This document shows positions 1-40,778 of a stretch of DNA of 40,778 bases, piece by piece (positions within the stretch are counted from its first letter, which is position 1; each line of letters begins with the position of its first letter). The translations under genes were made by a program, and so were the position numbers. Origin of the DNA: Synechococcales cyanobacterium 340R_concoct_173_sub (GTDB lineage: Bacteria; Cyanobacteriota; Cyanobacteriia; Leptolyngbyales; Leptolyngbyaceae); assembly GCA_025354065.1 (NCBI GenBank), contig JANXNM010000392.1, positions 1 through 40,778 on the forward strand. The letters are read 5' to 3'. The notes under the pieces were generated by a model. That model saw nothing but the letters and a program-made list of their open reading frames with translations. It searched no databases and was not told the DNA's origin.

Positions 1-16
1 GACAGCGAATTCAACC

Positions 17-265
17 GTGAGTGATGTCGTGAGTAATGTACAGGTTTGGTATTTAGGATTGCTCGCGATCGCTTCCGTACTTCTTTTAATTCGACAATGG
101 CAAATCCGTCAGAGACTTGAAAGTGTAATGAATCTTTCGGCAAACTATTGGTGGCTGAGTGGAATCGGTGGGCTAGTTATAGCGGCTATTGCTCTGGCCT
201 CTTGGGTCAAAACCGAAACGGGCTGGGGCTGGACTTGGCGGGGACGATCGTTGAAATTGGAATAA
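17..265 (+). CDS. Small two-helix membrane protein, unknown function
   Basis: An 82-residue product with a GTG start. Two hydrophobic stretches (about residues 11-25 and 46-63) flank a short Arg/Gln-rich segment (RQWQIRQR), so a two-pass membrane hairpin is likely. The C-terminus is Trp- and Gly-rich and ends basic (about residues 66-80). It lies 27 bases upstream of rlmH on the same strand and may be co-transcribed with it. I do not recognise a named family. An alternative in-frame GTG lies 15 bases downstream. That it is a real gene rests on the compositional fit to a membrane protein and the tight spacing to rlmH; its role is unknown. Confidence 0.6.
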   Translation: MSDVVSNVQVWYLGLLAIASVLLLIRQWQIRQRLESVMNLSANYWWLSGIGGLVIAAIALASWVKTETGWGWTWRGRSLKLE

Positions 266-292
266 TTAGATTCAGTTTGAACAGGGATATAC

Positions 293-724
293 ATGCAGCG
301 AAAGATTAAAATTATTGCCGTTGGGAAAGTGAAGTATTCTTGGATTCAGGCCGGAATTCAGGAATATGCCAAGCGAATTCCTGGGCTGAGTTTACAAGAA
401 ATCAAAGACACTAACCGTCGCACCGAATTATCAGAAATCACGCCGCACTTAAAGACTTACGATCGGCTGATTGTTTTGACTGAGCGCGGTAAATTGCAAA
501 ATTCACTAGAATTCGCACAGTTTATAATCACTGAGACATTGAATCATTCATTAGTGTTTGTAATTGGATCATCGGATGGTATTACACCAGAATTAGAACG
601 ATCGGCCCATATCCGCCTCGCGCTTTCGACCATGACGTTTACCCATGATTTAGCGCGGTTATTGCTAGTCGAACAAATTTATCGCGGTATTTCGATCGCA
701 ACAAACGGGAATTACCATAAGTAA
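293..724 (+). CDS. rlmH: 23S rRNA (pseudouridine-1915-N3)-methyltransferase RlmH
   Basis: SPOUT-class RNA methyltransferase that N3-methylates pseudouridine 1915 in helix 69 of 23S rRNA on assembled ribosomes. The 143-residue length is close to that of the family. Visible hallmarks are the SAM-binding knot segment FVIGSSDG (about residues 89-96), the conserved stretch MTFTHDLARLLLVEQIYR (about 113-130) and the invariant C-terminal YHK. The N-terminus (KIKIIAVGKVK) is also typical. The last 13 bases overlap the 3' end of a tiny gene on the opposite strand (712-867). The ATG start follows a 27-base gap after the preceding small membrane-protein gene. Confidence 0.95.
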   Translation: MQRKIKIIAVGKVKYSWIQAGIQEYAKRIPGLSLQEIKDTNRRTELSEITPHLKTYDRLIVLTERGKLQNSLEFAQFIITETLNHSLVFVIGSSDGITPELERSAHIRLALSTMTFTHDLARLLLVEQIYRGISIATNGNYHK

Positions 725-867
725 TGCAAAGCATTTAATAAAGCCATTCCTACTGGAGCTGGAATCATCTCCCGAGAATCTAAAATTTGCACCACAATTA
801 AATAGAAAATTCCTAATGCAAGTGAAATAGCGCCCGTAACGATCGCGGTTAATTTCTGACGTTCCAT
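712..867 (-). CDS. 51-residue conserved-looking small membrane protein
   Basis: An open frame from ATG at 867 to TAA at 712 encodes 51 residues. It starts MERQKLTAIVTGAISL, has one hydrophobic helix (about residues 8-28) and ends in a short amphipathic tail rich in Pro and Leu. It is too short for usual gene-finding cut-offs. The product resembles small single-pass proteins of the form MxRQKLTAIxTG that I recall from cyanobacterial genomes, with no known function. Its last 13 bases overlap the end of rlmH in a convergent arrangement. It lies downstream of the sensor kinase gene on the other side but is transcribed away from ABC/GTPase genes. Reality is inferred from the protein-like sequence and recalled similarity. 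Confidence 0.6.
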   Translation of the reverse strand: MERQKLTAIVTGAISLALGIFYLIVVQILDSREMIPAPVGMALLNALHYLW

Positions 868-902
868 GGTTAGACTCTAGAGGCTAGGGGTTAAGTGATG
901 TT

Positions 903-2858
903 TTATTTTATCGCAGACATGTTGGCTTTGAGGGGCGGCGTGGATTGCTTTGAGCTTTGAGTTGATTGAGTTAGTTCAGAATACGCGATTTGATTGACGG
1001 GAAGCTCTATTGTGAAGGTAGTTCCTGTATTTGGAGCCTGGGTTTGGGTGGTGCAGGTGAGCTTGCCGGAGTGGCGTTCAGTGATGATTTGATACGCAAT
1101 AGCCAATCCTAGCCCAGTTCCTTGACCGACGCGCTTCGTTGTGAAAAATGGGTCGAAAATTTGGGCTATTACAGCATCGGGAATGCCTGTACCATTATCA
1201 TGAATAGAAATATGAATCCGATCGTCGCCTGCCATCGCTGTGATGATTTCTAAAGTAGGTGGATTTTCTCTCAATTGTTCAGCCGAGCAATCATTTATGG
1301 CATCAACTGCATTACTCAATAGTGCCATAAAAACTTGATTGATCAATCCTGCATAACACTCAACATTAGGAATGGTTCCAAATAGCTTTTTTAAGGTGAT
1401 CTCTGGGCGACGATCGTTGCTTCCCAATCGATGCCGCATAATCGCAACAGTACTCTCTATGCCTTCATGAAGATTGACCGTTTTCAGTTCTGATTCATCC
1501 ATTCGAGCAAAATTACGCAACAACAGAACAATCTCATAAATTCGAGCAGTGCCGTTTCTCATAGATTCCATAATCATTGGTAAATCTATTTTAATGAAAT
1601 CCAGATCAACATTCTCCTTGTAGTCTTGAATTTTTGGGATAATTTGTGATGAGTTCTTTTCGTAGAGTTCGATCAATGTTAAAAGAGATTGCATATAATC
1701 TTGAGCGTGTTTGAGATTGCCATGGATAAAATTCACTGGGTTATTGATCTCGTGGGCAATACCTGCGACCAAATGGCTAAGGCTAGACATTTTTTCATTT
1801 TGAATCAAACGGGCTTGGGCTTGCTTGAGCTGGGTCAGGGTATCAGAGAGTTCAATCGTTTTAAGCTGAAGATTGGATTGAATGATATTACGCCGTCGAA
1901 CTTCGCCCATGATTACTCCTAACATCATCATCAACCCTAACCAAGGTGCAATAGACGACCAAAATGAACTCTTCACTGTCTTCAACCACAGGTGGCCCTC
2001 TGGGATCCACATCACAAAATTCCAGGGTATATTCCGTAAATTGTAGTGTAGGACTTGATAGCCTTCCATCGACTGCATTTCACCACTTTTACCTTGAAGA
2101 ATCCGTTCTAGATGCGGCTGAAGTTTAGGAGGTAGAGCGGTTGCAGCATTAATTGGATTAGTGTTTAGAGACTGGTTAAAGCGAGGATGGAGCAAAAGAT
2201 TTCGATCGTGACCGACCACAAAAATATTGACCCCTTCATAAGTCTTATCCCTCACAATATCCATATGATCCATGAGATTGTTAATTGAAATATCTAGGCC
2301 CACAACTCCCGCAAACCGATCGCCTACATAGACTGGCGCTGCCCTTGAAATGATCATGCCATTGCCCAATTCACTTGCGGACGATTTGGTCCAATACGGC
2401 GATCGTATCTGATTGACGGCAGGTGTTCCTAACTTGAAAAAAGGCTGAAGCAAGAGTGGGGAATCGTAGACTTCGGAGAAGTTTGTCGGCAAGAATAAGG
2501 ATTCTTTAGAACTTTTAGAACTAATAAAATAACCCCGCGTCGCATCTGGAACTGCCTTTAGACTAGCTCCTAAAAGATCGTTTCGACGCTCTAAGCTTTT
2601 ACTTTCTTGGCCTAGCTCATGCTGTAGATCGTACTTAAGATCGCTAGTTATGGCCGATTGCAACCCATCAACAGCCACCACCCCTCGGCGCATACGTTCG
2701 TCAAGATGATCCGATCGTTGCCGGAGAGATTGTTTCAATATGCTTAAGTCTTTTAAGTAAAGCGATCGGAGCTGTGCGTAGCAAAGACCTCCAGAGATCA
2801 GAAAAAATAGGGAAAATGCGGTAAAAATTCGACGTGAGGAACCGATTTGAGAATTCAC
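903..2858 (-). CDS. Membrane sensor histidine kinase with extracytoplasmic Cache-type sensor
   Basis: A 651-residue orphan histidine kinase. There is an N-terminal membrane helix (about residues 10-29), then a long extracytoplasmic Cache/PDC-like region (about 30-295, including AAPVYVGDRFAGVVGLDIS), a second helix near 300-318 and a short coiled linker. The kinase core follows: H-box GIAHEINNPVNF with phospho-acceptor His369, N-box LLSNAVDAIND, G1 DNGTGIPD and G2 GQGTGLGLAIAYQI. No HAMP domain is evident. No response regulator is adjacent, so its partner lies elsewhere. The ATP-binding and H-box regions closely resemble those of the second kinase in this window (33818-36127), making the two paralogues. 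The sensed ligand cannot be read from the sequence. Confidence 0.92.
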   Translation of the reverse strand: MNSQIGSSRRIFTAFSLFFLISGGLCYAQLRSLYLKDLSILKQSLRQRSDHLDERMRRGVVAVDGLQSAITSDLKYDLQHELGQESKSLERRNDLLGASLKAVPDATRGYFISSKSSKESLFLPTNFSEVYDSPLLLQPFFKLGTPAVNQIRSPYWTKSSASELGNGMIISRAAPVYVGDRFAGVVGLDISINNLMDHMDIVRDKTYEGVNIFVVGHDRNLLLHPRFNQSLNTNPINAATALPPKLQPHLERILQGKSGEMQSMEGYQVLHYNLRNIPWNFVMWIPEGHLWLKTVKSSFWSSIAPWLGLMMMLGVIMGEVRRRNIIQSNLQLKTIELSDTLTQLKQAQARLIQNEKMSSLSHLVAGIAHEINNPVNFIHGNLKHAQDYMQSLLTLIELYEKNSSQIIPKIQDYKENVDLDFIKIDLPMIMESMRNGTARIYEIVLLLRNFARMDESELKTVNLHEGIESTVAIMRHRLGSNDRRPEITLKKLFGTIPNVECYAGLINQVFMALLSNAVDAINDCSAEQLRENPPTLEIITAMAGDDRIHISIHDNGTGIPDAVIAQIFDPFFTTKRVGQGTGLGLAIAYQIITERHSGKLTCTTQTQAPNTGTTFTIELPVNQIAYSELTQSTQSSKQSTPPLKANMSAIK

Positions 2859-3032
2859 AGTAGATCACTCTTTCATACATGTAACCAGGCTAACGTCTTT
2901 AGACTACCCAATTTATTGGACTAATGTAGTGCTATTGCTCCATGCCTAAACGATTCGATCCCTAGCAATTTCGTGCCAAATCCAGTAAAGATTGTTATTC
3001 TGCTCTTTGATCCTCTTGCCTGCATTGTTCTC

Positions 3033-3995
3033 ATGGAAAGTGTCTCCAAAACTGCATTGAGTCCTGAATCCACCGTTGTAATTCAGACCCAGAATTTAAG
3101 TAAGACCTATCGCACGGGGTTTTGGCTCACGCAACGGGTCCGATCGCTCTCTGCGTTAGATTTGACGGTCTATCAAGGCGAGACGTTTGGGCTGTTGGGG
3201 CAAAATGGGGCAGGGAAGACGACGTTACTCAAAACGCTTTTGGGCATAGTGCGTCCGAGCAAAGGCAGAGCGATGCTACTAGGGAAACCGTTGGGCGATC
3301 GTAAAGTGAAAGCTCGCATTGGTTATTTACCAGAGAATCCTTATTTTTATGATTATTTGACGGGCTGGGAGATTCTGGAATTTATGGGCGGGTTGTTTGA
3401 GGTGCCGTTGAAAGTTCAGAAGACACGAATTCCTGAGCTTTTGAATCTCGTTGGACTATCGATTAAAGATGCAAAGAAAAAGCAATTACGACAATATTCT
3501 AAGGGCATGTTGCAACGCATTGGGATGGCGCAGGCATTAATCAATGATCCTGAATTAGTATTTTTAGATGAACCGATGTCGGGACTTGACCCCTTGGGGC
3601 GCTATCAAATGCGCGAAATTATTCAATCCTTGAAGCGTCAAGGTAAGACAATTTTTTTCAATAGTCACATCTTGTCGGATGTGGAGAAGATTTGCGATCG
3701 GGTGGGGATCTTGGATAAGGGCGAAATGATTTGTGAGGGTTCGTTGACGAATTTATTGGGCGATGTTCGATCGTATATTGTTAAAGTAAAGGGCGGTAGT
3801 CCTGAGATTTTGCAGCAACGATTAGCAAATTTACATTTTCAAGATGGACTGTGGGTCGGCAGTCTTAAGGGTGAACCTCAGGACTTTATGGCTAGTCTTC
3901 GATTAATTCAAGCCCAATTGATTTCAATTAATTTAGCCCGTCCAAGTTTGGAAGAGTTCTTTGTAAAACAGTTGAGCGATCGGGGTGTGAATTAA
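3033..3995 (+). CDS. ABC transporter ATP-binding protein (ABC-2 export type)
   Basis: A 320-residue ATPase subunit. Walker A GQNGAGKT is at residues 56-63, the signature is QYSKGM, Walker B is VFLDEP, followed by the D-loop SGLDP and switch His in FFNSHILSD. The C-terminal 90 residues resemble the extension seen in the ATPases of ABC-2 type exporters (drug, polysaccharide or Nat-like families). I chose the ATG at 3033. The frame is open to a GTG at 2973, but those extra residues are hydrophobic and unlike the family N-terminus. The stop lies two bases before the ATG of the downstream GTPase gene, so the two are almost certainly one operon. No permease gene is adjacent. Substrate unknown. Confidence 0.9.
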   Translation: MESVSKTALSPESTVVIQTQNLSKTYRTGFWLTQRVRSLSALDLTVYQGETFGLLGQNGAGKTTLLKTLLGIVRPSKGRAMLLGKPLGDRKVKARIGYLPENPYFYDYLTGWEILEFMGGLFEVPLKVQKTRIPELLNLVGLSIKDAKKKQLRQYSKGMLQRIGMAQALINDPELVFLDEPMSGLDPLGRYQMREIIQSLKRQGKTIFFNSHILSDVEKICDRVGILDKGEMICEGSLTNLLGDVRSYIVKVKGGSPEILQQRLANLHFQDGLWVGSLKGEPQDFMASLRLIQAQLISINLARPSLEEFFVKQLSDRGVN

Positions 3996-3997
3996 AA

Positions 3998-5578
3998 ATG
4001 CCTATATCACGCGTGGTTTTAGTTCTAGCGGGTTTGATTGCAATTCTAGTATTCACATTATGGTTACTAGATTCGTTGTCACGGCTATCTGGATTGCTCG
4101 CCACTTATCCTTATTTGGGTGGTGTGTTGATTGCCATTGCCATTGCGATCGTTATCACTTTAGTCGGATTATTGATCTGGTATTTGGTCCTATTACCCAA
4201 GCGCACCGATCGTCGCCGTCGTAAAGCAATTCAAAATGCTCCGATCGCCCCTAAAGACAAAACCGAAGCTGCTGGGCGTAATTTAGAAGCAGTCCGACAA
4301 CAACTGGATCAGATTCAAGATGAAATTTCCAAACAAGAACTAATCGCTCGCTCGAAAGATATTCAATATAACCTCGCTAAAGGTGAACTTTCGATCGTTG
4401 TTTTTGGAACGGGGTCCGCTGGCAAAACCTCTTTAGTCAATGCCTTAGTCGGACGGATGGTTGGCAGTGTTGGAGCAGCTATGGGCACCACGACTATGGG
4501 CGAAACCTATCGGATTCAAATCAAAGGAATCGATCGCGAAATCTTTATTACTGACACGCCTGGAATCCTTGAGGCCGGGGTTGCGGGAACGACAAGAGAA
4601 ACGCTAGCTAAAAAATTAGCGACTGATGCCGATTTGCTTTTGTTTATTGTAGATAATGATTTAAGACAATCGGAATTTGAACCGTTGCAAATGCTAGCGC
4701 GAATTGGAAAACGATCGCTTTTAGTATTCAATAAATATGATCTTTATACTGAATCGGATCAAGCTTTAATCTTAAAAACATTACGCGATCGGGTCACTGG
4801 GCTGATTGCTAATACTGACGTAATCATGGTTTCGGCGAATCCCACAGAAGTCACTTTAGCAACCGGAGAACGGGTAAAGCCTGATGCGGACATTATGCCG
4901 TTAATCCGTCAGATGGCGGCGGTGCTGCGATCGGAAGGGGAAGATTTGCTAGCTGACAATATTTTGCTACAGTCCCAACGTCTTGGCCAAGAAGCTCGCC
5001 GGATTCTGGAAACCCAACGCCGACGAGAAGCCGAAAAGATTGTCGATCGGTTTCAATGGATTGGGGCGGGGGTGATTGCGGTGACTCCGGTTCCGGTTGT
5101 TGATCTGTTGGCAACGGCGGCGGTGAATGCCCAAATGGTGGTGGAAGTGGGAAAAGTATATGGCTGTGAAATTAATAGCGATCGGGGCCGAGAATTGGCG
5201 ATGTCTCTGGCTAAAACATTGGTGAGTTTGGGGATAGTTAAAGGCGTTATTTCCTTGGTGGCGGCTGTATTACAGGTGAGTGTGGTGGGGTTTCTGGTCG
5301 GTCGGGCCATTCAGGGAATTAGTGCAGCGTATTTAACCCGAATTGCTGGGCGCAGTTTTATTGAATATTTCCGCCAAGATCAAGATTGGGGTGATGGGGG
5401 GATGGCGCAGGTGATTCAGCAGCAATTTCAATTGAATCGTCGGGATGAGTTTGTGCGTGAGTTTGTGCAAGATGCGATCGAGCGAGTTATTCGGCCTTTT
5501 AAATTAGAAGACGAATTAAAAGAATCACCGTTGATGCGCCCGTTTATAAATAGTTTTAAAAAAGAGGACGATCGGTAA
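3998..5578 (+). CDS. Membrane-anchored Era-like GTPase with DUF697 tail
   Basis: A 526-residue protein. Two N-terminal membrane helices (about residues 5-23 and 38-65) are followed by a charged helical linker and a GTPase domain. G1 is GTGSAGKTS at 137-145, G2 Thr lies in GTTTMGE, G3 is DTPG and G4 is NKYD at 245-248. The C-terminal half has the DUF697 look, with hydrophobic segments around VIAVTPVPVVDLLATAA and VSVVGFLVGRAIQGISAAY. Related cyanobacterial GTPases are membrane proteins of poorly known function. It starts two bases after the ABC ATPase stop, implying translational coupling. The occupied position is where an ABC permease would normally be expected. The GTPase call is secure; the process it serves is not known. 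Confidence 0.9.
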   Translation: MPISRVVLVLAGLIAILVFTLWLLDSLSRLSGLLATYPYLGGVLIAIAIAIVITLVGLLIWYLVLLPKRTDRRRRKAIQNAPIAPKDKTEAAGRNLEAVRQQLDQIQDEISKQELIARSKDIQYNLAKGELSIVVFGTGSAGKTSLVNALVGRMVGSVGAAMGTTTMGETYRIQIKGIDREIFITDTPGILEAGVAGTTRETLAKKLATDADLLLFIVDNDLRQSEFEPLQMLARIGKRSLLVFNKYDLYTESDQALILKTLRDRVTGLIANTDVIMVSANPTEVTLATGERVKPDADIMPLIRQMAAVLRSEGEDLLADNILLQSQRLGQEARRILETQRRREAEKIVDRFQWIGAGVIAVTPVPVVDLLATAAVNAQMVVEVGKVYGCEINSDRGRELAMSLAKTLVSLGIVKGVISLVAAVLQVSVVGFLVGRAIQGISAAYLTRIAGRSFIEYFRQDQDWGDGGMAQVIQQQFQLNRRDEFVREFVQDAIERVIRPFKLEDELKESPLMRPFINSFKKEDDR

Positions 5579-5664
5579 TAGTTACAATTCCTTCTCGCCC
5601 TCAACTATCTAACTTTCAAGCTAGCAACTTTCAAACTAGCAGCTTATATTTACTGACTAGATAA

Positions 5665-5754
5665 CGGTGCATCGATCGCTTTCAAGTCGAACAGATCATC
5701 ACAATGTTGACGCATAATGGAATGAAAGTTCAAGTTGAAATCATTGCAGCTTAA
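5665..5754 (+). pseudogene. C-terminal remnant of an XRE-type (HigA-like) antitoxin
   Basis: A 29-codon open stretch ends at TAA 5752-5754 and reads IDRFQVEQIITMLTHNGMKV followed by QVEI. This fits the C-terminal tail of short helix-turn-helix antitoxins of the kind ending ...F(S/T)xDRLIxMLxxLGxxVEI. Upstream in the same frame there is a TAA, and only a few residues (SLYLLTR) resemble the preceding part of that family, so the gene is broken. No toxin gene is seen beside it. The call rests on recalled family pattern; a chance match is possible over so short a stretch. Confidence 0.45.
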
Positions 5755-5901
5755 AATATAAACGATCACGATCGTGAACCAATAGCTATCTTTTGACGTT
5801 CGATTTATGGATTACGATCGGGAATGAATTCAGGCTCTAAGCATTCACTTGTTCTAAAACAACGATCGCGATCGGTTTATGCTTTGCGAATTTAAAACTT
5901 A

Positions 5902-5948
5902 GAATGAAGAATTTAGGAGTGGTTTTCTACATTCGCCATTCTTCATTC
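5902..5948. repeat. Inverted repeat GAATGAAGAAT, 25-base loop
   Basis: The 11-mer GAATGAAGAAT at 5902-5912 is perfectly inverted at 5938-5948, downstream of the gene at 5963-6163 (minus strand). The core is shared with repeats at prmA (10091-10118), sixA/DHH (22217-22285) and before the VanX-type gene, so it belongs to a dispersed short repeat family. Confidence 0.6.
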
Positions 5949-5962
5949 AGTGGGTGCGATCT

Positions 5963-6163
5963 CTAAAACACTCTTGCAGTGGGTATCTCTAGCGCCTTCT
6001 TGAAATCCTGAAGCATAGACTCTAAAAGCATCAAATCATTCGTGAGATCTGAACTTTCATCCTCATGTAAATCTGTGTGTTCTAACTGCTGCTCATACGC
6101 CGAGATCCGATATTCTAATGCTTCTACCGTGAACCGCATAGCCTTAGGTGATAAATTAATCAT
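5963..6163 (-). CDS. 66-residue conserved hypothetical protein
   Basis: A short acidic, helical protein (MINLSPKAMRFTVEALEYRI then two further predicted helices around ESSDLTNDLMLLESMLQDF). No signal peptide or membrane segment. It resembles a family of 60-70-residue cyanobacterial proteins of the pattern ...EALEYRIxAYxxQL...EDExSDLxNDLMxLE..., function unknown. It lies alone between a decayed region and the MFS gene, both about 100 bases or more away. A coiled-coil or partner-binding role is possible from composition only. Confidence 0.65.
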   Translation of the reverse strand: MINLSPKAMRFTVEALEYRISAYEQQLEHTDLHEDESSDLTNDLMLLESMLQDFKKALEIPTARVF

Positions 6164-6264
6164 TAGTACGTTCGATCGACTCAGTAAACAGGATAGCCTG
6201 CAAGAACATTAAGCATCAATCGATTTTCAGAAATATCTCAAGCCAATTCACCAAATTCTTCTTC

Positions 6265-7515
6265 TCAGCATCTAGACGTTTTCATCCCTATCCGTGAACC
6301 TAAAGCAATCCCTAATCCAGCAAATAGAAAGACGATCGTCGTTATCAAAATCGAACCCGAAGTAGAAAGCATTGTAGCTGACTTGGGGACTAGATAGCCG
6401 AGCAGTGCGATCGCCCCTGACATCCCACCAAAGAAAACACCCACAATCAACCCACTCAAAGACTTTGGCACCATCGTGAGAGCGAAAGGTACCATACCAT
6501 TGTTTACCGCACTCAACCCCATCAAAATCAATGACAAAATGATTACTGATCCGATCGCCCCCATATTCAACGACCATAGCCCCAAACCTGCGGAAATAGT
6601 TCCTAAGCTGATGATCATCAATGTCCGGTTAGAAATGAATTGCGAAACTTTCCCGGTCCCGATCGCAAACAATGCTTGAATGATCAAGATCAATCCCAGA
6701 CAAATTTCAAATGATAAACCTGTAAATGCATTAATGTCAGCCTTGAGAATGCGCGGGATTAAATCACTCATCAGTAATTTTGTTCCTAATCCCAGCATTG
6801 CACCCACCCATAAAACTATTGCAATGGGTTTTAAAAAGGCATTAATAGACCAAGATTCCATGGGTTCTAAATCAGTTTTCACCTGTTTGGGAAGCTCCAT
6901 CATCGTCGATCGTAAACTCGCGAGACAAATTAGAAATATGATTGAAGAAATAGCAAAGGTTAAAGGTGCGCCCAGACTCACAATGAAGTCTGTCGCCAAA
7001 GGTTTGATCGCCGCAACCAATCCACCCACAACGGTCAAAGCTGCCGCAGCTAACGGTAATTGATTGGCTGTTGATATGTTTCCCAGCAAACTGAGGACCG
7101 GACTCCGAAAGGTGGCCATGACGATCGACCATAATACGGCTAATCCTAAGAGCAAACTTTGGGTTATGGCATTTGATCCACCAAAGATGACAAGACAAGG
7201 CAAACCCATCAATAAAAGGGTTGAACCGATCGCACTCACGAGAATGAAGGAAACTTTTGAACCATACAAACGTTGTAACCGATCGGACAGGCTCCCGAAA
7301 AATGGTTCTACCAAGAGTCCGATTGCGCTTTCAATTACGAGAATTAATGCGGTTAATTTCTGAGCATCATTGTTGGAATAGGCAAATACTTGTTCAATGA
7401 ATTTCGGTAAATAAATATTGTAAGCAATCCAAGCCAAGGACATAGAACCCTGGACTGCCGCCAAACTAAAGACTTGTCGCCAACAAATTTGATTCGAGGA
7501 TAAAGATTTTGACAT
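6265..7515 (-). CDS. Major facilitator superfamily (MFS) transporter
   Basis: A 416-residue polytopic membrane protein with about 12 hydrophobic segments. Motif A appears as GSLSDRLQRLYG after the second helix (about residue 65-75), typical of MFS carriers. The overall pattern resembles SLC45-like/sugar-porter-type MFS proteins common in cyanobacteria, but the substrate is not evident. I chose the ATG at 7515 (MSKSLSSNQICW). The frame continues to a GTG at 7542, only 3 bases from the hemJ stop. With the ATG start the gap from hemJ is 30 bases, consistent with a hemJ-MFS operon. Many frames on the opposite strand are open here only because of hydrophobic codon use. Confidence 0.85.
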   Translation of the reverse strand: MSKSLSSNQICWRQVFSLAAVQGSMSLAWIAYNIYLPKFIEQVFAYSNNDAQKLTALILVIESAIGLLVEPFFGSLSDRLQRLYGSKVSFILVSAIGSTLLLMGLPCLVIFGGSNAITQSLLLGLAVLWSIVMATFRSPVLSLLGNISTANQLPLAAAALTVVGGLVAAIKPLATDFIVSLGAPLTFAISSIIFLICLASLRSTMMELPKQVKTDLEPMESWSINAFLKPIAIVLWVGAMLGLGTKLLMSDLIPRILKADINAFTGLSFEICLGLILIIQALFAIGTGKVSQFISNRTLMIISLGTISAGLGLWSLNMGAIGSVIILSLILMGLSAVNNGMVPFALTMVPKSLSGLIVGVFFGGMSGAIALLGYLVPKSATMLSTSGSILITTIVFLFAGLGIALGSRIGMKTSRC

Positions 7516-7545
7516 AATGCTTAGGCATGAGATTTTAAACACCCG

Positions 7546-8154
7546 CTAAGCTTTCATTTGTTTTGGAAGAACGATCGGACTCTCTGCATCAGCATTCATC
7601 AAGTTCTTCTTCTCAGCATCCAAACGCCGCTTGCGGGCATAGAGTTGAATACTTGCAGCAAATGCGATCGCCATCCCAAAGACAACATAACTTGTGGCAT
7701 TGGTGGGAATATCATTTTTGAAAATAGCCAACATCACAATCACTACTAAAAAGAACGTCGGAAATTCATTCATCCAACGAAACTGTTTAGACGTAAGCGG
7801 CATTTCCCCTGCCTCCATTTGGCGAATGATCTTGCGACAATAAAAATGGAAGCCCACCAACACCAACACCAAGCCCATCTTCACCTGCAACCAAGTCTGC
7901 TGCAATAAATCAGGTGCGATCGTCAACATTGCCACTGCCATCACAATTGTTACCACCATGGCCGGAGTCATAATGATGCCGTAGAGCCGCTTTTCCATCA
8001 AGGTGAACTGCGTCTTTAAAATGCTGCGGGCGGGTTCCACCTGTTGCTCGTGGGCCTCTGCATGGTAAACAAACAATCGTGGTAGATAAAAAAGCCCCGC
8101 AAACCACGAGACAAACCCCACGATATGAAACGCTTTAAACCAAAAGTACGGCAT
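7546..8154 (-). CDS. hemJ: Protoporphyrinogen IX oxidase HemJ
   Basis: A 202-residue membrane protein of the HemJ (UPF0093/CopD-like) family. In most cyanobacteria it converts protoporphyrinogen IX to protoporphyrin IX, the last step shared by haem and chlorophyll synthesis. The N-terminal motif FHIVGFVSWFAGLFYLPRLF followed by VYH is diagnostic; His10 is the conserved helix-1 histidine associated with haem binding. Further membrane segments lie around residues 58-80, 84-103, 127-143 and 152-170. The C-terminal 30 residues are charged. The downstream MFS gene follows within 30 bases and may share its transcript. Confidence 0.92.
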   Translation of the reverse strand: MPYFWFKAFHIVGFVSWFAGLFYLPRLFVYHAEAHEQQVEPARSILKTQFTLMEKRLYGIIMTPAMVVTIVMAVAMLTIAPDLLQQTWLQVKMGLVLVLVGFHFYCRKIIRQMEAGEMPLTSKQFRWMNEFPTFFLVVIVMLAIFKNDIPTNATSYVVFGMAIAFAASIQLYARKRRLDAEKKNLMNADAESPIVLPKQMKA

Positions 8155-8275
8155 GGTGATGATGTAAAAGAACTGCTACAGATCAAAAAACCCAAGATAC
8201 AAATGCATCCTGAGTTTTATTAAACGGGAAAACGGGTGTTCCCTAAAGCGTTTCTCCGCTCACATTCACGTTTCG

Positions 8276-8467
8276 TTACACTAGGCAAGTTTCTCGGCTC
8301 ACTGGAGTTATGAGGTCTTCTGACGGACCTTGATTTAAAAAGAGCGAAATCGCTACGCAAATTGCACGATCTTGGTCCCAATCTGGGTTCTTCTCAATGT
8401 ATTGAGCCAATTCAATGTGAAGGGTTTCGGGAAGCTCGGCAAGCAGGGAAATGGTGGGAAACATCAT
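8276..8467 (-). CDS. DUF2811 family small protein
   Basis: A 63-residue protein with ISLLAELPETLHIELAQYIE and NPDWDQDRAICVAISLFLNQ, matching the cyanobacterial DUF2811 pattern (ISLLxEIPxxLHxxLxxYLExHPxWDQDRxxxxALSLFLxQ). The structure is probably two or three helices, perhaps a ribbon-helix-helix-like fold. Function unknown. Two adjacent ATG codons (8467, 8464) are possible starts. The gene borders the 0.7-kb non-coding region with the DnaA-box cluster and is transcribed away from it. Confidence 0.75.
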   Translation of the reverse strand: MMFPTISLLAELPETLHIELAQYIEKNPDWDQDRAICVAISLFLNQGPSEDLITPVSRETCLV

Positions 8468-8715
8468 AAAATAAAACCTTTACTCAAGCACTAAGTGTGA
8501 CGATTTTCAAAACAGAAACTAACACCCACTGATGCAATCAACCCTAGAAATAACGACTTCCCATATCTTTTCACAGTAAGTCGTATAAGTTGGTGGTCGA
8601 TTGGTAGACCGAATTCTCGCACCGCTCTGAGTGTTTGTAGAGCGTATATTTACTTGTGCTATTTAATACATTATGTCTCTACGAATACATTCATGATAAA
8701 TTTATCCCTACGTAC

Positions 8716-9100
8716 TGTGGAAAACGTTCTAAATGTGTTTTAGAGGGGTATTATTTAGTGGAGTCTTGAGTAATTCAAATGTATTAAAATCGCCAAAAGT
8801 CTTTTGTGGAAAGGATTTTGAGCTTTTTGATCCGAGACAGATGATTAGAGTAATAAAGCTCTATCTTGTGGGAATCGATCGGTTCGCATCATTGAATACA
8901 ATCGCAGTCAGCGTTGCCCTGTGGAAAACTCTTCGTAGTCTGTGGAAAACACAGGATGGATGTGGAAAGATTTAAAAAATGTAGGAAAAATCTCTGCCTA
9001 AAGCAAGAAATCTCAAGTTGCCGATTGTTAACTTTGAGCAATGTCATACAGTGTTAACTAAAGTTTTGCTACTTTTTAGTTAAACAAACGTAACTGTATA
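8716..9100. other. Candidate chromosomal replication origin (oriC): DnaA-box cluster plus AT-rich tract
   Basis: TGTGGAAAA, the complement of the cyanobacterial DnaA box TTTTCCACA, occurs exactly at 8716-8724, 8920-8928 and 8941-8949. One-mismatch copies TGTGGAAAG lie at 8805-8813 and 8961-8969, and weaker ones at 8867-8875 (TGTGGGAAT) and 8980-8988 (TGTAGGAAA). All have the same orientation. The last four are spaced 21, 20 and 19 bases apart, about two helical turns. An AT-rich stretch follows (about 8970-9105) with two TGTTAACT copies and a related TTAGTTAAAC, a plausible unwinding element. The region carries no credible gene. dnaA and dnaN are not in the window, which is not unusual in cyanobacteria. 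Confidence 0.6.
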
Positions 9101-9133
9101 AAAAATCCTGGACACCAAATATTGCGCCAGGAT
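9099..9133 (-). terminator. Rho-independent terminator of prmA
   Basis: Read on the minus strand, ATCCTGG pairs with CCAGGAT across a 15-base loop (arms 9127-9133 and 9105-9111), followed by ATTTTTTATA. It lies about 65 bases past the prmA stop codon. Confidence 0.75.
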
Positions 9134-9196
9134 GTTGATTGAATCATTAAGTCGGTGGTGAGGGACTACAGGTTAATCTAGTTAGCCTTAATCTAG

Positions 9197-10090
9197 TTAG
9201 TTAATCCGGCGGATATTTAAACAACACCAGTCGCCTCGTTTCCAGAGCGCGGACACAAACCAACCATTCTCTTCCAGAACATCCGTCACGGCCTTGGCTT
9301 GGTCTAGCAGAACACCACTTAGGATGCCCCAGGTTTCTGGCTTAGTGAACGGCTCCCACTCGGGAATCAGCTCCACAATCACATGGGCCAAAATATTGCA
9401 GACAATGCCCTCGACGGGTTCAGGAATCATGTCCACAATGACTTCGACGCTGCCTTCAGCCACCTCAAGCCGCAACGGATCGATGCTGTTGAGTGTTATG
9501 TTTTCCTGCGTTGCTTTCACCGCCAATGGATCTGTATCAACCGCGTAGGCTTTTCTTGCGCCCAATAGCAATGCGCCCACGGACAAAATCCCCGAACCAC
9601 AACCAATGTCGGCGATCGTAGTCAATTCTGGATTTTCGCCCAATCGCATTTCTAGCGCTTCAAGACAAAGTTGCGTGGTGGCATGGTCTCCCGTACCAAA
9701 GGCCACTCCGGGTTCTAGCTTAAGAATGGTCCGATCGGTATGTTCTGGCAATGGCAACCAAGCGGGATGAATAAGGAGACGATCGCCCACATTTTGCGGC
9801 TTCCAATAGGCTTTCCAGCCGCTGGCCCAATCTTCCTCGTCGATTAACTGCCACTGAATCGACGGCTCCCCAGCTTCAAAACATAAGGCATCTTGTTTGA
9901 CTTGTAATGCGAGGGCCGACAGGTCCAAAACATGAGACGACACTTTCGGGACATAAGCTGCAATGATCGACGAATTCCCTTCTCGCTGACTGGACATTCC
10001 TTTACAGCCAAACATTTCCAGTCGCCAAAACATTGATTCTTCTAGTACCGCTTCACATAAAATCTGGATTTCCCACCAACTGTTTGTCAT
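9197..10090 (-). CDS. prmA: Ribosomal protein L11 methyltransferase PrmA
   Basis: A 297-residue SAM-dependent methyltransferase that trimethylates ribosomal protein L11 on several amino groups. The N-terminal domain (about residues 1-90) begins [12 protein letters not shown], as in the L11-binding domain. The linker has the family motif FGTGDHATT at 131-139, followed by the SAM site [11 protein letters not shown] at 160-170 and the post-I acidic residue in AVDTDPLAV. The catalytic-domain motif [12 protein letters not shown] matches the NI-A motif. The ATG is preceded directly by two copies of a 14-base repeat rather than a Shine-Dalgarno sequence. serA lies upstream on the same strand, separated by a MITE-like repeat. 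Confidence 0.95.
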
Positions 10091-10118
10091 GAAGAATTGA
10101 GAATGAAGAATTGAGAAT
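10091..10118. repeat. Two tandem copies of GAAGAATTGAGAAT abutting the prmA start
   Basis: The 14-mer GAAGAATTGAGAAT occurs at 10091-10104 and again, identically, at 10105-10118, followed by a partial third unit (GAA). The first copy touches the prmA start codon, so the repeat forms the end of its leader. The heptameric sub-structure resembles short tandemly repeated repetitive sequences of filamentous cyanobacteria. Confidence 0.8.
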
Positions 10119-10194
10119 GAAAAGGTGCAGTTTGATGACGATCGATCGTGATTAAAACAGCGTTTGAAAAGTCTTTGCGTTGATATTACAAAGA

Positions 10195-10317
10195 CCCGAT
10201 CCCCCCAAATCCCCCTTGATAAGGAGGACTGAAAATTGAATTCTAAATCCTCATTTTTAAGAGGAACTAAGTATTAAATTCCGGTTCCCCCTTCACAAGG
10301 AGGCTAGGGGGATCGGG
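10195..10317. repeat. MITE-like repeat with 11-bp terminal inverted repeats
   Basis: The 123-base element begins CCCGATCCCCC (10195-10205) and ends with the exact complement GGGGGATCGGG (10307-10317). Inside each end lies a sub-hairpin, CCCCCTTGATAAGGAGG and CCCCCTTCACAAGGAGG. There is no coding capacity. The sequence style (CCCCCxAAATCCCCCTT...AAGGxGGxTAGGGGG) is that of non-autonomous repeats widely scattered in cyanobacterial genomes. I see no clear target duplication. It separates serA from prmA and could act as a transcriptional barrier or RNA hairpin. Confidence 0.8.
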
Positions 10318-10364
10318 CCGTAAGCATCACAACTTTTGACTAATTAGACTAATTAATTGACTAA

Positions 10365-11951
10365 CTACAGCGTCACCGTGTAGGCATCGCGAATTCCAGC
10401 CACTTTCGTAATTTCAGCCACCGTGTTCTCAGGCAACGGATCATCCACCGTCAACACCATCACCGCATCCCCACGAACAATCTTACGCCCCACTTGCATA
10501 CTGGCAATATTGACATTCAAATCACCTAAGAGTGATCCAATCCGGCCAATGATTCCCGGCATATCGCGATGCAGCGTAAATAGCATGTATTTACTAGGCG
10601 GAACGTTGATAGGAAATTCATCAATGCTAATGATCTGCATTTCCTGATGACCTAAGAGCGCACCACTCACTGAATGTTCACCCAAAGAACCTTTAGCGGT
10701 TAACATCATGGATCCGGTGTAGTCCTGAATTGACTCGTCACGGGTCTCAATGACATGAATGCCGCGTTCTTTAGCCTCAATGCTGGCGTTTACAAAGTTT
10801 ACTCGCTCATGCAATGCACTCGATAACAAGCCTTTTATAGCCGCAATCACGATCGGTTGGCTTTGGTTTGTCGCCAGTTCGCCGCGCAACGAGACCGTCA
10901 GAGATTCAATGCGTCCGCCTGCGAGTTGGCTGACCATGTTGCCTAGGGTTTCCGCCAGTTGCAAGTAAGGCTTGAGCGCTTCCAAGACATCGGGACGCAG
11001 TCCGGGAATGTTGACAGCGCTGCGGGCAGGTTTGTCGAGTAAGACATCGCGAATTTGTTCCGCCACATCGATCGCAACGTTAACTTGTGCTTCTTCCGTG
11101 GAGGCTCCTAAGTGGGGGGTCAGAACCAGTTCCTTACCAACGCTCCGCAAGGGCGATTCGCCTAGAGGTTCGCTTTCAAAAACATCTAGTGCAGCCCCAG
11201 CAATCCGGCCTTCAGAAACAGCCGCTGCGATCGCTGCTTCATCGATAATTCCACCTCGGGCGCAGTTGATGATTCGCACTGTAGGTTTCATTTTTGCGAT
11301 CGATTCTGCATTAATCAGATTGGCTGTTTCAGGCGTTTTGGGAATGTGTAACGTAATGTAATCAGAATCCCGCAGCAGCGTCTCCATTTCCACCAGCTTG
11401 CAACCGAGCTGGTCGGCCCGTTCTTTCGAGACAAATGGGTCATAAGCCAGCAGCACCATGCCCATGGCTTTTGCGACTGTGGCGACATGCGCCCCGATTT
11501 TCCCAAGACCCACAACGCCCAGCGTCTTTTTATAAACTTCCACGCCCGTATAGCTTTTGCGGTCCCATTTCCCTGCTTTCATTGACGCATTCGCCGCCGG
11601 AATAAAGCGAGACATAGACATCATCATCGCTAACGTATGTTCTGCTGCCGCAATGGTGTTGCCTTCGGGGGAGTTGACGACAACAATACCTTTACGAGTG
11701 GCGGCTGGGACATCGACATTATCGACCCCGACTCCGGCCCGTCCGATTATTTTAAGTTTCTTGCCAGCTTCGATGACCGATGCGGTTACACGAGTTCCCG
11801 ATCGAATCATCAGGGCATCATAGTCTCCGATACAGGCCACCAGCGCCTCAGGAGACAGACTGGTATTGACATCAACGTGTGCGACCTGGGAGAGAATATC
11901 AATCCCAACTTGATCGATCGGATCGGAAACAAGAACCTTCATCATGGCCAA
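10365..11951 (-). CDS. serA: D-3-phosphoglycerate dehydrogenase SerA
   Basis: A 528-residue NAD-dependent enzyme making 3-phosphohydroxypyruvate, the first committed step of serine synthesis. It is the long, type-1 form. The substrate domain has SGTRVTASVI and RAGVGVDNVD (about residues 51-80), the Rossmann loop is GLGKIG at 148-153, and the catalytic residues are Arg232 (ARGG), Glu261 and His280 (TPHLGAS). An allosteric-substrate-binding-like domain follows (about 320-450) and then a C-terminal ACT domain (about 455-528, with LFTLHRDMPGIIGRIGSLLG). The start could be any of three nearby ATGs (M1, M3, M4). The serA-prmA order on one strand matches that in other cyanobacteria such as Synechocystis. 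Confidence 0.96.
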   Translation of the reverse strand: MAMMKVLVSDPIDQVGIDILSQVAHVDVNTSLSPEALVACIGDYDALMIRSGTRVTASVIEAGKKLKIIGRAGVGVDNVDVPAATRKGIVVVNSPEGNTIAAAEHTLAMMMSMSRFIPAANASMKAGKWDRKSYTGVEVYKKTLGVVGLGKIGAHVATVAKAMGMVLLAYDPFVSKERADQLGCKLVEMETLLRDSDYITLHIPKTPETANLINAESIAKMKPTVRIINCARGGIIDEAAIAAAVSEGRIAGAALDVFESEPLGESPLRSVGKELVLTPHLGASTEEAQVNVAIDVAEQIRDVLLDKPARSAVNIPGLRPDVLEALKPYLQLAETLGNMVSQLAGGRIESLTVSLRGELATNQSQPIVIAAIKGLLSSALHERVNFVNASIEAKERGIHVIETRDESIQDYTGSMMLTAKGSLGEHSVSGALLGHQEMQIISIDEFPINVPPSKYMLFTLHRDMPGIIGRIGSLLGDLNVNIASMQVGRKIVRGDAVMVLTVDDPLPENTVAEITKVAGIRDAYTVTL

Positions 11952-12133
11952 AAGGGAAAAACGGGTTATAGATCAAGAGGCAATAATACGGTATTTAGGC
12001 CGGGAGTCTGGCAGAATCCCCCAGAAGTTTTTTGGATTGACCCGCAGGTTCGGGGGTTGAACCTTTTCGGAGTCTATACGAATCAAGCTAAAATCTGAGG
12101 CACGCCCCTGTCCCGTTTGCGATTCTGACTGAT

Positions 12134-13537
12134 ATGTTGCTCGATGTGTTGGACTGTTTTTCTTCTTATCAAGCGCTCTACGATGATTTGCGTGACCTAG
12201 AGCAGCACATTTATCCAGGACAGCCTGCCGAGGTGGTGAGTCTGGCTTTCGCGATCGAGTCCGTAGATCCTTTGGCGTTGTTGCAGTCTTGGGTGGACCC
12301 GCTGGATTGTCATTTGTACTTTGAGCGCAGTGGGGCTAAAACGTCGATATTGGCGGTGGGTGCGACTTTACGGTTGACGGTTGATGGCGTAAGTCGGTTT
12401 GTCCAAGCGCGGGATTGGGTTAAGCAAGTAACGGCTCGGGTGAGGATGCGGGGCGATCGATCGGTGCCGTTTTCGGGCGCACATTTTTTTTGTGGATTTT
12501 CGTTTTTTGATCAGGCAACATTAGAAGATGGATTTGCGGCGGGTTCGGTTTTTTTGCCGGAGTGGCAGATTGGGCGATCGGGCGATCGGACTTCCTTGGT
12601 GGTCAATCGGGTGCTGGATGTGGAGTTTTGTGCGGAGACTGAAGCCCGTGAGATTTGGACCCAATTGCAGCGTATTCAATCGACTACCTTCGATCGCCAT
12701 TTATCAACCCCATCTCCAAGCCAATCTCTCCAAGCCTTCACCTCGCCCGATCAATTCAAAACATCTGTTAATCGAGCATTAGTGGCAATCAAATCAAAAA
12801 AAATCGAAAAGGTAGTTCTGGCCTTAGCCTATGAAGTAAAAGCTGCGCAAGAATTTAATGTAGTCACATCCCTCTACAATCTTCGTCAACTTTACAAAGA
12901 TTGCTATATCTTTTCCTGCAACAATACATCCGGAGAAACATTTTTAGGGGCGAGTCCAGAACGGTTAGTGACGGTCGATCGGAATCAATTAGAAACCGAT
13001 GCCTTGGCAGGTTCAGCTCCGCGCGGGGAAACTGAATTGCACGATCGCCATATTGCTCAAACCCTTTTAGGTAGCATCAAAGAAACCCATGAGCATCAAT
13101 TGGTGATTGATTTTATTACAACGCAATTGGTGGCTTTAGGATTAGAACCTGAAATGTTTCCCGCAACACTATTACAATTGCCCAATATTCAACATTTACA
13201 TACGCCCATTCGATCGCTTGTCCCCAAAACCGTTCATATTCTCGATGTCGTCGCTGCACTTCACCCCACTCCAGCCGTGGCCGGAGTCCCCAGAGATCTA
13301 GCCTGCGACCAAATCCGATCACTTGAGACCTTCGATCGATCGCGCTATGCGGCCCCTATTGGCTGGCTTGATGGTGAGGGCAACGGGGAATTCGCTGTGG
13401 GAATCCGATCGGCGATTTTGGCAGGCGATCGGGCTAGGCTTTTTGCGGGCGCTGGGATTGTGAAGGGATCTAATCCAGAACATGAATTGGCAGAAGTTCA
13501 GTTAAAATTACAGGCATTGTTAAGGGCGATCGTTTAG
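12134..13537 (+). CDS. menF: Isochorismate synthase (phylloquinone pathway)
   Basis: A 467-residue chorismate-binding enzyme that converts chorismate to isochorismate, the first step towards phylloquinone, the photosystem I quinone. The C-terminal half carries the family core: KIEKVVLALAYEV, FLGASPERLV (about residues 273-282), DALAGSAPRGE, HIxT-like LPNIQHLHTPI, LHPTPAVAGVPRD and the end block YAAPIGWLDGEGNGEFAVGI ... GAGIVKGSNPEHELAEVQLK. Anthranilate or aminodeoxychorismate synthases would have different C-terminal motifs, and the AVAGVP-type loop favours isochorismate synthase. It is monocistronic and convergent with fur. Other men genes are not in the window. Confidence 0.9.
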   Translation: MLLDVLDCFSSYQALYDDLRDLEQHIYPGQPAEVVSLAFAIESVDPLALLQSWVDPLDCHLYFERSGAKTSILAVGATLRLTVDGVSRFVQARDWVKQVTARVRMRGDRSVPFSGAHFFCGFSFFDQATLEDGFAAGSVFLPEWQIGRSGDRTSLVVNRVLDVEFCAETEAREIWTQLQRIQSTTFDRHLSTPSPSQSLQAFTSPDQFKTSVNRALVAIKSKKIEKVVLALAYEVKAAQEFNVVTSLYNLRQLYKDCYIFSCNNTSGETFLGASPERLVTVDRNQLETDALAGSAPRGETELHDRHIAQTLLGSIKETHEHQLVIDFITTQLVALGLEPEMFPATLLQLPNIQHLHTPIRSLVPKTVHILDVVAALHPTPAVAGVPRDLACDQIRSLETFDRSRYAAPIGWLDGEGNGEFAVGIRSAILAGDRARLFAGAGIVKGSNPEHELAEVQLKLQALLRAIV

Positions 13538-13670
13538 TTTAAAAGCGCTAGTTCTCCAATTTTGATCCGAAACGCTGTTGTTATTGATCCTGAATTAGCA
13601 GCCCAATAAGAATCTATCTCAATTAGCTTATTTTCTAGGTTCAAGTTAATTACAATTAGCGCAAAAATGA

Positions 13671-14126
13671 TTACATCGATCGCTGGCAAAGCGGACAAAG
13701 AGCATGGATCACCAGTTGACAATCAAGCAACGAAAATCCTGATCCTTTCGCCACTTTTTCGCCGACTTTTTGCATAGTTTCACTTTTAAACTCAATGGTT
13801 TTAGTGCAGCGAATGCAGACTAAATGATGGTGGCTCTCATCGCTTCTCGGATTCAGTTCATAGTGTTTATGATCTTCTGCCAGTTCCAACTCTCGTAAAA
13901 CACCCATTTGAGACATTAGATGCAAGGTTCGGTACACGGTCGATAGGCTCATAGGAGTTGCGTTCTGGGTCAATCTCTGATGCACATCATCAGCACTCAA
14001 ATGATCGCCCGCTAAAGAATTGTGAAAGAGACTCAAAATTAAAATTCGCTGTGGAGTCATGCGCAATCCACGATCGTGAAGCGCCCCTTTAACAACATTA
14101 GTCTGATGCGGATTCTCCATCCCCAT
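13671..14126 (-). CDS. fur: Fur family transcriptional regulator (FurA type)
   Basis: A 151-residue metal-dependent repressor. The winged-helix domain spans about residues 10-90 (GLRMTPQRILILSLF, SLSTVYRTLHLMSQMGVLREL). Metal-binding residues follow in HKHYEL and SHHHLVCIRC. The C-terminal CPLC is a further Cys pair, so two CxxC motifs are present (CIRC, CPLC), as in FurA of Anabaena. Closest recalled pattern is FurA rather than Zur or PerR, because of GISLSTxYRTLxLMxxMGxLRELEL-like spacing and the DHKHYELN stretch. It is divergent from the [2Fe-2S] protein gene, which suggests control of that gene and itself. A second ATG six bases downstream is possible. Confidence 0.9.
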   Translation of the reverse strand: MGMENPHQTNVVKGALHDRGLRMTPQRILILSLFHNSLAGDHLSADDVHQRLTQNATPMSLSTVYRTLHLMSQMGVLRELELAEDHKHYELNPRSDESHHHLVCIRCTKTIEFKSETMQKVGEKVAKGSGFSLLDCQLVIHALCPLCQRSM

Positions 14127-14206
14127 GCCAAATCCCTCTTGAGTAGAACATGCAAAAATTAATTGGGTACATCCCGATCCAACTGGTCGAGTACCTATTG
14201 AAAATT

Positions 14207-14236
14207 AGAATACAAGACTTATCGTACCAATTGCAA
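14207..14236 (-). promoter_or_regulatory. Possible fur promoter
   Basis: On the minus strand TTGCAA (14236-14231) and TATTCT (14212-14207) are separated by 18 bases, about 80 bases before the fur start. A GAGGG ribosome-binding sequence lies 7 bases before the ATG. Confidence 0.35.
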
Positions 14237-14359
14237 ATAATTCGCAGGTATCCGATCGCTTAAAATCTCAAGATTCACTTATAGATTGACTTTCAAGGAT
14301 TTTGACTCGAAAAAATCAAACTTTTTCTGTGAATTTTTCTGAAAGATTTTAAACTCTAC

Positions 14360-14389
14360 TTGACAATATAAGTCAATAAAGTCTATCTT
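14360..14389 (+). promoter_or_regulatory. Sigma-70-type promoter of the [2Fe-2S] gene with overlapping inverted repeat
   Basis: TTGACA at 14360-14365 and TATCTT at 14384-14389 are 18 bases apart. An inverted repeat TTGAC-N7-GTCAA (14360-14376) covers the -35 box and is well placed for an operator. Confidence 0.5.
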
Positions 14390-14461
14390 ATAGGTTATCA
14401 GCTACGTTACTGCATTAATTCTTCCAGAACGCTCCGCTCCTTCTCACAGCATGGTGTTTCA

Positions 14462-15043
14462 ATGAGTCAAGCTACGGTCGAACCAGTTCCATTTGGACTA
14501 GTCGGGGAATTTTTAGGATTTATTTTAAATAAACAAGACCAACTTCGCGGCCTCAGGCTGATGTGGTTAGGTCAGGAAGTCATGATTAAGGTGGCCAAGT
14601 ATTTGCGCAACGATCGGTATGACGGTTGGATTCCGGGAATGCAGGTCGAGGTTTGGGGCACTCAGCAATTTTCCAAAAAGAAGACCCATATTAAATACAA
14701 TGCCAATCGCATGTTGTTACGATCGCCGATCGCCCCAGTTGATCCGATCGATTCACCGATCGTCAAAATTGCCTCAAGCTCAAAACCCGCCATTATTAAA
14801 GTGTGCGGAAAACCTGACTGTATGAAGCAAGGCGGTAAAGCATTGTGCAAAACGCTGGATAAAGCCCTAAGCAGTGGGGAATGGGATCCATCGATCCAAG
14901 TTCAATTTACAGGATGTATGGGGAAATGTAGTCAAGGGCCAAATTTGGTCGTTATGCCCGACAAAAAACGCTATAGCAATGTGACAGATCAAGACATTCC
15001 GAAAGTACTTAGTCAACACTTTAGCGCCAGTCAAACAGCTTAA
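14462..15043 (+). CDS. Thioredoxin-fold [2Fe-2S] ferredoxin-like protein
   Basis: A 193-residue protein. Residues about 115-190 form a thioredoxin-like [2Fe-2S] ferredoxin domain. Candidate cluster ligands are the cysteines in KVCGKPDCMKQGGKALC and in FTGCMGKCSQGPNLVV, with the typical C-x3-C second pair. The N-terminal 90 residues (VPFGLVGEFLGFILN, RGLRLMWLGQEVMIKVAKYL, WIPGMQVEVWG) form a separate domain seen in cyanobacterial homologues, resembling an OB-like fold by pattern only. No signal peptide. It is divergent from fur and upstream of a ferritin-like gene, so a role in iron handling or electron donation is inferred from context only. Confidence 0.8.
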   Translation: MSQATVEPVPFGLVGEFLGFILNKQDQLRGLRLMWLGQEVMIKVAKYLRNDRYDGWIPGMQVEVWGTQQFSKKKTHIKYNANRMLLRSPIAPVDPIDSPIVKIASSSKPAIIKVCGKPDCMKQGGKALCKTLDKALSSGEWDPSIQVQFTGCMGKCSQGPNLVVMPDKKRYSNVTDQDIPKVLSQHFSASQTA

Positions 15044-15156
15044 TACAAGTACATGCAATTGCATTCATGCTGTGGTTATTCCAACCTAATCGTAATTAAA
15101 TGCTTGTGTTGAAGTACAGTAAAATGTATTGCTCCCCCTTTTATATACTCTAAGAG

Positions 15157-15185
15157 TTGTCTCTAAAAAGCTCTTAGCTTATATA
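15157..15185 (+). promoter_or_regulatory. Promoter of the ferritin-like gene with flanking inverted repeat
   Basis: TTGTCT (15157-15162) and TATATA (15180-15185) are 17 bases apart. A perfect inverted repeat CTAAGAG (15150-15156) / CTCTTAG (15171-15177) brackets the -35 element. Downstream, an AT-rich stretch (15190-15208, ATCATTGTTAATAATAACG) weakly resembles a Fur box. The gene therefore seems to have its own regulated promoter. Confidence 0.45.
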
Positions 15186-15219
15186 AAAATCATTGTTAAT
15201 AATAACGAAACTTGACTCC

Positions 15220-15669
15220 ATGAAAGAATTGAAGCTCGAAAAGGCAACCCCGCTCCTAACGTCCATTATGGAATATGAGCTTGCTGGAGTCGTCCGCTAC
15301 ACCCATTATGCGCTCATGGTCACAGGGCCAAACCGGATCCCCATTGTTCAATTTCTCAAAGACCAAGCTACCGAATCACTACTTCATGCGCAACAAGCTG
15401 GCGAAATACTGACTGGATTGGGCGGACATCCTAGTTTGAAAATTGCTTCAATTGAAGAAAGCCACAAACATTCAATTTATGACATTCTTGTTGAAAGCAG
15501 CACTCATGAAGCGGCAGCCCTAGACTTATACAAACAGTTTTTAGATGTGGTCAAAGATCGCAGTATTTACCTCGAAGAATATGCTCGTGGAATGATTAGT
15601 CAAGAAGAATTACACAGCATGGAATTGCGGAAAATGCTCCGAGATTTTAAACCTAGAGATCAAAATTAG
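15220..15669 (+). CDS. Bacterioferritin/ferritin-like diiron protein
   Basis: A 149-residue four-helix protein. Candidate iron ligands sit in each helix: Glu in SIMEYELAGVVRYTHY, Glu and His in TESLLHAQQAGE, Glu in STHEAAALDLYKQF and Glu/His in SQEELHSMELRKML. This is the ferritin-like di-iron pattern with ExxH pairs, and the length is near that of bacterioferritins (about 155-160). Cyanobacteria carry such bacterioferritin-family proteins for iron storage, sometimes in divided roles (haem-binding versus di-iron types). The ATG at 15220 is preferred over a TTG 27 bases upstream. Position after fur and the [2Fe-2S] gene supports an iron role. Confidence 0.82.
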   Translation: MKELKLEKATPLLTSIMEYELAGVVRYTHYALMVTGPNRIPIVQFLKDQATESLLHAQQAGEILTGLGGHPSLKIASIEESHKHSIYDILVESSTHEAAALDLYKQFLDVVKDRSIYLEEYARGMISQEELHSMELRKMLRDFKPRDQN

Positions 15670-15711
15670 GCGTTGTAGATTCAGCTATAGATTCAGCCAA
15701 TAAACGTGGAG

Positions 15712-15755
15712 CCGATCGGAACATGTCGTCCGATCGGTTACTTTTAGATTTTTTT
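15712..15755 (+). terminator. Possible weak terminator after the ferritin-like gene
   Basis: Two copies of the palindrome CCGATCGG (15712-15719, 15730-15737) can pair across a 10-base loop, followed 11 bases later by a seven-T run (15749-15755). The gap between stem and T run makes it an imperfect intrinsic terminator. Confidence 0.35.
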
Positions 15756-15764
15756 ATGACATGG

Positions 15765-15792
15765 CCGTCCATAAATGCCCGTCTATAAATGC
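15765..15792. repeat. 14-base imperfect tandem repeat upstream of plsX
   Basis: CCGTCCATAAATGC (15765-15778) is followed directly by CCGTCTATAAATGC (15779-15792), one mismatch. Role unknown. Confidence 0.6.
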
Positions 15793-15879
15793 GATATCAC
15801 CCTATGTGACTTTGAGAAGATTCATTTAGCTCATACCTTCATCTGGTAAAATCCACTAGGTTTTTAGCATTATCAGCCA

Positions 15880-16947
15880 ATGGCATCAACGCGGGTACGA
15901 ATTGCGATCGACGCGATGGGTGGCGACCATGCCCCAGCAGAAATTGTGGCAGGCGCACTGAGGGCACAAGATGAACTCAATGTAGACATAATATTAGTCG
16001 GAGATCCGCAAGCGCTCCAAGCCTGCTTAGTGGATTACGGCGGCGATCGGAAACCCAAAATCGTGGCGGCAGATAGCGTCATTGAAATGGACGAAGAACC
16101 CGGTCGGGCTTTACGTCGCAAGCCGAACGCCTCCATCAATGTGGCTATGAATTTAGTCAAGTCAGGACAGGCGGATGCTGTGTTTTCTGCCGGACACTCT
16201 GGGGCTGCAATGGCCGCCGCACTGTTACGACTGGGGCGGTTGAAAGGAATCGATCGGCCAGCGATCGGGGCCGTACTTCCGACTATGATTCCAGGTAAAT
16301 CTGTACTGGTCTTAGATGTCGGTGCGAATGTTGATTGTCGGCCCAAGTACCTGGAGCAATTTGCGCTCATGGGAACTATTTATGCCCAATATGTCCTAGG
16401 CAATCCTGCCCCGCGTGTGGGTCTATTGAATATTGGCGAAGAGGACTCTAAAGGCAATGAACTTGCATTAGCGGCCAATCAACTTCTAAGAGCCAACCCC
16501 AACATTCCATTTGCGGGCAATGCTGAGGGTCGTGATGTACTATCTGGGCAATTTGATGTTGTGGTATGCGACGGCTTTGTTGGCAATGTCTTGCTTAAAT
16601 TTGCAGAAGCAGTCGGCGACATTTTGCTTCAAATTCTTAAGGAAGAATTGCCCAGAGGGAAGCGTGGTAAGCTTGGAACCGTTGTTCTGCGGCATAATCT
16701 AAAACGCATCAAGAATCGCATTGACCATGCTGAACACGGGGGTGGGTTGCTCCTTGGGGTGGCGGGAATTTGCATTATTGGCCATGGTAGCTCGAAGGCG
16801 GGAACCGTGTTCAGTGGAATTAGACTCGCCAAAGAAGCCGTGGATAATCGTGTTTTACAGCGGATTCAGTCCAGTTACCCTGGCACGACGGCCTCATTGC
16901 TGAATGTTGAAGCCAGTACTGAAATTATTGCGGTATCCGAACATTAA
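15880..16947 (+). CDS. plsX: Phosphate acyltransferase PlsX
   Basis: A 355-residue enzyme that makes acyl-phosphate from acyl-ACP, feeding PlsY-dependent phosphatidic acid synthesis at the membrane. Hallmarks: IAIDAMGGDHAPAEIVAGA near the start, VGDPQAL, the central stretch FSAGHSGAAMAAALLRLGR (about residues 102-120), VLDVGANVDCRPKYLEQFA, LLNIGEEDSKGNEL and the end block GLLLGVAGICIIGHGSSKA. fabH follows 100 bases downstream, the standard cyanobacterial plsX-fabH order. An A+T-rich leader with TAAAAT at about 15846 could be its -10 box. Confidence 0.96.
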   Translation: MASTRVRIAIDAMGGDHAPAEIVAGALRAQDELNVDIILVGDPQALQACLVDYGGDRKPKIVAADSVIEMDEEPGRALRRKPNASINVAMNLVKSGQADAVFSAGHSGAAMAAALLRLGRLKGIDRPAIGAVLPTMIPGKSVLVLDVGANVDCRPKYLEQFALMGTIYAQYVLGNPAPRVGLLNIGEEDSKGNELALAANQLLRANPNIPFAGNAEGRDVLSGQFDVVVCDGFVGNVLLKFAEAVGDILLQILKEELPRGKRGKLGTVVLRHNLKRIKNRIDHAEHGGGLLLGVAGICIIGHGSSKAGTVFSGIRLAKEAVDNRVLQRIQSSYPGTTASLLNVEASTEIIAVSEH

Positions 16948-17047
16948 TGCAGGGTTACGATCGTACTACTCGCGTTAGCTTCACGTTCATTTTACCGATT
17001 GTTCGTTTCCGTCAACGTTTTTCTAGTTAACAAAGGAGAGCCGCATC

Positions 17048-18040
17048 TTGGAACGGGTTGGACTTGCCATTACTGGATGCGGCGCTGCATCCCCCACGCA
17101 ATCAGTCTCAAACGATGAATTGAGTGATTTTGTCGATACCTCTGACGAATGGATCGCCAGTCGAACGGGTATTCGCAGTCGTCGATTGGCCATGCCGGGA
17201 GATTCTCTTGCGTCATTGGGTGCAGCGGCGGCATTGCAGGCTTTGGAAATGGCGGGATTGGCTGCCGATGAAGTGGATTTGATTCTGTTGGCAACGTCTA
17301 CGCCGGATGATTTGTTTGGGACGGCAAGCGTGATTCAGGCATCGATCGGGGCAAAGCAGGCGATCGCGTTTGACCTAACCGCCGCTTGTTCCGGGTTTGT
17401 ATTTGGATTAGTCACCGCTGCGCAATATATTCGCACGGGCACCTTTAAAAATATTGTTTTAATTGGTGGCGATATTTTATCCCGTTGGGTTAATTGGGAC
17501 GATCGGCGTACTTGTGTTTTATTTGGTGACGGGGCGGGGGCTGTGGTGATTCAAGCTCACACCGTCGATGGACTTTTAGGTTTTCAGCTTCGCACCGATG
17601 GCAGCCAGAATGCTTGCCTCAATCTGAAAATCATCGAAGATTCCCAGGAAATGTCTGAAGATATTGTCGTGATCAAAGGCGGATTTGGTCCCCTCACCAT
17701 GAACGGCCAAGAAGTCTATAAATTTGCGGTGCGAAAAGTCCCAGAAATAATTGAAAAGTCACTCTTTGAGGCGGGCTTAACAGCATCCGATGTAGATTGG
17801 CTCGTGTTGCATCAAGCTAACCAACGGATCCTTGATGCTGTCGCCATTCGTCTGAAGATTGCCCCCGAAAAAGTGGTCACTAATTTAGCCACTTACGGCA
17901 ACACCTCTGCCGCCTCCATTCCGATCGCCCTCAATGAAGCTGTGCGCGATGGCAGAATTCAGCCCGGACATACCTTAGCACTTGCAGGCTTTGGCGCAGG
18001 CTTAACTTGGGGAAGTGTTGTTATTACTTGGGGTAAGTAA
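17048..18040 (+). CDS. fabH: 3-oxoacyl-ACP synthase III FabH
   Basis: A 330-residue condensing enzyme that starts fatty acid synthesis from acetyl-CoA and malonyl-ACP. The catalytic triad is visible: Cys114 in LTAACSGF, His255 in VLHQANQRI and Asn285 in YGNTSAAS. The N-terminus (GLAITGCGAASP, SDEWIASRTGIRSRR) is typical. No ATG is available at the right place; the TTG at 17048 is preceded by AAAGGAGAG with 8-9 bases spacing, which decides the start. fabD, which often follows fabH in cyanobacteria, is not here; the next gene is convergent. Confidence 0.95.
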   Translation: MERVGLAITGCGAASPTQSVSNDELSDFVDTSDEWIASRTGIRSRRLAMPGDSLASLGAAAALQALEMAGLAADEVDLILLATSTPDDLFGTASVIQASIGAKQAIAFDLTAACSGFVFGLVTAAQYIRTGTFKNIVLIGGDILSRWVNWDDRRTCVLFGDGAGAVVIQAHTVDGLLGFQLRTDGSQNACLNLKIIEDSQEMSEDIVVIKGGFGPLTMNGQEVYKFAVRKVPEIIEKSLFEAGLTASDVDWLVLHQANQRILDAVAIRLKIAPEKVVTNLATYGNTSAASIPIALNEAVRDGRIQPGHTLALAGFGAGLTWGSVVITWGK

Positions 18041-18061
18041 GATTACAAGTAAAATCTCTAA

Positions 18062-18090
18062 TAAAAAAGCCAGTGATTTTCACTGACTGG
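18062..18090 (-). terminator. Rho-independent terminator of the KGK-domain gene
   Basis: On the minus strand a CAGTGA-AAA-TCACTG hairpin, extended by CCAGT/ACTGG alternatives, is followed by GCTTTTTTAT. It lies about 80 bases past the stop at 18172. It may also help fabH end on the other strand, though no T run lies there. Confidence 0.7.
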
Positions 18091-18171
18091 AAAGTTATGG
18101 TTGGAAAATATGATTATTGATCAAAGGGGAACGATTAACGATTAGCTTTAGACTCACGTTGAGCCGTAGAT

Positions 18172-19104
18172 CTAAAGTACTCCATTCTTCAAGAGCATTG
18201 CGTCTAAGTCATCGTTCAGATCCCAAGGATTATCCAACGCTTTGAGATCTGCCGAACCCACTGTTTGACCATTTAGATCAAACGATAGATCGTCAGTTAG
18301 GCTGCCGCCCAATCCATCCATGTCAGAAAAATCCGAGAGATCCAAACTGGTATTGACGCTTTCTTCAAGAATGGAATCTGGCATCATTTCAGACAGGCCA
18401 TCCAATTCGCCCAACTCGCCTAAGTCCAAGTCTTCACCAAACGCATCATTGAGATCATCCATCATCCCAATTTCTAAATCTGGACTCATTCCTAGATCGG
18501 AGTTGAGATTCGTATTTAAATCTGCGCCTAAGGCATCATCGAGACCAGCCTCCATGAAATCGTTCATTAAATCAGCATCTAAATCAGTCATCCCGAAATT
18601 AGTTGCATCCAGTCCTAAATCTAAGTCAGTGCTACCCAGATCTGCCGAGTCGAAGGCACAATCATCCCCCACTTCAGGTCTTTCGATCGCTTCAGGCCTT
18701 TCGAGGACTTCAGACACGATCGTCGGAGCTACAGTAATGGCAGCAGCGATAGGAGATGGTATGACAGCATTAGATTGCAACGCTACACTGCCCGCGATCG
18801 GAGTTGTTGTATTGACTTCTGTACTGGCTGCTGTACCGATCTGAAACTCCAAGCTCAAACGAATGCGGCCCACTTGCCAATCGGCGGCACCGGGTTGCAA
18901 AACTTCACAGGGAATTCCCTCCTCCATCAGCGCATTAACTTCCGAAAGGCCCATGCCAGAATCAGTGCAAGCAGTCTGGAGTTGCTGTAAAATCGTCCGA
19001 ATCCGAAGAGTCGATTCGTTTTTAAATAAAGAGGCATTCTCCTGAAAGCCTTCAATGTAAATAACATCTTTAGTAGACAGTGATAGTGCTGCTTGCTGAG
19101 TCAT
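18172..19104 (-). CDS. KGK-domain protein with long acidic tail
   Basis: A 310-residue protein. The first 100 residues resemble the cyanobacterial KGK domain, ending in the characteristic block LMEEGIPCEVLQPGAADWQV then GRIRLSLEF. From about residue 140 to the end the chain is very rich in Asp, Leu, Gly, Asn and Ser with loose repeats of DLxxDLG/DLDxGL type and almost no basic residues, so it is probably disordered and strongly negative. Function of KGK proteins is unknown. The ATG at 19104 follows GGAG by 11 bases and is preferred to a GTG at 19149. A calcium- or protein-binding role for the tail is speculation. Confidence 0.7.
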   Translation of the reverse strand: MTQQAALSLSTKDVIYIEGFQENASLFKNESTLRIRTILQQLQTACTDSGMGLSEVNALMEEGIPCEVLQPGAADWQVGRIRLSLEFQIGTAASTEVNTTTPIAGSVALQSNAVIPSPIAAAITVAPTIVSEVLERPEAIERPEVGDDCAFDSADLGSTDLDLGLDATNFGMTDLDADLMNDFMEAGLDDALGADLNTNLNSDLGMSPDLEIGMMDDLNDAFGEDLDLGELGELDGLSEMMPDSILEESVNTSLDLSDFSDMDGLGGSLTDDLSFDLNGQTVGSADLKALDNPWDLNDDLDAMLLKNGVL

Positions 19105-19324
19105 ATCGAGGTGATCTCCATAGGATTGGTTTGGCTTCAAAGTGCCCACAGGAGATCTACGAATTACTAAAGAAGAGTCTCCTATTTAAAAAATCAGTGA
19201 ATTCTCGGATAAATGTACTAATTTTTCTTAAAATTTATCCCCGAATCTCAGGAAAATTAATGGCACAATCATCCTAAGGTTTGGGGATTTTGAAGATAAC
19301 ATCTGCCTGTTGAGAATTCTTTTA

Positions 19325-19726
19325 ATGCTTATAAAATCCCTAAATGACACAAGAATGGAATCGCCCTTAGCATCTAAGCCATCTAAGCCATCTAAGGCAC
19401 CGCTTGCGATCGATTGGAATCAACTTAGTCAGTTATCGGAAGGAAATCAAGAATTTGAAGTGGAGTTAATAAAGCTCTTTTTTGTAGAAACAAAGACTCT
19501 TCTTACCCTGTTAGCGGACGCGATCGATCTTCAGGACATGCGCCAGGTTGAATATATTGGCCATCAAATCAAAGGCTCCAGTGGCAACATCGGATTTCGA
19601 GCCATGTCTCAAATAGCAGGTCAACTAGAACAGCAAGCACGGCAACAAAACCTCAACCTAGCTTCATCACTACTCCAAGCCTTAACTCAGTGGATCCTAG
19701 AAATTCAGGATTTCTTAGAATGGTGA
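19325..19726 (+). CDS. Orphan histidine phosphotransfer (HPt) protein
   Basis: A 133-residue product, using the ATG at 19325. The HPt signature IGHQIKGSSGNIG has the phospho-accepting His at residue 80, within a helical bundle (FEVELIKLFFVETKTLLTLL before, AMSQIAGQLEQQARQQNL after). The N-terminus includes SKPSKPSK, produced by a short DNA repeat (ATCTAAGCC units near 19371-19400), so the true start may be the ATG at 19355, with TTG 19310 also possible. HPt proteins pass phosphate between hybrid kinases and response regulators. No kinase or regulator is adjacent, so the pathway is unknown. Confidence 0.8.
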   Translation: MLIKSLNDTRMESPLASKPSKPSKAPLAIDWNQLSQLSEGNQEFEVELIKLFFVETKTLLTLLADAIDLQDMRQVEYIGHQIKGSSGNIGFRAMSQIAGQLEQQARQQNLNLASSLLQALTQWILEIQDFLEW

Positions 19727-19888
19727 ATTGACTACAAAAACACTAATTTATGATCGAAAAATCAAAATTCTATTATCCCTTTCAAAAACCAATCCTAAGC
19801 TTACAAAATCCTTATGATATGCGTCTGGAATCTACGCTATAACCAATAAGGATATTTAATATCACACTGGTTATAACAGCCTTCTATC

Positions 19889-21670
19889 ATGACAATTGAA
19901 CAGTTGAGTTTTGGGGGAAATCCCGGTCGATTTCGGGTTAAGTCAAAGCTATCACGAGGCAATCGCGCCCCGATTTTGCTAGGAGTGGCGATCGTCTCTC
20001 TTAGTTTTATTATGTTGCGCCTGGTTCAGCTTCAAGTTGTTCAGGGTCAATATCATCACGATCGCGCTCAGTACAATCGGATTCGTCCCATTCCCATCGT
20101 GTCCGATCGGGGCAAAATCGTCGATCGTTCTGGACAAGTGCTTGCGGCTAACCAAATTACCCGATCGATTTACCTTTATCCTCGTGATCAATCCAAAGTA
20201 GAATGGCAAAAAACGGCTGAGTCTCTTGGGCAAATCTTAGCCATTGAACCCAAGAAGATTTTGGATGAATTAGAAAAAGCAGGCTATGAATCGGCTGTGC
20301 CCGTCAGAGTTTATCGCAATCTAAAACCGGAAGCCTTTGTAGCATTGGCTGAAGGGCTACGTATTCCCGGCTTAGAAATTCAATCCGATGCCAGTCGTGT
20401 ATACCCTAATGGTGCAATGGCGTCCCATTTGCTGGGATACATTGGCGAAGCAACGGAAGAAGATGTGAAAAAGCATCCTGACTTTCCAGCGGGAATGATT
20501 GTCGGGCAAATGGGCATTGAGCGATCGGCAGATGATGAATTACGCGGCACCTGGGGCAATCGTTTAATTGAAGTAGATGCGACAGGCAAGGAATTACATG
20601 TACTCGGAGTACAGCAACCTGTTCAAGGTCAACCGTTACAATTGACGCTGGATCTCAAATTACAAAAAGCAGCAGAATTAGCGCTTGCCGGTCGTCGTGG
20701 TGCAGCGGTCGTCATGGACATCAAAACTGGGGCTATTCTTGCGATCGCCAGTGCCCCGACGTTTGATCCCAATGTATTCATCCGTAAGATTTCTCAGCGA
20801 GATTGGAACATCTTACAATCCGACGACAAACCCTTGATCAACCGCGCATTGCAATCCTATCCGCCTGCTAGCACCTTTAAAATTGTCTCCACTGTCGCTG
20901 CCTTACAGTCTGGTAAATATCAACCCGATTCTACGATCGCCACGTCCGATTCAATCAATGTTGGCGGGACTATATTCTATGAGCATGGCAGTGGTTATGG
21001 CAGCATTGGATTTAAAGAAGCGTTGGCGGTGAGTAGTAATACATTTTTCTATCGAGTAGGTTTGGAGATCGGGCCAGAAGAAATTAAAAAATGGGGTGAA
21101 AATCTTGGCATTACCCGTAGTCCGCTAGCTCTTGATGGCGGTGGCGATGGTGGCTATTTACCGACTCCTGCATCCAAGGAAAAGTATTATAAAGAGCCTT
21201 GGTATGGCGGCGATACGGTGATGACAGCGATCGGTCAGGGATTAGTGCAGGTTACGCCACTGGAGATGGCCGTTATGATTAGTACCATTGCAAACGGTGG
21301 CAGACGGGTCAAACCGCATCTTATGGCGAGCCAAACCAACCTTCCACAGATGCAGCCGGAGAATAGTGGCATCTATCCAAGCACCCTGAAAGTCTTGAAA
21401 GAAGGATTGGTTGCCGTGGTACATGAAGGTACAGGCCAGAGTCTAAATGACGGGTCGATTCCTCCAACAGCGGGCAAAACCGGAACCGCAGAAGTCTCTA
21501 CTGGGGCCGATAATGCGATGTATGTTGGCTATGGTCCCGTAGAGAATCCGCAAATTGCGGTCGCGGTAGTGGTTGAGAATGGGGGTTTTGGTGCAACATC
21601 AGCGGTACCTATTGCCCACGAGGTTTACAAAGCGTTCTTCGGTCCTCCTAAAGCTAAAAAAACAAATTAA
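19889..21670 (+). CDS. mrdA: Penicillin-binding protein 2 (class B, elongation transpeptidase)
   Basis: A 593-residue peptidoglycan transpeptidase for lateral wall growth. There is one N-terminal membrane helix (about residues 29-49), a PBP dimerisation domain (with GKIVDRSGQVLAANQ and RVYPNGAMASHLLGYIGE), and the transpeptidase domain. Motifs are SxxK with Ser328 in YPPASTFK, SxN in AVSSNTFFY and KTGT in TAGKTGTAEV. The insert typical of PBP2 is present between motifs. No rodA lies next to it. It is convergent with sixA, 15 bases apart. FtsI would carry a different N-terminal region, so PBP2 is favoured. Confidence 0.93.
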   Translation: MTIEQLSFGGNPGRFRVKSKLSRGNRAPILLGVAIVSLSFIMLRLVQLQVVQGQYHHDRAQYNRIRPIPIVSDRGKIVDRSGQVLAANQITRSIYLYPRDQSKVEWQKTAESLGQILAIEPKKILDELEKAGYESAVPVRVYRNLKPEAFVALAEGLRIPGLEIQSDASRVYPNGAMASHLLGYIGEATEEDVKKHPDFPAGMIVGQMGIERSADDELRGTWGNRLIEVDATGKELHVLGVQQPVQGQPLQLTLDLKLQKAAELALAGRRGAAVVMDIKTGAILAIASAPTFDPNVFIRKISQRDWNILQSDDKPLINRALQSYPPASTFKIVSTVAALQSGKYQPDSTIATSDSINVGGTIFYEHGSGYGSIGFKEALAVSSNTFFYRVGLEIGPEEIKKWGENLGITRSPLALDGGGDGGYLPTPASKEKYYKEPWYGGDTVMTAIGQGLVQVTPLEMAVMISTIANGGRRVKPHLMASQTNLPQMQPENSGIYPSTLKVLKEGLVAVVHEGTGQSLNDGSIPPTAGKTGTAEVSTGADNAMYVGYGPVENPQIAVAVVVENGGFGATSAVPIAHEVYKAFFGPPKAKKTN

Positions 21671-21685
21671 TCTAGCTAAAGTAAA

Positions 21686-22180
21686 TTAACCCAATAACAA
21701 ACGAGGAGGACTGAGCCAAAACAATTGACAGTGGCCAGTCAAATCTCCATCGTCAGGCGTACTAAGTCCAATCACACCTGCTTTTTTTAGAATTAAATTG
21801 TCACAATTCTGCCCAAATATTAATTGTGCGGCCAATCGACTTAAGTCTGGCTCATGCCCAACGATCGCGATGCTTTGAACTCGATCGCGAATAGATTGTA
21901 ATTGTTCAATGATAAATTCAATATCGCCTGCTGGCTTCAATGCATCAATGGTTTCAAGAGTTTCAGATAGCCCGATCGATTGCAGAATGAGAGCCGTTTC
22001 CATCGATCGGGCATAGGGACTTGTCAAAATCACATCAAACTGTAGTCCCAATTCCTTGAGCCGTTGTGCAACTTTGGTTGTTTTCTTCAAGCCAATGTCC
22101 GAAAGGGGACGCAAAGAATCGTCTTCAAAATCTCCAAACTGTCCGGCTAGTCCATGGCGAATCAAATAGATTTCAATCAT
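21686..22180 (-). CDS. sixA: Phosphohistidine phosphatase SixA
   Basis: A 164-residue histidine phosphatase. The catalytic RHG motif is at residues 8-10 (IYLIRHGLAG), and the second His is in VGHEPDLSRLA. Compact length and the LRPLSDIGLKKTTKVAQRL stretch fit SixA rather than phosphoglycerate mutase. In Escherichia coli SixA dephosphorylates HPt-type phospho-histidines; the HPt gene two genes away makes that role attractive but unproven here. It shares a gap of 102 bases with the DHH gene upstream on the same strand, filled with heptamer repeats. Confidence 0.88.
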   Translation of the reverse strand: MIEIYLIRHGLAGQFGDFEDDSLRPLSDIGLKKTTKVAQRLKELGLQFDVILTSPYARSMETALILQSIGLSETLETIDALKPAGDIEFIIEQLQSIRDRVQSIAIVGHEPDLSRLAAQLIFGQNCDNLILKKAGVIGLSTPDDGDLTGHCQLFWLSPPRLLLG

Positions 22181-22216
22181 AAGCTTTAAAATAACATCTC
22201 AAGTCTGTTTACAAAG

Positions 22217-22285
22217 GAGAATTGAAAACTTGAATGAATTTGAAGTCCGATCGTCCCATTCTCAATTCTCAATTCCCAATTCTCA
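22217..22285. repeat. Heptamer tandem repeat and inverted repeat between sixA and the DHH gene
   Basis: Four tandem heptamers (ATTCTCA, ATTCTCA, ATTCCCA, ATTCTCA) occupy 22258-22285, next to the stop of the DHH gene. GAGAATTGA at 22217-22225 is inverted at 22262-22270. The core is the same as in the prmA leader repeat. Confidence 0.75.
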
Positions 22286-23617
22286 GCTCACTCCTTTGGG
22301 ATAGTTCTGTTCGGGATTAATCAAACGCAGTAGTTTTTGTTTGACTTGGGCATCGTAAATGTTCCATTTTAATTTGGAATATTCATTATTTTCGGCAAAG
22401 CCAGATAGAAAACGGATGGGAATTTCAAACCCGCCCGCCTGCGATCGTCCTCCGCCAAAGAACCGACCCTGAGCATCCTGACCAAATGCCTCCTTTAGAA
22501 ATTCATCAGGATCAAGGGTGATTTTGTTAGTCCGCAGGGATCCGACTACAATTTCAATTTCGTCGTCCTCATCATGGACAATGCCATAGACCACAGCCGT
22601 ATGAACATTGTCTTCTGTAACCAAAAAGTCAGCAGCCTGCGGAATAGCGTCCCGATCGTCGTACCGCAAGAATCCCACGCCTGCAATGGAAAAGCTATTT
22701 TGGACCGTGCGATTTTTCAGCGATCGTTCAATTACATCCATCACCGGACGCGATCGGGCGGACTGTAGGACCGCATTCAGAAGCTGGGTGTCATAAAAAC
22801 GACTGATGTAGGCTGCCGCCAAGAAATCTTCTTCTTGCGCTTGCATCAAACGGTTAGTATCCGATCGTAATCCATGCATCAATGCCGTAGCACATTTGAC
22901 ATGCTCAGAGATGTTGCTGTCGAGCTTGATTAGTCCCGCTTGGATATATTGGGTCAAAATGGTCGCTGTTGCCCGCGCATGGGTCCGAATATCCACAAAT
23001 TCTGCAGTCAGATCATCCTGCAAACTGTGGTGATCGATGATGACAGTAATGGGAATATTAGCCTCTCGCAGTGCGCCCATGAGCTGACTGGTCGTGCCTT
23101 GATTGTCGATTAAGACGACACCACGATAGATAGACAGGTCTTTTGTCTTAACCGCTTGGACCGTCCAGCGCTGAAGTGGGATGCCCGTTAGCTTGACTAA
23201 GGCAATGTTTTCCTGATGGCTGAGGGTACCAGCATAAACAATGTCTGTGGGGATATCAAATTTCTGAGCAATTAGCTTATAGGTCCAAGCCGAAGACAAC
23301 GCATCGGGATCAGGGAAATCCTGTAACACGATGACCTGACGTTCGCCTCGGTGCCGCTCTAGGGTTTTGCGAAATTGGTCAACCTTCTGCTCTTGTTCAG
23401 GCGATCGTAATGTGTCGTAGGGCGATCGAACCCGATATTCCTGAATGTAGTTGTTGTTCCCATTGCTATTGTTCCCATTAAAGGAAACCCCATTTGGATT
23501 GGGCGGAAGGTCAATGGCTGGACGATCTAAGGCAAATGAGCTAGTTTCTAATGAGAGGGCTTCACAAGAAGTCTCTTCTTGAAGGGGATCCGCCGAACTG
23601 ATGCTGTCAGATTGCAT
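22283..23617 (-). CDS. DHH-family phosphoesterase (NrnA-like)
   Basis: A 444-residue protein. The DHH motifs are visible: QDFPDPDALSSAWTYKL (about residues 100-116), VVLIDNQG, and VIIDHHSLQDD; the DHHA1-type end has FFGGGRSQAGGFEIP. These bind two Mn ions in nanoRNases and pAp-phosphatases. The family member here resembles cyanobacterial proteins called bifunctional oligoribonuclease/PAP phosphatase or exopolyphosphatase-like, and the exact substrate is not certain. The first ~75 residues are a low-complexity leader with Asn/Gly repeats (NGNNSNGNNN) of probable disordered nature. Monocistronic with sixA downstream. Confidence 0.85.
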   Translation of the reverse strand: MQSDSISSADPLQEETSCEALSLETSSFALDRPAIDLPPNPNGVSFNGNNSNGNNNYIQEYRVRSPYDTLRSPEQEQKVDQFRKTLERHRGERQVIVLQDFPDPDALSSAWTYKLIAQKFDIPTDIVYAGTLSHQENIALVKLTGIPLQRWTVQAVKTKDLSIYRGVVLIDNQGTTSQLMGALREANIPITVIIDHHSLQDDLTAEFVDIRTHARATATILTQYIQAGLIKLDSNISEHVKCATALMHGLRSDTNRLMQAQEEDFLAAAYISRFYDTQLLNAVLQSARSRPVMDVIERSLKNRTVQNSFSIAGVGFLRYDDRDAIPQAADFLVTEDNVHTAVVYGIVHDEDDEIEIVVGSLRTNKITLDPDEFLKEAFGQDAQGRFFGGGRSQAGGFEIPIRFLSGFAENNEYSKLKWNIYDAQVKQKLLRLINPEQNYPKGVS

Positions 23618-23937
23618 AGAAAATTACAGAATGCAAAAATAGTGAGGATTACGATCGTACGAGAATTCAGACGATTACGCTAGTGTGATCGTAAACTACA
23701 GCACGCTAATGTGTTCAAAAACACCATAATGTGCGAATTCAGACTGATAACGTTTAACGGTCTGTCTTGATCATGTCACATTCACAAGAAATAAAATAGA
23801 TCTCCTAGAAAAATATTTAAAATAAAATAAGCCAGATCAGTTATCCGACCATCTCATAATATCTCCGCTGATCGTTCTGTCAGGCTGCTAAAACTGAGTT
23901 AGTGTAGAAGAATTACCATAGAACTAGCTGTTCTCTG
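23618..23937. other. Gene-free stretch of 320 bases
   Basis: No gene. A loose direct repeat is seen: GAATTCAGAC at about 23663 and again at 23736, with nearby GCTAxTGTG copies, about 73 bases apart. The last part is AT-rich and should contain the promoter of the downstream Rpn-family gene. Confidence 0.5.
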
Positions 23938-24807
23938 ATGATATTTATTAATCCCAGAACTGATTTCGCATTTAAGAAAATTTTTGGCTCGGAACAAAGC
24001 CATGATATTTTGATCAGCTTTCTGAATGGCATTCTGTATGGAGGACACTCAACGATTCAAACACTGACCATCGTAAATCCTTACCAAGCGCCTATTATCA
24101 AGGGATTAAAGTCCACCTATCTCGATATTAGAGCTGAATTAAAGACGGGCGAAATGGTGGTGATTGAAATGCAAGTTTTGAATGTAGCAGGGTTTGAAAA
24201 ACGTATTCTTTATAATGCGGCTAAAGCTTATTCGGTTGAACTTTCCGAAGGCCAGTCCTACGCACATCTGACTCCTGTGATTGCGTTGACTATTACTGAT
24301 TTTGTTATGTTTGAAGAGGTTTCTCAGCATCTCTCTCGTTTTATGTTGAAAGAAAAGGACTGTTTGATGGACTATCCAATTCAAGATTTGGAGTTGGTAT
24401 TTGTTGAATTGCCGAAATTTCACCGATCGTTACCTGAGCTAGAAAGTCTGAGCGATCGATGGATTTATTTCCTTCAACATGCTCCAGATTTAGAAACTAT
24501 TCCTGAAATGATGGCTGAAATCCCGGAGATGAATCAAGCATTCGCGATCGCAAACAAAGCAACGTTGACCCGTGATGAACTCGATGAACAACATCGACAA
24601 TCTTTCTTTATTCACGATCAGCGAGGAGTAGCGATTAAAGCAACAGAACAGGGGATTAGACAAGGTCTGGAACAAGGTCTGGAACAAGGTTCTCGACAGC
24701 AACAATTAACGATCGCAAAACGATCGCTGTCTCTCTTGGATGATGAGACCATCAGTCAAATTACGGGATTATCTATGGATACTATCCAACAATTACGTCA
24801 TGAATAA
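23938..24807 (+). CDS. Rpn-family recombination-promoting nuclease / PD-(D/E)XK putative transposase
   Basis: A 289-residue protein. It starts INPRTDFAFKKIFG, diagnostic for the PDDEXK_2/Rpn family, and has a nuclease centre LDIRAELKTGEMVVIEMQV with Asp63, Glu77 and Gln79 as D...ExQ. A Gln/Gly/Glu repeat occurs near the C-terminus (EQGIRQGLEQGLEQG, from 12-base DNA repeats) followed by the usual helical tail (ISQITGLSMDTIQQL). The frame is full length, not decayed. In E. coli, Rpn proteins are DNA endonucleases that boost recombination, and in cyanobacteria the family is present in many copies. No transposon ends are evident beside it. Confidence 0.88.
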   Translation: MIFINPRTDFAFKKIFGSEQSHDILISFLNGILYGGHSTIQTLTIVNPYQAPIIKGLKSTYLDIRAELKTGEMVVIEMQVLNVAGFEKRILYNAAKAYSVELSEGQSYAHLTPVIALTITDFVMFEEVSQHLSRFMLKEKDCLMDYPIQDLELVFVELPKFHRSLPELESLSDRWIYFLQHAPDLETIPEMMAEIPEMNQAFAIANKATLTRDELDEQHRQSFFIHDQRGVAIKATEQGIRQGLEQGLEQGSRQQQLTIAKRSLSLLDDETISQITGLSMDTIQQLRHE

Positions 24808-24888
24808 AGACTGCTCGTCAATGTTTAAATGACCCACGATCGCAGTCCATATTCCTTGATTGATTCTTTGAATGTTAACGCATAAAAG

Positions 24889-26091
24889 TTAAGGTACAAA
24901 TCGGACAAATTTATTCTTCCCAAATTGCAACACCTGACCAATTAAATCCGATGGTGTTTCAAAAATGAAGTTTGGGTCGGTTACCTTTTCACCATTGAGT
25001 TTTACGCCACCGCCTTGAATCTGTCGTCTTGCATCAGAACTCGTTTTACAAAGGCCTGATGCACTCGTAACGAAGAAAACTTTGGCTGGAAACTCGATCG
25101 TACTGACCGAAAATTCTGGCACTGAATCTGCTTCCGTTGAGCCACCAATCAAATTTGCGGCATCTGCTTGGGCTTGTTGGGCCGCCGCCATCCCGTGATA
25201 TTGACTCACCACGTCTAGCGCCAAGATTTTTTGTTGATGGCGGGGATTTTGCGAAAGCTGGGTGTAGTCCAGTTGGGTGAGCAGTGTGATGTAGTTTTCT
25301 AGAAGTGCGTCAGGTGTTTTTTCTAATTTGGAATACATGGTGAGTGCATCTTCATTCAGCCCGACATAGTTTCCCAGAGATTTCGACATTTTTTGAGATC
25401 CATCAGTTCCAATCAAAATAGGCATTAACAACCCAAACTGAGGACGCATTCCAAAATGCCGCTGCAAATCTCGACCGACTGCGATATTGAACTTTTGGTC
25501 TGTGCCGCCAAGTTCCACATCCGATTCTATGGCGACCGAATCATAGCCCTGCATTAATGGATAGAGGAACTCGTGGAGGAAAATAGGGTTTCCTTTGTCG
25601 TATCGATCGCTAAACCCTTCTTTTGCGATCATTTGCCCGACGGTCATAGTGCCTAGGAGTTCTAGAATCTTGGTTAAATCCATCCCCGCCAACCATTCGG
25701 AGTTGTAGCGAATTTCTAAGCGTCCCGGCGTATCAAAATCTAGAATCGGGCGAACTTGCTCTAGATAGGTTTGGGCATTGAGTTTGACTTGTTCTTCTGT
25801 AAGCTGCTTGCGAACCTCAGATTTGCCAGTGGGATCGCCAATTCGAGCGGTGAAGTCGCCAATGATTAGCACAGCCGTGTGGCCCGCATCCTGAAACGAT
25901 CGCATCTTACGCACCGGAATGCTGTGGCCTAAATGAATATCGGATCCGGTTGGGTCGATGCCCATTTTGATTCGCAGAGGCCGATCGCTTTGGAGAATGC
26001 GCTGCTCTAGATTTTCATCCGCATTAGTTGCATCGCCGGACGGGAAAATTTCATGGGTGCCCCGATGTAGCCAGCCAAAGGAAGAAGTCAT
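24889..26091 (-). CDS. tyrS: Tyrosyl-tRNA synthetase TyrS
   Basis: A 400-residue class I aminoacyl-tRNA synthetase charging tRNA-Tyr. HIGH appears as HLGH (DIHLGHSIP), the second signature as KMSKS ([14 protein letters not shown]), and the C-terminal S4 RNA-binding domain as [20 protein letters not shown]. The form is the longer TyrZ-like type found in cyanobacteria. The start ATG at 26091 ([17 protein letters not shown]) matches family N-termini; the open frame reaches a TTG at 26133 but those residues look untranslated. It is divergent from the PBP1A gene. Confidence 0.95.
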
Positions 26092-26287
26092 GGGAATGCA
26101 GGTGGCTCCGAAAATGGAATAAGTATCAGCCAAAAACAGGTGTTCAATGCCCGTCTTTTATTAGATCACATTACTATAGGTTAAAGGGAAATACCATCAA
26201 TAAAACCTTTGTCAAGGACTAAATGTTCGACTATCCTAGTTAAAGCAATTCAATACTTTAGACAATCTATGTAGCGCACAACGATCG

Positions 26288-26316
26288 TTGCATCTACTAT
26301 AGGTGGCGTGTAGGAT
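26288..26316 (+). promoter_or_regulatory. Possible promoter of the class A PBP gene
   Basis: TTGCAT (26288-26293) and TAGGAT (26311-26316) are separated by 17 bases, about 60 bases before the GTG start at 26376. Confidence 0.35.
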
Positions 26317-26375
26317 AAATTGTCTCTACCCTAATTTAAAGCTTCAATCCGTTCCGTCATCCAGAGAGAGTCGCC

Positions 26376-28265
26376 GTGTCGTCGAATACGTTACCCCGCA
26401 AGAACAACGAAAACGAATCGACCGCTCAATTTGTGGGTGGGGCCAGTAAAGTTGCGGGTGCAACGCTAATTGGGGTGTTGATGTTGAGCAGTTCGCTAGT
26501 GGCGGGTGCCTTGGTTGGTTTAGCCATTAGCTTTCAGAATTTGCCCGATGTGCGAATTTTACGAAATTATACGCCCAGCGAAACGACTCATATATATGAT
26601 GTGAACGGTAAGCATTTGACGAGTTTGCATGGGGAAGCAAATCGAGAAGTGGTGCCATTGGATGAAATTTCGCCGCACTTGAAACGATCGGTGATGGCTA
26701 TTGAAGACAGTTATTTTTATGCCCACAAAGGGGTTAATGCAACTTCGGCGGGTCGTGCGCTGAAAGCAAATTTTAACCGAGGTGAAACTAGTGAAGGCGG
26801 GTCTACCCTGACCATGCAGTTAGTTAAAAATCTATTCTTATCGCCCGAACGTGCCTTTACCCGAAAACTTGCTGAAGCCGTCTTAGCGTTGCGAGTCGAG
26901 CAGGTTTTTAAAAAGAATGAAATTCTCGAACTTTATCTCAACCAAATTTACTGGGGACACAATAATTATGGTGCAGAAACTGCGTCTCAGAGCTACTTTG
27001 GTAAATCTGTACGAGATTTGAATTTGGCTGAATCCGCAATGATGGCAGGTATCATTCAAGCTCCTGAAGATCTCAGCCCGTTTCGAGATATAAAGTCTGC
27101 TACCACTCGTCAGCATGTGGTGCTGCAACGGATGCGGGATCTGAAGTGGATTACGCCTGAGGAAGAAAAACAGGCACGGGACTATAAAATAAAGCTTGGC
27201 AAAATCACATCGTTCCAGGGCAGTGAAATTCCCTATGTGACGGAGGCGATCGTTAAGGAAGTCGAGAAAAAATTTGGCCGCGATGCCCTTCTCAAAGGCG
27301 GACTACGGATTCAAAGTTCAATCGATACAAAGCTACAACGTATTGCAGAGGAAACGGTTCGTCAGAGCTACCGATCGGGGGCGGACCAAATGGCGCTGGT
27401 GGCTGTCGATCCCCGGACCCACTATGTAAAAGCAATGGTTGGCGGGATTGATTATAAAAAGAGCCAGTACAACCGAGCGACCCAAGCCCTGCGTCAACCG
27501 GGTTCTGCATTCAAACCATTTGTTTACTACGCGGCGTTTGCCAGTGGAAAGTATGGCCCAGATTCCACCATTATGGATAGTCCAGTGGGCTACCCTGATG
27601 GTGATGAGATGTATTATCCCCAGAATTACGATCGGAGTTTTACGGGAGCTATTAGTTTGCGGCGGGCGCTTGAGATGTCGCGAAATGTTCCGGCGGTGAA
27701 ATTGGGTCAAGAAGTCGGCTTGAACAAAGTGATTGAAATTTGTCGCAGTTTGGGAATTAAGAGTCCTATTGAGCCTGTAATATCATTGCCCCTGGGTGCG
27801 GTTGATGTGACACCGTTAGAAATGGCGACGGCCTATGCGACTTTGGCAAACAACGGCTGGCACAGCGATCCAACATTGATTGTCCAAGTCACAGACAGTA
27901 AGGGTGGCATGGTGTTGGACAATCGTCCGAAGCTTAGGCTGGTACTAGATCCTTGGTCTGCGGCGGCGACTAATGAGCTAATGCAGGGTGTGGTCAATCG
28001 TGGGACGGCAACTGCGGCTCAGCTTGGTCGTCCGGTGGCGGGGAAAACGGGAACAACGTCATCAGAAAAAGATATTTGGTTTGTGGGATCGGTGCCGCAG
28101 CTTTCGACAGCGGTATGGGTCGGGAATGATGATAATACTCCTCTCGGGTCTGGGGCGACAGGTGGAATGGTGGCGGCTCCGATTTGGCGTAATTTTATGT
28201 CGCAGGCTGTGCGTGATCTGCCTGTCGAAAGCTTTAGGCCGCCGAGTGATTTTCAAAAACCGTAG
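26376..28265 (+). CDS. Class A penicillin-binding protein (PBP1A-type)
   Basis: A 629-residue bifunctional glycosyltransferase/transpeptidase. It begins at GTG 26376 with a short cytoplasmic tail, then one membrane helix (about residues 25-50). The glycosyltransferase domain has the catalytic Glu110 in AIEDSYFYAHKGVN, GGSTLTMQLVKNLFL and RKLAEAVLALRVE. The transpeptidase domain has Ser377 in QPGSAFKP, SRN in EMSRNVPAVKL and KTGTTSS. The short C-terminus ends soon after the last motif. Typical length for cyanobacterial PBP1 paralogues. A D-Ala-D-Ala dipeptidase gene follows 22 bases later, so a wall-remodelling operon is likely. Confidence 0.93.
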   Translation: MSSNTLPRKNNENESTAQFVGGASKVAGATLIGVLMLSSSLVAGALVGLAISFQNLPDVRILRNYTPSETTHIYDVNGKHLTSLHGEANREVVPLDEISPHLKRSVMAIEDSYFYAHKGVNATSAGRALKANFNRGETSEGGSTLTMQLVKNLFLSPERAFTRKLAEAVLALRVEQVFKKNEILELYLNQIYWGHNNYGAETASQSYFGKSVRDLNLAESAMMAGIIQAPEDLSPFRDIKSATTRQHVVLQRMRDLKWITPEEEKQARDYKIKLGKITSFQGSEIPYVTEAIVKEVEKKFGRDALLKGGLRIQSSIDTKLQRIAEETVRQSYRSGADQMALVAVDPRTHYVKAMVGGIDYKKSQYNRATQALRQPGSAFKPFVYYAAFASGKYGPDSTIMDSPVGYPDGDEMYYPQNYDRSFTGAISLRRALEMSRNVPAVKLGQEVGLNKVIEICRSLGIKSPIEPVISLPLGAVDVTPLEMATAYATLANNGWHSDPTLIVQVTDSKGGMVLDNRPKLRLVLDPWSAAATNELMQGVVNRGTATAAQLGRPVAGKTGTTSSEKDIWFVGSVPQLSTAVWVGNDDNTPLGSGATGGMVAAPIWRNFMSQAVRDLPVESFRPPSDFQKP

Positions 28266-28287
28266 AGATTGACGAATTGAGAATTTA

Positions 28288-29004
28288 ATGAAGCCTTATC
28301 AGTTGGTTCCGATCGTCCCTAGTTCAGAGCCGATCGTCCCTATTCCCAGTCCAGAATTTGATCTAATTACGCCCCATCCCTATAAAAAACTTGGTGCGCC
28401 CTATGGTGAAAAGTCGCCGTTTTATGTGCGATCGGGCGTCTTAGAAAAACTGAGGGCAGCGCAGTCTAAATTACGATCGATTAAACCGGGCTGGCGAATT
28501 CAGATTTTTGATGCCTATCGTCCGGTGGCGGTGCAGCAATTTATGGTGGACCATACGTTGCAGGAAGTTTTGACGGCGAAGGGGTTGGGTAATGGTGCCA
28601 CGGAAGTAGAACGATCGCAGGCATTGCAAGAGGTGTATCAGTTTTGGGCGGTTCCTAATTTGGATCCATTAATGCCACCACCTCACAGTACGGGCGCGGC
28701 GGTGGATGTGACGCTGGTGGATGAATTGGGCACTACCGTAGATATGGGTTCGGAGATTGATGAGATTTCAGCGCGATCGTTCCCGGATCATTTTGTCGGG
28801 ACTATGGCAGGCGACCAGTTTGACCGAAATCGGCAGCTCTTAAACTTTGTTATGACTGGGGCAGGTTTTGCGCGGCATTATCACGAATGGTGGCATTTTT
28901 CTTGGGGCGATCAGCTTTGGGCTTGGACTGTGATGCGATCGAGGGCATATCAATCGATGACGGACCAGCCGAAGATAACGGCAAAGTACGCTCGCTTTGA
29001 GTAA
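28288..29004 (+). CDS. D-alanyl-D-alanine dipeptidase (VanX-type, M15D)
   Basis: A 238-residue zinc dipeptidase. The zinc motif SxHxxGxAxD appears as HSTGAAVDVTL with the His-Asp pair, and the EWWH motif as YHEWWHFSW, with the catalytic Glu and third zinc ligand His. IQIFDAYRPVAVQ also fits. It hydrolyses D-Ala-D-Ala. It follows the PBP1A gene by 22 bases, so the two look co-transcribed. No signal peptide is evident, so a cytoplasmic role in D-Ala recycling is plausible. Vancomycin resistance is not implied because no vanHA genes are present. Confidence 0.9.
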   Translation: MKPYQLVPIVPSSEPIVPIPSPEFDLITPHPYKKLGAPYGEKSPFYVRSGVLEKLRAAQSKLRSIKPGWRIQIFDAYRPVAVQQFMVDHTLQEVLTAKGLGNGATEVERSQALQEVYQFWAVPNLDPLMPPPHSTGAAVDVTLVDELGTTVDMGSEIDEISARSFPDHFVGTMAGDQFDRNRQLLNFVMTGAGFARHYHEWWHFSWGDQLWAWTVMRSRAYQSMTDQPKITAKYARFE

Positions 29005-29068
29005 CCTGAGGGGTGACTTTCAGTGGTACTATGGATAGCCGACCTCTTTATTTTAAGGAAACCGAATC

Positions 29069-29338
29069 ATGTCACTGGTCCAAGAAGACAAACAAAAAAT
29101 TATTACTGACTTCCAAAAACACGAGACCGACACCGGGTCCGTTGAAGTGCAGGTTGCAATGTTGACCGAGCGCATCAATCGTTTGAGCGGTCACCTCAAA
29201 ACTAACAAAAAGGATCACGGTTCTCGCATTGGTCTTTTGAAAATGATTAGCTTGCGGAAGCGTTTGCTGTCTTATGTTCAGAAGCTTGATTACGCGCGAT
29301 ACAAGACTTTGATTGGTCGGTTAGGTATTCGGGGTTAA
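29069..29338 (+). CDS. rpsO: 30S ribosomal protein S15
   Basis: An 89-residue primary 16S rRNA-binding protein of the platform. The sequence has the family blocks [20 protein letters not shown] and [20 protein letters not shown] then RKRLLSYVQ, full length. A ribosome-binding AAGGAAAC sequence is about 8-14 bases before the ATG. The PAM68-type gene follows 85 bases downstream. The leader (29005-29068) is short; autogenous control as in other bacteria is possible but not evident from sequence. Confidence 0.98.
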
Positions 29339-29423
29339 GAATTTTTCACTGGGTTTGAATCGATCGCGATTTAGATCTTTTGTTTTTCAAATGTCTTATT
29401 GTTGCTGTTGAGTATTGACGATT

Positions 29424-29894
29424 ATGTCAACTGAATCCAAAGAGCCAGACGCTTCTAAACCTGAATCGTTGCCCTTCGAGCCGACTTCTAAAAAAAAGAA
29501 GACTGCTGCGCCGCGATCGACTGGATTTATAACTGATCCATCTTCAGGAATTCCTCAAGTGGTGAGTCAGCGCATGGGAAGACGTATGGCGTTTTTCTCT
29601 GGCGTACCCAGTGTTTTGGGCATGGCAACGTTTATCGTTAGCTATTACTTAGTGTCTCAACAGCATTACAATTTACCAAATTCAGCCGTGTTACTGGTGA
29701 GTCTCGGGTTCTTCGGGTTGGGAGTCTTAGGGTTGTCCTATGGTATTCTGTCCGCCTCCTGGGAGCCAGAACAAGAAGGTTCGATTTTGGGCACTGAGCA
29801 ATTTGGGATTAATTTTGCCCGTGCAAGTGATGCGTTTAAAGAAGCTCGTCGTGTGGCGATTCGGGACGCAGAAAAGACAAAGAAGAAGAAGTAA
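29424..29894 (+). CDS. PAM68-family photosystem II assembly protein
   Basis: A 156-residue two-helix membrane protein of the PAM68/DUF3464 family. The charged N-terminus is rich in Lys, Ser and Pro; a conserved GIPQVVSQRMGRRMAFFSGV segment leads into two membrane helices (about residues 65-85 and 95-115), then an EPEQEGSxLGxEQF-type motif and Lys-rich end. In cyanobacteria and chloroplasts PAM68 helps insert the CP47 antenna protein and binds ribosomes, so its place after rpsO is notable. The ATG at 29424 is preferred to TTG 29415. Confidence 0.88.
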   Translation: MSTESKEPDASKPESLPFEPTSKKKKTAAPRSTGFITDPSSGIPQVVSQRMGRRMAFFSGVPSVLGMATFIVSYYLVSQQHYNLPNSAVLLVSLGFFGLGVLGLSYGILSASWEPEQEGSILGTEQFGINFARASDAFKEARRVAIRDAEKTKKKK

Positions 29895-29940
29895 ACGATC
29901 GAAGCGTTTGATTCTGAACTGTTTTAAAAAACATAATATT

Positions 29941-29980
29941 AAAAACCACATTGGGACTCTTCTCCTAGTGCGGTTTTTAA
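29941..29980 (+). terminator. Strong rho-independent terminator after the rpsO-PAM68 unit
   Basis: A 16-bp arm at 29941-29956 pairs with 29963-29978 with a single mismatch and two wobble pairs; the right arm ends in TTTTT and the left begins AAAAA, so it can work in both directions. Confidence 0.85.
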
Positions 29981-30052
29981 TTTCTCATCCTAATAACGAT
30001 CGCCCCTTGAACTGATAGATAATATCGGTTTGTTTCGTTGGAAATTGCGATC

Positions 30053-31402
30053 GTGAAATCAAAGAATTCGCTTTTAGATGTGTTTGCAAGCCGCAAGATG
30101 GCGACGCTGCTAATGCTAGGGTTTTCGTCGGGGTTGCCCTTATATTTGACGGGAAAAGACCCAATGCAGGCATGGCTTTCTAATGAAGGCGTTGATCTGA
30201 AAGTGATCGGGTTCTTTAGCATTGTGGCGTTGCCCTATTCGTTGAAATTTTTGTGGTCGCCTTTTATCGATCGGTATGTCCCACCGTTTCTTGGTCGTCG
30301 TCGGGGTTGGCTATTGATAACGCAGATTTTGTTGATTATTACGATCGCGCTGATGGGATTCCAAGATCCCGGAGCCTTGAAGACGGTTCCGACGGCAATG
30401 ACAGCAGCGACGGCTTGTGCAGGAAGTGGTTTTTTTCAAGGACTGTGTGAAATTCGCCATACGGTTGGCTTGATGGCCGGGAGTTCTATTTTTTGGTTCG
30501 CGATGATCGTGGCCTTTTTTAGTGCGACTCAGGACATTGTGGCAGATGCCTATCGAACGGATAGTTTGACCGAATCTGAACGCGGGGCCGGGGCTTCTAT
30601 ATTTTTGTTTGGGTATCGCATTGCGATCCAAATTGCGGGTGCACTGACGTTGGCATTTGCACAGGTGATGCTTTGGAAATGGGTATATTTTGTGATGGCG
30701 TTGTTGATGAGTGTGGGGGTGGTCGCGTCCCTGATTGCACCGGAACCTGAGCAAGATAGTTTGCCGCCGACTAGTTTGGTAAATTCAATTATGTTGCCAT
30801 TTCAGGAATTTTTTCAGCGAAGTGGTTGGCAGCGGGCGATATTAATTCTTGTTTTTATTGTGATTTATAAGTTGGGTGATTCACTTTTACGTAACGTTGC
30901 TACTCCGTTTTTATTAGACAAAGGATTGGGGTTTAGTACAGCGGATATTGCATTTCCAAAGTTGATTGCATTCTGGGCGACGACGATCGGGACCCTGTGT
31001 GGTGGCGTAATTATGACGCGGATTGGGGTGAATAAGTCACTATGGATTTTTGCAATTTTACAGGCCGTTGGGAATTTGGCTTATGTGTTGTTAGCGATCG
31101 TGGGTAAGAGTTATCCCATTATGTTTGCGGCGTTAAATATTGAGAATTTCTGTGCTGGCCTTGAGGCTGCGGCATTTGTGGCGTTGTTGATGAGTTTGTG
31201 CAATGTGGGATTATCGGCAACGCAATATGCTTTGTTTTCGTCATTGCAGGCTTTTAGTCGAGATATTTTAACGGCTCCGGCGGGGGTTTGGGCGGGACAA
31301 ATGGGCTGGGTTCCATTCTTCACAATGACAGCGATCGCAGCCTTGCCAGGGATTTTATTATTGCCGTTTTTTGCGCCTTGGAATGAGGGGAATGTGGAAT
31401 AG
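30053..31402 (+). CDS. AmpG-like MFS permease
   Basis: A 449-residue polytopic protein with roughly 12 membrane segments. The N-terminal blocks LMLGFSSGLPLYLTGKDPMQ, AWLSNEGVDLKVIGFFSI, PYSLKFLWSPFIDR and FLGRRRGWL match the AmpG family, which imports muropeptides in Gram-negative bacteria. The start is taken as GTG 30053, preceded by GGAA at 9-12 bases; TTG 30038 is the alternative. Position downstream of PBP1A and a D-Ala-D-Ala dipeptidase gives it a wall-recycling context, but a strong terminator (29941-29980) isolates it transcriptionally. Confidence 0.87.
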   Translation: MKSKNSLLDVFASRKMATLLMLGFSSGLPLYLTGKDPMQAWLSNEGVDLKVIGFFSIVALPYSLKFLWSPFIDRYVPPFLGRRRGWLLITQILLIITIALMGFQDPGALKTVPTAMTAATACAGSGFFQGLCEIRHTVGLMAGSSIFWFAMIVAFFSATQDIVADAYRTDSLTESERGAGASIFLFGYRIAIQIAGALTLAFAQVMLWKWVYFVMALLMSVGVVASLIAPEPEQDSLPPTSLVNSIMLPFQEFFQRSGWQRAILILVFIVIYKLGDSLLRNVATPFLLDKGLGFSTADIAFPKLIAFWATTIGTLCGGVIMTRIGVNKSLWIFAILQAVGNLAYVLLAIVGKSYPIMFAALNIENFCAGLEAAAFVALLMSLCNVGLSATQYALFSSLQAFSRDILTAPAGVWAGQMGWVPFFTMTAIAALPGILLLPFFAPWNEGNVE

Positions 31403-31534
31403 TAAATTTAGAATGGTGAATGCGATCGGACCTTAAAAATTCGATCGTAGATTGATTGAGTATTGGCGCAAAGATCAAAGTGCATGTCGCCGTATTCCTG
31501 TACGCTAGATGTCTGTAGAGTTTCAGCATTGATC

Positions 31535-32335
31535 ATGACATCTGTTTCCCAACGTTTTCAGCAACTTCGCGATCGCGCTCAATGTGCTTTGATACCCTTT
31601 CTGACAGCGGGCGACCCTGATCTTGTCACGACAGCGGAAGCCCTGCGGGTATTAGACCGATCGGGTGCGGACATTATTGAACTTGGGGTGCCTTATTCTG
31701 ATCCGTTGGCTGACGGTCCTGTGATTCAGGCGGCAGCGACACGGGCGTTGGAGCGTGGGGTGAAGCTGAATGATGTGTTAGCGATGTTGAAAGAGGTGAT
31801 TCCAACTATTAATGCGCCGATCGTTCTTTTTACTTATTACAACCCGATTTTAAACCGTGGTATTGATAGCTTTCTGCAAGAAATTTCGAGTATTGGGGTG
31901 AAGGGATTAGTGGTGCCAGATTTGCCATTGGAAGAATCGGATGGATTGTTGAAACCTGCCTTGACCTATGGCATTGAAGTGATATTGCTAGTTGCGCCCA
32001 CTAGTCCTGCCCCTCGGATTGTGGCGATCGCTCGTCAGTCCCAAGGGTTTATTTATGTGGTGAGTACGACGGGTGTGACGGGAATGCGAACGCAGATTAG
32101 TGCGAAAACAAAAGATTTGATTCAAGAATTGCGAGTTGTGAGTGATAAACCTGTGGCTGTGGGGTTTGGGATTTCGCAGCCGGAACATGCGCGGCAGGTG
32201 ATGGAATGGGGCGCAGATGGGGCGATCGTCGGAAGTGCTTTTGTCAAACGGTTGTCTGAAGGATCGCCAAAGGAAGGTTTGAAATCAATAGAGGCATTTT
32301 GTCGCACGTTAAAAGCTGCAATTACTTCTGATTAG
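31535..32335 (+). CDS. trpA: Tryptophan synthase alpha chain
   Basis: A 266-residue TIM-barrel subunit that cleaves indole-3-glycerol phosphate to indole and glyceraldehyde 3-phosphate. The catalytic Glu and Asp are visible in [17 protein letters not shown]. Other family blocks are [45 protein letters not shown] and [11 protein letters not shown]. The ATG at 31535 matches the family start. The open frame extends to a TTG at 31463 but that part is Cys-rich and unlike the protein. trpB is not nearby, so trp genes are dispersed, as in other cyanobacteria. Confidence 0.95.
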
Positions 32336-32412
32336 AACTTCTAATTAGAGTTGCGATCGAATCCATTGGCGGAATTGTTGAATTAGATTGTTTTTCCCAC
32401 AGAATGAGCTAA

Positions 32413-33219
32413 TTAAAAATGAATTCCAGTGTGAGCGACGATCGTCATCACTTGTTCTCGGGAGAGTTTAGGAAATCCCTTTGTAATAGTGTCTAGTGTG
32501 GCCTGAGCTAGTGCCAAGGGTAATATACAAAAATCCTTGGCAGGACCAGCGGGTAGGGCACTAGTATACCGATCGGCTAATTCTAGATTGCGTCTTGCAT
32601 ATTGGTCGAGTTCAGTCATCGTCCAGCCCTGTGGCATAAACGTCACCCCCCGACTTAGATCTTCATTGTGATTTCGCAAGATATTCACCGCCTGCAAGCC
32701 TCTCCCAAACCCGATCGCATCTTGTCGATTGCTATTTGTTCCGTCGTGCCACGCCCACAGATCAGAGAGTAAGAGTCCGACCGAACCCGCCACACTAAAG
32801 GTATACCGATCGAGATCAAATTCAGTATGAATAGTCCAGTTATGATCGGCCCAATAGGCCATCCGATCGGCCATTGCCGCAGTTGCTTCCCAGATGCGTG
32901 GGGCGATGGAGGCAGGGGCTTCATTTAGCCATTCAGCTAAACGTAAAGAGACTTCTGGAAATGAGTGAGATCCAAAAATGGTGTCAAATTGATGATGATC
33001 AAACCGTCCCCTCCCTGATTGAATCATTTGGCTAATTTCCCGTAGAACCTCAGATTTGATCTTGTTTTCTATGGTTGGATGATCCTCCACTTCATCGATC
33101 GCCCGCATACAAAGATAGCCAGAAGCCACGGCTGATCTAAGGTCTGGGGGAAGATGACTAATGGGAATGTAGAACGTTCGACTAGTCTCTTTGAGTAGAG
33201 AAAGGGCATCTTGGCGCAT
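32413..33219 (-). CDS. Phytoene/squalene synthase-family prenyl transferase
   Basis: A 268-residue enzyme of the trans-isoprenyl head-to-head synthase family. Two Asp-rich motifs are visible: YLCMRAIDEVEDHP (first, about residues 36-49) and RGLQAVNILRNHNEDLSRG (second, about 169-187), which coordinate Mg-diphosphate. It begins SLLKETSRTFYIPISHLP, also typical. The length is below that of typical CrtB (about 310). It could be a squalene/presqualene-type or phytoene synthase paralogue; substrate and product cannot be set from sequence alone. It is convergent with trpA and divergent from the EVE gene; no carotenoid or hopanoid genes are beside it. Confidence 0.8.
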   Translation of the reverse strand: MRQDALSLLKETSRTFYIPISHLPPDLRSAVASGYLCMRAIDEVEDHPTIENKIKSEVLREISQMIQSGRGRFDHHQFDTIFGSHSFPEVSLRLAEWLNEAPASIAPRIWEATAAMADRMAYWADHNWTIHTEFDLDRYTFSVAGSVGLLLSDLWAWHDGTNSNRQDAIGFGRGLQAVNILRNHNEDLSRGVTFMPQGWTMTELDQYARRNLELADRYTSALPAGPAKDFCILPLALAQATLDTITKGFPKLSREQVMTIVAHTGIHF

Positions 33220-33292
33220 AAAAATCCTACGATCCTCTAATACACTAATGAATTTTATCGCAAGCTGATTGTGCTGGTGTCCGAAATGGCTG

Positions 33293-33337
33293 TTTTTTAA
33301 TAATTAGTTTTTAATAGTTGGTTTTTTAATAGAATAA
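33293..33337. repeat. Three imperfect TTTTTAATAG-type repeats
   Basis: Three imperfect 14-16-base units beginning TTTTTTAATAA, TTTTTAATAG and TTTTTTAATAG run head to tail in the gap between the synthase and EVE genes. Confidence 0.55.
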
Positions 33338-33406
33338 CTAGAGACTTGTATCTGCAATCGGATAGCATCTTTAAAGTAAATTTCAACGTAAATTCTGCCT
33401 AATTCT

Positions 33407-33886
33407 ATGACCTACTGGCTGATTAAATCTGAACCTGATGTCTATGGCATCGATGATCTTAAAAAAGAACAAGTGGGCATCTGGGATGGAGTGCGTAATT
33501 ATCAAGCCCGTAATTATTTAAAATCGATGGAAATGGGAGATTATTGCTTTTTTTACCACTCTAATGCTAAACCGCCGGGTATTGCTGGATTGGCAAAAAT
33601 TGTTGAAACTATGGTTGTTGACCCCAGCCAGTTTGATAGGAATAGTGATTACTTTGATCCAAAATCAACGGTGGATGCTCCGCGTTGGCATACGGTGAAG
33701 TGCGAGTATGTTGAGACATTGCCGGAATTGATCTCATTGGAAACACTTCGATCGCACTTTGGTGAGGATGAATTACTTGTGGTTAAACGGGGAACAAGAC
33801 TATCGGTGATTCCCGTATCATTTGAGAGCGCCGATCGGTTGCTGAAGATTGGTGGATTTATGACTAGATTCCAGCCCTTGATATAG
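33407..33886 (+). CDS. EVE domain protein
   Basis: A 159-residue protein with the EVE fold (PUA/YTH-like, binds modified bases). It has the diagnostic start WLIKSEPDVYGIDDL, WDGVRNYQARNYLKSM and YCFFYHSN, near-identical in pattern to thymocyte-nuclear-protein-1-like bacterial members. EVE domains recognise modified nucleotides in DNA or RNA. No restriction genes are beside it. The last 69 bases overlap the 3' end of the sensor kinase gene on the opposite strand. Confidence 0.9.
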   Translation: MTYWLIKSEPDVYGIDDLKKEQVGIWDGVRNYQARNYLKSMEMGDYCFFYHSNAKPPGIAGLAKIVETMVVDPSQFDRNSDYFDPKSTVDAPRWHTVKCEYVETLPELISLETLRSHFGEDELLVVKRGTRLSVIPVSFESADRLLKIGGFMTRFQPLI

Positions 33887-36127
33887 CGGAAGTTTAATCC
33901 TAAATGTAGTCCCATCTACTGAATTAGATTCGCAATTAATAGACCCTTGGTGCCGTTCAACAATAATGCTATGGCTGATAGAAAGTCCCAGTCCGGTACC
34001 TTTACCAATTACTTTTGTAGTGAAGAATGGATCGAAAATCCGATCGCGAATTTCTTCAGGAATACCGGGACCATTATCATGAATGATGATTTCGACTGAT
34101 TCGCTATGGGATATTGTCTTGATAGAAATTGTGGGTTTCCACAGGGCAACGCTTTTGTCCTGAAGTCGCTGATGATGGGCTTGGTCCAAACATTCATTGG
34201 TATAGGTTTCTAGTGCGTCAATACTATTAGCGAGTAGATTCATAATGACTTGGTTGAGCTGGCTGGGATAGCAATTAATTGTCCTGATCGCCCCATAGTC
34301 TTTTTTGAGAATGATTTCGGAAGTGGATTGTTTGAATCGATGATTAAGAATAAGTAATGTACTATTAATTCCCTCGTGAAGATCAACTGTTTTAAGTTCT
34401 GCTTCGTCAAGACGTGAAAAGTTCCGTAGACTTAGAATGATTTCCCGAATTCGATCAGTGCCGATGTTCATGGAATTTAGAAGCTTGGGTAGATCGATTT
34501 CTAGAAACTCTAGGTCAATTTCTTCTGCATGGTCGTCAATCTTATTTTGTTTGGCCTTTTGTTGATAGAGATGAAGATGATGGAGAAGGTCTTTGATATA
34601 TTGAGTGGCAGGGCTTAGATTGCCATGAATAAAACTGACGGGGTTATTAATCTCGTGAGCAATGCCTGCAACCATTTGACCGAGTCCCGACATCTTTTCA
34701 CTCTGAACTAATTGTCCTTGGGTTAATTTTAAATTACTTAAAGCTGTTGTTAATTCTTGGGTCCGATCGGCAACTTGAGATTCTAAGGTTTCGTTTTGCA
34801 AATTGAGTTGAGTGAATGATGTTTGTAAATCTTGAGCCATATGAATGAACGATCGTGATAAATTGCCGACTTCATCTACGCGATCGATATCAAGTGTCAC
34901 ATTGAATTTTCCTTTCGCTAGCTTCTGGGTCGCTTTAAGAAGCTGTTGGAGTGGTTGGTTGACTTGTTTAAGTAGAATAAAATAGATAAATAGAATTTCT
35001 AGAGAAACTAAGCAGGTTGATAGTATTAAGAGTGGAATTATATTGTGTAGAGCCTGGTTGTAAAGTAATTGCTTGGGATATAACGTTACAAAATACCAAT
35101 CTGTTCCGGCAAGGCGACTGATGGCAATGAGATTAGATTGATCGGGAGAATTAATAATCCTCGTGTTATCTTTTAGGATTTTGCATTGTTGCCAGATATA
35201 CGTTAGCTGTGAATCTTTAAGTTGATCGATTGTGAGTTGACCCTGTGCTTTTTGAATTGCATCTGTCCGCTCCTTATCGATAATCAAACGTCCTGATTCA
35301 GTAATAATCAGATTACGAGTTCCGGGAAGAACATCATTTTGAATCCGATGGATTAAATCATTCAATATAATGTCGTGACCGATCGCGCCGATATGACGAC
35401 CATTTTCATCATCAATAGGGGTAACGAGGGAGACCATCCATTTTTTAGGAGACGGGTCAAAGTAAATGCCTGTCCAGCGAGGAATTCGAGAAGGATTGTT
35501 GGTTTTATTTGCGATCATTATATATTCTTCCTTGGTCATATCCAGATCCGCAAGATTTTGCAGTCCCCAAGGTGTACCATTCCAATAATGAGCACCAGCA
35601 TTACTTGAACTCGCGATCCAAAGGTCCGTAAAACTGGTTTGCCAACCGCGTCCATAGATTGTGTTGAGCTGATGGAATACTAGAATTTCTTGTTTTAATT
35701 CCTGAGTTAGCGCAACTCCTGAACCGATAAATACTGTTGCATCTTGTAAAGTGTCAAAGTCTTTCAGGGGTCTAGATTGGTCAAAGTTGCGATAAGTCCC
35801 GTCAGACCAAGGCTTCATTAAGATATTGAAGGCAATATCAGGATTGGTCGATCTTGCTTTTTTGATCTCGTTTAGGAGAATGGGTTTTAGATGAGTATGA
35901 TTTTTTTGGGCGAGCTGGAAAATCTGACTTTCGTATTTACTACGGTTATTTACGTAGTCTTTAAGTTCGGTAATGGTTTGGGTTTTTATAGTCGCAACAG
36001 CATGACGATAACCAATGATTAGTGAGAGTCCAGAAAGCCCTAAGATGGGCAATCCGAGCCAAAGCATGGACTTGTAAAGAATCGATCGGCGAATCGCCAA
36101 GGGAATATGCTTGGTAATTTGATACAT
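33818..36127 (-). CDS. Membrane sensor histidine kinase with Cache and HAMP domains
   Basis: A 769-residue kinase. It has a membrane helix (about residues 17-38), a large extracytoplasmic Cache-like region (about 45-330, with IDDENGRHIGAIGHDI), a second helix (about 355-380), HAMP-like QVNQPLQQLLKATQKLAKGK, a coiled-coil, then H-box GIAHEINNPVSF with His491, N-box LANSIDALET, G1 DNGPGIPE and G2 GKGTGLGLSISHSI. I chose ATG 36127; the frame runs to a TTG at 36199 with no family support. About 20 residues after the usual end (RIKLPL) are encoded over the EVE gene, so the stop seems to have shifted. Paralogue of the kinase at 903-2858; no response regulator nearby. Confidence 0.9.
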   Translation of the reverse strand: MYQITKHIPLAIRRSILYKSMLWLGLPILGLSGLSLIIGYRHAVATIKTQTITELKDYVNNRSKYESQIFQLAQKNHTHLKPILLNEIKKARSTNPDIAFNILMKPWSDGTYRNFDQSRPLKDFDTLQDATVFIGSGVALTQELKQEILVFHQLNTIYGRGWQTSFTDLWIASSSNAGAHYWNGTPWGLQNLADLDMTKEEYIMIANKTNNPSRIPRWTGIYFDPSPKKWMVSLVTPIDDENGRHIGAIGHDIILNDLIHRIQNDVLPGTRNLIITESGRLIIDKERTDAIQKAQGQLTIDQLKDSQLTYIWQQCKILKDNTRIINSPDQSNLIAISRLAGTDWYFVTLYPKQLLYNQALHNIIPLLILSTCLVSLEILFIYFILLKQVNQPLQQLLKATQKLAKGKFNVTLDIDRVDEVGNLSRSFIHMAQDLQTSFTQLNLQNETLESQVADRTQELTTALSNLKLTQGQLVQSEKMSGLGQMVAGIAHEINNPVSFIHGNLSPATQYIKDLLHHLHLYQQKAKQNKIDDHAEEIDLEFLEIDLPKLLNSMNIGTDRIREIILSLRNFSRLDEAELKTVDLHEGINSTLLILNHRFKQSTSEIILKKDYGAIRTINCYPSQLNQVIMNLLANSIDALETYTNECLDQAHHQRLQDKSVALWKPTISIKTISHSESVEIIIHDNGPGIPEEIRDRIFDPFFTTKVIGKGTGLGLSISHSIIVERHQGSINCESNSVDGTTFRIKLPLYQGLESSHKSTNLQQPIGALK

Positions 36128-36317
36128 CTGAACTGAGATAGGGATGGAACAAGTAGAAAAATATTTATTTAATCTAGTTTTATGACCTAGGGTTCCCAAG
36201 CTCTATACTTTTTCACCAGATAGGTAAGTGTTTTTTACGCAAAATTGAGCTAAATTGACTTAACCCTTAGATAGTTTAATTATCTATACTTTACAGCGAT
36301 TCACTACATAAATTGAT

Positions 36318-37481
36318 TTATAACGATCGGTAAAATGCCAGTAGATCTTTAGCAAGTGCTTTATTGGTATAGCAAGACATACAGCGTTGGTAGCCCGATC
36401 GTCCTAAATTCTGCGTAAAGCTCTGATCGTCAATTAATTGCGAAAGCCGATCGCATAATGCGGTCGAGTCCCCTTCTGGAAATACCAATCCCGCATCTGC
36501 AATCACATTGGGAATCTCGCCAGAATCGGACCCTATTACTGGAACTGCCGCAGCCATTGCTTCAATTAATACATGACCAAATTGTTCTTTCCAACCTGTG
36601 GCGGTTAGTGTTTTAAATTGGTACGTTGTTTCTGAGGGCAAAACTAATGTATTCATGGCGCTAATATACTGTGCAACTTGATCATGTTTGACGCTATCCA
36701 GTTGAATTAACTGACTATCTAATCCTAATTCTTGTGCAGTTTTTAGTAATTCAGATTTAAGCTCACCCCGTCCGAGAAGTAGAAGTTTAAACGATCGATT
36801 TCCCAGTCCTGCTGCCGCTTTCAATAAGGTATGTAAGCCCTTTTCAGGAACAAATCGACCGACAAATCCAATCACAAATTCGTTGTCTTGAATACCAAGA
36901 CGCATTCTAATTTCTGTTGAATCCTGTGGTTTGAAAAGAGTTTCATCTACTCCAAGTTGCGGCATAACTTTCATTGGACGATCGTAGCCTTTGTCTCGCA
37001 AGATTGCATAGCCAGCACTATTGCCAACAACAATACCATTAGTATTATTTAAATTGTAGTATTCTAACCAAGAGAAGGGGAATTTCAAACTATAGGGCAA
37101 ATTCCACCAAGTAAAGAAGAGCATTTTTGCGTTCAATCTCAGCAATTTATTTAAGGTAATTAATTGAGCATAGGCCAGTGATTTTGAGCCTTGTTCTACT
37201 TGAATGATGTCGGGTTTAAACGATCGTAGCAATTCAACCAACCCCCAACCAAAACATAATGCCCCTTGATTGTTTTCACTAAAGTTTGCGATCGGCACCA
37301 CCCGAAAATTTTTATCCTGCCAACCCCGTGATTCAATGGTGTCACGCATCACTCCGCCCGGTCTCCATCGCTTTGGAACGACGATCGTCACCTCTAAACT
37401 CGGATCAAGTTGAGCTAAAAGACGGAATTTCTCACAATTGAGTTTAATAATATAGGAATGACTGACAACCAGAATTTTCAT
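36318..37481 (-). CDS. Glycosyltransferase family 4 (HpsO-like)
   Basis: A 387-residue GT-B glycosyltransferase. The N-terminal domain lies around ILVVSHSYIIKLNCEKFRLL; the C-terminal nucleotide-sugar domain has FVIGFVGRFVPEKGLHTLLK, LLLGRG and the E-x7-E segment EAMAAAVPVIGSDSGEIPNV. It starts two bases after the GT2 gene stop, so the two are co-transcribed. Placement with an HpsL-like gene suggests the hormogonium polysaccharide set, where an HpsO-type enzyme of this family is described; the exact ortholog is inferred from context. Confidence 0.85.
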   Translation of the reverse strand: MKILVVSHSYIIKLNCEKFRLLAQLDPSLEVTIVVPKRWRPGGVMRDTIESRGWQDKNFRVVPIANFSENNQGALCFGWGLVELLRSFKPDIIQVEQGSKSLAYAQLITLNKLLRLNAKMLFFTWWNLPYSLKFPFSWLEYYNLNNTNGIVVGNSAGYAILRDKGYDRPMKVMPQLGVDETLFKPQDSTEIRMRLGIQDNEFVIGFVGRFVPEKGLHTLLKAAAGLGNRSFKLLLLGRGELKSELLKTAQELGLDSQLIQLDSVKHDQVAQYISAMNTLVLPSETTYQFKTLTATGWKEQFGHVLIEAMAAAVPVIGSDSGEIPNVIADAGLVFPEGDSTALCDRLSQLIDDQSFTQNLGRSGYQRCMSCYTNKALAKDLLAFYRSL

Positions 37482-37483
37482 GA

Positions 37484-38482
37484 TTATTTGTTATTTGTTA
37501 TTTTCTGTTTTCTATAAAGTTCATCGCGATCGCTGCACCATTGTCCGTTATCCCATAATCCCTTTACCTGCGACCATACTGCATCCCCAAATCCCAGCAT
37601 ATAGAAGACAAATCGTGATGCAATCTTTAAGGGTGAACCCGATTTATGGCAGGGTGGACGACCTAAGACATGACAATTGAACAACTGGCTATAAAAACGT
37701 AAACATTGAGTAGGTGTTAAATGCTTCAATCCCATAATAAAATGATTATGGTAGAACGTCATTTGATAGCCCAAGGATTTCGTTGTAATATCGTGACAGC
37801 CACCCGTTTCCTCACCTAAATGAACCAAATGGGACAATGGATCATACCAAATCAAATAAGGCGTTTTACGAAATCTTAATCCAAAATCGGATTCTTCTCG
37901 CACTGCACTCCCCCGATATCGCTCATCAAACCAAATGCCTTGTTCAAAGAAGATCTCGCGACGATAGGACATGTTACAGCCCCTTGCACTCAACACCTGT
38001 TGGGGTTTGACAGTATGGACTAAATTGATGTGGTACCAGGCGATCGCGGGATCCATTGCTTCCGGTGGTAAATCTTGTATTTCTAAATCACTAGAATGGT
38101 CCGCTAATTTCATCCGATCGAATACTCGACCAGCCACACCACCAACTTCAGGCCGATCGTAATTCTCAGCATGAGCCGCTAGATATCCTGTGGGCAATTC
38201 TATATCATCATCAACAAAGACTAAAATCTCACCTTTTGCACGGCGAACCCCATAATTTCGCGCTCCCGGTAAACTTGCCCAATCTAATTTAAAAAGTTTA
38301 ATCTTGCCCCATTGAGCCATTTGATTCAGAAATCGATCGGTCTCTGGTTGATGATGGGCGGTTTGATCTACAACAATGACTTCAAATGCTGGATAATCTT
38401 GATTCAAAACATCATTGATTGAATCAATTAATGCTTGTTCTCGACCATAGGTTGCAATGATGACTGAAATAAAACGTGCCAT
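37484..38482 (-). CDS. Glycosyltransferase family 2 (HpsN-like)
   Basis: A 332-residue GT-A glycosyltransferase. Motifs: SVIIATYGREQALIDSINDV and, for the metal and sugar nucleotide, VFVDDDIELP (DDD at about residues 92-94). AVREESDFGLRFRKT looks like the ED-type acceptor end. The C-terminal part has a possible membrane-associated segment (RFVFYMLGFGDAVW). It sits between the HpsL-like gene (61-base gap) and the GT4 gene (2-base gap). The long conserved stretch YHINLVHTVKPQQVLSARGC is of the kind seen in HpsN-type enzymes by recalled pattern, not verified. Confidence 0.85.
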   Translation of the reverse strand: MARFISVIIATYGREQALIDSINDVLNQDYPAFEVIVVDQTAHHQPETDRFLNQMAQWGKIKLFKLDWASLPGARNYGVRRAKGEILVFVDDDIELPTGYLAAHAENYDRPEVGGVAGRVFDRMKLADHSSDLEIQDLPPEAMDPAIAWYHINLVHTVKPQQVLSARGCNMSYRREIFFEQGIWFDERYRGSAVREESDFGLRFRKTPYLIWYDPLSHLVHLGEETGGCHDITTKSLGYQMTFYHNHFIMGLKHLTPTQCLRFYSQLFNCHVLGRPPCHKSGSPLKIASRFVFYMLGFGDAVWSQVKGLWDNGQWCSDRDELYRKQKITNNK

Positions 38483-38543
38483 AGCAATAAACCATGTGAT
38501 TTGTATGTTGTCATGTAGAAAAAATCCATCTTTACCCAGAAAT

Positions 38544-40193
38544 TTAGGGGGGATCCACTTCCATCTCTTTATCCAATTCCGGTAGTTTTAAAATTACTCC
38601 CGCCATAAACCAGTAATATACGGCCACCGGATCGACATCCAATGGATAGTAATAGGTGTTGTAGCTAATAAATAGAACAAACCCCCAAAGTGCTGCCCCC
38701 GAACCTCGAAGGTTGTTATCTTTTACTTTCCGGTATGCCTTAAAGGTCGCGATCGTTAGAGTGGTCACAACGGCCAACAAAAGCAACACCCCGATCGGTC
38801 CCAATTCATAAAGTACTTTGGGATAGTAGGTCTCGATTAGTTTAGTTTCACCAAATGCCCGTGCTGAATTGGTCGCCCGCCCTAGTCCCCGCCCCAAGAT
38901 TCCTACAGCATCTCCCACAAATTCAAATTGACCTGCAATGAAATCTGTGGGAGGAGACGCTTCCCAACGGCTCGAGAAACTATCGATACGCTCTTTTACA
39001 ATATCTGGAAATGCAGCCATAGCCCCAACAATTGCAAATCCCAACACTATTACAATAGGTAAAAAACGTTTTAAATTTGCGACTTGGCCCGTGACAAATA
39101 ACAGCATAATCGACGCGATCGGGACAATAATTAATGCAATTCGCTGACCCGATAAGACCGCCATTAAGAAGTTTAGTGCCATCGCCACCATACCAATGAT
39201 TCGCCAAATCCATTTACGATCGCAGAATGCTGTGGCAAAACTTGTAAATGCACTCGCAATCAAGTACCAACCCCACTGCCAAGGTGCAACAAAGGTTCCC
39301 GGCAACCGAATTACGCCCTGTTCGGGACTATAGAGCAGTGATCCGCCCACTAGACATCGCGATTCAATGGACGCTTTGAAGAGTGCTGAACCAGTGCCAA
39401 CGGTGCCTTCACATCGACCTGTTTTTAAAAACATATATTGCAAAAATCCGAGACTACAACAAATAACCACTAATGAGGTGATAACTCGCATTAGAAAATA
39501 AAAGTCCCGTTTCGTTTTGAGTAAATAATAGGCACAGGGAATCAAAGGCACATACCCGAGGAAAACTTTTAGTCCCAAAATTCCCATGAGAAAAGGTTTT
39601 TCAGTTTTGGTCGCAAATTGCTGTAATCCATTCACAAAGAACAAGACTAAAAGGCAATATCCCAGAAGCAACATCAATGGAGTTTTCAAGTTAACTGGCA
39701 AAACAAAGGGCAAATTTTTAGCTTTGCAAGTTTGGTATAAGCTAATGACAGCGGGAACATAGAATGCATCCTTGGCAAGCTGTAAAACAGGATTATCTCC
39801 ACCCCCGATCGCATAGGTAATCGAGCCGCCCAAGGGTAAATAGATCAAAAATCCATATAAGGCTTTCTCAGGATATTTAAACGAACTTAGTAAAATCAAA
39901 GTTGCCGCAAAGCCCCCAACACCGCCTTTAACTCCGCCCAATATCGCGCCAATTGCGCCTGTTACGATCGAGATCACCCCGGCCATGGTCATGAATTGGC
40001 TTAGTTCTTGTTTTGCTTTGTTAGCCTTACGTTTTTCGAGCTGTTGTTCCTTTAGGGTCAGAGGTACAATTTCGATGATTTCGATTGGTGTTGCGATCGT
40101 CCGATTCTTTTTAGACTTATTCGATTGGCCTTTTTTACTATTTTTACTTTTACTATTTTTATTAAGTAGTTTCTTTAGAGATTTTTTTGGCAT
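38544..40193 (-). CDS. hpsL: O-antigen-ligase-like membrane protein, HpsL-type
   Basis: A 549-residue polytopic protein with about 12 membrane helices. It starts with a very Lys/Ser/Asn-rich cytoplasmic segment (about residues 1-30). A large hydrophilic loop (about 255-300, with CEGTVGTGSALFKASIESRC and RLPGTFVAPWQWGW) is the kind seen in O-antigen ligase/polymerase proteins. The overall sequence matches my recollection of HpsL, a putative polymerase or ligase for hormogonium polysaccharide in filamentous cyanobacteria. I chose ATG 40193 over TTG 40223. It leads the GT2-GT4 genes on the same strand. Confidence 0.75.
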   Translation of the reverse strand: MPKKSLKKLLNKNSKSKNSKKGQSNKSKKNRTIATPIEIIEIVPLTLKEQQLEKRKANKAKQELSQFMTMAGVISIVTGAIGAILGGVKGGVGGFAATLILLSSFKYPEKALYGFLIYLPLGGSITYAIGGGDNPVLQLAKDAFYVPAVISLYQTCKAKNLPFVLPVNLKTPLMLLLGYCLLVLFFVNGLQQFATKTEKPFLMGILGLKVFLGYVPLIPCAYYLLKTKRDFYFLMRVITSLVVICCSLGFLQYMFLKTGRCEGTVGTGSALFKASIESRCLVGGSLLYSPEQGVIRLPGTFVAPWQWGWYLIASAFTSFATAFCDRKWIWRIIGMVAMALNFLMAVLSGQRIALIIVPIASIMLLFVTGQVANLKRFLPIVIVLGFAIVGAMAAFPDIVKERIDSFSSRWEASPPTDFIAGQFEFVGDAVGILGRGLGRATNSARAFGETKLIETYYPKVLYELGPIGVLLLLAVVTTLTIATFKAYRKVKDNNLRGSGAALWGFVLFISYNTYYYPLDVDPVAVYYWFMAGVILKLPELDKEMEVDPP

Positions 40194-40320
40194 GGGAATA
40201 AGGGTGACTAGGGGGAGATCCAAACGTTTGGAACAGTCGTGCTTAGAATTCCCATTTCTATCCGAAGTTCTCTACTGAACATTTTATGGTTTATTTTCTA
40301 CAGTGAACTCCGCATCAAAA

Positions 40321-40480
40321 TTAAGGGGAGATCCACGATCGGCGATAACAGGCTAGTTTCAGCCAGCCCCCATCTTCAATACCACCACCGCTAGTCCCAA
40401 TAGCAAGCCAATTAGCGATGCTTCCAGAATGACGATTTGTTTGGGGCAAAGAGAGAAGACGGGGTGGGGATCGCAGATTT
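40321..40480 (-). pseudogene. Possible N-terminal remnant of a ClC-type chloride channel gene
   Basis: On the minus strand the phrase ILEASLIGLLLGLAVVVLKM is open and preceded by CPKQIV; it ends in an in-frame TGA at 40361-40359. A one-base shift restores GWLKLACYRR. The pattern EAxLIGLxxGLAVVxLKxGxGWL resembles the first helix of ClC channels in cyanobacteria. No start codon ATG/GTG is in place and the rest of the gene is missing, so it is at best a decayed fragment. Chance is possible. Confidence 0.3.
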
Positions 40481-40489
40481 AAATAAAAG

Positions 40490-40778
40490 CTATAGCGGCA
40501 CCGTGAAGACCCAATCCTTGTACTTGGGATCGCGGTTCTCCGTAATGGCGGTCACTTGGGCGCGCAATCGATCGGTAATTGGACGATCGGGTTTCAAATC
40601 GTACATCTCAATCCGCTTCACGGGCGTAATTTTGGCCGCAGTGCCGCTCAAAAACACCTCATCAGCAATAAAGAGTTCTGATTTATCCACCGGACGCTCT
40701 ATGACTGGAATACCCATATCACGGGCGATCGTCAAAATACTGTCTCGGGTAATCCCTTCCAAAATATCTTGCTCAAAA
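40490..40778 (-). CDS. ilvE: Branched-chain amino acid aminotransferase, C-terminal part
   Basis: The last 95 codons, cut by the window end. The visible part includes FEQDILEGITRDSILTIARD then VIERPV, ADEVFLSGTAAKITPV and the C-terminal YKDWVFTVPL. FLSGTAAKITPV is the phosphate-binding hairpin region of PLP fold IV enzymes, and it fits IlvE rather than D-amino acid transaminase. It makes valine, leucine and isoleucine from their 2-oxo acids. The 5' end lies outside. Confidence 0.9.
   Translation of the reverse strand, partial: FEQDILEGITRDSILTIARDMGIPVIERPVDKSELFIADEVFLSGTAAKITPVKRIEMYDLKPDRPITDRLRAQVTAITENRDPKYKDWVFTVPL

What the first reader, a model, noticed from the sequence alone, without database searches (positions are those of the whole stretch)
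8716..9100. Candidate oriC: phased, same-orientation DnaA boxes beside an AT-rich tract
Seen: three exact TGTGGAAAA sites, two one-mismatch sites and two weaker ones, all in one orientation. The last four are 21, 20 and 19 bases apart, followed by an AT-rich region with repeated GTTAAC words. Known: cyanobacterial DnaA prefers TTTTCCACA and bacterial origins combine phased boxes with an unwinding element. Inference: this is the chromosomal origin or a DnaA-titration locus. I noticed no other exact TGTGGAAAA outside this 0.25-kb stretch by eye. The spot lies between a DUF2811 gene and prmA, not near dnaA or dnaN.
Basis: partly seen in the sequence, partly recalled or inferred. Interest (0 to 1): 0.8.

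Follow-up and report, generated by a model that had tools for sequence, protein, structure and literature searches.

The report
DnaA-box array upstream of DUF2811
This is very probably not the place where the chromosome starts to copy itself; it is a row of binding sites for the copying-starter protein DnaA that nearly all cyanobacteria examined keep in front of one small unstudied gene, and that is missing in the few genomes where DnaA was not found, so the starter protein probably also controls that gene.

Summary
In detail: three exact, two one-mismatch and two weak DnaA boxes lie in one orientation at 8716-8988; 0 of 500 shuffles of the window gave such a cluster. The oriC reading is not supported: in the nearest held genome, G001, boxes in both orientations sit between adjacent dnaA and dnaN. 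The window's cluster is a separate one.

It belongs to a class-wide element. DUF2811 is in 143 of 146 Cyanobacteriia genomes. In 110 DUF2811 loci the upstream kilobase holds 217 exact boxes, against 5 downstream and 3 for the reversed motif, mostly 11, 21 or 22 bp apart. In 49 of 110, TTGACA follows 178-184 bp after a box. In one family, three genomes without a DnaA match keep gene and promoter but no box, while all six with DnaA have boxes.

Best reading: a DnaA-responsive control region of DUF2811 (sometimes with hemJ), inferred from sequence alone. A titration site remains possible. The window's own copy has no TTGACA within 1 kb. Ten capped literature searches showed no description of it.

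The parts
8716..8724 (-). DnaA box, exact TTTTCCACA (proximal)
   Evidence: exact in the window and all four same-genus homologues
8805..8813 (-). DnaA box, one mismatch (CTTTCCACA)
   Evidence: kept in G003, altered in G001, G002 and G004
8867..8875 (-). weak box, two mismatches (TGTGGGAAT on +)
8920..8928 (-). DnaA box, exact
   Evidence: exact in all five same-genus sequences
8941..8949 (-). DnaA box, exact; 21 bp from the previous
   Evidence: TTTTCCCCA in G003 and G004
8961..8969 (-). DnaA box, one mismatch (CTTTCCACA); 20 bp from the previous
   Evidence: identical in all five same-genus sequences
8980..8988 (-). weak box, two mismatches (TGTAGGAAA on +); 19 bp from the previous
8276..8467 (-). 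DUF2811 gene (PF10929), 63 aa; the array lies about 250-520 bp upstream of its start, in the same orientation
7546..8154 (-). hemJ (UPF0093, PF03653; the name HemJ for this family is recalled), the next gene on the same strand
   Evidence: HemJ match near 28 of 110 class DUF2811 loci, 26 of them downstream on the same strand
8614..8672 (-). block strongly conserved in the genus between array and gene; candidate promoter or leader start (inference)
   Evidence: alignment A1; no exact TTGACA in 1 kb upstream in the window or in the 725-1000 bp held upstream in the four relatives
8990..9110 (.). AT-rich tract with two GTTAAC words, not kept in G001 or G004; not shown to be an unwinding element
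9197..10090 (-). prmA, flanking gene

Best explanation
The cluster is an extra-origin DnaA-binding array in the control region of DUF2811 (here followed by hemJ). Several DnaA molecules bind the boxes, which share one orientation and are mostly spaced about one or two helical turns apart, and form a directional complex. That complex changes the activity of the promoter downstream, so the gene reads the level or nucleotide state of DnaA. Shown by sequence: the boxes, their phasing and orientation; their presence in front of DUF2811 in 28 of the 31 cyanobacterial families sampled (29 if other members of f34 are counted); TTGACA at about 180 bp in many genomes; and absence of the boxes in the three genomes found without a DnaA match. 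Inferred: DnaA binding in vivo, an effect on transcription, and its sign (activation, repression or cell-cycle gating). At this copy in the window's genus the TTGACA promoter is not recognisable; a different conserved block (8614-8672) lies about 45-100 bp past the proximal box.
For: (1) 110 DUF2811 loci in 104 genomes and 31 families: 217 exact boxes in the upstream kb, 199 on the gene's strand, against 5 downstream and 3 for the reversed motif; 96 of 110 have at least one exact box. Shuffles of the same stretches give 1.5 on average, at most 4 in 50 shuffles. Two or more boxes at up to one mismatch occur in 28 of 31 families. (2) Replication on 80 loci chosen by the tool, the best 80 of 448: 76 had at least 600 bp upstream, 70 of these had an exact box; 141 exact upstream, 3 downstream, 0 reversed. 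(3) 196 of 241 neighbouring same-strand distances up to 60 bp are 11, 21 or 22 bp. (4) TTGACA lies 178-184 bp after a box in 49 of 110 loci, against 0-15 with boxes shifted by six amounts, although promoter-to-start distance varies from about 65 to 386 bp in loci with arrays. (5) Family f34: 6 of 6 genomes with DnaA have boxes (G165 only one-mismatch ones), 3 of 3 without a DnaA match have none at up to one mismatch, while TTGACA and its flanks remain. (6) In 14 of 16 genomes with two or more examined DUF2811 copies, every examined copy has an array. (7) Distance to dnaN is not conserved.
Against: No binding or expression data exist here. Five genomes with DnaA showed no array (two boxes at up to one mismatch within 60 bp) at the copies examined: G032, G082, G126, G128, G132; only one copy each was examined in G126, G128 and G132, which have three. 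L279 (Baaleninema simplex PCC 7105, DnaA not tested) also has no box. In G014 and G021 one DUF2811 copy lacks an array. G012 keeps a box cluster beside hemJ with no DUF2811 found there (L005), which control of DUF2811 does not predict. An array 180 bp upstream of -35 is far for a direct contact, 61 of 110 loci do not show TTGACA at 178-184 bp, and helical phasing of the distance is weak. The window's own copy lacks the canonical promoter. G162 is only 85% complete, so its missing dnaA may be a gap.
Confidence: 0.6

Rival explanations
1. A datA- or DBC-like site: the array titrates DnaA or promotes ATP-DnaA hydrolysis, and its place before DUF2811 is incidental.
For: Multiple boxes outside oriC in most genomes examined; further arrays exist, for example 3' of guaA in 9 of 30 loci; G012 has a box cluster with no DUF2811 beside it. 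Removing all six B. subtilis DBCs gave early initiation (PMC5295017, passages).
Against: Distance to dnaN looks uniform (dnaN is only a proxy for oriC), whereas datA keeps its relative distance from oriC in E. coli (PMC4585315, passages). The array goes with DUF2811 copies (14 of 16 genomes) and often keeps about 180 bp to a promoter.
Confidence: 0.25
2. The array mainly controls hemJ (protoporphyrinogen oxidase), with DUF2811 as a passenger in the transcript.
For: hemJ follows in the window and in 26 of 110 loci on the same strand; G012 keeps a box cluster near hemJ without DUF2811.
Against: 82 of 110 class loci have no HemJ match in the stretch fetched, about 1.5 kb each side where the contig allowed, and second DUF2811 copies away from hemJ have arrays too.
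Confidence: 0.06
3. It is the chromosomal origin, or a second origin.
For: Phased boxes beside an AT-rich tract.
Against: dnaA-[boxes]-dnaN in G001; GTTAAC words not kept in G001 or G004; one-orientation array tied to a gene at widely varying chromosomal positions. GC skew could not test it: irregular in the closed relative G018.
Confidence: 0.03
4. Another protein with the same 9-bp motif, not DnaA, uses the array.
For: No binding data.
Against: The motif is the cyanobacterial DnaA box (PMC4674748, passages and one section) and is absent upstream of DUF2811 in the three genomes without a DnaA match.
Confidence: 0.05

Closest known systems
DnaA-regulated promoters (E. coli DnaA regulon)
   Same: DnaA boxes upstream of a gene; E. 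coli DnaA prefers pairs 2-3 bp apart (PMC11317965, abstract), that is 11-12 bp start to start, one of the spacings found here
   Different: Here mostly 21-22 bp, often three or more boxes, far upstream, often about 180 bp from a promoter and kept across a bacterial class; no regulation shown
E. coli datA
   Same: A non-oriC cluster of several DnaA boxes (five in datA, PMC4585315, passages)
   Different: datA has an IHF site and a conserved distance from oriC; here the distance varies and the element is tied to a gene
E. coli DARS1/DARS2
   Same: Core of three DnaA boxes (PMC4585315, passages)
   Different: DARS2 needs IHF and Fis sites; neither was searched for here
Bacillus subtilis DnaA-box clusters (DBCs)
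   Same: Box clusters outside oriC; removal of all six gave early initiation (PMC5295017, passages)
   Different: Conservation, phasing and promoter link as seen here were not compared
Cyanobacterial oriC at dnaN
   Same: Same box TTTTCCACA (PMC4674748, passages and one section)
   Different: The oriC clusters seen here have boxes in both orientations beside dnaN; the window's has one orientation beside DUF2811

Membership tests
Chromosomal origin oriC | Cluster of species-type DnaA boxes | tested here: met
Chromosomal origin oriC | Beside dnaN or dnaA, as in most cyanobacteria (dnaN in 55 of 68 species, PMC4674748) | tested here: not met
   Neighbours are DUF2811, hemJ and prmA; the dnaA-dnaN cluster is elsewhere in G001
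Chromosomal origin oriC | GC-skew minimum | tested here: inconclusive
   Own genome not held; skew of relative G018 irregular over 40 samples
Chromosomal origin oriC | Conserved AT-rich unwinding element | tested here: inconclusive
   AT-rich tract present but GTTAAC words not kept in G001 or G004; unwinding not testable
datA (DnaA inactivation or titration site) | Several DnaA boxes outside oriC | tested here: met
datA (DnaA inactivation or titration site) | Conserved relative distance from oriC | tested here: not met
   31 loci in 29 one-contig genomes of the class, KS against uniform p = 0.98. dnaN stood for oriC, seven chromosome lengths were rounded, and other one-contig genomes and some second copies were left out
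datA (DnaA inactivation or titration site) | IHF site and ATP-DnaA hydrolysis | not tested
   No IHF scan made; activity needs the bench
DnaA-regulated promoter | DnaA boxes upstream of the gene, kept with it | tested here: met
DnaA-regulated promoter | Recognisable promoter linked to the boxes | tested here: inconclusive
   TTGACA 178-184 bp after a box in 49 of 110 loci; absent at the window's copy and its four homologues
DnaA-regulated promoter | Boxes depend on DnaA | tested here: met
   Array in 0 of 3 genomes without a DnaA match against 107 of 112 with one; not corrected for shared ancestry
DnaA-regulated promoter | Expression changes with DnaA | not testable with these tools
   needs an experiment
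Ribbon-helix-helix regulators (for DUF2811) | Strand-helix-helix fold or sequence match | tested here: inconclusive
   Models of low confidence (mean pLDDT 63.5 and 53.0); no RHH family among the weak Pfam matches of 11 members; no PDB sequence match

The most novel reading that the evidence does not exclude
DUF2811 is a cyanobacterial replication regulator whose expression is set by DnaA through this array, closing a feedback loop: a class-wide counterpart, in role not ancestry, of regulators such as Hda, YabA or SeqA (recalled). An RpaB-type HLR1 site between array and promoter would add a light signal.
Probability: 0.2. Interest if true: 0.85.

Novelty: new variant of a known kind. Interest (0 to 1): 0.7.

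Why it matters
How cyanobacteria, several of them polyploid and some DnaA-independent, use DnaA is an open question. A near-universal DnaA-box array in front of one uncharacterised gene names a concrete DnaA target to test. It suggests that DnaA has a conserved job as a gene regulator beyond starting replication, which could help explain why species that do not need DnaA for replication (Synechocystis PCC 6803, Synechococcus PCC 7002; PMC7198777, passages) still keep it; I did not test those two species by name. It also warns that origin prediction from DnaA boxes alone could land on this element.

Tried and rejected
oriC: rejected on synteny, not on GC skew. Forty 20-kb samples of closed relative G018 gave an irregular cumulative skew with no clear V, so that test is uninformative; the window's own skew is also mixed.

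Helical phasing of the box-to-promoter distance: the Rayleigh value peaks near 10.25-10.5 bp but is weak for distinct values (R about 0.33, 20 values). Not claimed.

RNA element: an Rfam scan of 7500-10500 gave one match, E 0.28 and far below its gathering score, at 10193-10321, outside the interval.

Literature: ten searches, mostly seen as listings. Two were weak: the term datA also matched 'data', and asked for five of six terms and returned nothing. Absence from print is therefore only as good as these.

Dropped rows and choices: the 110 loci are the 30 best DUF2811 matches plus 80 that I picked by hand from the printed (cut) list, after I had seen the box-pair list; I skipped several second copies, some further genomes and some loci already held, so this is not a random sample. 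The 40 places were also hand-picked. L103 (265 bp upstream, no box) stayed in the 110-locus counts but was dropped. Four of the 80 named loci were dropped for short upstream DNA. G148 lacks matches for DUF2811, DnaA, DnaN and GuaA and was not used. In one search, eight genomes (G005, G009, G012, G013, G014, G020, G021, G024) were counted as DnaA-positive without a DnaA search: with them 115 of 120 against 0 of 3 (Fisher p = 1.9e-4), without them 107 of 112 against 0 of 3 (p = 2.3e-4). Neither value is corrected for shared ancestry. L229 (Halothece MAG) is probably the same assembly as G162 and is not counted as independent. I did not reach the named dnaA-less species: they were not among the 80 loci.

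Full report
What is there. On the minus strand at 8716-8988 there are three exact TTTTCCACA boxes, two with one mismatch and two with two mismatches, all in one orientation, the last four 21, 20 and 19 bp apart. No shuffle of the window gave a similar cluster (0 of 500). The genes around it, all on the minus strand, are prmA, then (past the array) a 63-aa DUF2811 gene (8276-8467), then hemJ/UPF0093.

Not the origin. The window's own genome is not held. The nearest, G001, has 64 exact boxes against 16 for the reversed motif. Only two places there have exact boxes within 300 bp of each other: the homologue of this locus, and C94, where four boxes in both orientations lie between dnaA and dnaN. 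In G002 and G003 an exact box pair also follows dnaA. The AT-rich tract is real, but its GTTAAC words are not kept in G001 or G004, while the boxes at 8716, 8920 and 8961 are identical in all five same-genus sequences. GC skew could not decide.

A class-wide element. Box pairs occur in 117 of 146 Cyanobacteriia genomes; the reversed pattern occurs in 3. Of 40 places that I picked from that list, 12 lay by DUF2811, 11 by dnaN, 9 by guaA and 8 by none of these. DUF2811 itself is in 143 of 146 genomes and, among 14 control genomes, only in S. elongatus. In 110 DUF2811 loci (104 genomes, 31 families) the upstream kilobase holds 217 exact boxes, 199 of them on the gene's strand, against 5 downstream and 3 for the reversed motif; shuffles give 1.5 on average. 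Two or more boxes at up to one mismatch occur in 28 of the 31 families; f9, f30 and the f34 member sampled lack them, though other f34 members have them. Of 241 neighbouring distances, 196 are 11, 21 or 22 bp. A separate set of 80 loci, chosen by the tool, repeats this: 70 of the 76 usable have an exact box. The guaA array is less widespread: 9 of 30 loci.

Linked to a promoter. The commonest shared words upstream of DUF2811 in 72 genera are the box and a second motif around CATTGACA, found in 37 of 72 genera, where the commonest shuffled 8-mer reaches 7; others are GCGATCGC, AATTCTTA and GTAACAAA. CATTGACA reads as a -35 element followed by CACAATGATGCGACC-like sequence. TTGACA lies 178-184 bp after a box in 49 of 110 loci, against 0-15 when boxes are shifted, while the distance from promoter to start codon varies. 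An HLR1-like repeat, the RpaB site (KTTACAWW-N2-KTTACAWW, PMC13421787, passages), occurs at up to one mismatch in 27 of 110 loci, reversed control 0; in 14 of the 18 where the distance could be taken it is 88-90 bp before the TTGACA word. In the window this copy has no exact TTGACA within 1 kb upstream, nor have its four same-genus homologues. The second DUF2811 copy of G001 has weaker boxes (no exact one on its strand) and one exact inverted box.

Tied to DnaA. In family f34, nine genomes have DUF2811 and six have DnaA. All six have boxes, G165 only one-mismatch ones; the three without a DnaA match (G154, G164, and the 85% complete G162) have none at up to one mismatch. The alignment shows that all three keep the TTGACA promoter region while the box block is gone. 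Over all examined genomes, 107 of 112 with a DnaA match have an array at one or more copies, against 0 of 3 without (caveats under Tried and rejected). That dnaA can be lost in free-living cyanobacteria is known (PMC7198777, abstract and passages).

Mechanism. Position in front of one gene, orientation with the gene, presence at paralogues (14 of 16 genomes), an often steady promoter distance and a uniform spread of distances from dnaN favour transcriptional control by DnaA over a free titration site. Against this stand the exceptions listed, G012, which keeps a box cluster by hemJ without DUF2811, and the lack of any experiment. In S. elongatus, DnaA binding to oriC depends on light and photosynthesis (PMC6478999, passages), so the gene could report growth conditions; this is inference.

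Known or not. I found no paper on DUF2811 (0 papers) and no listing that describes this array in the library searched. The cyanobacterial DnaA ChIP that I saw in passages was ChIP-qPCR at oriC. Box clusters outside oriC and DnaA-controlled promoters are known kinds; a class-wide, promoter-linked array of this form appears to be a new variant.

Noticed in passing
L021, L026, L033, L043, L045, L048, L049, L053, L056; guaA loci L168-L197: A second recurrent array: mostly three boxes 20-22 bp apart just 3' of guaA, pointing at its 3' end; present in 9 of 30 guaA loci.
   Followed up: partly
L019, L027, L031, L037, L039, L040, L055: Further box arrays at varied, apparently lineage-specific places, for example between a DPBB-domain protein and an NDH-2 subunit gene (L019) or beside a cation-efflux gene (L037).
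   Followed up: partly
L005 (G012): Box cluster beside hemJ with no DUF2811 detected next to it.
   Followed up: partly
G154, G164 (family f34): Genomes listed as 99% complete with no match to the DnaA C-terminal domain; possibly unreported dnaA losses.
   Followed up: partly
L035 (G044:C1:2841765): Box pattern that looks like the oriC one but about 1.3 Mb from dnaN; the origin may have parted from dnaN there.
   Followed up: no
L058-L167, mostly 88-90 bp before TTGACA: HLR1-like (RpaB) repeat between the array and the DUF2811 promoter, 27 of 110 loci.
   Followed up: partly
several class loci (L093, L097, L105, L122 and others): An inverted box 44-46 bp from the nearest box in the gene's orientation, 26 of 41 inverted boxes counted.
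   Followed up: no
G148: A one-contig genome listed as 99% complete in which DUF2811, DnaA, DnaN and GuaA all fail to match; cause unknown.
   Followed up: no
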